From: Cloeon dipterum
Lineage: Eukaryota > Arthropoda > Insecta > Ephemeroptera > Baetidae
Reading direction: 5' to 3'
NCBI RefSeq assembly: GCF_949628265.1
Contig: NC_088789.1
Span: forward strand, 29,319,883 to 29,383,882
Length of the DNA stretch: 64,000 bases
Shown here: piece after piece, positions 1 through 64,000 of the stretch
How positions within the stretch are numbered: position 1 is the first letter of the stretch
Layout: each line of letters starts with the position of its first letter
The notes under the pieces: model-generated
The model's input: the letters and a program-made list of their open reading frames with translations, nothing else
Database searches by the model: none
What the model was told of the DNA's origin: nothing
Position numbers and translations under genes: made by a program

Positions 1-249
1 TTCATAAAACTTCGTGTTGGTGTTTCAACATCGCGTTCAGTGCTGTGGCTTCAGAGGAAATATATTTTCCTGTGAACGCGTCATTTCTGCTTTCCATCGG
101 TTTCATGCCAGAGCCAGGCAGAAATTGTGAAACACGCCATTCATGAAATAATAATTGGGTCGCGTGTCCTGTTGCTTTTCAATATTCAAGCTGCAATAGT
201 TGTGAATGAATATTCATCGGTTTCACTGGAGAATAATTTCTAATTTCAG

Positions 250-612
250 TTAAAGACTGTTTTTGATGAAGTTTCTGAGCACACCAATCGATTCCTGAGG
301 GTCGAATTAGGTAAAGTGGATATTTTTTCCGACCAATAAGTCCAGCGCGACTTGCGAACTTTTTTTCCCGCCAAAACAATATGATGAACAGCGCATGCGT
401 CAGAGTTGGTTAGAGCACTTGCAGAGAGACCGCCTGTGCGAATGACTTTTGGCAGATCCAGCCAGCTCTGACGCATGCGCAGTTCATATTGTTTTGGCGG
501 GAAAGAAAGTTTGCACGTCGTGCTGGACGTTTTGGTCGGAAAAATATCCACTGTACCTAATTCAACCCTCAAGAATCGATTGGTGGGCTTAGAAACTACG
601 ACAAAGATATTC
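250..612. repeat. Foldback element with long inverted arms
   Basis: Two arms of about 140-150 bp are imperfect reverse complements: roughly 257-405 and 466-612, separated by a 60-bp spacer. The inner ends share a stretch with GCGCATGCGTCAGAG on the left and its complement on the right. The outer ends share an ATCGATT-containing block. Open frames on both strands here are products of the symmetry, not a gene. It looks like a foldback or MITE-type transposon without a transposase. Target-site duplications were not resolved. Confidence 0.75.
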
Positions 613-1017
613 ATTAAAATATTAAAAAAGCTCAGAATGCATTTGTTATTGGGATTGTTTCCAAAACTTCAAATAAAATCTATATGTATACATATTTAAT
701 GTCAAAGTCCAAATAAAATCAAATAATCAGACAAGGAAAATATTGTCGCCTCCACCTCCCACCAAGAAATGAGACGTCTGTGGGCTGCCCTCAAATTCAA
801 AATAATTTAATTTAAACCATTACTATTTTCAAATGTCCTTCACTGGTCTTGACTCGACTCATCCATTATTGGACAGGACAAAGAGGACGAGTTTAATTTT
901 TTGGACCGTCCAAAACTGGTCCACACCGGTCCGTCCCGTCTGACTCGTCAAAACTTGTCCAGTTTCTTGGTGGGGCTGTATGCCTTTTCATTCAGGAAGC
1001 GAACGGAAGCTTAAAGA
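613..1017. other. Intergenic, upstream of plexin-domain gene
   Basis: AT-rich at first, then a stretch (840-960) rich in GTCC and GACTCG words that repeat imperfectly. It should hold the promoter of the plexin-domain gene that begins at 1018, but I see no clear TATA box or initiator. Confidence 0.4.
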
Positions 1018-2281
1018 ATGCTTCGATTTCTGATTGCACTGGTGTTCATTCTCCACAAGATATGCGAAGGTAATAGTTTTAAAATTAACTTATTTTCCCT
1101 CTCTCAACTAATTTAAAAACGTGAGCACAGGTGAAATGGACTCAAAGATCGTCATTAAAATAAACAAAAAATACTTCGACGTAGTAGCGACTGAAGAGGA
1201 TAATGATGCGTGGGTTGACATGGAAAGAGCCGACAAATACAGATTTAGCGAGGTCTACCAGCCTAGATATAAAGACGAGATCACACTTTTATTCCGCCCA
1301 GGAAAGGAATTGTTCGTTTGGGTATCTGCTCAGATAAAAATTAAAAGAATATCGAATTAATAAGTCATTTTTCAGCAAGTGCCTTTGTATTTCTATATCA
1401 TATTCTACGGATACCCGAGTGATACTGTATGGGTGAGTTCAAAAGGCTTTATTTGCCTAGAAAAGTATGGAGCGAGAAATTGCTACAACTACGTAGCTCC
1501 TTTGATGGCAAATTGGCTCTATGCGGACGACAGTTGGATCGGTTGCATCAGCTCAAGTATGAATTATTTTTATTCAAAAAATATAAATCATAAAATAAAC
1601 AAAAAAAATTATTGTAGACGGTTCTGTAACCATCCAGTGGACAAATTTGCGGCTCGTCCCCAAAAACGAGGCAAATGCAATGACTGTCAGCATGCAAGTT
1701 ACAGTGAATGAAAAAGGATCAATCAAGTTTTTGTACAGAATTGCTTCAAATGAAAAGAGTCTCAGGCCAAATCTTATCCGCATTGGAACCTCTGACTCCA
1801 TGCTAGCCTGTAAGTAGATCAAACATATTTTTTTTCAAAATTGTTTGATCATTTGTCAAATTTAGATGTGTTGGGCAGCCGTAGAGAAATGTACGGCACT
1901 GTTGAGCTTCGAAATTACTTCCACGATATTGCGAAACTAAACGCACTCGTTATCCAAATGCATCCGCTTCCCACGTGCAACTACTTCACTGACTGCGTTT
2001 CCTGCAACGCGCCAGAAAATAACAAAAATTTTCAGGTAACCCTTCCTTCTATCTAATTTTATACAGTGGGAGGAATTTCAAATATATTTGATTTGCAGTG
2101 TGAGTGGTGTCCAATTGAAAAACGATGCTCATCTTTCGGGCTGGACCGTTTGATCGCCAATTGGAATATAAATGAGTGCTACATTTCCAAAATCGATTCT
2201 GTCGCAGCTTGTACGGAATTTAAAAGTGTTACAAATAAGCAGGGAAATAATAAAAACGGAGGAAATCGAAACCATCTTTGA
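1018..2281 (+). CDS. Plexin-domain-containing (TEM7/PLXDC-like) secreted protein
   Basis: Six coding exons fit together without a frame break: 1018-1069, 1131-1321, 1376-1556, 1618-1809, 1866-2035 and 2099-2281, giving 322 aa. Every intron is short with GT-AG ends. The protein starts with a hydrophobic signal peptide (about residues 1-17), then a DAWVDMERADKY segment, a beta-rich region containing FYGYPSDTVWVSSKGFI and YVAPLMANW, and near the C-terminus a cysteine-rich PSI (plexin repeat) module with CVSC, CEWCPIEKRCSSF and DRLIANW. This order is that of the vertebrate TEM7/PLXDC proteins, which are cell-surface proteins. Unlike those, this protein ends shortly after the PSI module with no membrane helix, so it is predicted secreted unless a further exon was missed. 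An AATAAA lies at 2473. It is single copy and unrelated to the cluster to its right. Confidence 0.85.
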
Positions 2282-3523
2282 AAAATCGAAGTTTATGTTG
2301 AATTATTTCATTTTTTGTCACGTGATTACAATCGTTTTTTGCAATATTGTATCATGAGAATCGTGCCCGAGTAGAAAAGCTTGACCTAATTAAAAATGAA
2401 ATGTTTATAATTTTTAAGAATTAGTTTAGGTTTAGTCCAGTTTTATAGCCTTTGTCCTATAGCTGTTTTTCAAATAAACATAATTTATTTGTTTAATAAA
2501 ATTAAAAGAATTGGCGCTCGTGGAGAAGGCGAAGACCCAAAAGTGGTCACATTGCTTTGCCATTGAAATCTGGGGAAGTGTAAGACTACTTTCGTTCATT
2601 GGGAATTAGAAATTGCTAGAAGAATTAGAATAATTTTTTATTAAATAAAAATATTTATATGTTTAATAGCCATTTAGATATTTTTCTTTCGTTTTTGTTT
2701 TTCAAAGATGTTGAATGAAAAAGCTTTTAAGTTTTTTAGTATTAAAACAGATTTTGCTACGGGGAACTTAAGCCAACAATTTGGATCATTATTTGTTAAT
2801 GAAACCGCATTAATCAAAAGTTAGAGCTCAGCAATTTATAAAAGAAAAAACGTAAGCGTATTAATAATTTACTAAATTAAAAATATAATAAACCAAAAAC
2901 TAAAAAACTATTTAAAATAAATAATTTAAATTAAACAATAACTTTAAATTAATATACGAAAAAAACTAAATAATAATTATTTTAAATAAAATTGTTTGAG
3001 CTAACTATGTAACAGACTTAAAATTATTAGCATAAAATTAAATATAATTGTTAAACAAGTAAATACCAATTATTATATATTTTACGAGGGATTTTTTATT
3101 TTTACTGTTACGCGTGAATGGCACATTTAAAACAACACTGTTATAGAGAGACAAATGTAGGCGACCTTTACCTAAATCAAACTGTTTGCTGCTAAATCCA
3201 CCAAAGTCCAGCGGAACAAGCGTTTTCGTAATTTGCAATAATGTGCTTTTACATAAGGAGAAAGACAAAGAGAAAGAATTTATTTTAATTAACTGGGAAT
3301 GTCAAATTTGTTTAAAAGAAAATAATATTTATTCTCCTATACCGATAATTGCACACGATTGCGTCAAAGCTCAAAGTTGATGTTTTTGTTTGCCAAACAT
3401 TGGAATCTTCACTGCATTTACACAAAAACGACTGCTTATTCTTTTACTGTCATTCAACCGAGAGGGACCATAGAGTTAACGCTGTCCTAGCCATTGGTAG
3501 CATTTAAGTTGGAAGGAAGCAAA
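2282..3523. other. AT-rich intergenic with a relic of family A and the A1 upstream block
   Basis: Bases 2511-2550 match the family A ankyrin coding sequence at 3717-3760 (GGCGCTCGTGGA...GAAGACCC), a dead fragment. The rest to about 3280 is very AT-rich. From about 3280 to 3523 the sequence is conserved upstream of all four A genes, ending with a motif TCATTCAACCGAGAGGGACC at 3451-3470 and continuing to the start codon. This block is the likely promoter and 5' untranslated region of A1. Confidence 0.55.
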
Positions 3524-5446
3524 ATGTCCAGACTCTTTGTAAGTAAAATATATCTTTCAATCGATAAAAGGTCACAGAATAAATCGATACATTTTTTTCA
3601 GCAGAAAATGAATTCATTCATCGCCATGAAAGATAACGAACGCTTCAACGAGAAGACAGAGTTGGGTGCCACTCCATTGATGCTCGCGGCCAAAAACAAA
3701 GACCTGAAAAGCTGCCTGGCGCTCGTGGAAAAAGGCCAAGACCCGGAAGCGACCACAGATTTTGGCGTATCGCTTCTTCACTTCGCGGCCGTGAATATGA
3801 GACACGGACTGGAAATTATTTCGCACTTCCTGGGCCATGGACTCGATTTATCAGAAGCAAAGGACGTTGACGGCGAGGAGCCAGTCCTTTACGCCATCAG
3901 GGTAGGAGATTTTAACCTCGCCAAGAATATTTTGAAGCTTCAGAATGGGGAAACAAACCTGTTGCTCTTCTTTGTTGCCCGAAACAATTTAAAAATCGTC
4001 AAAATTATTCACGCAGACGACCCTGAATTGATCAAAAAGCAAGACGCAAAAGGCAATAGTGCCCTCCACCTTGCGGCCGAGTTTGCGGACCTGAAAATGT
4101 GTAAGTGGATTATCAAGAAAGGCAGCCAGCACGTCAAATCTTTAAAACACGTTCTGCACCGCGCTGTGCTGAACGTCAATCATGGGATGGAGCTGGTCAG
4201 GTACTTCGCCATCCGACTGAAATTGGACTTGAATGCCATGAACGAATACGAAGAAACGTCTCTGCACCTGGCCCTTTGGGCAGGAAACACAGAAATGGCG
4301 CAGCTGTTGCTGGACCTCGGATTCAAAGTGGACAAGTGCGACAAGAACCTTTTGCTCCACTGCGTGAAGAGAAACAACATCAAAAGCGCAAGGTTTGTGC
4401 AAAGCAACAACCACTCTCTGATAAAAGAGCGCGACTTCTGTGGCCGAAACGCTCTTCACATCGCAGCCGAGTGCGCAGACCTGGAAATGTGCGAATGGCT
4501 AATTGAGCAGTGCCTCGACGCCAAGACTTTGGTCCCAATTGGAGGAACCTCAGCCCTGCACCACGTTGGATATAACAAACAGTACGGGACAGAACTTGTT
4601 GGATACTTTATTAGTCTGGGTTTGGAAATTAACCCTCCTAACAAAGCTCTCAACACTCCTCTCTACGTCGCTCTGAGAAACCAAAATATGGCCGTTGCTG
4701 AGGAGATGGTCAAATTCGGTGCCGACTTCAGAGTGAAATCTGGCCGCTTCAACCTGCTGCACTATTCTGTAATTGGCAATAATTTAAAAAGCGTCCAATT
4801 TTTGCATTCCAAGGACCCAAAACTGGTCACGCAGTTAACACTATTAGGGGAAAACGCTCTTCACTTGGCCGCAAAGCACGCGGACAGAGAAATGTGCCTG
4901 TTTCTGTGTGAAGAGGCGGGCGTCAATCCTTTCAGCTCGAATGAGATGAACAACAATGTATTGCACCTCGCCGCGGCCAACGAAAAACACGGGGCGGAAC
5001 TCGTAGAGTTCTTTGCCACCGAGAAAGGGGTGGACGTGCATCAAAGAAACGTATTTCTCGAGATTCCTCTGCACCGTGCCCTGGACGAACAAAATCTGGC
5101 CATCGCTGAGGCGTTGTTGAAGGCCGGCGCCGACATTAATGTCAAGTTGGCTGAAAACAGCCTCCTGCACTTTTGCGCCAGTCAAAAAAAGTTGCAAAGC
5201 GCCAGGTTTGTCCTCGAGAAGAATAAAGACATGATCAACGCAATTGGCAGTAACAGAATGACCGCTTTGCACGTTGCGGCGAAATTGGGTCAACTCGAGT
5301 TTTGCAAGTTCTTGGTCGAGCAGGGAATCGACTTCAACGCAGAAGATTCGTTTAACAACACGGCGCTAACCTATGTCCCGTTCTACAATATGAAACTTAA
5401 GAGCTACTTTTCTCTTCTTAATAAGTATAATATGCGGAATTATTAA
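3524..5446 (+). CDS. Ankyrin super-repeat protein A1
   Basis: Exon 1 (3524-3538) encodes only MSRLF. After a 63-bp intron (3539-3601, donor GTAAGT, acceptor TTTTTTCAG) exon 2 (3602-5446) is open to the stop, giving about 619 aa. The intron happens to be open here, but the A4 copy carries an in-frame stop within it, which supports splicing. The protein is almost entirely ankyrin repeats; the landmark TPLMLAAK / ALHLAAEF / ALHIAAEC / ALHLAAKH / ALHVAAKL recurs at about residues 27, 158, 288, 422 and 558, so four ankyrins form one super-repeat of about 131-136 aa. No signal peptide or membrane segment is seen, so it is likely a cytosolic protein-binding scaffold. The nearest AATAAA is at 5495. 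The gene is intact and paralogous to A2-A4 near the right end. Confidence 0.8.
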   Translation: MSRLFVSKIYLSIDKRSQNKSIHFFQQKMNSFIAMKDNERFNEKTELGATPLMLAAKNKDLKSCLALVEKGQDPEATTDFGVSLLHFAAVNMRHGLEIISHFLGHGLDLSEAKDVDGEEPVLYAIRVGDFNLAKNILKLQNGETNLLLFFVARNNLKIVKIIHADDPELIKKQDAKGNSALHLAAEFADLKMCKWIIKKGSQHVKSLKHVLHRAVLNVNHGMELVRYFAIRLKLDLNAMNEYEETSLHLALWAGNTEMAQLLLDLGFKVDKCDKNLLLHCVKRNNIKSARFVQSNNHSLIKERDFCGRNALHIAAECADLEMCEWLIEQCLDAKTLVPIGGTSALHHVGYNKQYGTELVGYFISLGLEINPPNKALNTPLYVALRNQNMAVAEEMVKFGADFRVKSGRFNLLHYSVIGNNLKSVQFLHSKDPKLVTQLTLLGENALHLAAKHADREMCLFLCEEAGVNPFSSNEMNNNVLHLAAANEKHGAELVEFFATEKGVDVHQRNVFLEIPLHRALDEQNLAIAEALLKAGADINVKLAENSLLHFCASQKKLQSARFVLEKNKDMINAIGSNRMTALHVAAKLGQLEFCKFLVEQGIDFNAEDSFNNTALTYVPFYNMKLKSYFSLLNKYNMRNY

Positions 5447-5939
5447 ACAGACGAAACATCAAAATTGAGGAAAAATACTGTTGAAACCTTATTCAATAAA
5501 TAAATATTTTAAATACCATTTATTTTTTAAATTAAAAATACAACAATTCCATGTACCAGGCAAAGAGTGCTCTTTTGTTAAAAATATCATTTTTCTTTGT
5601 GTAATTATAACAAAATATTTATCCAATTTAGGTGCTAAGAGGGTTAATTCTGTTACATACTCTCTATACTAAATTCAATTCGTTACAATTTTAAAACATT
5701 TTTCATTAATTATCTGAAGATTAATTTTATTCCGAGCGATGTTGAAAGAAGCCTTTCAGACCAAAGGTCAAAATTTATATTGTTTTTATTTGTCTAACAA
5801 TAATACTGGTCCCCACTTAGCGTTTATTATACATATTCTTAGCTTCTCAATCAGTTTAGTGAGCCACTTCAATTCCACTTGAGCCTCTGAGCAGTTCGAT
5901 TTCCGTATTCTCTGCAAACTACTCGAATCCTTTTCAAAG
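5447..5939. promoter_or_regulatory. A1 3' flank and T1 core promoter
   Basis: After the A1 polyadenylation signal the sequence is AT-rich. A TATA-like TATTATACAT at 5825-5834 lies about 26 bp before a TCAGT initiator at 5851-5855. The block from about 5800 to 5939 is conserved upstream of every T gene, in reverse orientation for T2-T7. Transcription of T1 probably begins near 5851. Confidence 0.55.
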
Positions 5940-6484
5940 ATGTTTTCTGACGAGCTTCTGAACAACCTTTGGATCGCCGCTTTTATATTGTTCGTCTCTA
6001 TTGCCCTCATAGCTGTAATCGTCGAGCTGATTTTCCATGGCTTCTTCAACGACAGGTCAACTAAGGAAGTTGACATGAGTGAACGCTATAGGTGAGTTTA
6101 AATTCACTCCTCGCTCGAATGAAATTCTATTTATTTTCTCTTTTTCAAATTCAGACGAGAGCGGAAACTATTCTTGCGAGCCAAGAGAAATGAGAAACGG
6201 CTTTTAAGTGGAAAGGATTCAGACACAGATTCAACTCTTTCAGTGAGTTTGTCATATTTTTTTTATTTTGAATATTTTTTTAAAATTATTTTTCGCAGCA
6301 AGAGGAAATTGAAGACCTGACGGAAGATGAAGAAGACCTAAACAGGGAAGAACCCATAAAAATATCCATGAAATGTTTTTGCTGTAGCGTGATCTTCTGT
6401 GTATTGGGTGTTTATTGTTTGATTTGCTTGTTGCTGGCTATTGCAATGATGAGCATTTATAACTTCTTGTTCCCTAATGCCTGA
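5940..6484 (+). CDS. Two-pass small membrane protein T1
   Basis: Three exons, 5940-6091, 6155-6242 and 6299-6484 (152, 88 and 186 coding bases), encode 141 aa. Exon 1 gives a short N-terminus (MFSDELLNNLW) and a first hydrophobic helix (about residues 12-36). Exon 2 gives a basic linker, RERKLFLRAKRNEKR, then a DSDTDSTLS acidic/serine stretch. Exon 3 starts strongly acidic (QEEIEDLTEDEED) and ends with a cysteine-rich second helix and the terminal motif FPNA. I recognise no named family. It is the founder-like copy of eight in the window; all intact copies keep the same exon lengths and splice phases (2, 0). It reads in the same direction as A1 and B1, while T2-T7 face the other way. AATAAA at 6572. 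Confidence 0.75.
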
Positions 6485-7441
6485 ATTAACATTTCCAGTT
6501 GGTCAAATTTGCCGGTTACGAGTGCAAATATATTTTGATTTTTGTTCAGGGTTGACGACGATTTATGTTCAAATAAATCTGAAAAAGTATTTGTGTGTTT
6601 TAAAGAGAAATGATACTACAAAAGCCTGGAAAATGCTTGTTTCCAATGCATAAACTCATCCCTTAAGATTCAGTTAAAGCCAAAGAAGGACTGTAATTTT
6701 TTGAGGAAATTGTCTGGAAAGTTAGCGTGCTTTTCAAATGGTATTGGCTGTCTCCTTACTTGAAATCCGATTTAATTTCAAAACCAAGAGTTTCCCCAAT
6801 AAGTGGCATACACAATTGGACAGATCTCGACGAGAAGAATCGGAATATGCCGAGAAAATATGTTCAAACAGTGCAAATTTTGGAGAAAATTGGTACAATT
6901 TGAATTTTTACTGTGGGAAGGTCGTCTTTATTATTGCAAATTGTTGAACAAATTGTTTATCGATCAATCGAGCAATTCAAATAATTTTCAATTGTTGCAC
7001 TGTATCATTCCACTTTAAATAAATACATAGTATAAGTAGTTGAAATAAATAAAGATTAATTCTTATTCACTACATAGTCTATTTTTTGCATTAATTTGCA
7101 CTATTTACAAAAACTATCAAATGAAATATTTATCAATGGTGTGTGTGCTCAAAGTTTGCCTCCACAAAACAAAACAACGTGCGCTGGTCAACAACAAATA
7201 ATTATTTTTAATTGAACGTTCATAGTTTATTTCTTTTAATATCTTAATGCTTTTAAATATCCAAAAAATAAAATATTTGCCTCTAAAGTCAATATTTGCG
7301 ACGAACAATCAAACAAAATCGATAACCTTTGTTCCATGCACTTTTTCTCATTTTAACTCTAGACGCTTGGTGAGGAAGTCGTTTAAACACCGCACATCTG
7401 CTACCAGAAAAGAACAGAAAGCAGTTTGAACTTCAAAAATC
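6485..7441. other. Intergenic with repeat copy; upstream region of B1
   Basis: Bases 6604-6740 are a copy of the palindromic repeat seen complete at 44126-44340, here with a single arm and its core. Bases 6738-6800 recur reversed at about 51150-51200 and 58300-58350. From about 7130 the sequence is shared with the flanks upstream of the B/C pseudogenes near 45.7, 52.7 and 59.9 kb, so it contains the B1 promoter and 5' untranslated region, ending in the exon whose last two bases are AT of the start codon. Confidence 0.5.
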
Positions 7442-9353
7442 ATGTAAGTTCTAAATACTTGCACCATGAAGACAATTATTTTATTTCTTCTTGTTTTAAA
7501 GGTTTTATTACAGATGGGACTCTCCGTTCATGGGCTTGGCCGACATAGATCGATTCATGCAGAAGACGATGGGCAACAGAGCAGGCATCAATTGGCTGAT
7601 GCTGGCAGCCAGGGACAGAAACCTGCAAACCTGCCTGGAGCTCGTGAAGAAAGGCGAAAACGCGAAGGCAACCACGCATTTCGGCGTGACGCTGCTCCAC
7701 TTCGCTGCCTTGAACAAAAGGCACGCAGAGAAAATCGCCTCGCACTTTGTCGACCAGGGCTTAGACCTGCTGAAGAAGGACGTGGACGGTGAGAGTCCAA
7801 TTTACTACGCGGTCAGGTTGCAACAATTTGAAGATGCTGAAAAACTGTTGGGTCTTCGAAGCGCAGGAATTAAAAACCTGCTTCATTATTTCGTCGCTGA
7901 GGACAAACTGGAAATTGTGAAACGAATCCATTCGTGGAACGAGAAACTGATTCGAGCAGTCGACCCGGAAGGAAAGAACGCCCTCCATTTTGCAGCCCTG
8001 TGCTCCGACCTGAGGATGTGCCAGTGGCTAATCGAGAAGGGTCTCGACCCCAAATCTCTGTCCGCCGAAAAAATGTCCGTGCTGCACCACGCCGTGCTCA
8101 ACTCTCGCCACGGAAAAGAGCTCGTCCAGTTCTTCGCATCCCTAGACGTTGACGTGAACGGGGAAATGGAAAAAGGGGAGACGCCCCTGCACGGCGCCCT
8201 CTTCGCGGAAAACTTGGACGTCGCAAGAACACTGCTTCATCTCGGTGCCAAATTAAATAAAAGCAAAAATAACATTATGATCTTCTGCGTCATGGCCAAC
8301 AAATTGATAAGCGCCCAGTTTGTGCATCGCAGGGACAAGAATCTGCTTAAAAACTACGTCGATTCTAAAGGGCAAACCGCCCTTCACGTGGCTGCCGCGT
8401 GCGCCGACGAGAAAATGTGCACGTGGCTGGTGCGGGTGGGCGTCAGCGCCGAAAGCCCGGAGTCCACGGTGCTCCACAGAGTCGGCTACAACGCAGCACA
8501 TGGCTCCAAACTCACCCCCTTCTTCGTCAACATGGGTTTAGATTTGAACGAAAGGGACGAATCAGGCAAAACTCCCATCGTGCACGCCCTCAGGGCCGGA
8601 AACCTGGCTTTGGCTGAAACAATGCTGGACCTCGGCGCCGATTTGGAGGTCAAGGTCGGCGGATTCAACCTCGTCCACCTGTTTTTGATTTGCAACAACA
8701 TGAAGGCCGTCCGATATTTGCACAGGAAAAATAAACAAATGGTAAAAGAGATCTTGTCGCCCCAAGGCACGAACGCCATGCACCTGGCGGCCACCTTTGG
8801 AGACCTGGAAATGTGCAGCTGGCTGTGCAAACTCGGATTCGACGTCCGAGATATAGCTTCTCACTTCCGAAATTCCGTTCTTCACTTCGCCTCGCTCAAC
8901 AAGCAATTCGGAAAATCACTCGTCCCATTTTTCGTCTACAAAGGAGTGGACGTTAACCAAAGAAACGCAACTTCTATGACACCCCTTCACTTTGCTCTGC
9001 AGAAGGAAAATTTCGAGGTGGCGGAGGCGCTGTTGAAGTCTGGCGCAGATTCAAAGGTGAAAATCGAACGGGATAACCTGCTGATCTTCTGCATCCGCAA
9101 AAAATTGCGTCACAGCGCTGAATTCGTGGTGGAAAAATTCGCTGAGCAGATTATGGAAGCCGGCGCCGAGGGACAGACGGCACTCCACGTAGCCGCACGC
9201 ATCGCCGACCTCGAGTTTTTCAGGTTTCTGATCAGGGTTGGCCAGAAAAAGGGAGTGGTCAGTAATCCTATGCTAGTGGCGCTCATGTGTTTGCCACCAA
9301 ACAGCGAAAAAGAAATGAGGAATCATTTGTCTTCTTTGGGAGAGAAGGACTGA
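7442..9353 (+). CDS. Ankyrin super-repeat protein B1, split ATG
   Basis: An open exon starts at 7502 and runs to 9353. With the donor GTAAGT at 7444 and acceptor TTTTAAAG at 7494-7501, the AT at 7442-7443 joins the G at 7502 to form ATG, giving MFYYRWDSPF ahead of the internal ATG at 7530 and 617 aa in total. The same arrangement and frame occur in two pseudogene copies (52826 and 59996), which supports this start; the fallback start is 7530 (607 aa). The protein consists of ankyrin repeats with super-repeat landmarks (ALHFAALC, ALHVAAAC, AMHLAATF, ALHVAARI) near residues 160, 292, 423 and 560. There is no secretion signal in this reading. It is GC-richer than its flanks, as are all the ankyrin exons here. 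It is the only intact B gene in the window. AATAAA at 9495. Confidence 0.75.
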
Positions 9354-10039
9354 TCTCTCCTTGAAAATTGTTAGGCATAAATATGTGCACGACGCGAGGA
9401 GTAAAATCACGGAACCATAAATTATTTATTTCTGTTTTTATTGGCAAGTTGATGTTTCGATGTTATTAGGATTTTTTAACTGATATTAGCGTTCAATAAA
9501 CCTGATTATAATAAGTATTTATTTTAATTCTCAAAATATATTTTTATGACAACAAAAGCATCTTAGAGACTCATAAGTTTGTTTTACACCACATAATGAA
9601 ACGACTGATAGAACAAAACAAACAGCTCTACATTGTCTTTTAACAAACAAAGACTTACATGACTATATAAACACGTATCATTGTTTAAAATTGCATTAAG
9701 AGATTTATATTTAATGGTTTTTGTTGATCAAATGCACACTCTGAAGAGCACTTTGAATTGTTTGAGGTTAAATTCCCTTAAATCGGTTGAGAAATACATA
9801 TTGCTTCCATTGTATGCGTGATAACCTGAATGTTGTGATAAAACGATCATTCCCAATCGATCAGCCGAGCGTTAAGCAGCTATTGTACACGCTCGTAACG
9901 CCAGGAAATTTCTGGTGTTTCTCCGTTTATTGGGGGAATTGACTTCCTTTCCCTATAGTGTGTATGTAATTTATTTCTTTTTAATAATGTTAAATTAAAT
10001 TTTTTACTTCCCACAGAGTCCAAGACTTGGAGGAGGAAA
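9354..10039. other. B1 3' flank, C1 promoter region and 5' UTR intron
   Basis: B1 polyadenylation signal at 9495, then AT-rich sequence. The block 9590-9900 is related to the regions upstream of C2 (about 30.2-30.6 kb) and C3 (about 38.65-39.1 kb). A 5' UTR intron probably runs 9962-10016 (donor GTATGT, acceptor CCCACAG), leaving C1 untranslated exon sequence before the ATG at 10040. Confidence 0.5.
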
Positions 10040-11782
10040 ATGACTTCGTCATTCATGAGCGTCCAAGAAACGAGTCGTTTCCTAGAAAAAACGACAACCG
10101 GCCTGACGCCTTTGATGCTTGCAGCCAAGGAAAGTGACCTGAAGCACTGCCTTGAATTGGTTGAAAAATCAGGCGAAAGGGCTGATGCAACTACAGAATT
10201 CGGAGTAACCCTGCTTCACATTGCTGCGACGAACAAATATGGTGGAATGGATATCATCCGTCATTTTATTATAAATGAAGGCCTGGATTTGAAGAAAAAA
10301 GATGCTGATGGCGAAGAACCGATCCACTATGCGGTTCGGCTGGCCGACTTTGAGCGAGCAAAGGAACTGCTGATTCTCAGAAACAACATACCGAATATAA
10401 TCCACTACTTCGTCACAAAAAACAACTTGAAGTTCAGCAAGATTGTCCATCAACACGACGGCGAGCTGGTTAAGAAATTCGACTCCAAGGGTAGATTGGC
10501 CCTCCACATCGCAGCCGAACTTGCGGGTCCGGAAATGGTCAAGTGGCTTGTTTGCGAGGCTGGAGTCGACGTCAGGGCTTTGAGCAAAGATAAGTCGACA
10601 GCTATGCACTTCGCCGCGCGAAATAGCCGAAACAGCTACGCCAGAAAAATGGTGGCGTTTTTCTTGAGTAAAAAGTTGAATAAGTACGCAAAAAATGAGT
10701 CTGGAGAAATGCCAATGCACGCAGCACTTTCCGTGGAAAATGTCTATGTCGCTCTTGACTTGTTGGAGGCAGGCGTGAAGCTTCAGAAATGTGATAGGAA
10801 CATTTTGATGTACTGCGTGAAGATCAACAAAATCAAAAGTGCCAAATTTATTTTCAACAGAAATTTGCGCTTTTTAAAAGGGGTCGATTCAGCAGGTTGC
10901 AATTTGCTCCACGTCGCAGCAGAGTTTTCGAACAAGGAAATGTGTGAGTGGATCGTCAGCAAAGAAGAAATCAATCCCAAGAAATTGTGCGCCTCAGAGT
11001 TGAAATCCACCGTCTTCCACCACGTGGCAAAAAACAAGGCGCACGGGGTGGAGCTCGTCCGTTACTTCGTCGGCTTGAAAGTTGATCTGAATAAAAGGGA
11101 CAAATCAGGAGAAACTCCCCTCCACTATGCGCTTCGGAACGAAAACCTGGAGGTCGCCGACGAGATGATTAGCAACGGTGCTGATTTGGATGTTAAGTTG
11201 GATGAATTGAACTTGTTATGGTTCTGTATTTCAAAAAACATTTTGAAGAGTGCCAAATTCGTGCATTCAAAGAACCCAAGTCAGATGCAGGTGCAGGGAA
11301 AAGAAGGTGAAAACGCTCTTCACCTCGCGGCAGCCAACGCCGATCTGAATTTGTGCCAGTGGCTTTGCAATGTCCACCATTACGCGCGGTCCTTGAGCGA
11401 GGTGATGCACAATTCCGTTCTACATTTCGTCGCCTGCAACGAGAAGTACGGACAAAGCCTCGTCAGCTTTTTTGTTTCCAAGAGTGTGGACATTTATGAT
11501 CGCAACAAGAATATGGAGACGCCTCTGCACACTGCTCTGTGCGAAGAAAACATCAAAGTCGCCAAGGAGCTGCTTAAATTTGGCGCCAAATTAAAAGTCA
11601 AAATCAATAATGACAACCTTCTGCACTTTTGCATCCGCAGAAATAAACTCGCCAGCGCCAAATTCGTGGTAGGAGTCAAGCCAGAACTTGTAAAGGAAAA
11701 ATGCACTGGAGGAAAAACCGCGCTTCAACTGGCCAAGGAACACGCCGATCTCGAATTTTGCACGTTTCTCACTGAAATGTAG
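10040..11782 (+). CDS. Ankyrin super-repeat protein C1
   Basis: A single coding exon of 580 aa starts at the ATG of MTSSFMSVQETSRFLEK. The acceptor CCCACAG lies 24 bp upstream, so the start sits just inside the second or later exon. Super-repeat landmarks (TPLMLAAK, ALHIAAEL, LLHVAAEF, ALHLAAAN, ALQLAKEH) fall near residues 22, 153, 286, 424 and 560. Between landmarks come an HG/YG-type repeat (about 30 aa), a GETPLHYAL-type repeat and an NLLxFC repeat. It has no signal or membrane segment. It is closely similar to C2 at 31.2 kb and C3 at 39.7 kb over the coding region, whereas its 5' region has diverged from theirs. Polyadenylation signals lie near 11890-11905. Confidence 0.8.
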   Translation: MTSSFMSVQETSRFLEKTTTGLTPLMLAAKESDLKHCLELVEKSGERADATTEFGVTLLHIAATNKYGGMDIIRHFIINEGLDLKKKDADGEEPIHYAVRLADFERAKELLILRNNIPNIIHYFVTKNNLKFSKIVHQHDGELVKKFDSKGRLALHIAAELAGPEMVKWLVCEAGVDVRALSKDKSTAMHFAARNSRNSYARKMVAFFLSKKLNKYAKNESGEMPMHAALSVENVYVALDLLEAGVKLQKCDRNILMYCVKINKIKSAKFIFNRNLRFLKGVDSAGCNLLHVAAEFSNKEMCEWIVSKEEINPKKLCASELKSTVFHHVAKNKAHGVELVRYFVGLKVDLNKRDKSGETPLHYALRNENLEVADEMISNGADLDVKLDELNLLWFCISKNILKSAKFVHSKNPSQMQVQGKEGENALHLAAANADLNLCQWLCNVHHYARSLSEVMHNSVLHFVACNEKYGQSLVSFFVSKSVDIYDRNKNMETPLHTALCEENIKVAKELLKFGAKLKVKINNDNLLHFCIRRNKLASAKFVVGVKPELVKEKCTGGKTALQLAKEHADLEFCTFLTEM

Positions 11783-12640
11783 GCTCCGTCACCAGCATTG
11801 TGGAAAGTGAAATTCTCCTGGTTTTTGGATTGGAATCAGTCTCGGAAGAAAATACAAATATCGTGGAATTTTAAAAATAAGGTAAAATAATAAAAGGCAA
11901 TAAAACATCTTGGAATATAAATTATTATAGTTTTTTTTTTAATTTGGAAACAGAAAAACATTTGTTTATATTGAAATTTGGCAACTATCAACATTTTATG
12001 AACATACTAATATATTTGGTTTCCTACACAACATCTTTGTTACTAAAAATAAATCGAATATTTGCTTGTGAAAGACAAGAACAAATTATTTAGTTAGGGG
12101 CAAGGAAGCCTCAATCGAATCGATTTTTTTTTTATTCGAAATCCGAATGAATATTATTTATGACTTAGTACGAATGTTGCGTTTGATGAGTTTAAACCAT
12201 CAGCCAGCGCTGGCTCATTGCAAGCTATTTTTATGATGTCAGAGGAATCTGCGTTGGAGATGAAGGTAAAAGCGTATCTTTTGGATGTTGAGTGAGCAGC
12301 GAGAAAATTAAAAACGAATGAGTACATAATCCTGGTGGCGCAGCGCTGGTGAAATTAAAATTAAAGTGGGGAGCCTGCTGTTTCGGTTTTTAACATATGT
12401 TGAAATCATTTACCACTTTGTCGACCTCACGTATTGAAATTGATCATGAAAGAAATAGAAAAACAATTTAATGAAGAGTATATATCGAGCCGTTCCAAGT
12501 GAATGAGATTACTCTCGATTTACCGGTTTGTTGCTAACACTCATAGAATTTCGGGAAGAGCAAGATTTATTTTGAAATAAATCAAAATTGATGCATTATA
12601 AAAATGACTGAAAATTCCTCGTTGTGGTACTTTTTTGCAG
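11783..12640. other. C1 3' flank
   Basis: Sequence after C1 (the CTCCGTCACCAGCAT block at 11790 and onward) recurs after C2, C3 and all B/C pseudogenes, continuing into a conserved segment near 12180-12440 that includes GCGCAGCGCTGGTGAAATT. No coding potential was found. It marks the fixed C-flank-to-T junction of the repeated unit. Confidence 0.5.
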
Positions 12641-13013
12641 GGTTATTATTCGGAAATCAAGCACCCAATGGACATGGGCACAGTGTTTAAACGCCTGCAA
12701 CACAAGTATCATGTAAATCCCAGCGACTGCTACAACGACATGAAGCTGGTGGTCGAAAACTGCACGATTTTCACTACCCGGATAGTTAATATGTATGTAG
12801 TTGGCCAGGCAAAGAAACTCTCTTCGCATTTTGAAGAAATAAAGTAATCGTAGCCACACTACAGTACACTGCATGGGTTGATTCAGAAGAGAGCTTACTA
12901 TTTGCAGGTTCTTCGAGGAGGAGAACACATTAAAGCTTCTAAATTGTAAACGTTGTCGTAGCAAATATCTGCCATTTAATCTAATTTATATCCGTGGGCT
13001 GCGTTTTTTCTGA
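12641..13013 (+). pseudogene. Orphan bromodomain fragment
   Basis: A good acceptor (TTTTTTGCAG) precedes an open stretch beginning GYYSEIKHPMDMGTVFKRL and continuing with NPSDCYNDMKLVVENC and QAKKLSSHFEEIK. This matches the second half of a BET-type bromodomain: the PMDMGT turn, the D...NC motif and the last helix. The first helix is absent. The acetyl-lysine-contacting asparagine that normally follows NCxxY is replaced (NCTIFTT), so binding is doubtful. A donor GTAATC at 12844 and an acceptor at 12901-12907 would extend the frame with FFEEEN... to a stop at 13013, but that downstream part resembles non-coding sequence near 14.34-14.42 kb. I read it as an exon captured into the intergenic region, not a complete gene. 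Confidence 0.55.
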
Positions 13014-13226
13014 AGTTTTAGAAAGATGAGCGTCTCAGGAAGGGAGTGGAGGTTAAAGCGCGAGACGAAATTTGGAAAAGAAAAGAGTTGAACAAAGTTA
13101 CGAGAGAAGCAGATTCTTCGCCATTACATATTTATTTAAAACACTCGATAACTTTCTCAGATTATAACATCAATCGTCGCCATGACAAAACAATAATTTG
13201 CCTTCACAACCAGCAAATTTCTCCAA

Positions 13227-13773
13227 TTAATATTTATGAATTAAGGCATTAGGGAAAAAATAGTTATACGTACTCATTAAGGCAACTGCCATCAACACGA
13301 AAATGAAACAAAAAACACCGCATACAAAAAAGGCCAGGCTCAGGCAAACACATGTAAGGGATAAATTTGTGTCTTCTTTCTTGTGCAGATCTTTGTCATC
13401 TTCCGTGTCATCGGTATCATCTTGCTGCGAAAAACAAATTTAAAAAAATAGTCAAATTAAAGAAATAAGCTAAACTCACCGAAAGAGTTGAATCTGTGCC
13501 TGAATCCAATCGACGTTGTAGCCGTGTTGCACTGTTGAGGACCCGCAAGAATCGTTTCCGCTCTATTCTATGAATACGAAAAAGAGAAATCAATGTAAAT
13601 TTCCTTCGAGCGAGGAGTGAATTTAATTAATCTCACCTATGGCGTTGATTCATTTCATCTTCCTTGATCAAGCCAAAGAAAATCAGCAAGATGATTGTTA
13701 CTATGACAGCAATGGGGGCGAACAAAATATAGCTAGCGTTCCAGAGGGTGTTCAGAAGATCATCAGAAAACAT
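13227..13773 (-). CDS. Two-pass small membrane protein T2
   Basis: On the minus strand the exons are 13773-13637 (137 bases), 13567-13480 (88) and 13424-13227 (198), giving 140 aa. It starts MFSDDLLNTLW; an extra ATG lies three bases upstream. The first exon is 15 bases shorter than in T1 but keeps the phase. The middle exon is basic (ERKRFLRVLN) and ends DSTLS. The last exon begins QDDTDDTEDDKD and holds the second hydrophobic helix. The usual stop after FPNA is mutated, so the protein runs five residues further to NALIHKY. It is the most diverged intact T copy. Function unknown; a small membrane protein by its two hydrophobic segments. Confidence 0.65.
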
Positions 13774-14660
13774 CATGGAATATAATGATCGAGTGGTTTG
13801 CAAAGAAGACGAAATCGAACTGCTCAGGGGCTCAAGTGGAATTGAACTGCCTAAATTAACTGATTGAGAAACTAAAAATATGTATATTAAACGCTAAGTG
13901 GGGAACAGTATTATTGTTAGACAAATAAAAACAATATAAATTTCGACCTTTGGTCTGAAAGGCTTCCTTCAACATCGCTTAAAATAAAATTAATCTAAAG
14001 AAAATGAAATTTATGGATAATTTGTTAAAAATGCTTTAACATTTTAAAATCAATTATTCAGCTCTGAGTAAGATATTACTCTCAAGTCTTATGCTATTAG
14101 CGCAATTAGTTAACCATTTTTTGTATATACTAGGTTAAATTTATTTTGAAATTACATCAGGAGATGTAGCTGCACCTGCCGGCGCAACCCTTCAAAAAAG
14201 GTGGAAGTAAAGTGTATTAATAATATCATGTTTGCGCTGTCAGATTTTTTTTCTGTCGAACCTTCGCATACAAGCATTCCTATATCCGTATTCTTCTCTT
14301 TTTGTAAGAAGCCACATGGCTCACGCAATAAATCTTCCAAATTGAAAATGTCGAATCAACTTCCTGCCATAGTGAATCTAATTAATATTTCGTACGTGGG
14401 CTACGTTTTCTGAACAAAGATGCGCGTCTCAGGGACGGGATGCATAAGTTAAAGCGCGAGTAGAAATTTTTAAAAAGAAAGAGTTAAACAAGAAATGTCA
14501 GGAGATGAGCCGGAACAATGAAAATATGGGAATATTCTTCGTCAGTCACATTTTTTATTTACAATACTCAATTACTTGATCAGAACATAGATTGTCGTCC
14601 AGTCAAAACAAAAATCATTTTATATAACTGCACTCAGAGCCGGGCAAATTTTTCCAATTA
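13774..14660. other. T2-T3 spacer
   Basis: Contains the reversed T promoter block for T2 (about 13776-13960). Near 14340-14470 a copy of the T2 3' flank (12950-13080) shows that T2 and T3 arose by tandem duplication. The open frames here are short and not conserved. Confidence 0.45.
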
Positions 14661-14668
14661 AAAATTAT

Positions 14669-15210
14669 CAATTAAGGCATCAGGGAACCAGTAGTTACCA
14701 GTACTCATTAAAGCAATTGCCATCAACAGGCACATCAAGCAAACCACGCCAAAAAGAAAAATGGCCAGGCTCGCGCAAACACATACAAGGGATAAATTTA
14801 TGTCTTCTTTTTGTGCAGGTCTTCGACTTCTTCCGTGTCATCGGTTTCCTCTTGCTGCGAAAAAGAATTTTAAAGAAAGAGTCAAAATAAAAAGTAAAAC
14901 AGACTCACCGAAAGAGTTGAATCTGTGTCTGGATCCTTTCCATTTTTTAGCCGTTCTTCATATTTTAGGGTCCACAGAAAAAGCTTCCATTCTTTTCTGA
15001 ATAAAAAAATTAAGAACAATGTGAATTTCATTCGAGCGACGATTGAATTCAATCTCACCTATAGCGTCGACTCGTGACATCTTCTGTAGTTCGCCCGAAG
15101 GTTATCAATCCACAGAATATCAGCAAGACGATTGCTACTATGACGGCAATGAGGGCGAACAAAATATAACTGGTGATCCAGAGGGTGTTCAGAAGATCGT
15201 CAAAAAACAT
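14669..15210 (-). pseudogene. Two-pass membrane protein T3, frameshifted in last exon
   Basis: Exons 15210-15059 (152) and 14996-14909 (88) are intact and encode MFFDDLLNTLW, the first helix and a linker ending DSTLS. The third exon starts at 14854, but a one-base loss in the run after CTGCAC shifts the frame and ends translation at 14798-14800, before the second membrane helix. Remains of that helix are recognisable down to about 14669. If translated, the product has one membrane segment and an acidic tail ending in KKKT. T4 carries the same lesion, so the frameshift predates their duplication. Confidence 0.65.
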
Positions 15211-15629
15211 CTTTGAATAATGATCGAGTAGTTTGCAGAGAAGACGCAATCGAACTGCTCAGAGGCTCAAGTGGAATTGAACTGCCTCACTAAACTGGTT
15301 GAGAAGCTAAGAATATGTATCTTAAACGCTAAGTGGGGACCAGTATTATTGTTAGACAAATAAAAACAATCACACGGCCCTCAGTAATATAATGATATAA
15401 GGGGAACTGAGAAAATCCTTTTATTTCATTGGAAATTAAAATTTGGCAGGAGGAGATTTCATTTATTTTTATTAAATAAAAAATATTTTATAGAGTTCTG
15501 TGTATTTTATTCAATTGGTTTTTCATAGCCATATTTATAGATTTTACCTTCGCTTTTGTATTTTCAAGCTGTTGAAAATGGCAGATCCATCGACAAGATG
15601 AGAAGCATCTTCATCGAGAAATAGCTACC
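15211..15629. other. T3 upstream flank
   Basis: Reversed T promoter block (about 15211-15375) followed by AT-rich sequence shared with the flanks of the other T copies (GAGATTTCATTTATTTTT block near 15450). No gene is seen. Confidence 0.4.
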
Positions 15630-15812
15630 ATGGAGCGCATGGATGAAATGATAAAGGAATGCCAGCAGATGGTCATGGAAAACCGGGATGACGAGTTGAA
15701 AAAAATGGACAAAATCCTAGACCTCCTCCCTGCTGAGGTCAAATCACAGTATAGTGTCTTTTTAGGTGACCTTGTGAAACCGCGGGGCAAAATTAAGTGT
15801 TGGCCAAACTGA
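15630..15812 (+). CDS. Possible small acidic/basic helical ORF
   Basis: A 60-codon open frame starts at an ATG after CTACC and encodes a charged, helix-prone protein: MERMDEMIKECQQMVME, then DDELKKMDKILDLLPAEVKS. It has no homolog among the other ORFs here. Two further ATGs with short frames lie just upstream. The amphipathic pattern suggests a coiled coil. It could be a real short gene, an exon of a larger one or chance; nothing in the flanks decides it. Confidence 0.25.
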   Translation: MERMDEMIKECQQMVMENRDDELKKMDKILDLLPAEVKSQYSVFLGDLVKPRGKIKCWPN

Positions 15813-18462
15813 AGTGAATTAACTTTGTATTCTATTTTGTAATGAAAACGATCCATTGGGACAGATTTTTTAGTACAATCTTCTTGTATGGAATAAAACT
15901 CCAGCGGCTTCCGCCAATTGAATGCAAAACCTATACAAGCGTTTCCAAACTTCAAAGGGCTGAAAAGGGCTCAGCTCGCAATTCCAGATTAGAGAAACAA
16001 CTACTGCTCTATATAAGAACGAAAAATATTAATTAATTAGTTAATTTCTTTTTATTTGCGTTTTGGCATGTACATGAATCAATATAAGATATACACTGAA
16101 GTCACATGCATCCAATTACAAAAAAAAAACAATAACAAGGACAGGTATCCTTATTAAATTTAAAAAATACAACAATTTACAACTCCTTCACGAAATCCAC
16201 GCAATAGAATTGTTTTCACCCACAAAATCACGCAGCGCTGACACAAACTGGCAGCGCATTGAACAGATTGGCAGCACAAATCAGTGGGTTTTGCCCAGAA
16301 ATTTGATTTGTTTGAACAGGCACATAAAGTTCTGTTTTTTTCCGCGTGCTATGGTCGTGGATATTTTTCTTAGAAAGTATGTGTAGTGTTCTTTTTAATG
16401 AAAATGCAAGCTTCATACAAGTATATATTGAAAAAACAGGAAGTAGGCTATATTTCTTAAACAGAGCGGTCGCGCCGAACAAACTGGAGTTAATCGTGGC
16501 CAATAACGCTAACCTGCCATTGCTCTGATCAAGCGCTTTTGCGCCTCGAAGACATCCTCTAACGCCACTCTGCTGCTACACCCCATATTATTAAAAATAT
16601 TAAAAATGAGAGAACACCTTGGGGGCTCTTAACGATGGTGGCCGCCTCGGGACGGCGCTCTCCCTCCTCCTGGATGTATGTAACCGATTTCTAGTGTGTG
16701 CGATTTTATATATTTACTGACGGCATTGAGTTTAACAATAATTGTTTAAATTATCTAAAAACTTGATATTCTTAAATATTTGTATGCCTTGGATCTGTTG
16801 AAATTCATCAAATAATTCTAATCCAATATTCACCGCGGCAAAAGCGACGTTTAAAGAATGTTTAAAAACCCAAGATCACGAAATGGCTCTTGATTTGATA
16901 TAACCGCTTTGTTATGTTATCTCACAAAAATAGCAGCAGCTTGCATGCGTACAGAAAAAAAACATTGTGAAACGTTGCCACGAAAGGAATCAAAGAATTA
17001 ATGGTTTGATGGCACATGTCAAGTAAAAATGTCGTGAAACGTAGTGTGCAGAGCAGCAGTCAAGGTAAATGTGTCGAAGGTAAAAAATAAAATACACTGC
17101 TTTATTGTACTCTGCTCGCGCCGCCTTTAAAATCGAAAACAGAGTATACAAAGGTGTTTTCTTGTGAAATCGTGACGGAATTCCACCTGCTCCAAAGCAA
17201 AGAATTTATGCCTGCGGGTGGCCAGGTGCGAACGATTCAGCCGTTTTTCGTTGTTAGGGGATTAGTTTTCATTGAAAGGCGTCGGGGAGGGAGAAGGCAA
17301 GCGGGGGATGTGAGCAGAGCAGCATCGCTCGCTTGCTCGCTCACTCTCGCGCTGGTTATTTAGGTCAGGGTTGGTTGTTATAGTCGTCATCCTCATCGTA
17401 AAAAGTCGTCAGTGCGAGCCTGAAATGCCCTGCGACTTTTTCCACCTGCCTTAACAGCAGCGCCTTTTATTTATGTGTGTCGCCCGGCCTGGAAAACAAT
17501 TTTTATAATAATCGAAAAGCTACTGGAAACCTACTGCGATGCCTTGAACGTTTACCAGAAAGCCAGAAAGAACATCCTGACGCTCTTCTCGTGAGCTAAA
17601 TTGTTCTTCGATATATTACAATAATAATTTCATTTATTCTGTAGACATTTCAATAAAAAGCTAGTTTTTTTTATCACGCCTCTCGTGCGGAGTAGCCGCC
17701 TGCTCCTTACAAGAACTTTAAGCTGGGACTGATTTTATTTGAGTCGCCTGAGAAAAATAAAAAATATATCGCCACATGCTAAAGAAACACGTATTTCCTA
17801 AAAAAAAATCTCTGCATTTTTTTAACAAACATTTTCTCTTAATAATAGATCCCATTCTAATATTATGTATTAGCAATGATCAATCAGATGAATGAATGCA
17901 ATATTTGCCAAATAAAAACAGCAGTAACAACGGCCTATTAAATTCAAATTATCTCACTCCTATACAATAAAAAATATTTTCCCTACATAAATAGAAGAGG
18001 AAGGAAAAAAAGGTCAGCATGAAATATAAAATAATGATACACAGTCGACAAGAGGGTGCTCGTTGAGAATATCTCAGTGGAGAGTCGCTGCGGCGCGATG
18101 CTTTCTGCTCTACCTGAAAAACAACACTGCGACAAGAGGAGAGCCAGCAAAATGCACGAATTCCACATTCGCCGCGCCTGCAGTGGGGTATTTTTCTCCC
18201 CTTCGCTTTTCAATGGATAAATATCCCAACCACAGGTAGTGGAAAGGCGTGGGCTGGATGCACGCAGGTGTTCTCGCACAATCGAATATCTTTGCGGCCT
18301 TTCCAAATAAATTTTTGTTATTTTCCGCTATGCGAGGGAAGCTCTATAGATTGTGAGCTGAACTTTTGACGGCTCTCTTTTTTTAATTCTGAAATATACC
18401 GATTATTCTTGAAAAATAGTTTTTTTTTAATTCTGCGCACGACCGTTGAGAGCCGGGAACAT
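15813..18462. other. Gene-poor region
   Basis: No supported gene. The stretch 17100-17480 is less AT-rich, with CpG-containing words and short runs such as GCTCGCTTGCTCGCTCACTC. A frame of about 56 codons ending ...NVYQKARKNILTLFS reaches a stop at 17595; it has no start codon or known domain. An AATAAA-like signal lies near 17650. None of the multigene families is represented. Confidence 0.35.
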
Positions 18463-18575
18463 GAGGGGAAAACGCTCTTCGCCTCGCGGCAGCCAACGCC
18501 GATCTGAATTTGTGCCAGTGGCTCTGCAATGTCCACTATTACGCACTACCTTTGAGCGAGGAAATGCACAATTCG
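18463..18575 (+). pseudogene. Relic of family C ankyrin gene
   Basis: About 110 bp closely match C1 near 11302-11412, the ALHLAAANADLNLCQWLC repeat and the following SEVMHNS region. Both ends break off into unrelated sequence. It lies 8 kb from the nearest C gene, as an isolated scrap of an earlier duplication. Confidence 0.7.
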
Positions 18576-19589
18576 CACACCATGAAATAGATTGCGAAGA
18601 AATTGATCGAACGCCAGACATTTTTCCCCAAAGTCGCTGGACAGGTGTGAAGCTAGCAATGTGGGGAGTCGGCGCCCATCCAGCTCCCTGTCCGTTGAAC
18701 GATTTGAGAATTAGGGGTCACTGAAATTTTGCTATTTCTGGTATTGGGCAGCCAGCATTAGATTCCAGAATTGCTCAAACATCTCCCATTGCTTTGATTG
18801 CCAGGCGGCCGCGATTGATGGTTGAAAGCTATTTGCTCGTGCCGGCACTTTGCTTTGCGTTCAACTCACGCACGCAGGAATCCGCGCCCGAGTGACTCAA
18901 ACGGCTCGTGCTCAGCATCCGCTTGGAAAATGTCGAAGTCTTTTTAACTCTCTACAGTGAACAGAATTCTATGAACTATTTTCTATTAAAAACGCGGCTG
19001 TGATTTATGAGCGCCAGTCATTTTGTGTTAATTTTTTTGGGGAAATTTTATTGTGTGTGGTTTTAATCAACGAATGCGAATTAAAAGCAGTGCTTGAATT
19101 CTCCCGCCCCACAAGAAATTTATTTTGACCCCCGCAGTACCGATGTGTCGAGATTTACGCCTCACACCCCAAATCATGGCATCATCCCCATGTGCTTGGT
19201 ATTATTTACATCTAAAAATCCTCGTTCATCGAACGCATCAATGTCTCAAATGGCGAATTAATGTGAGTATTTGTTTAATTAACTATTAATATTTCAGTGT
19301 TTGGGGGAAATTCCGTAAGATCTATTTAGTTTTCCTCTGTAAGGGTAGATTAATGGGGTTGCTCTATAATCTATCCTAACTCACTTTTTCATGCTCTGAC
19401 TTAGAAGTTGCAAAAAGAATTAAAAATTATCAGGGTGCAGAAAGGGTGTTGCAAGGGACTGCTTTGGCTCTCAAGCAAATGTTTTACTTGGCTACTGGGG
19501 TTTTTGAAAATCCCTGAGGCAGAGATTTCGACGTTGAAACCATTTTCAAAATTAAATTGTGTTTTTTTTTTTATTTTTTATTAACAAAT
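18576..19589. other. Gene-poor region
   Basis: No supported gene or repeat family member. AT-rich, with homopolymer T runs near 19560. Confidence 0.35.
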
Positions 19590-19956
19590 AAATAAAATTT
19601 GTTACCGAAACAGATGAACAGGAATCTCGTAAATTAGGGCCGCTTTACCAACAGCTTATCTAAAAAATGCGAATAAAACAAATAAATTATTTATAATCCC
19701 AAAAATATTACATCAAAAACAACAAATTCACACAACAAATCTTTATTCATTTTTCATGAAAATATGTTTGAAAAGGCAAATCAAAGTCTAAAGTTTTGTT
19801 TGTGTTTTACAAACTATTATTATTCTCAGTGTTTTCAAAAGATACGTCAGCTCCAAGAAGTAGCAAACGATCAGTTCATTCGCCTGCGCACTCGCGATCA
19901 GCAGACATCAAAAGATATTTTTCCCTCTCTGGAGCGCCGCACATTACTCGCTTAAA
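19590..19956 (+). promoter_or_regulatory. E1 upstream block
   Basis: Shares sequence with the blocks upstream of E2 (26690-27312) and E3 (35180-35772), but retains only their right part. A TCAGTT initiator-like motif (about 19880) precedes TTCATTCGCCTGCGCACTCG, conserved in all three. Transcription of E1 may start there. Confidence 0.45.
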
Positions 19957-20210
19957 ATGTCCACCACTGGTTACATCCTTTTCGATTCCTCACTCTTCAT
20001 ATTTTTACTAGTGGTTGCTGTAATAATCCTCCTCGTTGTCGCAGCCAGCTCCAAACATATCCTGATTAAGGCAGACCTCGTTAGAGTTATTGTGTATAGA
20101 CACAAAAGGTAAAATATTATTTTGTCTTTTCATCCAAAGTGTTCGAAATTATTATAAAATTTTTATTTTTCAGCAACAGAATCCAAGCTGTACCAAAGGA
20201 AGTAGTTTAA
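19957..20210 (+). CDS. Small single-pass membrane protein E1
   Basis: Two exons, 19957-20108 and 20174-20210, encode 62 aa. The N-terminus MSTTGYILFDSS is followed by one strongly hydrophobic helix (about residues 12-32, FIFLLVVAVIILLVV), then a basic tail (KADLVRVIVYRHKSNR) and PKEVV. There is no cleavable-signal pattern, so a membrane-anchored micropeptide is likely. Right after the stop, at 20220, comes a strong donor GTGAGT, and the next good acceptor (CTCTTTCAG, about 20682-20690) is in front of D1. The transcript could therefore continue into D1. AATAAA motifs at about 20293 and 20333 would allow a separate, shorter mRNA. E2 and E3 are close copies. Confidence 0.7.
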
Positions 20211-20782
20211 ACATAGTCGGTGAGTGCAACCTAGCTAGACTTTCAGAGTAAATATTAAAACAAATATCAATAAAATTATTTCTTTTTAAAGCAATAAATT
20301 AAATTGGTTTATTGAGTTTAGTGTTTGTTAAATAAAGCAAGAGTTTTTATCTCTATAAAGTGCACAATAATGAAATGAGAACCGAGGAATCGTAAAAATT
20401 CAGATTTATCGAAAAAATAAATGATTCCCTCTTTTGTCCCAATGTTGTGGGAAGTGTGAGCAAAATTTACTTCATTCGGGAAATTAATCATACTTTAAGA
20501 AAAAAGTCAGTTGATGCTCGCCAGTTTCTCTTTTTTTCCTCATTTATATATTATTGAATGCTTTACTTTAAGTAAATATAACAAAATTGTTTACTTGAAC
20601 GTTCGATTTGCTAAAATTATGTTTTTCAAGTCAACTTGAACTTTGAAGTTTGGACCTTACTTAAATCCGATCCCCTCCTCTCTCTTTCAGACTAGACACT
20701 TCAGTTCTCACTGAGAATCGAAAGGCAGCAGACACACAGCTACATCCAACTCTCTAATTTTGTGTATCTTAAAGAAGAAATG

Positions 20783-22336
20783 ATGGCTAACGAAGACGCA
20801 GGAAATCCAACCTCCCTGCAGGATGAAGCCACGACGGTCGATTTATCCAACACGGACTATCTCTTCAGGTGCATCGACCGCCTGAGGCCCACTTCCGAAT
20901 GCCCTTACGAGCCGTTTTGCTTCGCCAAAATGCCTCGGACCAGGCGAGAAAATATTCTGAGGCTGCTCGCGTTCGCCAACGACGATGTGGAGCCTCGGCA
21001 CAAGATCCCGGATCCGCGGATGCTGGAGGTTTTTAAGGTTTTGGTGAAGGATCCGATTGAACGGATCGAGTTCATGCCTAATAGCCCTGGACAAGCGGAC
21101 ATGTTTTTCCTGCCTGCGATCGAAGGAGTGGTGGAGAGCAACGCTCACAGCATCAGATTGCTGAGGGTGAACCTGATCTGCCCTAGTTTCTGGTCTCGAC
21201 CCGAGGGACACGCCACTCTCAAGTTCAGAAACCTCCGGGAACTGCGAATGCCTGGTTTTGTTATGAGAACAGACGATTTTGACAAGGTGACCTCGGCCTT
21301 TCAACACTTGACCATCCTCGAAAGCAACCTGCACTTCACCTTGAACAAAGAAACCTTGGCGGTGATGCTGCGGCGTTTGAAAAAACTGAGGAACTTCCTC
21401 TTTGACGTTGTTTCCGACGGGGAGGAATACTGGACTTCGAATAAGCCCACGGAACCAAACCGGTGCATCCCATTCAGCCGGCTCTTGGCGCAGCAGTTCC
21501 CTTTTTTAACCGTAATCGGCTGCGATCCTGACTTGATTGGAGACCGTACGCAGTTCTATCACGAGTGGGAATCCAGTATCTGCCACGTTTTGGATGACAA
21601 CGAAGCTGAGGCGCTGAACGGAGCAAGTGGACTCAAGCACCTGTTCGTCCGGCGTCAAATGCACCCCCGACAGGCAGAGTGGCATTCCGACTCCGCTGAA
21701 ACCCTATTTGTATACGGACTTTTTGGCTTTTTTGAGTGGGAATCGCTCTGCCGGCTGAGGAAGATCAGGAAACTTGTCACAATCAACTGCTGTCCCTCCG
21801 GACAAATGGTACCAAGGTTGCGAGCTTCCGTCAATTCCCAGAAGAATATGCATATGTTTCTTTTGAAAGAGCATCGCGCTCCAGACATCCGTCTTTTCAT
21901 GACAATTAATCCCCTTCCGGCAACTTTGGACGGGATCGTGGAGTTGCACTTCTACGACCTGCCGAAAAACATGAATAGAATGGTCAACGTGATGAGGGCG
22001 CCTGATTTGACGAGCATCCACTTAACCATTCGAAATCTGCAGAAATATAATTTGAAGGATGTCACGGACGCTTTGAGGTCAACAAAATGTGTTGCTCGCA
22101 GTCTAAAGTCCTTGATTGGTAATTAAATTTTGTTTATGTTTGTATAGTTTTTATTTATTTAACATGTTTTCTCCTTTGCAGTCCAGATTCATGAACCTCT
22201 GGATTTGGAGATGCAAGCAATCATGGGTGGCTTTCTCGGAGTCATCTGCCAAAAAGCGCCGAATTTACAAGATTTCCAATTCGTTGACTTTCGGAGCAAA
22301 GATCTCATTAAATCCCACATCGATCTTAAGGAATAG
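20783..22336 (+). CDS. Leucine-rich, LRR-like protein D1
   Basis: Two exons, 20783-22118 and 22182-22336, encode 496 aa; the intron has phase 1 and GT-AG ends. I chose the ATG of MANEDAGNPTSLQDE because D2 and D3 begin at the same codon; D1 also has an ATG immediately before it. Hydrophobic, leucine-rich segments recur (LRVNLICPSFW near residue 125, LKFRNLRELRMPGF near 145, LKKLRNFLFDVV near 198, TSIHLTIRNLQ near 410, NLQDFQFVDFRSKDL at the C-terminus), as in irregular LRR or F-box-associated LRR proteins. The N-terminal RRENILRLLAF region might be a degenerate F-box, which I cannot establish. No signal peptide or membrane segment. AATAAA at 22384. It lies directly downstream of E1. Confidence 0.7.
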
Positions 22337-23924
22337 TTTAGAATATTATGTATGATGACAATATTTCTGCGTTAAGTCTGTTGAATAAAAACTTGTGATG
22401 AAAAGAAACAGTAAGATATTATTCTTTCAGCTCCTTGGGATTGTAAAAAAATTATATTTTAAAAACAATCGAGAGGGTAAAATTTCCGAAATTATTACAA
22501 GCCCATTCCGATATAGGATATAAATTGAGATAGGAATTTTGAAATAAGAAATATTTGAGGTTTTTCTGATGCATCACCATATCAGGATAAGCTTTGCCGT
22601 TGAGAATTACACAATAATTATATGACAAGAGGCACTCAACAAGCTTCACTTTAGTTGACAGTGAAATTTTGTGTGTAAAGGAGGCAATGGAAGTTTTAAA
22701 ATGATAATAGCCCCGTGCTAAACTGACTCAAAAAGCTGTGTCAACATTTTTTTTTTTTCAAATGAACCCCTTAAAAATTTTGAAGTTAAAGCAATTCTGA
22801 GGAAGAGCAGGTTTTCTATTGTGCGTGTGCAAGAGGCGAAATCAATTTTGCATGTATGTGATGGTGTGGCGGTCCAAATATTTAAATAAAACCACTCCAA
22901 CTTTTTCTATATCTGGCGTCGTATATTGTGGCAATTGAACCCTATTCTCAGGGTCATGAGTCACTTCACGATAAGCCATTAATCGCCTTTCGAGACAATA
23001 CGCGCAGTGCATGGGGTTTCACTTAATGACGAGCACTATTCGCTAAATCACCACGCACGCCCTGCACGCTAGATTTCCGAAGGTTAAATGCCACCACACG
23101 CACAGTTGCCGGCACAGGTACATCTTGCACGTTGCGCTGGTTTGGCACCTGCGCCGCAGGTTGCATAGGCCGCCAGGCGACCCCTACAATGGAAAAGAGC
23201 TATTTTTGCACGTGTCGCACTTCTATCTCTTCAGCGCCCGTGAATACTGGTTAAATTATTTGCTCTCGCATGTGTCTATTTCGCCGACTTTATTAATTTT
23301 GTCCTGCTGTCTCATTGGATGATTATCTGACCCAGCAATTGCACTCTGCCTACACGCAAGAATCAACGCCGTGCCAACAGAAACCGAGAAAATGGTGCAA
23401 ATAAAGGATTACTTACAATTAGAACTTTAGTAAAATAAATATTTGGATTATGAAATAAAGTATAAACAATGATTTGGAGGAATATTAACGGAAAAATTCT
23501 GTAGCGGATGAGAGAGCATTAATAATTATATCTTTATCGACAAGAAATTTAAAAAAAAATCCAATTGCATGGTAATTGAAAAGAAATCATTCGCATTTAT
23601 TTTATTTGGATGAAATTTCGCTGTTTAGTTTGATTTCTAGTTCCTGACAAGCATAATATATGGCTTTTTTCCAGAAACTAAAAATTAAAAAAATCAGCGT
23701 TCTAAAATAATAAACAGAAAGAAAATTTGACTACCTCTTAGAAGCGAGTAAAATTTTAATTTGCGCAAACCACGCACATTGGATTAAAATAATCTTAAAA
23801 GTACTCTGCTGCGGGGAATTTCTGAATTTTAATCGCGACTTTGGAAGTTATGATGCAACTTTTAAGGAAAGCGGGTCAACTAAACATATAAGCTGCTTCG
23901 AAAAATTAAGAAAATAAAAACTTC
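22337..23924. other. D1 3' flank and gene-poor spacer
   Basis: The first 350 bp match the 3' flanks of D2 and D3 (a block with TATAGGATATAAATT). The remainder is AT-rich. No coding feature is supported. Confidence 0.4.
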
Positions 23925-24411
23925 ATCAATTTTGTGCTAATGGAATTCAGAATTCAGATACACATTGTTGTGTCCCCCATTCCCTATTAAGAATAAAATA
24001 CAACAAAGTGAAGTTAACAAAGGTTTCTCATTTTTTAATCGACTCACTCAGTTGTTTAATTGGCCAGAAGAAACTATTTAAACGTGACAAAAAATAATAG
24101 AAATTTCAAGCATCAACTATAACGAGAATAATTCTTGTATTTCATCATCCCTATGAGTACAAACTCATGAAAGTTTTCGCATTTTTTTTCACCAAAATAT
24201 AAATTCTCTATAGGCGTAGATCAGAAAAATATACATTTTGTTTAAACTTGTAACTATATGTAAATGATCAATTAAAGTTTAAATTTAAGAATTTTGGAAA
24301 AAAAATAACGCAATTATTTATCTCTGGTAAATAAGTACATAAACTGCTTTAGTTGAAACAACACAAATTTTTAAATATTTTTTCAGCAGTGTTTTCCCCC
24401 GCTTATACGTT
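23925..24411 (+). repeat. G-unit upstream block, copy 1
   Basis: Begins TTTTGTGCTAATGGAAT and recurs, with small changes, upstream of G2 (34130-34605), G3, G4 and G5. It ends in an acceptor TATTTTTTCAG at 24376-24386. It behaves as a repeated module carrying a 3' splice site and the small G frame. Confidence 0.5.
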
Positions 24412-24612
24412 ATGAAGAGATCGCAAACTTTCCATTTCCACGAGGCCGGCCGCACAAGAAACTCTCCAGAGCTTATTTTTCCAACGCAGGAGCAACGCTT
24501 GTCACAGTTCTCTAAAGATATGGAGCCTACAAAAATATACTACCGGTGTGAGTGGTGGCACCAGGCGCGAACAGCATTTACCACATTCAACATGGAACCA
24601 TTATTAATTTAA
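24412..24612 (+). CDS. Small G protein, copy 1
   Basis: A 66-codon frame starts MKRSQTFHFHEAGRTRN and ends FTTFNMEPLLI. It contains a CEWWHQARTAF segment but no membrane segment or signal peptide. The frame lies within an exon-like block: acceptor CAG 25 bp before the ATG and a strong donor GTGAGT directly after the stop. I do not recognise the protein. Of five copies, G1 and G4 have intact 66-codon frames and differ by substitutions only, which hints at coding constraint; G2, G3 and G5 are broken. Alternatively the block is a non-coding leader exon. Confidence 0.45.
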   Translation: MKRSQTFHFHEAGRTRNSPELIFPTQEQRLSQFSKDMEPTKIYYRCEWWHQARTAFTTFNMEPLLI

Positions 24613-24891
24613 GGTGAGTTTTTCCTCATTAACACTACCTAATGAATCAGTGTTAAAATTTTATGATTAATTTTAAATCAAATAATCGTCTTATAAAAAT
24701 TTAATAGCATTTAAAAAATTAACATTTGAGTTTTAAGGTGATTTATTTAAAAATTTAAAATTTGAAAATATTTGAAAAAAGGATTTTTTTTAGTAAAATT
24801 TTAAGTTACACGCCAACTAGAATATGGTAATTTCACCCCCCCCCCCCCTATACGTCTCGACTTTTTCCGCGCGACCGAGGATTCGCCCCCC

Positions 24892-25760
24892 GGCAACTCC
24901 GGGGTGCACGGCCGCCTCGAGTTGCGGGCGTCCCCGTGACGTGCGGCAACCCTAGGGAGCGAGGCCACCTCGAGTTCGGGGCGTCCCCGTGACAGGTGGC
25001 AACCCTAGGGTGCGCGGCCGCCTCGACTTTGAGTGGTCCCCGTGGCGTGCGGCAACCTTTGGGAGCGCGGCCGACTTAAGTTGGGTCCGGCCGTGTGGTG
25101 TCTGGCAACCCTAGAGTGCGCGGCCGCCTTGAGTTTTTGCCGTCACTACGGCGTGCGGCAACCCTAGGAAGGGCGGCTGACTAAAGTTGGGGCCGGTCGT
25201 GTGGTGTCTGGCAACCCTAGAGTGGTCGGCCGCCTTGAGTTCGGGCAGTCTCTACGGCGTGTGGCAACCCTAGGGTTCACGGCTGCTTGGGGTTTGGGCC
25301 GTCCCTATGGCGTGTGGCAACCCTAGGAGTCTTTGCCGCATTGAGTTTGGCCGTCACTATAGCGTGTGGAAACCCTATGAAGCGCGGCCGACTTAAGTTG
25401 TGGCCGGTCCTGTGGTGTCTGGCAACGCTAGAGTACGCGACCGCCTTTAGTTTTGGTCGTCCCGATGTTGTCTGGCAACCCTAAGAGGCGTGGAAGACTT
25501 AAGTGTTAGGCGTCTGACGGGAGAGTGGCAACCCTAGGGTGGGCGGCCGCCTTGATTTTTGGGAGTCCCTACAGCGTGTGGCAACCCTATAGTGGTCGGC
25601 CGCCTTGAGTTCAGGCAGTCTCTACGGCGTGTGGCAACCCTAGGGTCGGAGGCCACATTGAGTTTTGGCAACCTCTATGACATGTGGCAACCCTAGGAGG
25701 CGTGGCAGACTTAAGTGTTAGGCGTCTGATGGGAGAGTGGCAACCCTAGGGGGGCAACTG
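24892..25760. repeat. 53-bp minisatellite, 17 motif copies
   Basis: The motif GGCAACCCTAGG, or a close variant, starts at 24892, 24945, 24998, 25051, 25104, 25157, 25210, 25263, 25316, 25368, 25421, 25474, 25527, 25580, 25633, 25686 and 25739. All spacings are 53 except one of 52. Each unit also carries GCGGCCGCC-TTGAGTT-like and GTCCCTATGGCGTG-like parts. Units differ by about 10-25 percent, so the array is old or not homogenised. Confidence 0.9.
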
Positions 25761-25857
25761 ACTCCAGTTGGGGGTAGCTACGAGGATGCGGCCGCCCGAC
25801 TCGGGTGCCAGACAAAACTTATTGGCAAACTCTGGGGTTATGGCAACCCTATCGGCG

Positions 25858-26375
25858 CGGCCGTTCCCGAAGCCACCCCCGGGAGCGGCGACTTCGGGGC
25901 CGCGCCGCGCCCCTTTCCCGCAATTTCCGACTCCGGTTCTCCGTGCTCGCCTCGGCCGCCTCCCGCGCCTTCGCGAATCTCGCGCCGATCCCATGAATCG
26001 CCCCGCGGGTGCCCCTCGTTCGCGGGGCTCCCGGGCGCCCCGCGGACTGTTGCGGGGCGAACGCGCCCGCGCGGCGGCCTCCCGGGTCGCCTCCGGTGCC
26101 GCCCGCCGAATCGCGGCCCGATCGGAGCGGCCGTTCCGCGGCCACCCCCGGGGGCGGCGACTTCGGGGCCCCGCCGCGCCCCCATCCCGCGCCCGGCGAC
26201 CCCGGGTCCCTATGCTCGTCCGGCTCGCCTCGGCCGCCTCCGTCGCCCCCGCGAATCTCGCGCCGATCCGCCGACCCGCCCCGCGGGTGCGCCTCCTTCG
26301 CGGGGCTCCCGGGCGCCCCGCGGACTTTTGCGGGGCGATCGCGCCCGCGCGGCGGCCTCCGGGGTGAGCCCCGGA
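25858..26375. repeat. 270-bp tandem duplication, very GC-rich
   Basis: CGGCCGTTCC begins a unit at 25858 and again at 26128. Both units continue with GCGGCGACTTCGGGGCC, TCGCGCCGATC, CGCGGGTGC and GGGGCTCCCGGGCGCC in the same order. The second unit decays near 26375, before a final GC-rich tail to about 26520. Confidence 0.8.
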
Positions 26376-26689
26376 CCCGCGTGCCGAATTTCGACCCGAT
26401 CGTTAGACGAAAGTTTTTTCGGGGGAGGTTTGCGCCCCCTCGGGGGCGTCCGGCGCCCCCGCGCCCATTCGAGAAAATGCTCGCGGGGACCTCCCCGGTC
26501 GTCCCCCGTCGTCGACTCGACTCGGAATTTTTCGATTTTTATTGTTTTTTTAATATATAGTAGGATAAATATTAGTAAGTTTTTTTCAGTCAAGTCTTCT
26601 CAAATCTTAAAAATATCTTGATTCCTATACATCGAGTGTAAAAACAAAATAAAATGGTAAAACTGCAATCTTAAATTTCTTTTAACCTA

Positions 26690-27312
26690 TATTAAATCAT
26701 ATCAGCCGCAATGTTGCTTGACCCATTTTCCAAGGCGCCGCAACAAATAATGTTGTATTCATTCGCCTGCTGCGCTTCATTGTCATTACTTATTATTAAG
26801 CGCGGATCATTCAAAGCCATCATTGTGAGCTCTCTCCGCCGGAAGCTGCATGCCGTCCGCCCCTTGCTGATTGCTCTCTCCTTTTACGCAGCAACCAATA
26901 TCGCCAGAAGCGGCGTTTGTTCACAAAAGCAGCGCTGTTTGATTGACTCTCGTTTATTCGATCTCTGTTTTCCGGAACAGATCAACAGGAATCTCGGAAA
27001 TTAGGGCTGCGTTACCAACAGCTATCTTATAGACGCGACTAAAACAAATAACTATGCATAATCCCAACATCATAACATCGAAAACAACAAAATCACCCAA
27101 CAAATCTTTATTCATTTTTCGTGAAAATTTGTTTGAACAGCCAAAGTCTAAAGTTTTGTTTGTGTTTTACAAACTGTTATTATTCTCAGTGTTTTCAAAA
27201 GCTATATCAGCTTCAAAGAGTGACAACCGATCAATTCATTCGCCTGCGCACTCGCGATCAGCAGACATCAAGATATTTCCCTCTCTGAAGCGCCGCACAT
27301 TACTCGCTTAAA
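26690..27312 (+). promoter_or_regulatory. E2 upstream block
   Basis: About 370 bp (26690-27060) recur upstream of E3 (35180-35545) and in reverse orientation at 43605-43940, 51335-51690 and 58495-58860. It includes CCGTCCGCCCCTTGCTGATTG and GATATTGGT-type words. An open frame of 97 codons here is not kept in the other copies. The right part holds the conserved initiator-like region before E2. Confidence 0.5.
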
Positions 27313-27561
27313 ATGTCCACCACTGGTTACGTCATTTTCGATTCCTCACTCTTCATATTTTTGCTAGTGGTTGCTGTAATTATCCTCCTCGTTGTCGCAG
27401 CCAGCTCCAAACATATCCTGGTTAAGGCAGACCTCGTTAGAGTTATTGTGTACAGACACAAAAGGTAAAATATTATTTTGGCTTTTCCAAGGTTCGAAAT
27501 TATTACATAATTTTTATTTTTCAGCAATAGGATCCAAGCTGTACCAAAGGAAGTAGTGTAA
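27313..27561 (+). CDS. Small single-pass membrane protein E2
   Basis: Exons 27313-27464 and 27525-27561 encode 62 aa, differing from E1 at a few positions (MSTTGYVIFDSS; HILVKADL). The hydrophobic helix and basic tail are kept. As in E1, a GTGAGT donor follows the stop at once (27571) and a TCTTTCAG acceptor (about 28032-28039) precedes D2. The intervening sequence also keeps an AATAAA (about 27653). Confidence 0.7.
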
Positions 27562-28130
27562 ACATAGTCGGTGAGTGCAACCTAGCTAGACTTTCAGAGT
27601 AAATATTAAAACAAAAATCAATTTAATTAAATTTTTTTACAAGCAATAAATTAAATTGGTTCATTGAGTTTATTGTTTGTTAAATATAGCAAGAGTTTTT
27701 ATCTCTACAAAGTGCACAATAATGAAATGAGAACCGACAAATCGTAAAAATTCAGATTTATCGAAAAATTAAATGATTCCCTCTTTTGTCCCAATGTTGT
27801 GGGAAGTGTGAGCAAAATTTACTTAATTCGGGAAATTAATCATACTTTAAGAAAAAAGTCAGTTGATGCTCGCCAGTTTCTCTTTTTCTATATTTCTATT
27901 TAAATTGACGCTTTACTTTAAGTAAATATAACAAATTTGTTTACTTGAACGTTCGAATTGCTAAAATTAATTTTTTCGTATCAACTTGAACTTTGAAGTT
28001 TGGACCCTACTTTGAATGCAATCCCCTCTCTCTTTCAGATTAGACGCTTCAGTTCTCACTTAGGATCGAAAGGCAGCAGACACACAGCTACGTCCAACTC
28101 TCTAATTTTGTGCATCTTAGAGAAGAAATC

Positions 28131-29686
28131 ATGGCCAACGAAGACGCAGGAAATCCTTCCTCTCTGCAGGATGAAGCCACGACGGTCGATTTATCCAACA
28201 CGGACTATCTCTTCAGGTGCATCGACCGACTGAGGCCCACTTCCGAATGGCCTTACGAACCGTTTTGCTTCGCCAAAATGCCTCGGACGAGGCGAGAAAA
28301 TATTCTGAGGCTGCTCGCGTTCGCCAACGACGATGTGGAGCCTCAGCACAAGATCCCGTATCCGCGGATGCTGGAAGTTTTTAAGGTTTTGGTGAAGGAT
28401 CCGATTGAACGGATCGAGTTCATGCCTCAAAGCCCTGGACAAGCGGACGCATGTTTTTCCTGCCTGCGATCGAAGGAGTGGCGGAGAGCAACGCACACAG
28501 CATCAGATTGCTGAGGGTGAACCTGATCTGCCCTAGTTTCTGGTCTCGACGCGAGGGACTCGCCACTCTCAAGTTCAGAAACCTCCGGGAACTGCGAATG
28601 CCTGGTTTGGTTATGAGAACTGACGATTTTGACAAGATTACATCAGCCTTTCAACACTTGACCATCCTGGAAAGCAACCTGCACTTCACCTTGAACAAAG
28701 AAACCATGGCGGTGATGCTGCGGCGTTTGAAAAAACTGAGGAACTTCCTCTTTGACGTTGTTTCCGACGGGGAAGAATACTGGACTTCGAATAAGCCCAC
28801 GAAACCCGACCGGTGCATCCCATACAGCCGGCTCTTGGTGCAGCAGTTTCCTTTTTTAACCGCAATCGGCTGCGATCCAGATTTGATTGAAGACCGTACG
28901 CAGTTCTATCACGAATGGGAGTCAAGTATCTGCCACGTTTTGGATGACAACGAAGCTGAGGCGCTGAACGGAGCGAGTGGACTCAAGCACCTGTTCGTCC
29001 GGCGTCAGATGCACCCTCGACAGGCAGAGTGGCATTCCGAATCCGCTGAAACCCTCTTTGTTGTCGGTCTTTCTGGCTTTTTTGAGTGGGAATCGCTCTG
29101 CCGGCTGAGGAAAATCAAGAAACTTATCACGATCGATTGCTGTCCCACCAGGCAAATGGCATCAAGGTTGCGAGTCTCCATCAATTACAAGAAGAATATG
29201 CAAATTTTTCTGGTGGAAGAGCATCGCGCTCCAGACGTCCGTCTTTTCATGACAATTAATCCCCTTCCTGCAACTTTGGACGGGATCGTGGAGTTGCACT
29301 TCTACGACCTGCCGAAAAACATGAATAGAATGGTCAACGTGATGAGGGCGCCTGATTTGACGAGCATCCACCTAACCATTCAAAATCTGCAGAAATATAA
29401 TTTGAAGGATGTCACGGACGCTTTGAGATCAACAAAATGTGTTGCTCGCAGTCTAAAGTCCTTGATTGGTAAATATATTTTGTTTATGTTTGTATTGTTT
29501 TTATTTATTGACCATGGTTACACCTTCGCAGTTCAGATTCATGAACCTCTGGATTTGGAGAAGCAAGCGATGGTGGGTGGCTTTCTCGGAGTCATCTTCC
29601 ATAAAGCGCCGAATTTACAAGATTTTCAATTCGTTGAATTTCGGAGCAAAGATCTCATAAAATCCTCTATCCATCTTAAGAAATAG
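28131..29686 (+). pseudogene. Leucine-rich protein D2, 2-bp insertion
   Basis: It matches D1 and D3 throughout (exons 28131-29468 and 29532-29686), but two extra bases near 28448-28450 (GCGGACGCATG against GCGGACATG) shift the frame. The first frame ends at 28514 after 127 codons; the downstream frame is open from an ATG at 28451 to 28514 and beyond, to the normal end. No other lesion is seen and the intron is intact, so the break is recent. It could be a sequencing or assembly error, or the second part might be translated from its own ATG. Confidence 0.7.
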
Positions 29687-31230
29687 TTTAGAATATGTGA
29701 TGACAATATTTCTGAGTTAAGACTGTTTAATAAAAACTTGTGATGTGAAGTAAAAGTCTGATTTTTTTCTTTCTGCTCGTTACCTAGGATTAAAAAATAT
29801 AAAAATTTCGATTACTTTCGAGTGGGTAAAATGTCCAAAAGTATCACATGTCCATTCCAATATAGGATATAAATTTAGATAGGAAATTTGAAATATTTGA
29901 AGTTTTTCGGATTCATCACCATATCAGGATAAGCTTCGCCGTTGAGAGTTAATCATGAAAAGAAGCACTCGTCAAACCAGACTCTTGTTGACAGTGCAAT
30001 TTTGTGTGTTTGATGCTCTCTTTGTGTAAAGGAGGCAATGGATGTTGTAAAAAGACAATAGTTCCGTTATCAAATTTCCATGTTATTTGAATTTTTTCAT
30101 TGATTTATGCGTTCAATTAACCTGATTTTCATTAGTATTTTTTTTTCAAAATTCATTTTTACGATCAGAAAAGCATCTAACAGATTAAAAAAATTGGTAA
30201 ATTAGTATTACACCACATAATTAAACGACTGATAGGACAAGACAAATTATTAAACAACTTTTAACAGGTTTTTGAGTTGTCTTATCATAAACAAAGGCTG
30301 ACATGGCTATACACACATATCTTTGTTAAAAAGTAGTGGGTAATTTTTATAAATGTTATTTGTTGAGAAAATTCCACTCTGAAGAGTATTTTGAATCGTT
30401 TGAATACCCTTCAATCGTCTGAGAAATATTGCTTTGATTAAAAAGGCAGCGGAATCCGTATATTCTTCGAATTTTGAATTATCACGGAAACAGGCGGTAT
30501 TTTAGTGCCTGCCACCTGGCGGCGTTAACCTTTTCCCTGAGTTAACCTGTGCGCCCATGCGTACTGCAGGTTTAGTGATAAAACGATTATTCCTTTTCTA
30601 CCAGCCGAACGATAAGCAGCAATCGTGCTCGCTCACAAGGCCAGTCAAATTTGGTGCTTCGCTGTCGCACACACGTAAGAAAAATATTATTAGATTTAAA
30701 TTAACCTTATCGCGCAGTGAGTCTTATTCAAAATATCAATAAATCGATCATTAATTCCAGTACGGTGACCTTGCCCGTGAGAATTCCTGGAGTAAATTAA
30801 ATATTGCATTCGTCTCGTTAAATTGACCTTCCCATTAATTTGGGGTAAGAAATTTATTTTATTTATTTGCTGAGATGTTTTAATTTATTATGAACCGCAA
30901 TATTCTAATTTTTTTATATGTTAATTAATGATTTTATGACTCTCCATAATTCCTAAAATTCTTTGATGCATTCTAAATGTTTGACATTATTGACTGAATT
31001 CTTGTTTGTAATTCCAGATCAAATCTTGGGACGAACAAATAACTCTTTTATTCCGAATATCCAGGGAATTCAGCTTCCTTTTCCCCACAGTGTAGGTATG
31101 TAAATTATTTCTTTAAAAATTCCTAACTCTTCAATTGTCACTATAAACATCGAGATTTTCCCTTTTTACACATCTTTTTAACGAACTTTATGAACTTCTT
31201 CCCACAGAGTTTAAGATTTTGAGGTGGAAA
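29687..31230. other. D2 3' flank, C2 promoter and 5' UTR exons
   Basis: D-type 3' flank to about 30050, then the C upstream block. Likely untranslated exons of C2 end at 30674 (donor GTAAGA), run 30761-30844 (donor GTAAG) and 31018-31095 (donor GTATGT), joining the acceptor at 31201-31207. The same layout is present before C3 (39134; 39225-39308; 39481-39558; acceptor 39661-39668). None of these exons offers an in-frame upstream ATG. Confidence 0.5.
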
Positions 31231-32973
31231 ATGTCTTCGTCATTCATGAGCGTCCAAGAAACGAGTCGTTTCCTAGAAAAAACGACAACCGGTCTTTCGC
31301 CTTTGATGCTTGCAGCCAAGGAAAGTGACCTGAAGCACTGCCTTGAATTGGTTGAAAAATCAGGCGAAAGGGCTGATGCAACAACAGAATTCGGAGTAAC
31401 CCTGCTTCACATTGCTGCGACGAACAAATATTATGGAATGGACATAATCCGTCATTTCAAGTTTGAAGCAGGGCTCGATTTGAAGAAAAAAGATGCTGAT
31501 GGCGAAGAACCGATCCACTATGCGGTTCGGCTGGCCGACTTTGAGCGAGCAAAGGAACTGCTGATTCTAAGAAACAACATATCGAATATACTCCACTACT
31601 TCGTCACAAAAAACAACTTGAAGTTCAGCAAGATTGTTCATCAACACGATGCCAAGCTGGTAAAGGAATTCGACTCCAAGGGTAGATTGGCCCTCCACAT
31701 CGCAGCCGAACTTGCGGGTCCGGAAATGGTCAAGTGGCTTGTTTGCGAGGCTGGAGTCAAGGTCAGGGCCTTGAGCAAAGACAAGTCATCAGCTTTGCAC
31801 TTCGCTGCGCGAAATAGCCGAATCAGATACGCAAGAGAAATGATGGTGTTTTTGTTGAGTAAAAAGTTGAAGAAGTACGCCAAAAATGAGTCTGGAGAAA
31901 CGCCAATGCACGCAGCGCTTTCCGTGGAAAACGTCTATGTCGCTCGTGACTTGTTGGATGCAGGTGTGAGGGTTAAGAAGTGTGATCCGAATATTTTGAT
32001 GTACTGCGTGAAGATCAACAAAATCAAAAGTGCCAAATTTATTTTCAACAGGAATTCGCATCTTATGAAAGGGATCGATTCAGCAGGTTGCAATTTACTC
32101 CACGTCGCAGCAGAGTTTTCGAACAAGGAAATGTGCGAGTGGATCATCACCAAAGATGTAATCAATCCCAAGAAATTGTGCGCCTCAGAATTGAAATCCA
32201 CCGTCTTCCACCACGTGGCAAAAAACAAAGCGCACGGGGTGGAGCTCGTCCGTTACTTCGTCGGCTTGAAAGTTGATCTGAATAAAAGGGACAAATCAGG
32301 GGAAACTCCCCTCCACTATGCGCTTCGGAACGAAAACCTGGAGGTCGCCGACGAGATGATTAGCAACGGCGCTGATTTGGATGTTAAGTTGGATCAATTG
32401 AACTTGTTATGGTTCTGCATTTCAAAAAACATTTTGAAGAGTGCCAAATTCGTGCATTCAAAGGACCCAAGTCAGATGCAGGTGCAGGGAAAAGAAGGGG
32501 AAAACGCTCTTCACCTCGCGGCAGCCAACGCCGATCTAAATATGTGCCAGTGGCTTTGCAATGTCCACCATTACGCGCTATCCTTGACCGAGGAAATCCA
32601 CAACTCCGTTCTACATTTCGTCGCCTGCAACGAGAAGTACGGACAAAGCCTCGTCAGCTTTTTTGATTCCAAGAGTGTGGACATTAATGGTCAAAACAAG
32701 AACATGGAGACGCCCCTGCACGCTGCTCTGTGCAAAGAGAACATCAAAGTCGCCGAGGAGCTGCTTAAATTCGGCGCTGATATAAATGTCAAAATCAATA
32801 ATGACAACCTTCTGCACTTTTGCATCCGCAGAAATAAACTCGCCAGCGCCAAATTCGTGGCAGGAGTCAAGCCAGAACTTGTTAAGGAAAAATGCTCTGG
32901 AGGAGAAACTGCGCTTCAACTGGCCAAGAAAATCGAAAATCTCGAGAATTGCATGCTTCTCACTGAAATATAG
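31231..32973 (+). CDS. Ankyrin super-repeat protein C2
   Basis: A 580-aa single coding exon starts MSSSFMSVQETSRFLEK, the same length as C1 and very similar throughout. Four ETPLH-type landmarks (GEEPIHYAV, GETPMHAAL, GETPLHYAL, METPLHAAL) mark the super-repeats. The last 20 residues differ from C1 (KKIENLENCMLLTEI in place of KEHADLEFCTFLTEM), which may be a converted patch. No signal peptide or membrane segment. It belongs to the E2-D2-C2 block that is duplicated as E3-D3-C3, about 8.46 kb further on. Confidence 0.8.
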   Translation: MSSSFMSVQETSRFLEKTTTGLSPLMLAAKESDLKHCLELVEKSGERADATTEFGVTLLHIAATNKYYGMDIIRHFKFEAGLDLKKKDADGEEPIHYAVRLADFERAKELLILRNNISNILHYFVTKNNLKFSKIVHQHDAKLVKEFDSKGRLALHIAAELAGPEMVKWLVCEAGVKVRALSKDKSSALHFAARNSRIRYAREMMVFLLSKKLKKYAKNESGETPMHAALSVENVYVARDLLDAGVRVKKCDPNILMYCVKINKIKSAKFIFNRNSHLMKGIDSAGCNLLHVAAEFSNKEMCEWIITKDVINPKKLCASELKSTVFHHVAKNKAHGVELVRYFVGLKVDLNKRDKSGETPLHYALRNENLEVADEMISNGADLDVKLDQLNLLWFCISKNILKSAKFVHSKDPSQMQVQGKEGENALHLAAANADLNMCQWLCNVHHYALSLTEEIHNSVLHFVACNEKYGQSLVSFFDSKSVDINGQNKNMETPLHAALCKENIKVAEELLKFGADINVKINNDNLLHFCIRRNKLASAKFVAGVKPELVKEKCSGGETALQLAKKIENLENCMLLTEI

Positions 32974-33959
32974 GCTCCGTTACCATCATCGTGCAAAGTG
33001 AAATTCCCCTGGCTCTTGGATTGGAATCAGTCTCCACAAGCATATTCAATTAATCGGATGAAAAATGAAATATTTTAGCATTTTAAAAATAAGGCGAAAT
33101 AAAAAAATGGCAAACAAGCCACGTAGAATATAAATTGCTTTTTTATTTTAAATTTGAAACAAAAGTGGATGTATTTATGCTATAGCAATTGGCATCAATC
33201 TATATTTTTTGAACGAATATGTTGCATTCCTATACATTTTAGGACAGAACTTAAATAGTTAGCAAAATAAATCGAATATATTTTCTTGAAAGTCATGAAC
33301 ATTAGTTAGTTTTAAGGGCTGGTAGGCCCCAATTTGCAAATTCGGCCGCTGCACCGAAATTTGACTGAAATTCCCAGGATGAATATTTTTAATTATTATA
33401 TATCCAAATGTGTTAAGTTTAGTGAGCCTGTGCTTGATCCTTGCGAGCGGTGTTTGTTAAGGTTTGTTACTCCCCTTAGCGTTGGAGGGGAAGGTAAAAG
33501 CGGTGGCGGATAAACGAGCGGGCACGCGACTTTGGATGTTGAATGGAGCAGAAACTGAGCAGCGAGACAACGAAAGACGAGTGAAATGCTGGCGGCGCAG
33601 CGCTGGTGAAATTAAAATTTAATTGTGATGCCTGCTTTTTCGGTTTTAACATGTTGAAATAAAAAATAAGTTTTCTTAAGTATTTTCCTTTCCCTTTTCG
33701 TCTTCTCTATTCTCTTGTATGTCCTTTAAAAACACGAAATGACAGCACTACATATTTAAGCGTTGCCAAATAAATTATTTTTCTCAACCGGCTGACAAAG
33801 AGTTTGGTAGCCCATCTCCACCTAGCAGCCAGACGTATGAGGTTGAAGATGGACAGGTCAACCTGCCATATACAAAAAACTCAACTACTTCCTCAGAACT
33901 TAGATTGTCTTCAAGTCAAAACAAATAACTGCACTCAGAGCCGGCAAATTTGTTCAATT
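32974..33959. other. C2 3' flank
   Basis: The conserved C-type 3' flank recurs after C3 (41060-41960), and in inverted orientation at about 50640-51120 and 57790-58270. No coding sequence. Confidence 0.5.
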
Positions 33960-33969
33960 AAAAGTTATT

Positions 33970-34128
33970 AATTAAGGAATCAGGAAGCCAGTAGTTACCA
34001 GTACTCATTAAAGCAATTGCCATCAACAGGCACATCAAGAAAACATTGCCAAATAGAAAAATAGCCAGGCTATAGGGTAAAATCTATAAGGGTAAAATTT
34101 ATGTCTTCTTTCTTGTGCAGGTTTTCGT
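33970..34128 (-). pseudogene. Remnant of T-family exon 3
   Basis: On the minus strand the end of a T gene is recognisable: the acidic start, the second helix and the FPxx terminus, with small deletions. It is cut at about 34128, where sequence jumps to the G upstream block (TTTTGTGCTAATGGAATCC). Exons 1 and 2 are missing. This is a recombination scar between a T gene and the G module. Confidence 0.65.
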
Positions 34129-34605
34129 CATCAATTTTGTGCTAATGGAATCCAGAATTCAGATACACATTGTTGAGTCCCCCATTCCCATTAAAAATAA
34201 AATACAACAAAGTGAAGTTAACAAAGGTTTCTCACTTTTCATCGACTCAGTTGTTTAATTGGCCAGTAGGAACTAGAACGTGTCCAAAAAAAAAAAAAAT
34301 AAAAAAAATACAAGCTTCAACTGTCGAGAACAATTCCGGTATTTTTTCATCCCTTCAAGTAAAAATGCTTGTGACTTTCACATTTTTTATCACCAAAAGA
34401 AAATTTGTTTATAGATAAGAAAAATTAAGTAATTTAAATAAACTTGTACCTATATAAATGATCGATTTAAGTTTACATTTAAGAATTTTGAAAAAGAGTT
34501 AACCAAATTATTTATCTTTGGTAAATAAGTACATAAACTGCTTTCCTTGAAACAACACAAATTTTTAAATATTTTTTCAGCAGTGTTTTCCCCCGCTTAT
34601 ACGTT

Positions 34606-34701
34606 ATGAAGAGATCGCAAACTTTCCATTTCCACGAGGCCGGCCGCACAAGCAAATTTCCAGAGCTTATTCTTCCAACGCAGAAGTTGCGCCTACCATA
34701 G
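34606..34701 (+). pseudogene. G frame, copy 2, truncated
   Basis: It keeps MKRSQTFHFHEAGRT and the flanking splice signals, but an in-frame TAG at 34699 ends it after 31 codons. The following sequence is diverged from G1. The upstream module spans 34130-34605. Confidence 0.5.
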
Positions 34702-34829
34702 AATAGATGCCAAAAGCCATGAAGAAGCACACGAAAATAATTAATCGTTTGACGTGGTGGCACCAGTCTCTCACAGCTTTTATATCCTTCAATAGCAAAC
34801 CGTTAACAACGTGTTAAGGTGAGTTTTTT

Positions 34830-35772
34830 CCTCATCAAATCTTCCACCAAATAAATCAGTGTTCAAAATTTTATGCCTAATTTGAAATAAAAAAATAGTC
34901 CTGTAAAAATTTAATTAGAGCTAAGAAAAATACAATTTAAGTTTAAAGTTAATATATTTTTTAAAAATTAAAATTTTAAAAAAAAATTGAAATTCTGAAT
35001 TAAATTGTAAATTACACGCCGATATGTATTAATAAGTTTTTTTTTATCATTAACCAGTTTTGTCAGTCAAGTATTGCCAATTCTTAAAAATGTCTCAATT
35101 CATATAACATCGAGTGTAAAAACAAAATAAAATGGTAAAACTGCAATCTTAAATTTCTTTTAAACTATATTAAATTATATCAGCCGCAATGTCAATTGAC
35201 CTATTTTCCACGTCACCGCAACGCAGCAACAAATAATGTTTAATTCATTCACCTGCTCCGTTTCATTTTCATTCTTTATTATTAAGCACGGATCATTGAG
35301 AGCCCTCAGCTCTCTCCACCGGCAGCTGCATGCTCGCCGCCCCTTGCTGATTGCTCTCTCCTTTTACGCAGCGACCAATATCGCCAGAAGCGGCGTTTGT
35401 TCACAAAAGCAGCGCTGTTTGATTGAATCTCGATAAAATACGATCTCTGTTTACCGGAACAGATTCACAGTAATCGCGTAAATTAAGGCTGCTTTAACAA
35501 CAGCTATCTAATAGACGCGAGTAAAACAAATAACTATGCATAGTTCCAAAAGTATTACATCAAAAACAACAAAATCACCCAACAAATCTTTATTCATTTT
35601 TCGTGAAAAATTGTTTAAACAGCCAAAGTCTAAAGTTTTGTTTGTGTTTTTCAAACGCTACTTCAGCTCCAAGAAGTGGCAAACGATCAGTTCATTCTCC
35701 TGCACACTCGCGTGATCACCAGATTTCAAGATATTTTTCTCTCTCTGAAGCGCCGCACATTACTCGCTTAAA
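34830..35772 (+). promoter_or_regulatory. G2-E3 spacer with E3 upstream block
   Basis: The AT-rich paralog of the G1-E2 spacer, without the GC-rich island. The E upstream block lies at 35180-35545. A TCAGTT initiator-like motif falls near 35690, as before E1. Confidence 0.45.
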
Positions 35773-36028
35773 ATGTCCACCACTGGTTACATCTTTTTCG
35801 ATTCCTCGCTCTTCATATTTTGGCTAGTGGTTGCTGTAATAATCCTCCTCGTTGTCGCAGCCAGCTCCAAACATATCCTGATTAAGGCAGACCTCGTTAG
35901 AGTTATTGTGTATAGACACAAAAGGTAAAATATTATTTTGGCTTTTCCAAAGGTTCGAAATTATTACATAATTTTTATTTTTCAGCAATAGGATCCAAGC
36001 TGTACCACAGGAAGTAGTGCAAACATAG
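35773..36028 (+). CDS. Small single-pass membrane protein E3
   Basis: Exons 35773-35924 and 35986-36028. The normal stop TAA is CAA here, so the protein gains two residues (VVQT) to a TAG at 36026-36028, 64 aa. One helix position changed to W (FIFWLVV). The donor GTGAGT after the stop is retained (about 36031) and the D3 acceptor lies near 36500. The AATAAA present in E1 and E2 within the spacer is AATACA here, which would weaken a separate E3 polyadenylation. Confidence 0.7.
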
Positions 36029-36587
36029 TCGGTGAGTGCAACCTAGCTAGACTTTCAGAGTAAATATTAAAAAAATATCAATTAAATTAAAACTTTATAC
36101 AAACAATACATTAAATTGGTTCATTGAGTTTATTGTTTGTTAAATATAGCAAGAGTTTTTATCTCTAAAAAGTGCGCAATAATGAAATGAGAACCGATAA
36201 GTCGTAAAAATTCAGATTTATCGAAAAATTAAATGATTCCCTCTCATGTCCCAATGCTGTGGGAAGTGTGAGCAAATTTTTTTTTAATTCGGGAAATTAT
36301 AATCATACTATAAAAAGTAGTCAGTTGATGCTCGCCAGTTTATCTTTTTCTTTATTTCTATTTAAATTAAAGCTTTACTTTAAGTAAATATAACAAATTT
36401 GTTTACTTGAACGTTCGAATTGCTAAAAGTATGTTTTTCTAGTCATTTTTAACTTTGAAGTTTGGACCCTGCTTAAATACAATCCCCTCCTCTCTTTCAG
36501 ACTAGACACTTCAGTTCTCACCGAGGATCGAAAGGCATCAGACACACATATCTACATCCAACTCTCTAATTTTAATAACAAGAAAAA

Positions 36588-38140
36588 ATGGCCAACGAAG
36601 ACGCAGGAAATCCATCCTCTCTGCAGGATGAAGCCACGACGGTCGATTTATCCAACACGGACTATCTCTTCAGGTGCATCGACCGCCTGAGGCCCACTTC
36701 CGAATGCCCTTACGAACCGTTTTGCTTCGCCAAAATGCCTCGGACCAGGCGAGAAAATATTCTGAGGCTGCTCGCGTTCGCCAACGACGATGTGGAGCCT
36801 CAGCACAAGATCCCGGATCCGCGGATGCTGGAAGTTTTTAAGGTTTTGGTGAAGGATCCGATTGAACGGATCGAGTTCATGCCCAAAAGCCCTGGACAAG
36901 CTGACACTTTTTTTCTGCCAGCGATCGAAGGAGTGGCGGAGAGCAACGCTCACAGCATCAGATTGCTGAGGGTGAACCTGATCTGCCCTAGTTTCTGGTC
37001 TCGACCCGAGGGACACGCCACTCTCAAGTTCAGAAACCTCCGGGAACTGCGAATGCCTGGTTTTGTTATGAGAACTGACGATTTTGATAAGGTGACCTCG
37101 GCCTTTCAACATTTGACCATCCTGGAATGCAACCTGCACTTCTCCTTGAACAAAGAAACCATGGCGGTGATGCTGAGGCGTTTGAAAAAACTGAAGAACT
37201 TCCTCTTTGACGTTGTTTCCGACGGGGAGGAATACTGGACTTCGAATAAGCCCACGGAACCCGACCGGTGCATCCCATACAGCCGGCTCTTGGTGCAGCA
37301 GTTCCCTTTTTTAACCGCAATCGGCTGCGATCCTGATTTGATTGGAGACCGTACGCAGTTCTATCACGAGTGGGAGTCCAGTATCTGCCACGTTTTGGAT
37401 GACAATGAAGCTGAGGCGCTGAACGGAGCGAGTGGACTCAAGCACCTGTTCGTCCGGCGTCAGATGCACCCCCGACAGGCAGAGTGGCATTCCGAATCCG
37501 CTGAAACCCTCTTTGTTGTCGGACTTTCTGGCTTTTTTGAGTGGGAATCGCTCTGCCGGCTGAGGAAGATCAGGAAACTTATCACGATCGATTGCTGTCC
37601 CACCAGGCAAATGGCATCAAGGTTGCGAGTCTCCATCAATTACAAGAAGAATATGCAAATTTTTCTGGTGGAAGAGCATCGCGCTCCAGACATCCGTCTT
37701 TTTATGACAATTAATCTCCTTCCTGCAACTTTGGACGGGATCGTGGAGTTGCACTTCTACGACATGCCGAAAAACATGAAAAGAATGGTCAACGTGATGA
37801 GGGCACCTGATTTGACGAGCATCCACTTAACCATTCGAAATCTGCAGAAATATAATCTGAAGGATGTCACGGACGCTTTGAAATCAAGAAAATGTGTTGC
37901 TCGCAGTCTTAAGTCCTTGATTGGTAAATATATTTTGTTTATGTTTGTGTGGTTTTCATTTATTGACTATGTTTTCTCCTCCCAGTTCAGATTCAAGAAC
38001 CTCTTGATTTGGAGAAGCAAGCAATCATGGGTGGCTTTCTCGGGGTCATCTGCCAAAAAGCGCCGAATTTACAAGATTTCCAAATCGTTGACTTTCGGAG
38101 CAAAGATCTTGTTAAATCCTATATTCATCTTGAGGAATAG
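36588..38140 (+). CDS. Leucine-rich, LRR-like protein D3
   Basis: Exons 36588-37923 and 37986-38140 give 496 aa, the same as D1. The intron is open in all of its frame here, so an unspliced reading would give a different C-terminus; the conserved phase-1 junction restoring VQI-EPLDLE in all copies supports splicing. Differences from D1 are scattered substitutions. The ATG context (AAAAAATGGCC) is good. AATAAA near 38181. It follows E3 at the same spacing as in the other two E-D pairs. Confidence 0.7.
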
Positions 38141-39691
38141 TATAGAATATGTGATGACAACATTTATGAGTTAGACTGTTAAATAAACACTTGTGATGAA
38201 AAGTAACAGAGAAAAATTCTTCTTTATGCACCTTACCTGGGATTGTACAAAAATTAAAAATTTTGATTACTTTCGAGATGGTAAAATGGTTGAATTTATC
38301 CCAAGTCCATTCCAATATAGGATATAAATTGAGATAGGAATTTTGAAATAGGAAATATTTGAGGTTTTCCGGATTCATCACCACATCAGGATAAGCTTTG
38401 CCGTTGAGAGTTACACATGACAAGAAGCACTCGTCAAACTAGACTTTTGTTGACAATCCAATTTTATGTGTGTGATGCTCTCTTTGTATAAAGGAGACAA
38501 TGGATGTTGTACAAAGATAATAGTTCTGTCATCAAGTTTCCATGTTATTTGAATTTTTTCATTGATTTATGCGTTCAATTAACCTGATTTTCATTAGTAT
38601 TTTTTTTCTCAAAATTCATTTTTACGATCAGAAAAGCATCTAAAAGATTCATAAAATTGGTAAATTTGTATTACACCACATAATTAAACGACTGATAATA
38701 CAAGACAAATTATTAAACAACTTTTAACAGGTTTGAGTTGTCTTATCATTAACAAAGGCTGACATGGCTATACACACATATATTTGTTAAAAAAGTATCG
38801 GGTAATTTTGATAAATGTTATTTGTTGAGAAAATTCCACTCTGAAGAGTATTTTGAATCGTTTGAATTCCCTTCAATCGTCTGAGAAATATTGCTTTGAT
38901 TATAAAGGCAGCGGAATCCGTGTTCTTCGAATTTTGAATTATCACGGAAACAGGCAGTATTTTAGTGCCTGCCACCTGGTGGCGTTAACCTTTACCCTGA
39001 GTTAACCTGTGCGCCCATGCGTACTGCAGGTTTAGTCATAAAACGATTATTCCATTTCTACCAGCCGAACGATAAGCAGCTATCGTGTTCGCTCACAAGG
39101 CCAGTCAAATTTGGTGCTTCGCTCTCGCACGCACGTAAGAAAAATATTATTATATTTTAATTAACCTTATCACGAAGTGATTGAGTCTTATTCAAAATAT
39201 CAATAAATCGATCATTTATTCCAGTACGGTGACCTTGCCCGTGAGAATTCCTGGAGTAAATTAAATATTGCATTCGTCTCGTTAAATTGACCTTCCCATT
39301 AATTTGGGGTAAGAAATTTATTTTATTTATTTGCTGAGATGTTTAATTTATTATTAACCTTAATATTGTAATTTTTTAATATGTTAATTAATGATTTTAT
39401 GACTCTCCGTAAATCCTCAAATTCTTTGTTGCATTCTAAATGTTTGGCATTATTGACTGAATTATTGTTTGTAATTCCAGATCAAATCTTGGGACGAACA
39501 AATAACTCTTTTATTCTGAATATTCAGGGAATTCAGATTCCTTTTCCCCAAAGTGGAAGTATGTAAATTATTTCTTTAAAAAATCCTAAATCTTCAATTG
39601 TTACTATAAACATCGAGATTTTTTTTATACACATCTTTTTAACGAATTTTATGAACTTCTTCCCACAGAGTTCAAGATTTTGAGGAAGAAA
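38141..39691. other. D3 3' flank, C3 promoter and 5' UTR exons
   Basis: Near-copy of 29687-31230. Untranslated exons of C3 probably end at 39134, run 39225-39308 and 39481-39558, and join the acceptor at 39661-39668. No other gene. Confidence 0.5.
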
Positions 39692-41059
39692 ATGGTTTTG
39701 TCATTCATGAGCTTCCAAGAAACGAAGCGTTTCCTAGTTAAAACGACAACTGGCCTGACGCCTTTGATGCTTGTAGCCAAGGAAAGTGACCTGAAGCACT
39801 GCCTTGAATTGGTTGAAAAATCAGGCGAAAGGGCTGATTCAACAACAGAATTCGGAGTAACCCTGCTTCACATTGCTGCAATGAACAAATCTGATGGAAT
39901 GGATATAATCCGTTATTTCACGCTTGAAGCAGGGCTCGATTTGGAGAAAAAAGATGCTGATGGCGAAGAACCAATCCACTATGCGGTTCGGCTGGCTAAC
40001 TTTGAGCGAGCAAAGGAACTGCTGATTCTCAGAAACAACTTATCGAATATACTCCACTACTTCGTCACAGAAAATAACTTGAAGTTCAGCAAGATTGTCC
40101 ATCAACACGACGGCGAGCTGGTTAAGGAATTCGACTCCAAGGGTAGATTGGCCCTCCACATCGCAGCCGAATTTGCTGATCCGGAAATGGTCAAGTGGCT
40201 TGTTCGCGAGGCTGGAGTCGACGTCGAGGCCCTGAGCAAAGACAAGTCGACAGCTTTGCACTTCACGGCGCGAAACAGCCAAATCCGATACGCAAGAGAA
40301 ATGATGGTGTTTTTCTTGAGTAAAAAGTTGAATAAGTACGCCAAAAATGAGTCTGGAGAAACGCCAATGCACGCAGCACTTTCCGTGGAAAATGTCAATG
40401 TCGCCGGTGAGTTGTTGAAGGCAGGCGTGAGATTTGAGATGTGTGATGAGAATATTTTAATATACTGCGTGAAGAACAACAAAATCGAAAGTGCCAAATT
40501 TATTTTCGACAAGAATTCGCATCTTTTGAAAGTTGATTCAGCAGGTTGCAATTTACTCCACATTGCAGCAGAGTTTTCGAACAAGGAAATGTGCGAGTGG
40601 ATCGTCAGCAAAAATGTAATCAACCCTAAGGATTTGTGCGCCTCAGAATTGAAATTCACCGTCTTCCACCACGTGGCAAAAAACAAGGCGCACGGGGTGG
40701 AACTCATCAGTTACTTCGTCGGCTTGAAAGTTGATCTCAACGACATTAATGGTCAAAACAAGAATATGGAGACGCCCCTGCACGCTGCTCTGTGCAAAGA
40801 GAACATCAAAGTCGCCGAGGAGCTGCTTAAATTCGGCGCTGATATAAATGTCAAAATTGACAATGACAACCTTCTGCACTTTTGTATCCGCAAAAATAAA
40901 CTCACCAGCGCCAAATTCGTGGCAGGAGTCAAGCCAGAACTTGTGAAGGAAAAATGCTCTGGAGGAGAAACCGCGCTCCAACTGGCCTTGGAACACGCCG
41001 ATCTCGAGTTTTGCACGTTTCTCACTGGAATATATAGGCTCCGTCACCTGCATCGTTGA
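39692..41059 (+). CDS. Ankyrin protein C3, one super-repeat deleted
   Basis: A 455-aa reading frame starts MVLSFMSFQETKRFLVK. Relative to C2 it lacks about 131 residues in frame: the sequence passes from GLKVDLN directly to DINGQNKNMETPLH near 40738-40746. That equals one complete 4-ankyrin super-repeat. Two extra bases before the C1/C2-type stop (GGAATATATAG) shift the last codons, so it ends TGIYRLRHLHR, running into what is 3' UTR in C1 and C2. The remaining repeats are in register, so a folded, shorter solenoid is plausible. Confidence 0.75.
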   Translation: MVLSFMSFQETKRFLVKTTTGLTPLMLVAKESDLKHCLELVEKSGERADSTTEFGVTLLHIAAMNKSDGMDIIRYFTLEAGLDLEKKDADGEEPIHYAVRLANFERAKELLILRNNLSNILHYFVTENNLKFSKIVHQHDGELVKEFDSKGRLALHIAAEFADPEMVKWLVREAGVDVEALSKDKSTALHFTARNSQIRYAREMMVFFLSKKLNKYAKNESGETPMHAALSVENVNVAGELLKAGVRFEMCDENILIYCVKNNKIESAKFIFDKNSHLLKVDSAGCNLLHIAAEFSNKEMCEWIVSKNVINPKDLCASELKFTVFHHVAKNKAHGVELISYFVGLKVDLNDINGQNKNMETPLHAALCKENIKVAEELLKFGADINVKIDNDNLLHFCIRKNKLTSAKFVAGVKPELVKEKCSGGETALQLALEHADLEFCTFLTGIYRLRHLHR

Positions 41060-41965
41060 AAGTGAAATTCCCCTGGCTCTTGGATTGGAATCAGTCTCCA
41101 CAAGCATATTCAATTAATCGGATGAAAAATGAAATATCGTAGCATTTTAAAAATAAGGCGAAATAAAAAATGGCAAACAAGCCACGTAGAATATAAATTG
41201 CTTTTTTATTTTAAAATTTTCACGAACAAAAGTAGATGTATTTATATAGCAATTGGCATCCATGAATAGTTAGTTAAAATAAATCGAATATTTTTTCTTG
41301 AAAGGCAATGACAAAAGTTATTTAAGGGCTGGTAGGCCCCAATTTGCAAATTCGGCCGCTGCACCGAAATTCCCTTGATGAATGTTTTTAATTATTATAT
41401 ATATCCAAATGTGTTAAGTTTAGTGAGCCTGCGCTTGATCCTTGCGAGCGAGGTTTGTTAAGGTTTGTTACTCTCCTTAGCGTTGGAGGGGAAGGTAAAA
41501 GCGGTGGCGGATAAACGAGCAGGCACGCGACTTTGGATGTTGAATGGAGCAGCGAGGTAACGAAAGACGAATGAAATGCTAGCGGTGCAGCGCTGGTGAA
41601 ATTAAGATTTAATTGTGATGCCTGCTGTTTCGGTTTTAACATGTTGAAATAAAAAATTACTTTTTCTTAATATTTTCCTTTCTCTTTTCGTCTTCTCTAT
41701 TCTCTAGTGTGTCCTTTAAAAACACGAAATGACAGCACTATAAATTTAAGCGTTGCCAAAAAACTTTTTTTCTCAGCCGGCTGACAAAGAGTTGGATAGC
41801 CCATCTCAACCTAGCAGCCAGACGTATGAAGTTGAAGATGGACAGGTCAACCTGCCTTATACAAAAAAATCAATTACTTTCTCAGAACTTAGATTGTCTT
41901 CAAGTCAAAACAAATAAATGCACTCAGAGCCGGCAAATTTGTCCAATTAAAAATTATTAATTAAG
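41060..41965. other. C3 3' flank
   Basis: Near-copy of the C2 3' flank (32974-33960), ending at the T4 gene. No coding sequence. Confidence 0.5.
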
Positions 41966-42507
41966 GCATCAGGGAACCAGTAGTTACCAGTACTCATTAA
42001 AGCAATTGCCATCAACAGGCATATCAAGCAAACCACACAAAAGAGAAAAATGGTCAGGCTCGCGCAAAAACATACAAGGGATAAATTTATGTCTTCTTTT
42101 TGTGCAGGTCTTCGTCTTCTTCCGTGTCATCGGTTTCCTCTTGCTGCGAAAAATAATTTTAAATAAAGAGTCAAAATACAAAGTAAAACAGACTCACCGA
42201 AAGAGTTGAATCTGTGTCTGGATCCTTTCCATTTGTTAGCCGTTCTTCATATTTGAGGGTCCATAGAAAAAGCTTCCATTCTTTTCTGAATAAAAATATT
42301 AAAAAAAATGTGAATTTCATTCGAGCGAGGAGTGAATTTAATTAATCTCACCTATAGCGTCGACTCGAGGCATCCTCCGTAGTTCGCCCGAAGGTGATCA
42401 ATCCACAGAAAATCAGCAAGACGATTGCTACTATCAGGGCAATGGGGGCGAACAAAATACATATAAGTAGCGATCCAGAGGGTGTTCAAAAGATCGTCAG
42501 AAAACAT
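41966..42507 (-). pseudogene. Two-pass membrane protein T4, two frameshifts
   Basis: The start (MFSDDLLNTLWIATY, ATG at 42507, another at 42510) and splice sites are recognisable. Exon 1 is 156 bases (42507-42352) instead of 152; the extra four bases inside the first helix shift the frame and give a stop at the exon end. Exon 3 also shares the one-base loss of T3. Neither membrane helix is encoded whole. Confidence 0.7.
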
Positions 42508-44125
42508 CATGGAATAATGATCGAGTGGTTTGCAAAGAAGACGCAATCGAAGTGCTCAGAGGCTCAAATGGAATTTTACTGCCTAAATTAACTGATTGAG
42601 AAACTAAGATATTATGTATATTAAACGCTAAGTGGGGAGTATTATTGTTAGACAAATACAAACAAACACATGGCCATTGATATCTGGGGTTCATTGGAAA
42701 TTAATAATTGTTTGGGGGAGATTTCAACAATTTTTTAATCAATAAAAATATATATTATAGATTTCCGTGTGTTTATATATTATTCTAGATTGGTTTCTTG
42801 ACAATTTATTGATTTAACCTTCGGTTTTTTTTATTTTCAAGCTGTTGAAAGTTTTTGTTGTAAATTATTAATTAATTTGCTAGACGCGCATAGTATCCAG
42901 CGCGCACTTGTTATTTATCTGACCACAGAAAGTCAATAATCATGCAAGTTTGCAAGTATATATAATTAAAAAAACGTAAATTTGTAAATTATTTACTTAA
43001 CTATAATGAAATTTAATATAAACTATAGAATAATATTTAAATAAATAAAAGTTAACAACTTTTAAATTTGCTTGTCTCATTTTAAAAAAAGTAACCACTA
43101 ACCAGCCCGTTGGCTCGCATTGTTAAGGCACTCTCGCAGGAGTGTCAAAGCAATGAGAGGTATTTGAGCAATTTGGAGATCTAATACTGGCTACCGTTCG
43201 CGGTGTTATTATTACCCGGGTTTCAGCATTCGTGCTAGTGCAGTGCGCGCCCTTCCCGCTCCGAGGACAGGGATAAAAAGAGCAAAAAAATATGAAAAAA
43301 TCATTTAAAATAGAAGTTAATTTAAAATAATAAGATTGTAACAATGTTATAATAATATAAAATTAATTATTGAAACCAGGCTACTAGGCTGCCGTTTATT
43401 GAATATTTTTTATAAATTAGTTTTTTCATCATGCTACGGGCCAATGGCCAATTTATCACTGTTAGAGAGACAAATGCAGCTGACAGCCAAAAAGCCAAAC
43501 ACAACCCGACCTAAAATACAAACCGTCTCTGCTAGCCACCGAGCCCACCGCATTCGTATTTTTTGCGACCAAGAGAAAGACAATTTTATGTAAAATATCT
43601 GGGATTATGCATATTTGTTTTAGATAGCTGTTAGTGACGCAGCCCTAAGTTTTGATATTCCTGTTAATCTGTTTCGGTAAACAGAGATCGTTTAAGCGAG
43701 AGTCAATCAAAGTGCGCTGCTTTTGTGCAAACACGCTTCTAGCGATATTGATTGCTGCGTATATAAAAGGAGAGAGCAAGGGGCGGACGGCATGCAGCTG
43801 CCGATGGAGAGAGCTGAGTGCCCTGAATGATCTGCGCTTAATAATAATAAAGAATGGAAATGAATCGCAACAGATGAATGAATGAAACATTTGTTGCGGC
43901 GACGTGAAAAATAGGTCAATTGATATTGCGGCAGATATTTGTTAATTTGTTTAAAAGAAAATTTATGATTGAAAATTAACTTGATGCCTCTTTCCTTCCA
44001 ACTGAATGTTACAAAAATTATTTTTCCTAATGAATTCAGAATTCAGAAACATTGTTCTGTCTTTAAGAACCATGTCTTTACAATTAATTACAAAATAATG
44101 AAGTTAATAATGGTTTCTCGTTGTT
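42508..44125. other. Spacer: A-type 5' flank without an A gene, SINE-like stretch, inverted E block
   Basis: Bases 42700-43590 correspond to the region between T and A in the later units (for example 47520-48270), but the A gene itself is missing. About 43095-43290 has no counterpart there and includes TTGGCTCGCATTGTTAAGG and CGGGTTTCAGC, which are tRNA-promoter-like. From 43605 to 43940 comes the E upstream block in reverse orientation, with TATATAAAAGG at 43760. Confidence 0.5.
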
Positions 44126-44340
44126 AAAGAGGAATGATACTGGAAAAGCCTGGAAAATGCTTGTTGCCAATTCATAAACTCATCCCTTAGGAATTTGAAA
44201 AGCACGGTAACTTTCCAGCCAATTTTCTCAAAAAATTACAGCGCTCCTTAGGTCAATTTAGGCTTTAACAGAATCCTAAGGGATGAGTTTATGCATTGGC
44301 AACAAGCATTTTCCAGGCTTTTCCAGTATCATTCCTCTTT
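44126..44340. repeat. Perfect-looking palindromic repeat with 65-bp arms
   Basis: Bases 44126-44190 and 44276-44340 are near-exact reverse complements, with an 85-bp core between them. The arms include GGAAAATGCTTGTTGCCAAT and its complement. A partial copy in the opposite orientation lies at 6604-6740. It is likely a foldback or MITE element, or a local inverted duplication of a larger repeat whose core also recurs near 51200 and 58360. Confidence 0.8.
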
Positions 44341-44703
44341 AAATTGTCTCAGTTGTTTAAATGGCCAGTACATATGAGGTGAAACATGTAAAAAAAATAA
44401 CAATTTCAATCTTCAACTAACAGTTCTGGTCTTTCATCATCCCTTCGAGTACAAACTCATGAAAGTTTTTGCATTTTTTATCAGCAAAAGATAAATTCTT
44501 TACAGGTATAGATAAGAAAAATCGAAATTTTGTTTAAACTTGTAACTATATGTATGATCGATCAAAGTTTATAAATTTAAGAATTTTGGAAGAAAATTAA
44601 CGAAATTATTTATCTTTGGTAAATAAATACATAAACTGCTTTAGTTGAAACAACACAAATTTTTAAATATTTTTTCAGCAGTGTATTCCCCCGCTTATAC
44701 GTT

Positions 44704-44787
44704 ATGAAGAGATCGCAAACTTTCCATTTCCACGAGGCCAGCCGCTTAAGCAACTCTCCAGGTCTCCGCAGAGCTCATTCTTGCTAA
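44704..44787 (+). pseudogene. G frame, copy 3, broken
   Basis: Starts MKRSQTFHFHEASR and diverges after an insertion near 44761; a stop at 44785 ends it after 27 codons. The acceptor upstream and the donor GTGAGT near 44917 are retained. Here the next acceptor downstream (45111-45117) opens a T-family exon 2, so a G-T hybrid transcript is conceivable. Confidence 0.5.
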
Positions 44788-45117
44788 GCAGAAGTAACGC
44801 TTGTCACACAGATCTTTAAAGCCATGAAGCCTACGAAAACATTCAACCGGTGCGCGTGGTGGCACCAGGCGATAACTGCATTCACCTTATTTAACAGGAA
44901 ACCATTATTCATTTAAGGTGAGTTTTTCCTCATCAAATCGAACTATAAAAACCACTGCTCAAATTTTTATCCTTTATTCACAATCAAATAATAGTCTTAT
45001 ATTAATTTAATATCACAGCAAAGCAAATGCCATTTGAGTTTTAAATTTAGTTATTTAAAAATAAAAAATAAAAAAATATTTAAAAAATTCAGTTTTTCAT
45101 TATTATTGTTATTTCAG

Positions 45118-45428
45118 AAGAGGGCGGAAACGTGTCTTGCAGTCCATCAAAAACGAAAAACGGTTTGCTGACGGACTGAAAATTCAAGACTTTCATCGGT
45201 GAGTTTGTCAATTTATTTTTTACTCTTTTTAAAATTCATTTTCCTAGCAAGATGAAAACAATGACAAGGAAGATGAGGAAGACAAGTACAGGAAAGGACC
45301 CACAAATATATCCTTGCCATGTTTTTGCTTCAGCGTGTTCTGTTTCTATTTGGTGTTGCATTTTGGTTTGCTTGCTGTTAGCTATCGCCATATTGAGTAG
45401 TTAAAACTCTTTCTTCCCTACTGCCTTA
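45118..45428 (+). pseudogene. T8, T-family exons 2 and 3 only
   Basis: Exon 2 (45118-45198) and exon 3 (45248 to about 45428) of a T gene are on the plus strand, as in T1. Exon 1 is missing and the G3 block takes its place. Exon 2 has lost bases, and the last exon shifts frame within the second helix (LHFGLLAVSYRH, then a stop). The order T(+) before a B-like sequence matches T1-B1 near 5.9-7.5 kb. Confidence 0.65.
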
Positions 45429-45785
45429 ATTGATAATTTTTAACTGGACCGTTTGTTTTGTTTCTGCATGACGACGATTTATGTTCAAATCTGAAAAACT
45501 AATTGAGTGTTTCGAATAAATATGTGATGGTGAAGAATAAATTTCTTTATTTGAGTTTTATGTACAGCTGACCTTACTTTTGTTTCTCTTACAATAAGTC
45601 ACAAAATTGAAAAGAACAGTTTTTATTCTTTAGGCTAGTTTTTGCTTTTACAGTTAAAAAATTTTCAACTAAAAGATGCCAATGATGGTGTGTGCTCAAA
45701 GTTTGCCTCCACAAAAAGAAACAATATGTTTGGAGATAAACAACAAATAATTATTTTTAAGTTCACAGTTTGCTACTTTTAGTTT

Positions 45786-46110
45786 ATGGCGCCACGGAAA
45801 AGAGCTCGTCCGGTTCTTTGCATCCGTAAACGTCGACGTGAACGGAGAAATGGAAAAGGGGAGAACGCCCCTGCACGGCGCTCTCTTCGCGGAAAACGTG
45901 GACGTCGCCAAAACTCTGCTTCGTCTCGGTGCAAAATTAAATAAAAGTAAAAATAACATTTTGATCTTCTGCGTCATGGCCAACAAATAGAAAGCGCCCA
46001 GTTTGTGCACAGCACGAACAAGAATCTGGTTAAGTTCTCAATATTTGCTTGCTTCTCCGTCACCAGCATTATGGAAAGTGAAATTCGCCTGGGTTTTGGA
46101 TTGGAATCTG
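45786..46110 (+). pseudogene. B/C fusion pseudogene 1
   Basis: Begins with B coding sequence equivalent to 8107 onward (CCACGGAAAAGAGCTCGTCC) and follows B1 to about 8345. Near 46030 it changes into the C-type 3' end and flank (CTCCGTCACCAGCATTATGG). Frameshifts and stops break the ankyrin frame. The 5' exon is missing, unlike the two later copies. Confidence 0.75.
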
Positions 46111-46796
46111 TATCGGAAAAATATGATTTGTGGCACTTTAAAAATTATGTCCAACAAAAAACTTACAAACACACCATGTTAAATATAAATATCATAGCTT
46201 TTAATTTTTGAAATGGAAGTAGATTTTATTTATATTGAAATTTGGCAACTATCGATATTATATGAACACACCAATGTTTTTATTTACTACATAGTCTATT
46301 CTTTTGATACTAATAATAAATCGGATATTTGCTCGAGAAAGACAAGAACAAATTACTTATTTAGGGACCTCTAGAGGCCTCAATTGGTTCGATTTTATTT
46401 TATTCGAAATCCGATTGAATATTATTCCCCACAAACATAGCATTTAGTGAGTTTAAACCATCAGCCAGCATTGGCTCATTGCGAACTATTTTTTGGCGTC
46501 GTCAAAGGCATCTGCGTTGGAGGGGAAGGTAAAAGCGGTGGCGAACAAGCGAGCAGGAACGCGACTCTGGATGTTGAATGCAGATGAGCGGCGAGAGGAA
46601 AATGAAAATTAATTAATGAAATTCCTGCGGCGCAGCGCTTGTGAAAGGGAAATTTATTTTAGGAGCAACTATTTCGTTTTTGACACATGTAGACATTATT
46701 TAACACTTTGTCGACCTTACTTATTGGAATTGATCAAGAAAAGACCAAAATCAAAACATTTGCCTTCACAACAAGCAAATTTAAAATTTATTAATT
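46111..46796. other. C-type flank leading to T5
   Basis: Matches the 3' flank of C1 (11850-12450). No gene. Similar stretches lie at 53300-53984 and 60466-61141. Confidence 0.5.
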
Positions 46797-47342
46797 TTAA
46801 GCATCAGGGAACCAGTAGTTAAAAGTACTCATTATGGCGATTGCCAACAACAAGCAAATCAAAGAAACAACGCCCAATAGAAAAAAGAGCACGCTGACGC
46901 AAAAACATGGCATGGATATTTTTATGGGTTCTTTTCTGTGCAGGTCTTCTTCATCATCTTCCGAGTCATCGCTTCCCTCTTGCTGCAAAAAATAATTTTG
47001 AAAAGAGTGAATATAAAAAAAAGATAGACAAACCCACCGAAAGCGTTGAATCTGTGTCTGCATCGTTTCCATGTAATAGCCGTCTTTCATTTCTAATCAC
47101 TCGCAAGAAACGTTTCTGCTCTCGTCTGAATAAGAAAAAAAGAGAAATCAATACGAATTTCATTCGAGTGAGGAGAGAATATAATCTCACCTATTACGTC
47201 GATTCATTCCATGTTCCCTAGTTGACCCGTCATTGATCACGCCACAGAAAATCAGCTCGAAGATTACAACTATGACGGCGATTGGGACGAACAAAATATA
47301 GCTGGCGATCCAGAGGGTGTCCAGAAGATCGTCAGAAAACAT
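46797..47342 (-). CDS. Two-pass small membrane protein T5
   Basis: Minus-strand exons 47342-47191, 47125-47038 and 46982-46797 (152, 88, 186 bases) give 141 aa. It begins MFSDDLLDTLWIASYILF; the linker holds REQKRFLRVIRNERR; the last exon starts QEGSDDSEDDEEDLHR and ends in a long helix (VLFFLLGVVSLICLLLAIAI) and FPDA. The exon 2 donor is GTGGGT in T5-T7. Cysteines flank the second helix. It is the first of three almost identical copies, spaced by about 7.17 kb, each divergently arranged with the A gene that follows. Confidence 0.75.
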
Positions 47343-48519
47343 ATTTGAAAAGGATTCGAGTAGTTTGCAGAGAAGATGGAAATCGAACTGCTCAGAGGCT
47401 CAAATGGAATTGAACTGCCTCACACAACTGATTGAGACGCTAAGATTATGTATATTAAACGCTGAGTGGGGACCAGTATTATTGTTAGACAAATAAAAAC
47501 AATTGCACGGCCCCCAGTAATGCGCCAATGATAAATGGGGAACTGAAAAAAACCTTTCGTTCAATGGGAATTAAAAATTGATAGGAGGAGATTTCAATTA
47601 TTTTTTATTGAATAAAAAATCTTTTATAGAGCTCTGTGTATTTAGTTGATTCCATTGGTTTTTCGTAGTCATTTATTGATTTTACCTTCGATTTTATACA
47701 TATTTACAAGCTGCTGGAAATGTTTTAAATTTTTAATTGTGAATTATTTAATTCGCTAGCTACACTTTAAATATATCCGGCGCGTACTTTTATATCACTC
47801 CAATCACAAAGATATGCTACGCAAATATGCAACTATATATAAATCAAATAAGTATATGCTCTTTAAAATATAATAAAAATTATCTACATAACAGTTATTA
47901 ATTTTATAAGATATTCATAAAAATTCAATAAGGTTTGCATAATATTTTAAAATTAAAAGAAATACGAAACAATCATTATAGTAAATAATGAATACCTAAA
48001 AAAATGTTATTATTTTTAATAAATATATATGTAATTTTTAAATTTGTTATGAATAAATTTAATTTAAATTAAAAAACCGAGCCGATAAACTGCCGCCTAT
48101 TATGTATTTTTTGTCTTCCTTTTTGTGATCTCCATTATTTGCTACGCGCCAAACGGTAAAAAATCAGCCAACTGCCAAAAACGCCAGACACAACATAAAA
48201 ACTAAAAATGAAACCGTCTGCTAGCCAAAGAGCCCACCGCTTCAAGCATTCGTGTTTTGCGACCAAGAGAAAGAATTTATTTTAATTAACTGGGATTGTC
48301 TGGTTTGTTTAAAAGAAGATAACATTTTTGTTCTCCTGACGATCACTGACTTTGATCGAGTTTAAGCTCAAAGTTGATGTTTTTGTTTGCCAAACATTGG
48401 AATCGTCACTGCATTTACACAAAACTACTGCTTATTCTTTTATTGTCATTCAACCGAGAGGGACCATAGAGTTAACGCTTTCCTAGCAATTGGTAGCATT
48501 TAAGTTGGAAGGAAGCAAA
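47343..48519. promoter_or_regulatory. Divergent promoter region T5 / A2
   Basis: The T core promoter (TCAGT and TATA-like, reversed) lies within about 47420-47490. From about 48230 to 48519 the A upstream block is present (CATTCAACCGAGAGGGACC). Between them the sequence is AT-rich. The same divergent arrangement is at 54525-55682 and 61687-62842, so T and A genes may share regulation. Confidence 0.5.
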
Positions 48520-50396
48520 ATGTCCAGACTCTTTGTAAGTAAAATATATCTTTCAATCGATAAAAGGTCACAGGATAAATTGATACATTTTTTTCAGCAG
48601 AGAATGAATTCATTCATCGCCATGAAAGATAACGAACGCTTCAACGAGAAGACAGAGTTGGGCGCCACTCCGTTGATGCTCGCGGCCAAAAACAAAGACC
48701 TGAAAAGCTGCGTGGCGCTCGTGGAAAAAGGCCAAGACCCCGAAGCGACCACAGATTTGGGCCTATCGCTTTTTCACTTCGCGGCCGTGAATAAGAGACA
48801 CGGACTGGAAATTGTTTCGCACTTCCTTCGCCAAGGACTCGATTTATCAGAAGCAAAGGACGTAGATGGTGAGGAGCCAGTCCTTTACGCCATCAGGGCA
48901 GGAGACTTTAGCCTCGCCAGGAATATTTTGAAGCTTCAGAATGGGGAAACAAACCTGTTGCTCTTCTTTGTTGCCCAAAACAATTTAAAAATCGTCAAAA
49001 TTATTCACGCAGACGACCCTGAATTGATCAAAAAGCAAGACGCAAAAGGCAATAGTGCCCTCCACCTTGCGGCCCAGTTTGCGGACCTGAAAATGTGTGA
49101 GTGTATCGTCAAACAAGGCGTCGACGTAAGATCTGTGAACGCACTCAAAATGACTGCACTGCACTGCGCTGTGCTGAACGTTAATTATGGGAGAGAAATT
49201 GTCAGGTACTTTGTCGTCCGCTTGAAATTGTCCGTTTACGCCAAAAACAGTTTGAGCGAGACGCCCCTGCACCTTGCCCTTTCGACTGGAAACTTTGAAT
49301 TGGCGCAGCAGTTGTTGGAATTTGGAGTCAAAGTAAAGAGGTGCGGCAAGAACCTTTTGCACTACTGCGTCAAAAGAAATAAGCTAAAAAGCGCAAGGTT
49401 CGTGCAAAGTAGGAACAAATCTCTGATAAACCATCGTGACTCCAATGGCGAAAACGCTCTTCACATCGCAGCTGAGTCCGCGGACCTGGCAATGTGCCAC
49501 TGGCTAATTGAAGAGGGCGTCGACGCCAAGACTTTGGTCCGAGTGAGGAAATCCTCGGCTCTCCATTACGTCGGCTGCAACATATTCTACGGAAAACAAC
49601 TCGTCGCTTTCTTCGTAAGCTTGGGGTTGGATTTGAACAAAATGGACAAGTTTCTCTACACCCCTCTTCACGTCGCTCTGATTAACCAAAATATTGAGGT
49701 CGCTGAGGAGATGGTAAAATTCGGTGCCGACTTTAGAGTAAAATCTGGCCACTTCAATCTGCTGCACTATTCTGTAATTGGCAATGAATTAAAAAGCGTC
49801 CAATTTTTGCATTCCAAGGACCCAGAACTGGTGAAGGAGCTGACACTATTGAGGGAAAACGCTCTTCACTTGGCCGCGAAGCATGCGGACAGAGAAATGT
49901 GCAAATTTCTGTGCGAAGAGGCGGGCGTCAATCCTTTCAGCTCGAATGAGATGAACAACAATGTGTTGCACCTCGCCGCGGCCAACGAAAAACACGGGGC
50001 GGAACTCGTAGAGTACTTTGCCACCGAGAAAGGGGTGGACGTGCACCAGAGAAATGTATCTCTCGAGACCCCCCTACATCATGCTCTTGACCGAGAAAAT
50101 CTGGCCGTCGCTGAGGCGTTGCTCCGGGCAGGCGCCAGCATTAATGTCTTATTGGCTCATGACAGCCTCCTGCACTTTTGCGTTAGTAGAAACAAATTGC
50201 AAAGCGTTAGATTTGTCCTCGAGAAGAATAAAGACATGATCAACGCAATTGCGGCAATTACGGAATGACCGCTTTGCACGTTGCGGCAAAGTTGGGTCAC
50301 CTCGATTTATGCGAGTTTTTGGTCGAGCAGGGAATTGACTTGAACGCAGAAGATGCGTTTAACAACAAGGCGCTAACCTACGTTCCGTTTTATTAA
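48520..50396 (+). pseudogene. Ankyrin protein A2, late frameshift
   Basis: Exon 1 is 48520-48534 and exon 2 starts at 48598. The frame is intact until 50250, where two extra bases (ATTGCGGCAATTAC against ATTGGCAATTAC in A3) cause a stop at 50268. The product would be 561 aa, lacking the final ankyrin repeat; the lost part is still readable in another frame to 50396. All upstream repeats are intact, so a slightly shortened functional protein cannot be excluded. It shares many substitutions with A3 that A1 lacks. Confidence 0.7.
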
Positions 50397-52263
50397 TTGT
50401 TATAAACTTAGGAAATACTTTTCTCTACTTCTGGTGTATGTGGAAATATTAAACAGACAAACCATTGTAATTGAGGGAAAATAAATAAATAAATTTAAAA
50501 ATACAATTTCTTTTATTTTAAATTTAAACAAACAATAACACCAAGTAACAGGAAAACAGCTCTTTAAAATAAAAAATACGTGGCCAACTGGTTTTGATTA
50601 TATTTAAATCCAAAACCACAATTCCTCGAATCAATTTTACTCTCACTACATCTGCCTCTGAAATTTCATTCATTTTTCATCATCTCGCTGCTCAGTTTCT
50701 GCTCCATTCAACATCCAAAGTCACATGACCGATTTTACCTTCCCCTCCAACGCTAAGGAGAGTAAAAAACCTTAACAAACAAAGCTCGCAAGGTTCCAGC
50801 GCTGGCTTACTGAACTTAACACGTTTGGGTAAAATATTCATTTTGGGAATTTCAGTCAAATTTTCGGGTAGAATAAATTGAGGCCTCCCAGCCCTTAGCT
50901 AACTAATGTTCATATCTTTCACGAGAAAATATTCGATTTATTTTTAGTAACCCTTTAAGATATGTCCTAAAATATATAAAAATGCAACACAATCGTTCAA
51001 AGAATATTCATGGATGCCAATTGCTTTATAAATAAATCTACTTTTGTTTGTGTATCAATTTTAAAATAAAAAAGCGGTTTATAATCTCAAGGCTTGTTTG
51101 CCATTTTATGCGAGTTTATGTATGCCATTAATTGGGGAAACTCTTGGTTTTGAAATTAAATCGGATTTCAAGTAAGGAGACAGCCATTACCATTTGAAAA
51201 GCACGGTAACTTTCCGGCTAATTTGCTTCTTAGGTCAATTTAGGCTTTAAATTCAAAGCGTCTATGCTAGCCACCGAGCCCACCGCATTCGTATTTTTTG
51301 CGACAAAGAGAAAGACAATTTTATGTAAAAAATTTGGGATTGTGCATATATGTTTTATTCGAGTTTTTTAGATAGCTAATGGTAACGCAGCCCTAAGTTA
51401 TGATATTCCTGTTGATCTGTTCCGGAAAACAGAGAACAGAGATCGTTTAAACGAGAGTCAATCAAACAGCGCTGCTTTTGTGATCAAACGTCGCTTCTGG
51501 CGATATTGGTTGCTGCGTATATTAAAGGAGAGAGCAAGGGGCGGACGGCATGCAGCTGCTGGCGGAGAAAGCTGAGGGCCCTGAATGATCTGCGCTTAAT
51601 AATAATAAAGAATGAAAATGAATCGCAATAGATGAATGAATGAAACATTTGTTGCGGCGACGTGGAAAATAAGTCAATTATATTGCGGCAGATATTTGTT
51701 AATTTTTTTTTAAATAAAAATTTATGATTGAAAATTAACTATGTTATTTTGTTTTTAATAACATAAAAATTAACATCAATAGGGTTTTTTTAAAATCTAC
51801 GTGATGCCTCATTCCTTCCAACTGGATATTAAAAAAATTATTTTCCTTCACGAATTCAGAATTCAGAAAAATAGTTGTCTCCCATTCCCCATTGTTAAAT
51901 TATCTCAGTTGTTTAATTGGCAAGTAAGAGCTGAAACATGTAAAAAAAAACAATAAAAATTTCAATCTTCAACTAACGAGAACAATTCCGGTATTTCATC
52001 ATTCCTATGAGTACAAACTCATGAAAGTTTTCACATTTTTATCACCAATATATAAATTCTCTATAGGCGTAGATAAGAAAAAATATACATTTTGTTTAAA
52101 CTTGTAACTATGTAAATGATCGACTAAAGTTTAAATTTAAGAATTTTGGGAAAAAAATAACGAAATTATTTATCTTTGGTAAATAAATACATAAACTGCT
52201 TTAGTTAAAACAACACAAATTTTTAAATATTTTTTCAGCAGTGTATTCCCCCGCTTGTACGTT
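50397..52263. other. Inverted, gutted E-D-C unit and G4 upstream module
   Basis: After the A2 3' end, 50640-51120 is the C 3' flank in reverse orientation. Next come 51130-51260, related to the reverse of 6700-6800 and the palindrome core, then 51335-51690, the E upstream block reversed. No E, D or C gene remains between them. From about 51780 the G upstream module runs forward to the acceptor before G4. Confidence 0.55.
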
Positions 52264-52464
52264 ATGAAGAGATCGCAAACTTTCCATTTCCACGAGGCCG
52301 GCCGCACAAGAAACTCTGCAGAACTCATTCTTCCAACACAGGAGAAACGCTTGTCACAGTTCTCTAAAGATATGGAGCCTTTGAAAATATTCAGCCGTTG
52401 TGAGTGGTGGCATCAGACGCGAACTGCATTTACGACATTCAACATGGAACCGTTAGTTATTTAA
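52264..52464 (+). CDS. Small G protein, copy 4
   Basis: An intact 66-codon frame, MKRSQTFHFHEAGRTRN to FTTFNMEPLVI, differs from G1 by about ten substitutions without any frame damage. It has the same acceptor upstream and GTGAGT donor after the stop. A second acceptor TTTTTTCAG at about 52677-52685 leads into the leader of B/C pseudogene 2, so the G block could be a leader exon for that locus. The protein family is unknown. Confidence 0.45.
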   Translation: MKRSQTFHFHEAGRTRNSAELILPTQEKRLSQFSKDMEPLKIFSRCEWWHQTRTAFTTFNMEPLVI

Positions 52465-52825
52465 GGTGAGTTTTTCCTCATTAACACTACCTAATGAATC
52501 AGTGTTAAAATTTTATGATTAATTTTAAATCAAATAATCGTCTTATAAAAATTTAATAGCATCTAAAAAATTAACATTTGAGTTTTAAGTTGATTTATTT
52601 AAAAATTATTATAAATTTGAAAAAAATTAATGATGTTAAAAATTACATGGCATTAGTTTGTTATTACCATTATTATTTTTTTCAGAAGACAGCAGACTCG
52701 TACTATGTTGGAGATAACCTTTGTTCCATGTGCATGCGCGTTTTGCTTTTAAAAGTAGATACTCGGTTGGAAGTCGATTTAAATCTTCTACTAGAAAAGA
52801 ACAAACAATTCGAACTTCAAAAATC

Positions 52826-53300
52826 ATGTAAAGTTGTAGATTTGCACCATATGATGGCAATTATTTTATTTCTTGTTCTATAGGTTTTATGACAGATGTG
52901 ACTCCCCATTCATGGACTTGGCCGACATAGACCGATTCATGCAGAAGACGATGAGCGAAAAAGCAGGCGCCACGGAAAAGAGCTCGTCCGGTTCTTCGCA
53001 CTCCTAAACGTCGACGTGAACGGAGAAATGGAAAAAGGAGAGACGCCCCTGCACGGCGCCCTCTTCGCGGAAAACGTGGACGTCGCCAAAACTCTGCTTC
53101 TCGTCTTGGTGCAAAATTAAATAAAAGCAAAAATAACATTTTGATCTTCTGCGTCATGGCCAACAAATAGAAAGCGCCCAGTTTGTGCACATGAGGAACA
53201 AGAATCTGATTAAGTTCTCAAGTTTTGCTTGCTTCTCCGTCACCAGCATCGTGGAAAGTGAAATTCGCCTGGCTTTTGGATTGGAATCTGTATCGGAAAA
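52826..53300 (+). pseudogene. B/C fusion pseudogene 2
   Basis: Retains the B leader with the split start codon (AT at 52826-52827, donor GTAAAG, acceptor ending 52884), reading MFYDRCDSPFMDLADIDRF and about ten more codons. It then jumps from the B1 equivalent of about 7603 to about 8107, out of frame, giving a stop soon after. It later joins the C-type 3' end near 53215. The product, if any, would be about 40 residues. Confidence 0.75.
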
Positions 53301-53984
53301 AATATGATTTGTAACACTTTAAAATTTATGTTCAATAAAAAACTTACAAACACACCACGTCAAATATAAATATCATAGCTTTTTATTTTTGAAATGGAAA
53401 TGGAAGTAGATTTTATTTATATTGAAATTTGGCAACTATCAATATTATACGAACACACCAATGTTTTTATTTACTACATAGTCTATTCTTTTGATACTAA
53501 TAATAAATCGAATATATTTGCTCGTGAAAAACAAGAACAAATTACTTATTTGGGACCTCTAGAGGCCTCAATTGGCTCGAATTTATTTTATTCTCAATCC
53601 GATTGAATATTATTCACCATAAACATAGCGTTTAGTGAGTTTAAACCATCAGCCAGCGCTGGCTCATTGCGAACTATTTTTTTGGCGTCGTCAAAGGCAT
53701 CTGCGTTGGAGGGGAAGGTAAAAGCGGCAGCTGGCAAACGAGCAGGCACGCGACTCTGGATGTTGAATGGAGATAAACGGCGAGAGGAAAATGAAAATTA
53801 AATAATGGAATTCCTGCGGTGCAGCGCTTGTGATAGGGAAATTTATTTTAGGAGCAACTATTTCGTTTTTGACACATGTAGACATTATTTAACACTTTGT
53901 CGACCTTACTTATTGGAATTGATCAAGAAAAGACCAAAATCAAAACATTTGCCTTCACAACAAGCAAATTTAAAATTTATTAAT

Positions 53985-54524
53985 TTAAGCATCAGGGAAC
54001 CAGTAGTTAAAAGTACTCATTATGGCGATTGCCAACAACAAGCAAATCAAAGAAACAACGCCCAATAGAAAAAAGAGCACGCTGACGCAGAAACATGGCA
54101 TGGATATTTTTATGGGTTCTTTTCTGTGCAGGTCTTCTTCATCATCTTCCGAGTCATCGCTTTCCTCTTGCTGCAAAAAATAATTTTGAGAAGAGTGAAT
54201 ATAAAAAATTAGACAAACCCACCGAAAGTGTTGAATCTGTGTCTGAATCGTTTCCATGTAATAGCCGTCTTTCATTTCTAATCACTCGCAAGAAACGTTT
54301 CTGCTCTCGTCTGAATAAGAAAAGAGAAATCAATTTGAATTTCATTCGAGTGAGGAGAGAATATAATCTCACTTATTACGTCGATTCATTCCATGTTCCC
54401 TAGTTGACCCGTCATTGATCACGCCACGGAAAATCAGCTCGAAGATTACAACTATGAGGGCGATTGGGACGAACAATATATAACTGGCGATCCAGAGGTT
54501 ATTTAGAAGATCGGCCGAAAACAT
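53985..54524 (-). CDS. Two-pass small membrane protein T6
   Basis: Minus-strand exons 54524-54373, 54310-54223 and 54170-53985 (152, 88, 186) give 141 aa. It starts MFSADLLNNLWIASYILF. The last base of exon 1 is A instead of G (AATAA before GTGAGA), which changes one residue and may weaken the donor. Otherwise it is nearly identical to T5 and T7, including the acidic QEESDDSEDDEEDLHR stretch and the final FPDA. Confidence 0.72.
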
Positions 54525-55682
54525 CTTTGAATAATAATCGAGTAGTTTGCAGAGAATACGGAAATCGAACTGCTCAGAGGCACAAATGGAATCGAACTGC
54601 CTCACTAAACTGATTGAGAAGCTAAGATTATGTATAATAAACGCTAAGTGGGGACCAGTATTATTGTTAGACAAATAAAAACAATTGCACGGCCCCCAGT
54701 AATGCGCCAATGATCGATGGGGAACTGAAAAAATCCTTTCGTTCATTGGGAATTAAAAGTTGATAGGAGGAGATTTCATTTATTTTTTATTGAATAAAAA
54801 TCTTTTATAGAGCTCTGTGTATTTATTTGATTCCATTGGTTTTTCTTAGTCATTTATTGATTTTACCTTCGATTTTATACATATTTACAAGCTGCTGTGA
54901 TTTAAAATTTTTATTATGAATTATTTAATTCGCTAGCTACACTATAAATATATCCGGCGCGCACTTTCATATTATATTAATCAAACCACAGTGATGTGCT
55001 TTGCAAATATGCAACTATACATAAATAAAATTAAGTATAAATACTATTTTAAAATATAATAAAAATTATCTCCATAATAGTTATTAAATTTTTAAAAATT
55101 CAATAGGGTTTGCATAATAATTTAAAATTAAAAGAAATACGAAACAATTATTATAGTTAATAAATATCTAAATAATGTTATTATTTTTAATAATTATATT
55201 CACAATTTTTAATTTTGTCAGAAATAAAAATTTATTTAAATTAAAAATTCAAGCCAATGAACTGCCGCCTTTTATGTGTCTTCCTTTTTGTGATCTCCAT
55301 ATATGCTACGCGCCTAATGGTAAAAAATCAGCAAACTGCCAAACACGCCAGACACAACATGAACTAAAAATGAAACCGTCTGCTAGCCAAAGAGCCCACC
55401 GCTTCAAGCATTCGTGTTTTGCGACCAAGAGAAAGAATTTATTTAAATTAACTGGGATTGTCTAGTTTGTTTAAAAGAAGATAACATTTTTGTTCTCCTG
55501 ACGATCACTGACTTTGATCGCGTTTAAGCTCAAAGTTGATGTTTTTGTTTGCCAAACATTCGTTTCTTCACTGCATTTACACAAAAACGACTGCTTATTC
55601 TTTTATAGTCATTCAACCGAGAGGGACCATAGAGTTAACGCTTTCCTAGCCATTGGTAGCATTTAAGTTGGAAGGAAGCAAA
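54525..55682. promoter_or_regulatory. Divergent promoter region T6 / A3
   Basis: Near-copy of 47343-48519: reversed T promoter near 54600-54670, AT-rich middle, A upstream block to the ATG at 55683. Confidence 0.5.
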
Positions 55683-57557
55683 ATGTCCAGACTCTTTGTA
55701 AGTAAAATATATCTTTCAATCGATAAAAGGTCACAGAATAAATTGATACATTTTTTTCAGCAGAGAATGAATTCATTCATCGCCATGAAAGATAACGAAC
55801 GCTTCAACGAGAAGACAGAGTTGGGCGCCACTCCGTTGATGCTCGCGGCCAAAAACAAAGACCTGAAAAGCTGCGTGGCGCTCGTGGAAAAAGGCCAAGA
55901 CCCGGAAGCGACCACAGATTTGGGCGTATCGCTTCTTCACTTCGCGGCCGTGAATAAGAGGCATGGACTGGAAATTATTTCGCACTTCCTGGGCCATGGA
56001 CTCGATTTATCAGAAGCAAAGGACGTTGACGGCGAGGAGCCAGTCCTTTACGCCATCAGGACAGGAGACTTTAGCCTCGCCAGGAATATTTTGAAGCTTC
56101 ATAATGGGGAAACAAACCTGTTGCTCTTCTTTGTTGCCCAAAACAATTTAAAAATCGTCAAAATTATTCACGCAGACGACCCTGAATTGATCAAACATCA
56201 AGATGCAAAAGGTAATAGTGCCCTCCACCTTGCGGCCGAGTTTGCGGACCTGAAAATGTGTGAGTGGATCGTCAAACAAGGCGTCGACGTAAGATCTGTG
56301 AACGCACTCAAAATGACTGCACTGCACTGCGCTATGCTGAACGTTAATTATGGGAGAGAAATTGTCAGGTACTTGGTCGTCCGTTTCAAATTGGCCATTT
56401 ACGCCAAAAACAGTTTGAGCGAGACGCCCCTGCACCTGGCCCTTTCGACTGGAAACCTTGAATTGGCGCAGCAGTTACTGAACTTTGGAGTCAAAGTAAA
56501 GAGGTGCGGCAAGAACCTTTTGCACTACTGCGTCAAAAGAAATAAGCTAAAAGGCGCAAGGTTTGTGCAAAGTAGGAACAAATCTCTGATAAAACATCGC
56601 GACTCCAATGGCGAAAACGCTCTTCACATCGCAGCTGAGTCCGCGGACATGGCAATGTGCCACTGGCTAATTGAGCAGGGCGTCGACGCCAAGACTTTGG
56701 TCCGAGTGAGGAAATCCTCGGCTCTCCATTACGTCGGCTGCAACATATTCTACGGAAAACAACTCGTCGCTTTCTTCGTCGGCTTGGGGTTGGATTTGAA
56801 CAAAATGGACAAGTTTCTCTACACCCCTCTTCACGTCGCTCTGATTAACCAAAATATTGAGGTCGCTGAGGAGATGGTCAAATTCGGTGCCGACTTTAGA
56901 GTAAAATCTGGCCACTTCAATCTGCTGCACTATTCTGTAATTGGCAATGAATTAAAAAGCGTCCAATTTTTGCATTCCAAGGACCCAGAACTGGTGAAGG
57001 AGCTGACACTATTGAGGGAAAACGCTCTTCACCTGGCCGCGAAGCACGCGGACAGAGAAATGTGCAAATTTCTGTGCGAAGAGGCGGGCGTCAATCCTTT
57101 CAGCTCGAATGAGATGAACAACAATGTGTTGCACCTCGCCGCGGCCAACGAAAAACACGGGGCGGAACTCGTAGAGTACTTTGCCACCGAGAAAGGGGTG
57201 GACGTGCATCAAAGAAATGTATCTCTCGAGACCCCTCTGCACCATGCTCTTGACCGAGAAAATCTGGGCGTCGCTGAGGCGTTGCTCCGGGCAGGCGCCA
57301 GCATTAATGCCTTATTGGCTCATGACAGCCTCCTGCACTTTTGCGTTAGTAGAAACAAATTGCAAAGCGTTAGGTTTGTCCTCGAGAAGAATAAAGACAT
57401 GATCAACGCAATTGGCAATTACGGAATGACCGCTTTGCACGTTGCGGCAAAGTTGGGTCACCTCGATTTATGCGAGTTTTTGGTGGAGCAGGGAATTGAC
57501 TTGAACGCAGAAGATGCGTTTAACAACATGGCGCTAACCTACGTCCCGTTTTATTAA
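55683..57557 (+). CDS. Ankyrin super-repeat protein A3
   Basis: Exon 1 is 55683-55697 (MSRLF) and exon 2 is 55761-57557, giving 603 aa. It ends LTYVPFY, 16 residues before the A1 end, because of a stop after FY. The ankyrin super-repeat landmarks are as in A1. One internal region (ALHCAMLNVNYGREIVRYLVV) is shared with A2 and A4 but differs strongly from A1, so only part of the gene has diverged. It is an intact member of the 7.16-kb tandem unit. AATAAA near 57640. Confidence 0.8.
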   Translation: MSRLFVSKIYLSIDKRSQNKLIHFFQQRMNSFIAMKDNERFNEKTELGATPLMLAAKNKDLKSCVALVEKGQDPEATTDLGVSLLHFAAVNKRHGLEIISHFLGHGLDLSEAKDVDGEEPVLYAIRTGDFSLARNILKLHNGETNLLLFFVAQNNLKIVKIIHADDPELIKHQDAKGNSALHLAAEFADLKMCEWIVKQGVDVRSVNALKMTALHCAMLNVNYGREIVRYLVVRFKLAIYAKNSLSETPLHLALSTGNLELAQQLLNFGVKVKRCGKNLLHYCVKRNKLKGARFVQSRNKSLIKHRDSNGENALHIAAESADMAMCHWLIEQGVDAKTLVRVRKSSALHYVGCNIFYGKQLVAFFVGLGLDLNKMDKFLYTPLHVALINQNIEVAEEMVKFGADFRVKSGHFNLLHYSVIGNELKSVQFLHSKDPELVKELTLLRENALHLAAKHADREMCKFLCEEAGVNPFSSNEMNNNVLHLAAANEKHGAELVEYFATEKGVDVHQRNVSLETPLHHALDRENLGVAEALLRAGASINALLAHDSLLHFCVSRNKLQSVRFVLEKNKDMINAIGNYGMTALHVAAKLGHLDLCEFLVEQGIDLNAEDAFNNMALTYVPFY

Positions 57558-59430
57558 TAAGAAACTTAGGAACTACTTTTCTCTACTTCTGGTGTATGTG
57601 GAAATATGAAACAGACAAACCATTGTAATCGAGGGAAAATAAATAAATAAATTTAAAAATACAATTTATTTTATTTTAAATTTAAACAAACAATAACACC
57701 AAGTAACAGGAAAACAGCTCTTTAAAATAAAAAATACGTTGCCAACTGGTTTTGATTATATTTAAATCCAAAACCACAATTCCTCGAATCAATTTTACTC
57801 TCACTATATCTGCCCCTGAAATTTCATTCGTTTTTCATCATCTCGCTGCTCAGTTTCTGCTCCATTCAACATCCAAAGTCACATGACCGATTTTACCTTC
57901 CCCTCCAACGCTAAGGAGAGTAAAAAACCTTAACAAACAAAGCTCGCAAGGTTCCAGCGCTGGCTTACTGAACTTAACACGTTTGGGTAAAATATTCATT
58001 TTGGGAATTTCAGTCAAATTTTCGGGTAGAATAAATTGAGGCCTCCCAGCCCTTAGCTAACTAATGTTCATATCTTTTACGAGAAAATATTCGATTTATT
58101 TTTAGTAACCCTTTAAGATATGTCCTAAAATATATAAAAATGCAACACAATCGTTCAAAGAATATTCATGGATGCCAATTGCTATATAAATAAATCTACT
58201 TTTGTTTGTGTATCAATTTTAAAATAAAAAAGCGGTTTATAATCTCAAGGCTTGTTTGCCATTTTATGCGAGTTTATGTATGCCATTAATTGGGGAAACT
58301 CTTGGTTTTGAAATTAAATCGGATTTCAAGTAAGGAGACAGCCATTACCATTTGAAAAGCACGGTAACTTTCCGGCTAATTTGCTTCTTAGGTCAATTTA
58401 GCGGCTTTAAATTCAAAGCGTCTATGCTAGCCACCGAGCCCACCGCATTCGTATTTTTTGCGACAAGGAGAAAGACAATTTTATGTAAAATATTTGGGAT
58501 GTGCATATATGTTTTATTCGAGTTTTTTAGATAGCTAATGGTAACGCAGCCCTAAGTTATGATATTCCTGTTGATCTGTTCCGGAAAACAGAGAACAGAG
58601 ATCGTTTAAACGAGAGTCAATTAAACAGCGCTGCTTTTGTGATCAAACGTCGCTTCTGGCGATATTGGTTGCTGCGTATATTAAAGGAGAGAGCAAGGGG
58701 CGGACGGCATGCAGCTGCTGGCGGAGAGAGCTGAGGGCTTTGAATGATCTGCGCTTAATAATAATAAAGAATGAAAATGAATCGCAACAGATGAATGAAT
58801 GAAACATTTGTTGCGGCGACGTGGAAAATAGGTCAATTGATATTGCGGCTGATATTTGTTATTTTTTTTTAAAAACAAAAATTTATGATTGAAAATTAAC
58901 TATTTTATTTTGTTTTTAATAACATAAAAATTAACTTCAATAGGGTTTTTTTTAAATCTACGTGATGCCTCATTCCTTCCAACAGGATATTAAAAAAATT
59001 CTTTTCCTTCACGAATTCAGAATTCAGAAAAATAGTTGTGTCTCCCATTCCCCATTGTTAAATTGTCTCAGTTGTTTAATTGGCAAGTAAGAGCTGAAAC
59101 ATGTAAAAAAAAACAATAAAAATTTCAATCTTCAACTAACGAGAACAATTCCGGTATTTCATCATCCCTTCGAGTACAAACTAATGAAAGTTTTCACATT
59201 TTTTTATCACCAATATATAAATATTTCTCTATAGGCGTAGATAAGAAAAAATATACATTTTGTTTAAACTTGTAACTATGTAAATGATCGACTAAAGTTT
59301 AAATTTAAGAATTTTGGAAAAAAATAACGAAATTATTTATCTTTGGTAAATAAGTACATAAACTGCTTTAGTTGAAACAACACAAATTTTTAAATATTTT
59401 TTCAGCAGTGTATTCCCCCGCTTGTACGTT
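57558..59430. other. Second inverted, gutted E-D-C unit and G5 upstream module
   Basis: Near-copy of 50397-52263: reversed C 3' flank at about 57790-58270, reversed E upstream block at 58495-58860, then the G upstream module. No intact gene. Confidence 0.55.
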
Positions 59431-59592
59431 ATGAAGAGATCGCAAACTTTCCATTTCCACGAGGCCGGCCGCACAAGAAACTCTGCAGAACTTATTCTTC
59501 CAACACAGGAGAAACGCTTACTACACTGTTCTATAAAGCCATGGAGCCTACAAAAATATTCAGTCGGTGTGAGTGGTGGCACCAGGCGCTGA
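59431..59592 (+). pseudogene. G frame, copy 5, frameshifted
   Basis: Like G4 until codon 29, then two extra bases shift the frame and it stops at 59590-59592 (53 codons). The downstream part still reads MEPTKIFSRCEWWHQ in the original frame from an internal ATG near 59540. Splice signals are kept. Confidence 0.55.
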
Positions 59593-59995
59593 CTGCATTT
59601 ACCACATTTAACAGGAAACCATTATTAGTTTAAGGTGAGTTTTTCCTCATTAACACTACCTAATGAATCAGTGATAAAATTTTATGATTAATTTTAAATC
59701 AAATAATCGTCTTATAAAAATTTAATAGCATCTAAAAAATTAACATTTGAGTTTTAAGTTGATTTTTTTAAAAATTATTATAAATTTGAAAAAAATTAAT
59801 GATGTTAAAAATTACATGGCATTAGTTTTTATTACAATTATTATTTTTTCAGAAGACAGCAGAATCGCATGTTGGAGACCATAAAAACTAGAAAATATCA
59901 ATGACGTGTGTGTGTGCTCAAAGTTTGCCTCTACATAACAAAGCAATGTGTTTGCGAACAGAACAGAACAGAATACAATTTGAACTTCAAAAAAC

Positions 59996-60465
59996 ATGTA
60001 AAGTTCTAAATTTGCACCATATGATGGCAATTATTTTATTTCTTGTTCTATAGGTCTTATGACAGGTGTGACTCTCCATTCATGGACTTGACCAAAATAT
60101 ACCGATTCATGCAGAAGACGATGAGCGAAAAAGCAGGCGCCACGGAAAAGAGCTCGTCCGGTTTTTCGCACTCCTAAACGTCGACGTGAACGGAGGAATG
60201 GAAAAAGGAGAGACGCCCCTGCACGGCGCCCTCTTCTCGGAAAACGTGGACGTCGCCAAAACTCTGCTTCGTCTCGGTGCCAAATTAAATAAAAGCAAAA
60301 ATAACATTTTCGATCTTCTGCGTCATGGCCAACAAATAGAAAAGCGCCCAGTTTGTGCACAGCAAGAACAAGAATCTGGTTAAGTTCTCAATATTTGCTT
60401 GCTTCTCCGTCACCAGCATTATGGAAAGTGAAATTCGCCTGGCTTTTGGATTGGAATCTGTATCG
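59996..60465 (+). pseudogene. B/C fusion pseudogene 3
   Basis: Same structure and junctions as pseudogene 2: split start codon (AT 59996-59997, acceptor ending 60053), then MSYDRCDSPFMDLTKIYRF, the out-of-frame internal deletion, and the C-type 3' end near 60380. Additional frame changes are present in the B part (for example an extra base near 60310). Confidence 0.75.
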
Positions 60466-61141
60466 GAAAAATATGATTTGTGGCACTTTAAAAATTATGT
60501 CCAACAAAAAACTTACAAACACACCATGTTAAATATAAACATCATAGCTTTTAATTTTTGAAATGGAAGTAGATTTTATTTATATTGAAATTTGGCAACT
60601 ATCGATATTATATGAACACAAATGTTTTTATTTACTACATAGTCTATTCTTTTGATACTAATAATAAATCGAATATTTGCTCGAGAAAGACAAGAACAAA
60701 TTACTTATTTAGGGACCTCTAGAGGCCTCAATTGGTTCGATTTTATTTTATTCGAAATCCGATTGAATAGTATTCCCCACAAACGTTAAGTTTAGTGAGT
60801 TACAGCCATCGGCCAGCGCTGGCTCATTGCGAACTATTTTTGTGGCGTCAGAGGCATCTGCGTTGGAGGGGAAGGTAAAAGCGGCAGCTGGCAAACGAGC
60901 AGGCACGCGACTCTGGATGTTGAATGCAGATGAGCGGCGAGAGGAAAATTAAAATTAATTAATGAAATTCCTGCGGCGCATCGCTTGTGAAAGGGAAATT
61001 TATTTTAGGAGCAACTATTTCGTTTTTGACACATGTAGACATTTTTTAACACTTTGTCGACCTTACTTATTGGAATTGATCAAGAAAAGACCAAAATCAA
61101 AACATTTGCCTTCACAACAAGCAAATTTAAAATTTATTAAT

Positions 61142-61686
61142 TTAAGCATCAGGGAACCAGTAGTTAAAAGTACTCATTATGGCGATTGCCAACAACAAGC
61201 AAATCAAAGAAACAACGCCCAATAGAAAAAAGAGCACGCTGACGCAGAAACATGGCATGGATATTTTTATGGGTTCTTTTCTGTGCAGGTCTTCTTCATC
61301 ATCTTCCGAGTCATCGCTTTCCTCTTGCTGCAAAAAATAATTTTGAAAATAGTGAATATAAAAAAAATAGACAAACCCCACCGAAAGTGTTGAATCTGTG
61401 TCTGAATCGTTTCCATGTAATAGCCGTCTTTCATTTCTAATCACTCGCAAGAAACGTTTCTGCTCTCTTCTGAATAAGAAAAAAAGAGAAATCAATACGA
61501 ATTTCATTCTAGTGAGGAGTAACTTTAATCTCACCTATTACGTCGATTCATTCCATGTTCCCTAGTTGACCCGTCATTGATCACGCCACGGAAAATCAGC
61601 TCGAAGATTACAACTATGACGGCGATTGGGACGAACAAGATATAACTGGCGATCCAGAGGTTGTTTAGAAGATCGTCAGAAAACAT
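61142..61686 (-). CDS. Two-pass small membrane protein T7
   Basis: Minus-strand exons 61686-61535, 61469-61382 and 61327-61142 (152, 88, 186) give 141 aa. The linker is RREQKRFLRVIRNERR, the last exon QEESDDSEDDEEDLHR, then the second helix and FPDA. Both introns are open in one frame with exon 3, but the conserved splice sites and identical phases in all T copies support splicing. Confidence 0.75.
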
Positions 61687-62842
61687 CTTTGAAAAGGATT
61701 CAAGTAGTTTGCAGAGAATACGGAAATCGAACTACTCAGAGGCTCAAGTGGAATTGAAGTGGCTCACTAAACTGATTGAGAAGCTAAGAATATGTATACT
61801 AAACGCTAAGTGGGGACCAGTATTATTGTTACGCAAATAAAGACAATCGCTCGGCCCCCAGTAATGCGCCAATGATAAATGGGGAACTGAAAAAACCTTT
61901 TCGTTCATTGGGAATTAAAAATTGGTAGGAGTTTTCATTTATTTTTTATTAAATAAAAAATCTTTCATAGAGCTCTGTGTATTTATTTGATTCCATTGGT
62001 TTTTCATAGTCATTTATTGATTTTACCTTCGATTTTATACATATTTACAAGCTGCTGTGTTTTAAGTTGTTATTGTAAATTATTTAATTCGCTAGCTACA
62101 CTTAAAATATATCCGGCGCGCACTTTTATATCAATCCAATCACAAAGATATGCTATGCAAATATGCAACTATATATAAATCAAATAAGTATATGCTATTT
62201 AAAATATAATAAAAATTATCTACATAACAGTTATTAATTTTATAAGATATTCATAAAAATTCAATAAGGTTTGCATAATAATTTAAAATTAAAAGAAATA
62301 CGAAACAATCATTGTAGTAAATAAATATCTAAAAAATGTTATTATTTTAATAATTAATTATATTCGTAATTCTTAAATTTGTTTTAAATAAAAATTAAAA
62401 AACCGAGCCAATGAACTGCTGCCTATTATATATTTTTTGTCTTTCCTTTTGTGATCTCCATATATGCTAAGCGCCAAATGGTAAAAAATCAGCAAACTGC
62501 CAAAAACGCCAGACAGAACATATACTAAAAATGAAACCGTCTGCTAGCCAAAGAGCCCACCGCTTCAAGCATTCGTGTTTTGCGACCAAGAGAAAGAATT
62601 TATTAAAATTAACTGGGATTGTCTAGTTTGTTTCAAAGTAGATACTATTTTTGTTCTCCTGACGATCACTGACTTTGATCGCGTTTAAGCTCAAAGTTGA
62701 TGTTTTTGTTTGCCAAACATTCGTTTCTTCACTGCATTTACACAAAATTACTGCTTATTCTTTTATTGTCATTCAAACGAGAGGTACCATAGAGTTAACG
62801 CTTTCCTAGCCATTGGTAGCATTTCAGTTGGAAGGAAGCAAA
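61687..62842. promoter_or_regulatory. Divergent promoter region T7 / A4
   Basis: Third copy of the T-A intergenic region. The reversed T core promoter (TCAGT, TATA-like) lies near 61765-61800. The A upstream block ends at the ATG at 62843, with AACGAGAGG replacing the usual AACCGAGAGG near 62778. Confidence 0.5.
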
Positions 62843-64000
62843 ATGTCCAGACTAATTGTAAGTTAAAATATATCTTTCAATCGATAAAAGGTCACAGAAT
62901 AAATCGAAATATTTTTTCAGCAGAAAATGAATTCATTCATCGCCATGAAAGAAAACGAACGCTTCAACGAGAAGACAGAGTTGGGCGCCACTCTGTTGAT
63001 GCTCGCGGCCAAAAACAAAGACCTGAAAAGCTGCCTGACACTCGTGGAAAAAGGCCAAAATCCGGAAGCGACTACAGATTTTGGCGTATCGCTTCTTCAC
63101 TTCGCGGCCGTGAATAAGAGACACGGACTGGAAATTATTTCGCACTTCCTGAGCCAAGGACTCGATTTATCGGAAGCAAAGGACGTTGACGGCGAGGAGC
63201 CAGTCCTTTACGCCATCAGGACAGGAGATTTTAGCCTCGCCAGGAATATTTTGAAGCTTCAAAATGGGGAAACTAACCTGTTGCTCTTCTTTGTTGCCCG
63301 AAACAATTTAAAAATCGTCAAAATTATTCACGCAGACAACCCTGAATTGATCAAAAAGCAAGACGCAAAAGGCAATAGTGCCCTCCACCTTGCGGCCGAG
63401 TTTGCGGACCTGAAAATGTGTGAGTGGATTATCAAGAAAGGCGTCGACGTAAGATCTGTGAACGCACTCAAAATGACTGCACTGCACTGCGCTGTGCTGA
63501 ACGTTAATTATGGGAGAGAAATTGTCAGGTACTTGGTCGTCCGCTTGAAATTGTCCGTTTACGCCAAAAACAGTTCGAGCGAGACGCCCCTGCACCTGGC
63601 CCTTTCGACTGGAAACTTTGAATTGGCGCAGCAGTTGCTGGACTTTGGAGTCAAAGTAAAGAGGTGCAGCAAGAACCTTTTGCACTACTGCGTCAAAAGA
63701 AATAAGCTCAAAAGCGCAAGGTTTGTGCAAAGTAGGAACAAATCTCTGATAAAACATCGTGACTCCAATGGCGAAAACGCTCTTCACATCGCAGCTGAGT
63801 CCGCGGACATGGCAATGTGCCACTGGCTAATTGAAGAGGGCGTCGACGCCAAGACTTTGGTCCGAGTTAGGAAATCCTCGGCTCTCCATTACGTCGGCTG
63901 CAACATATTCTACGGAAAACAACTCGTCGCTTTCTTCGTAGGCTTGGGGTTGGATTTGAACAAAATGGACAAGTTTCTCTACACCCCTCTTCACGTCGCG
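62843..64000 (+). CDS. Ankyrin super-repeat protein A4, cut by window end
   Basis: Exon 1 (62843-62857) reads MSRLI and exon 2 (62921 onward) is open for 360 codons to the window edge. The intron contains an in-frame TAA right after the donor (GTAAGTTAA), so it must be removed for a full-length product; this confirms the intron in A1-A3. The first ankyrin has TLLMLAAK in place of TPLMLAAK, losing the turn proline. The rest resembles A3. Completeness cannot be judged. Confidence 0.75.

Follow-up and report, generated by a model that had tools for sequence, protein, structure and literature searches.

The locus described here raises the question of whether a short membrane-peptide gene (E) and the longer gene behind it (D) are expressed from one spliced, dicistronic mRNA or as two separate neighbours. 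It lies in a 190 Mb genome of 10 contigs, in a window of 64,000 nucleotides (C4:29319883-29383882), which is the whole stretch of DNA analysed and to which positions refer unless a contig is named. E is followed by D on the + strand in each of three modules of approximately 3 kb apiece. DNA identity among the modules is 90-91%, indicating that they are recent duplicates, and signals found between E and D in "all three" therefore count as nearly one observation. The genes of the modules are as follows.

19957..20108, + strand: E1 exon 1, a membrane micropeptide ORF (62 codons together with exon 2)
20174..20210, + strand: E1 exon 2, including the stop codon
20783..22118, + strand: D1 exon 1 (496 codons together with exon 2; a further ATG, in frame, at 20780)
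22182..22336, + strand: D1 exon 2, including the stop codon
27313..27561, + strand: E2, two exons (27313-27464 and 27525-27561), intact, 62 codons
28131..29686, + strand: D2, a frameshifted copy, 127 codons and then a stop
35773..36028, + strand: E3, two exons (35773-35924 and 35986-36028), 64 codons, with a different stop
36588..38140, + strand: D3, two exons, 496 codons, intact

Both ORFs are intact in modules 1 and 3, and D is broken in module 2. A sequence-only reading of this DNA had described a 62-codon micropeptide followed by a 496-codon protein; E has 62, 62 and 64 codons and D has 496 in two of the three pairs, but D2 stops after 127. The frameshift of D2 is in its first exon, yet E2 and both adjoining splice-like sites are intact. 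Elsewhere in the window, an array of units of approximately 53 bp occupies 24873-25807 (units 62-75% alike to a reference stretch), and related long ORFs are present whose translations are ankyrin-repeat-like as judged by eye. They include ORFs at 39680-41059 (459 codons vs 580-584 in its tandem sisters) and 48490-50268 (592 vs 634-650), and some copies in this ankyrin-like array look truncated. A 30-base array of TTAGG telomere repeats was unmatched.

Three sites between E and D bear on a possible joint transcript.

20220..20225, + strand: GTGAGT donor-like site, 9 nt past the E1 stop (copies begin at 27571 and 36032)
20293..20298, + strand: AATAAA, possible poly(A) signal of E (module 2 also has AATAAA, module 3 has AATACA, and an ATTAAA lies close by in every module)
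20669..20690, + strand: pyrimidine tract, in which a CCCCTCC box leads into the acceptor-like CTCTTTCAG (GG in place of the AG in the fourth close copy, D4; CCCCTCC is common to some E-less D relatives)

The donor, previously placed about ten bases past the E stop in all three pairs, is present in each module in the context TCG/GTGAGT, at 9 nt in modules 1 and 2 but at only 3 nt in module 3, because the E3 frame reads on for two codons to a TAG. The acceptor proposed about 90 bp before D was confirmed: CTCTTTCAG ends at 20690, 28038 and 36500, which is 92, 92 and 87 nt 5' of the D start. This sequence occurs four times in the window against 0.45 expected, and none of 100 shuffles reached four; three of the four are the module sites, which are duplicates of one another. 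Its tract is 11/11 pyrimidines, and a YAG with such a tract is found seven times on the + strand of the window, three times at these sites. GTGAGT is found 26 times on the + strand and eight times on the - strand. At the donor, a run of 52 alignment columns (20209-20260) does not vary among the modules; 47 of them belong to the shuffled noncoding set, and a run of at least 45 has P=0.0015 in shuffled columns, a test that ignores clustering and gene conversion. The donor and acceptor signals are better than random sequence. In a genome search allowing up to three mismatches, the 32-mer context of the donor was present only in the three modules. The donor sits in the short stretch between an E unit, as homology to a solo E copy (E4) ends at 20212, and a D unit, as homology to D4 starts just past the donor at approximately 20241. 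Poly(A) signals were dropped as a discriminator between models, as AATAAA and ATTAAA are common in this AT-rich region, with a + strand density of 3.8 per kb over the window; every module has one between E and D, and so does the DNA upstream of D4.

Copies of D outside the modules provide a comparison over longer divergence. A search of the genome with the D1 protein gave 24 matches, consisting of nine exon pieces of D1-D4, 14 diverged loci that were examined, and C1:32700751, which was left out. D4 (C4:29397354-29395801, - strand) is 93% identical over exon 1, with no stop inside either exon match. Its upstream DNA is 73% identical to the modules, compared with 89-91% among the modules themselves. 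In a four-way alignment, the acceptor AG is replaced by GG in D4 (CTCTTTCGG), which retains a TAG 6 nt downstream as a possible substitute acceptor. Upstream of the 15 D loci outside the modules (D4 and the 14 diverged), no open-frame match to E was found in the 1480 nt before the match (approximately 1.2-1.5 kb before the ATG), extended to 3-4 kb in four. This search returned one E-like tblastn hit, at L030, which is weak (E=0.081) and contains stop codons, and a hydrophobic 49-codon ORF 835 nt upstream of another diverged D (L026) is without similarity to E. The arrangement and its splice signals are thus not kept across D copies, with D4 lacking both E and the acceptor AG.

Exon 1 of D4 differs from D1 and D3 at 8-9% of synonymous sites, and D1 from D3 at 11%. 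Across the locus (L009/L007, C4:29395801-29397936, - strand), this close exon is preceded by noncoding DNA of only 73% identity, which points to gene conversion between copies of D. Exon 1 nonsynonymous/synonymous ratios, computed for six pairs, were 0.22-0.42; with the three rows involving D2 left out, they were 0.32 (D1-D3), 0.42 (D1-D4) and 0.36 (D3-D4). The best Pfam match of D, LRR_At5g56370 (E=0.0016), scored 18.6 bits against a cut-off of 27 and is below the threshold for membership of that LRR family; among PDB sequences, D had no match at E<=1. The positions and orientation of E4 and D4 fit a single module split by inversion (E4 homology ends at C4:29406840 on the + strand, D4 homology begins at 29397936 on the - strand), but their divergence does not, since the upstream DNA of E4 is 91% and that of D4 73% identical to the modules, and the inversion was left as an idea.

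The sequence-only reading had also mentioned that a TTCAGTT just past the acceptor could be a separate D initiator, and this has become the better supported alternative, with the motif invariant together with a downstream hexamer in the E-less D4. The two putative core promoter elements are listed below.

20700..20706, + strand: TTCAGTT, resembling an initiator, upstream of D1, with its A at 20703 (A of the copies at 28051 and 36513; invariant in 4/4 close D copies)
20730..20735, + strand: AGACAC, DPE-like, +28 from the initiator A (invariant and at the same spacing in 4/4 close D copies)

In module 1, TTCAGTT lies 9 nt past CTCTTTCAG. All 13 columns of the two elements are invariant across D1-D4. 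Invariant columns make up 29/36 of the block that holds them, 232/436 of the upstream DNA and 21/49 of the rest of the leader; compared with the 126 columns of tract and leader together, the block gives a hypergeometric P=0.0009, a post hoc value for columns that are not independent. Given the divergence of D4 in its upstream DNA (73%), conservation of the block spans a longer divergence than that among the modules. Initiators of the form TCAGTY and a conserved initiator-DPE distance are described for Drosophila in the available text of PMC1779564, as is dependence on that spacing in PMC8384218. AGACAC matches neither of the DPE motifs (CGGACGT and KCGGTTSK) in the table of the former.

Against the DPE consensus RGWYVT, AGACAC scores 5/6, missing the last letter. 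In the window, the same score is reached at 10 of the 30 TCAGTY sites of the + strand, some of which are repeat copies of one another, at 2/34 on the - strand, and at 5-6% in a control with other offsets. The pairing is thus no rarity on the + strand and is weak when taken by itself. Genome-wide, the spaced TTCAGTT-AGACAC pattern has six matches, of which four are D1-D4, and the reversed control has four. The initiator and DPE pair at 5/6 was absent from all 14 diverged D relatives. The case for a D promoter thus rests on conservation among four close copies and not on the motif match. The CCCCTCC box, a motif chosen after inspection of the sequences, is present at 96-111 nt 5' of the ATG in four of the 14 diverged relatives, with 8-10 of 10 letters matching and a shuffle P of 0.000-0.023. 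These four are 37, 38, 49 and 50% identical and form two related pairs by eye, and CAG directly follows the box in none of them. The box is weaker (8 of 10, P 0.043-0.080) in four near-identical loci and missing in the remaining 6/14. On this evidence, some or all of the pyrimidine tract seems to belong to the D family as an upstream element.

The two-exon ORF of E contains a single, strongly hydrophobic stretch (top 19-residue hydropathy of 3.35 in E1). At least five E copies are present in the genome, and the five found lie in one cluster. Neither E4 nor E5 has a D behind it. They are the solo copies at L006 (C4:29406589, + strand) and L007 (C4:29392898, - strand), in which a common shift ends the frame after 45 codons; the intron acceptor of E4 seems to have been lost as well, and in E5 the sequence passes at that acceptor directly into DNA resembling what follows D. 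An initiator-like TCATTCG precedes E at 19876 and 27236 and is TCATTCT in module 3. It is the INR1 motif of Drosophila in the table of PMC1779564, and it is common in the window (18 vs 10.8 expected).

The E-D question would be moot if E were not a protein gene and its hydrophobic ORF were incidental. Such a reading accords with the few copies found (a lower bound) in their single cluster, the 45-codon frames of E4 and E5, nonsynonymous/synonymous ratios of 0.94-1.88 for E4 and E5 against E1-E3 and each other, the lack of any Pfam match above the cut-off, and ratios of 0.54-0.69 for E1-E3 over codons 7-45 alone. We consider it unlikely, given that the ORFs of E1-E3 remain intact across an intron, that their ratios over the whole ORF are 0.16, 0.32 and 0.64, each on only nine differences, and that the hydrophobic core is nearly invariant in all five copies; for selection on E, the changes are too few to decide.

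If E is a gene, a regular dicistronic mRNA would be made by splicing the donor past the E stop to the D acceptor, with D translated by reinitiation or internal entry and possibly having its own promoter as well. Beyond the donor and acceptor of all three modules and the identical run at the donor, this reading has the spliced spacer in its favour: it would measure 101, 101 and 90 nt and lack an ATG except in module 1, where the sole ATG is in frame with D. Canonical nonsense-mediated decay would not be set off by the junction as such. The sequence-only reading held that a donor past a stop codon would normally trigger it, and this does not stand, as the canonical rule asks for a stop that precedes an exon junction by 50-55 nt (PMC4770240) and a junction at 3-9 nt is too close. 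Drosophila, according to the available text of the same source, defines premature stops without need of introns. In an E-D mRNA, decay would instead be triggered by the D intron, which lies approximately 1.4 kb further on, and by the length of the 3' region. Dicistronic genes are moreover a known class, with 159 pairs in D. melanogaster, many also having monocistronic forms (PMC4528330). Set against this, the frames of D4 and of the 14 diverged D relatives are open, with no E detected alongside; the acceptor AG is lost in D4; the donor context was confined to the three duplicates in the genome search; and D2 is broken despite an intact donor and acceptor. AAAATG is a good start context, and it is the one at which E begins. 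Leaky scanning past E should then be poor, and translation of D would depend on internal entry or on reinitiation once the 62-64 codons of E had been read. We regard a regular dicistronic mRNA as quite unlikely.

In its full form, as a true dicistronic gene with a 62-codon micropeptide and a 496-codon protein on one spliced mRNA, an intron 3-9 nt past the first stop and a second D promoter overlapping the acceptor, the proposal appears distinctly improbable; acceptor choice and promoter choice would then compete within 15 nt, and a testable case of promoter/acceptor overlap would be added to the known class. Alternatively, CTCTTTCAG may serve D through an upstream noncoding exon of its own or a trans-spliced leader. 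An acceptor 87-92 nt 5' of D with no obvious partner but the E donor would be so explained, and GTGAGT...TTGCAG in the leader of a diverged D relative (L022, C1:40673432, + strand) may mark a short 5' UTR intron, but the acceptor AG lost in D4 speaks against this reading as well, and we hold it to be very improbable. A search for the nematode SL1 family found no match in the genome, nor in any of 14 control genomes, and says little. Fusion of E exon 1 to D by skipping E exon 2 was rejected, as a stop precedes the D ATG (module 1, by hand).

We conclude that E and D are probably separate adjacent genes, tandemly duplicated as a module, with D having its own initiator and DPE-type promoter. D would be transcribed from this core promoter, starting at the A at 20703, 28051 and 36513 with AGACAC at +28, to give a capped mRNA with a leader of 75-80 nt, the first ATG being that of D. 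E would be transcribed from its own start, approximately 80 nt 5' of its ATG, and end before D; no upstream ATG is present in the predicted leaders of E or D. The positions and conservation of the motifs and the absence of a nearby E from other D genes are observed, and we infer that the motifs act as promoter and terminator. GTGAGT past the E stop and CTCTTTCAG before D would yield at most a minor spliced read-through RNA. This account is favoured because D4 is without E and has lost the acceptor AG while keeping the promoter-like block. Counting against it are the good donor and acceptor sites in all three modules with the identical run at the donor, and the AATAAA behind E, which is not kept in module 3. 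The splicing of E to D into one mRNA, as had been proposed, is borne out insofar as splice-like signals are present and some spliced RNA may be made, probably in minor amounts; a dicistronic reading is not needed, and the comparison leans against it. Separate genes with D on its own putative promoter are the most economical account, and the locus would then be an ordinary local tandem array. The methodological point is that when three recent duplicates show a donor behind a stop codon and an acceptor ahead of the following ORF, the pattern resembles strong dicistronic evidence; here one older copy, without the upstream gene, with the promoter-like block kept and the acceptor AG lost, tips the balance.

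Compared with known systems, E-D is like the Drosophila dicistronic pairs (159 in FlyBase; PMC4528330) in having a short membrane-peptide ORF and then a second ORF on the same strand at a short predicted spliced distance. Unlike in those pairs, D is found elsewhere without E, and a candidate promoter of its own precedes it. The smORF pair sloth1/sloth2 is described in PMC9681215 as two paralogues separated by 5 nt, the first of which has a non-optimal start context, whereas E and D are very different in size and the E start context looks good. D resembles Drosophila initiator and DPE promoters, with their TCAGTY and fixed DPE spacing, in its TTCAGTT and a DPE-like hexamer at +28 in all four close copies; it departs from their consensus in that AGACAC agrees at five of six letters, and its start site is a predicted one. 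Read-through, or conjoined, transcripts of neighbouring genes form a further class, and the likeness here is that the last E donor could join the first D acceptor.
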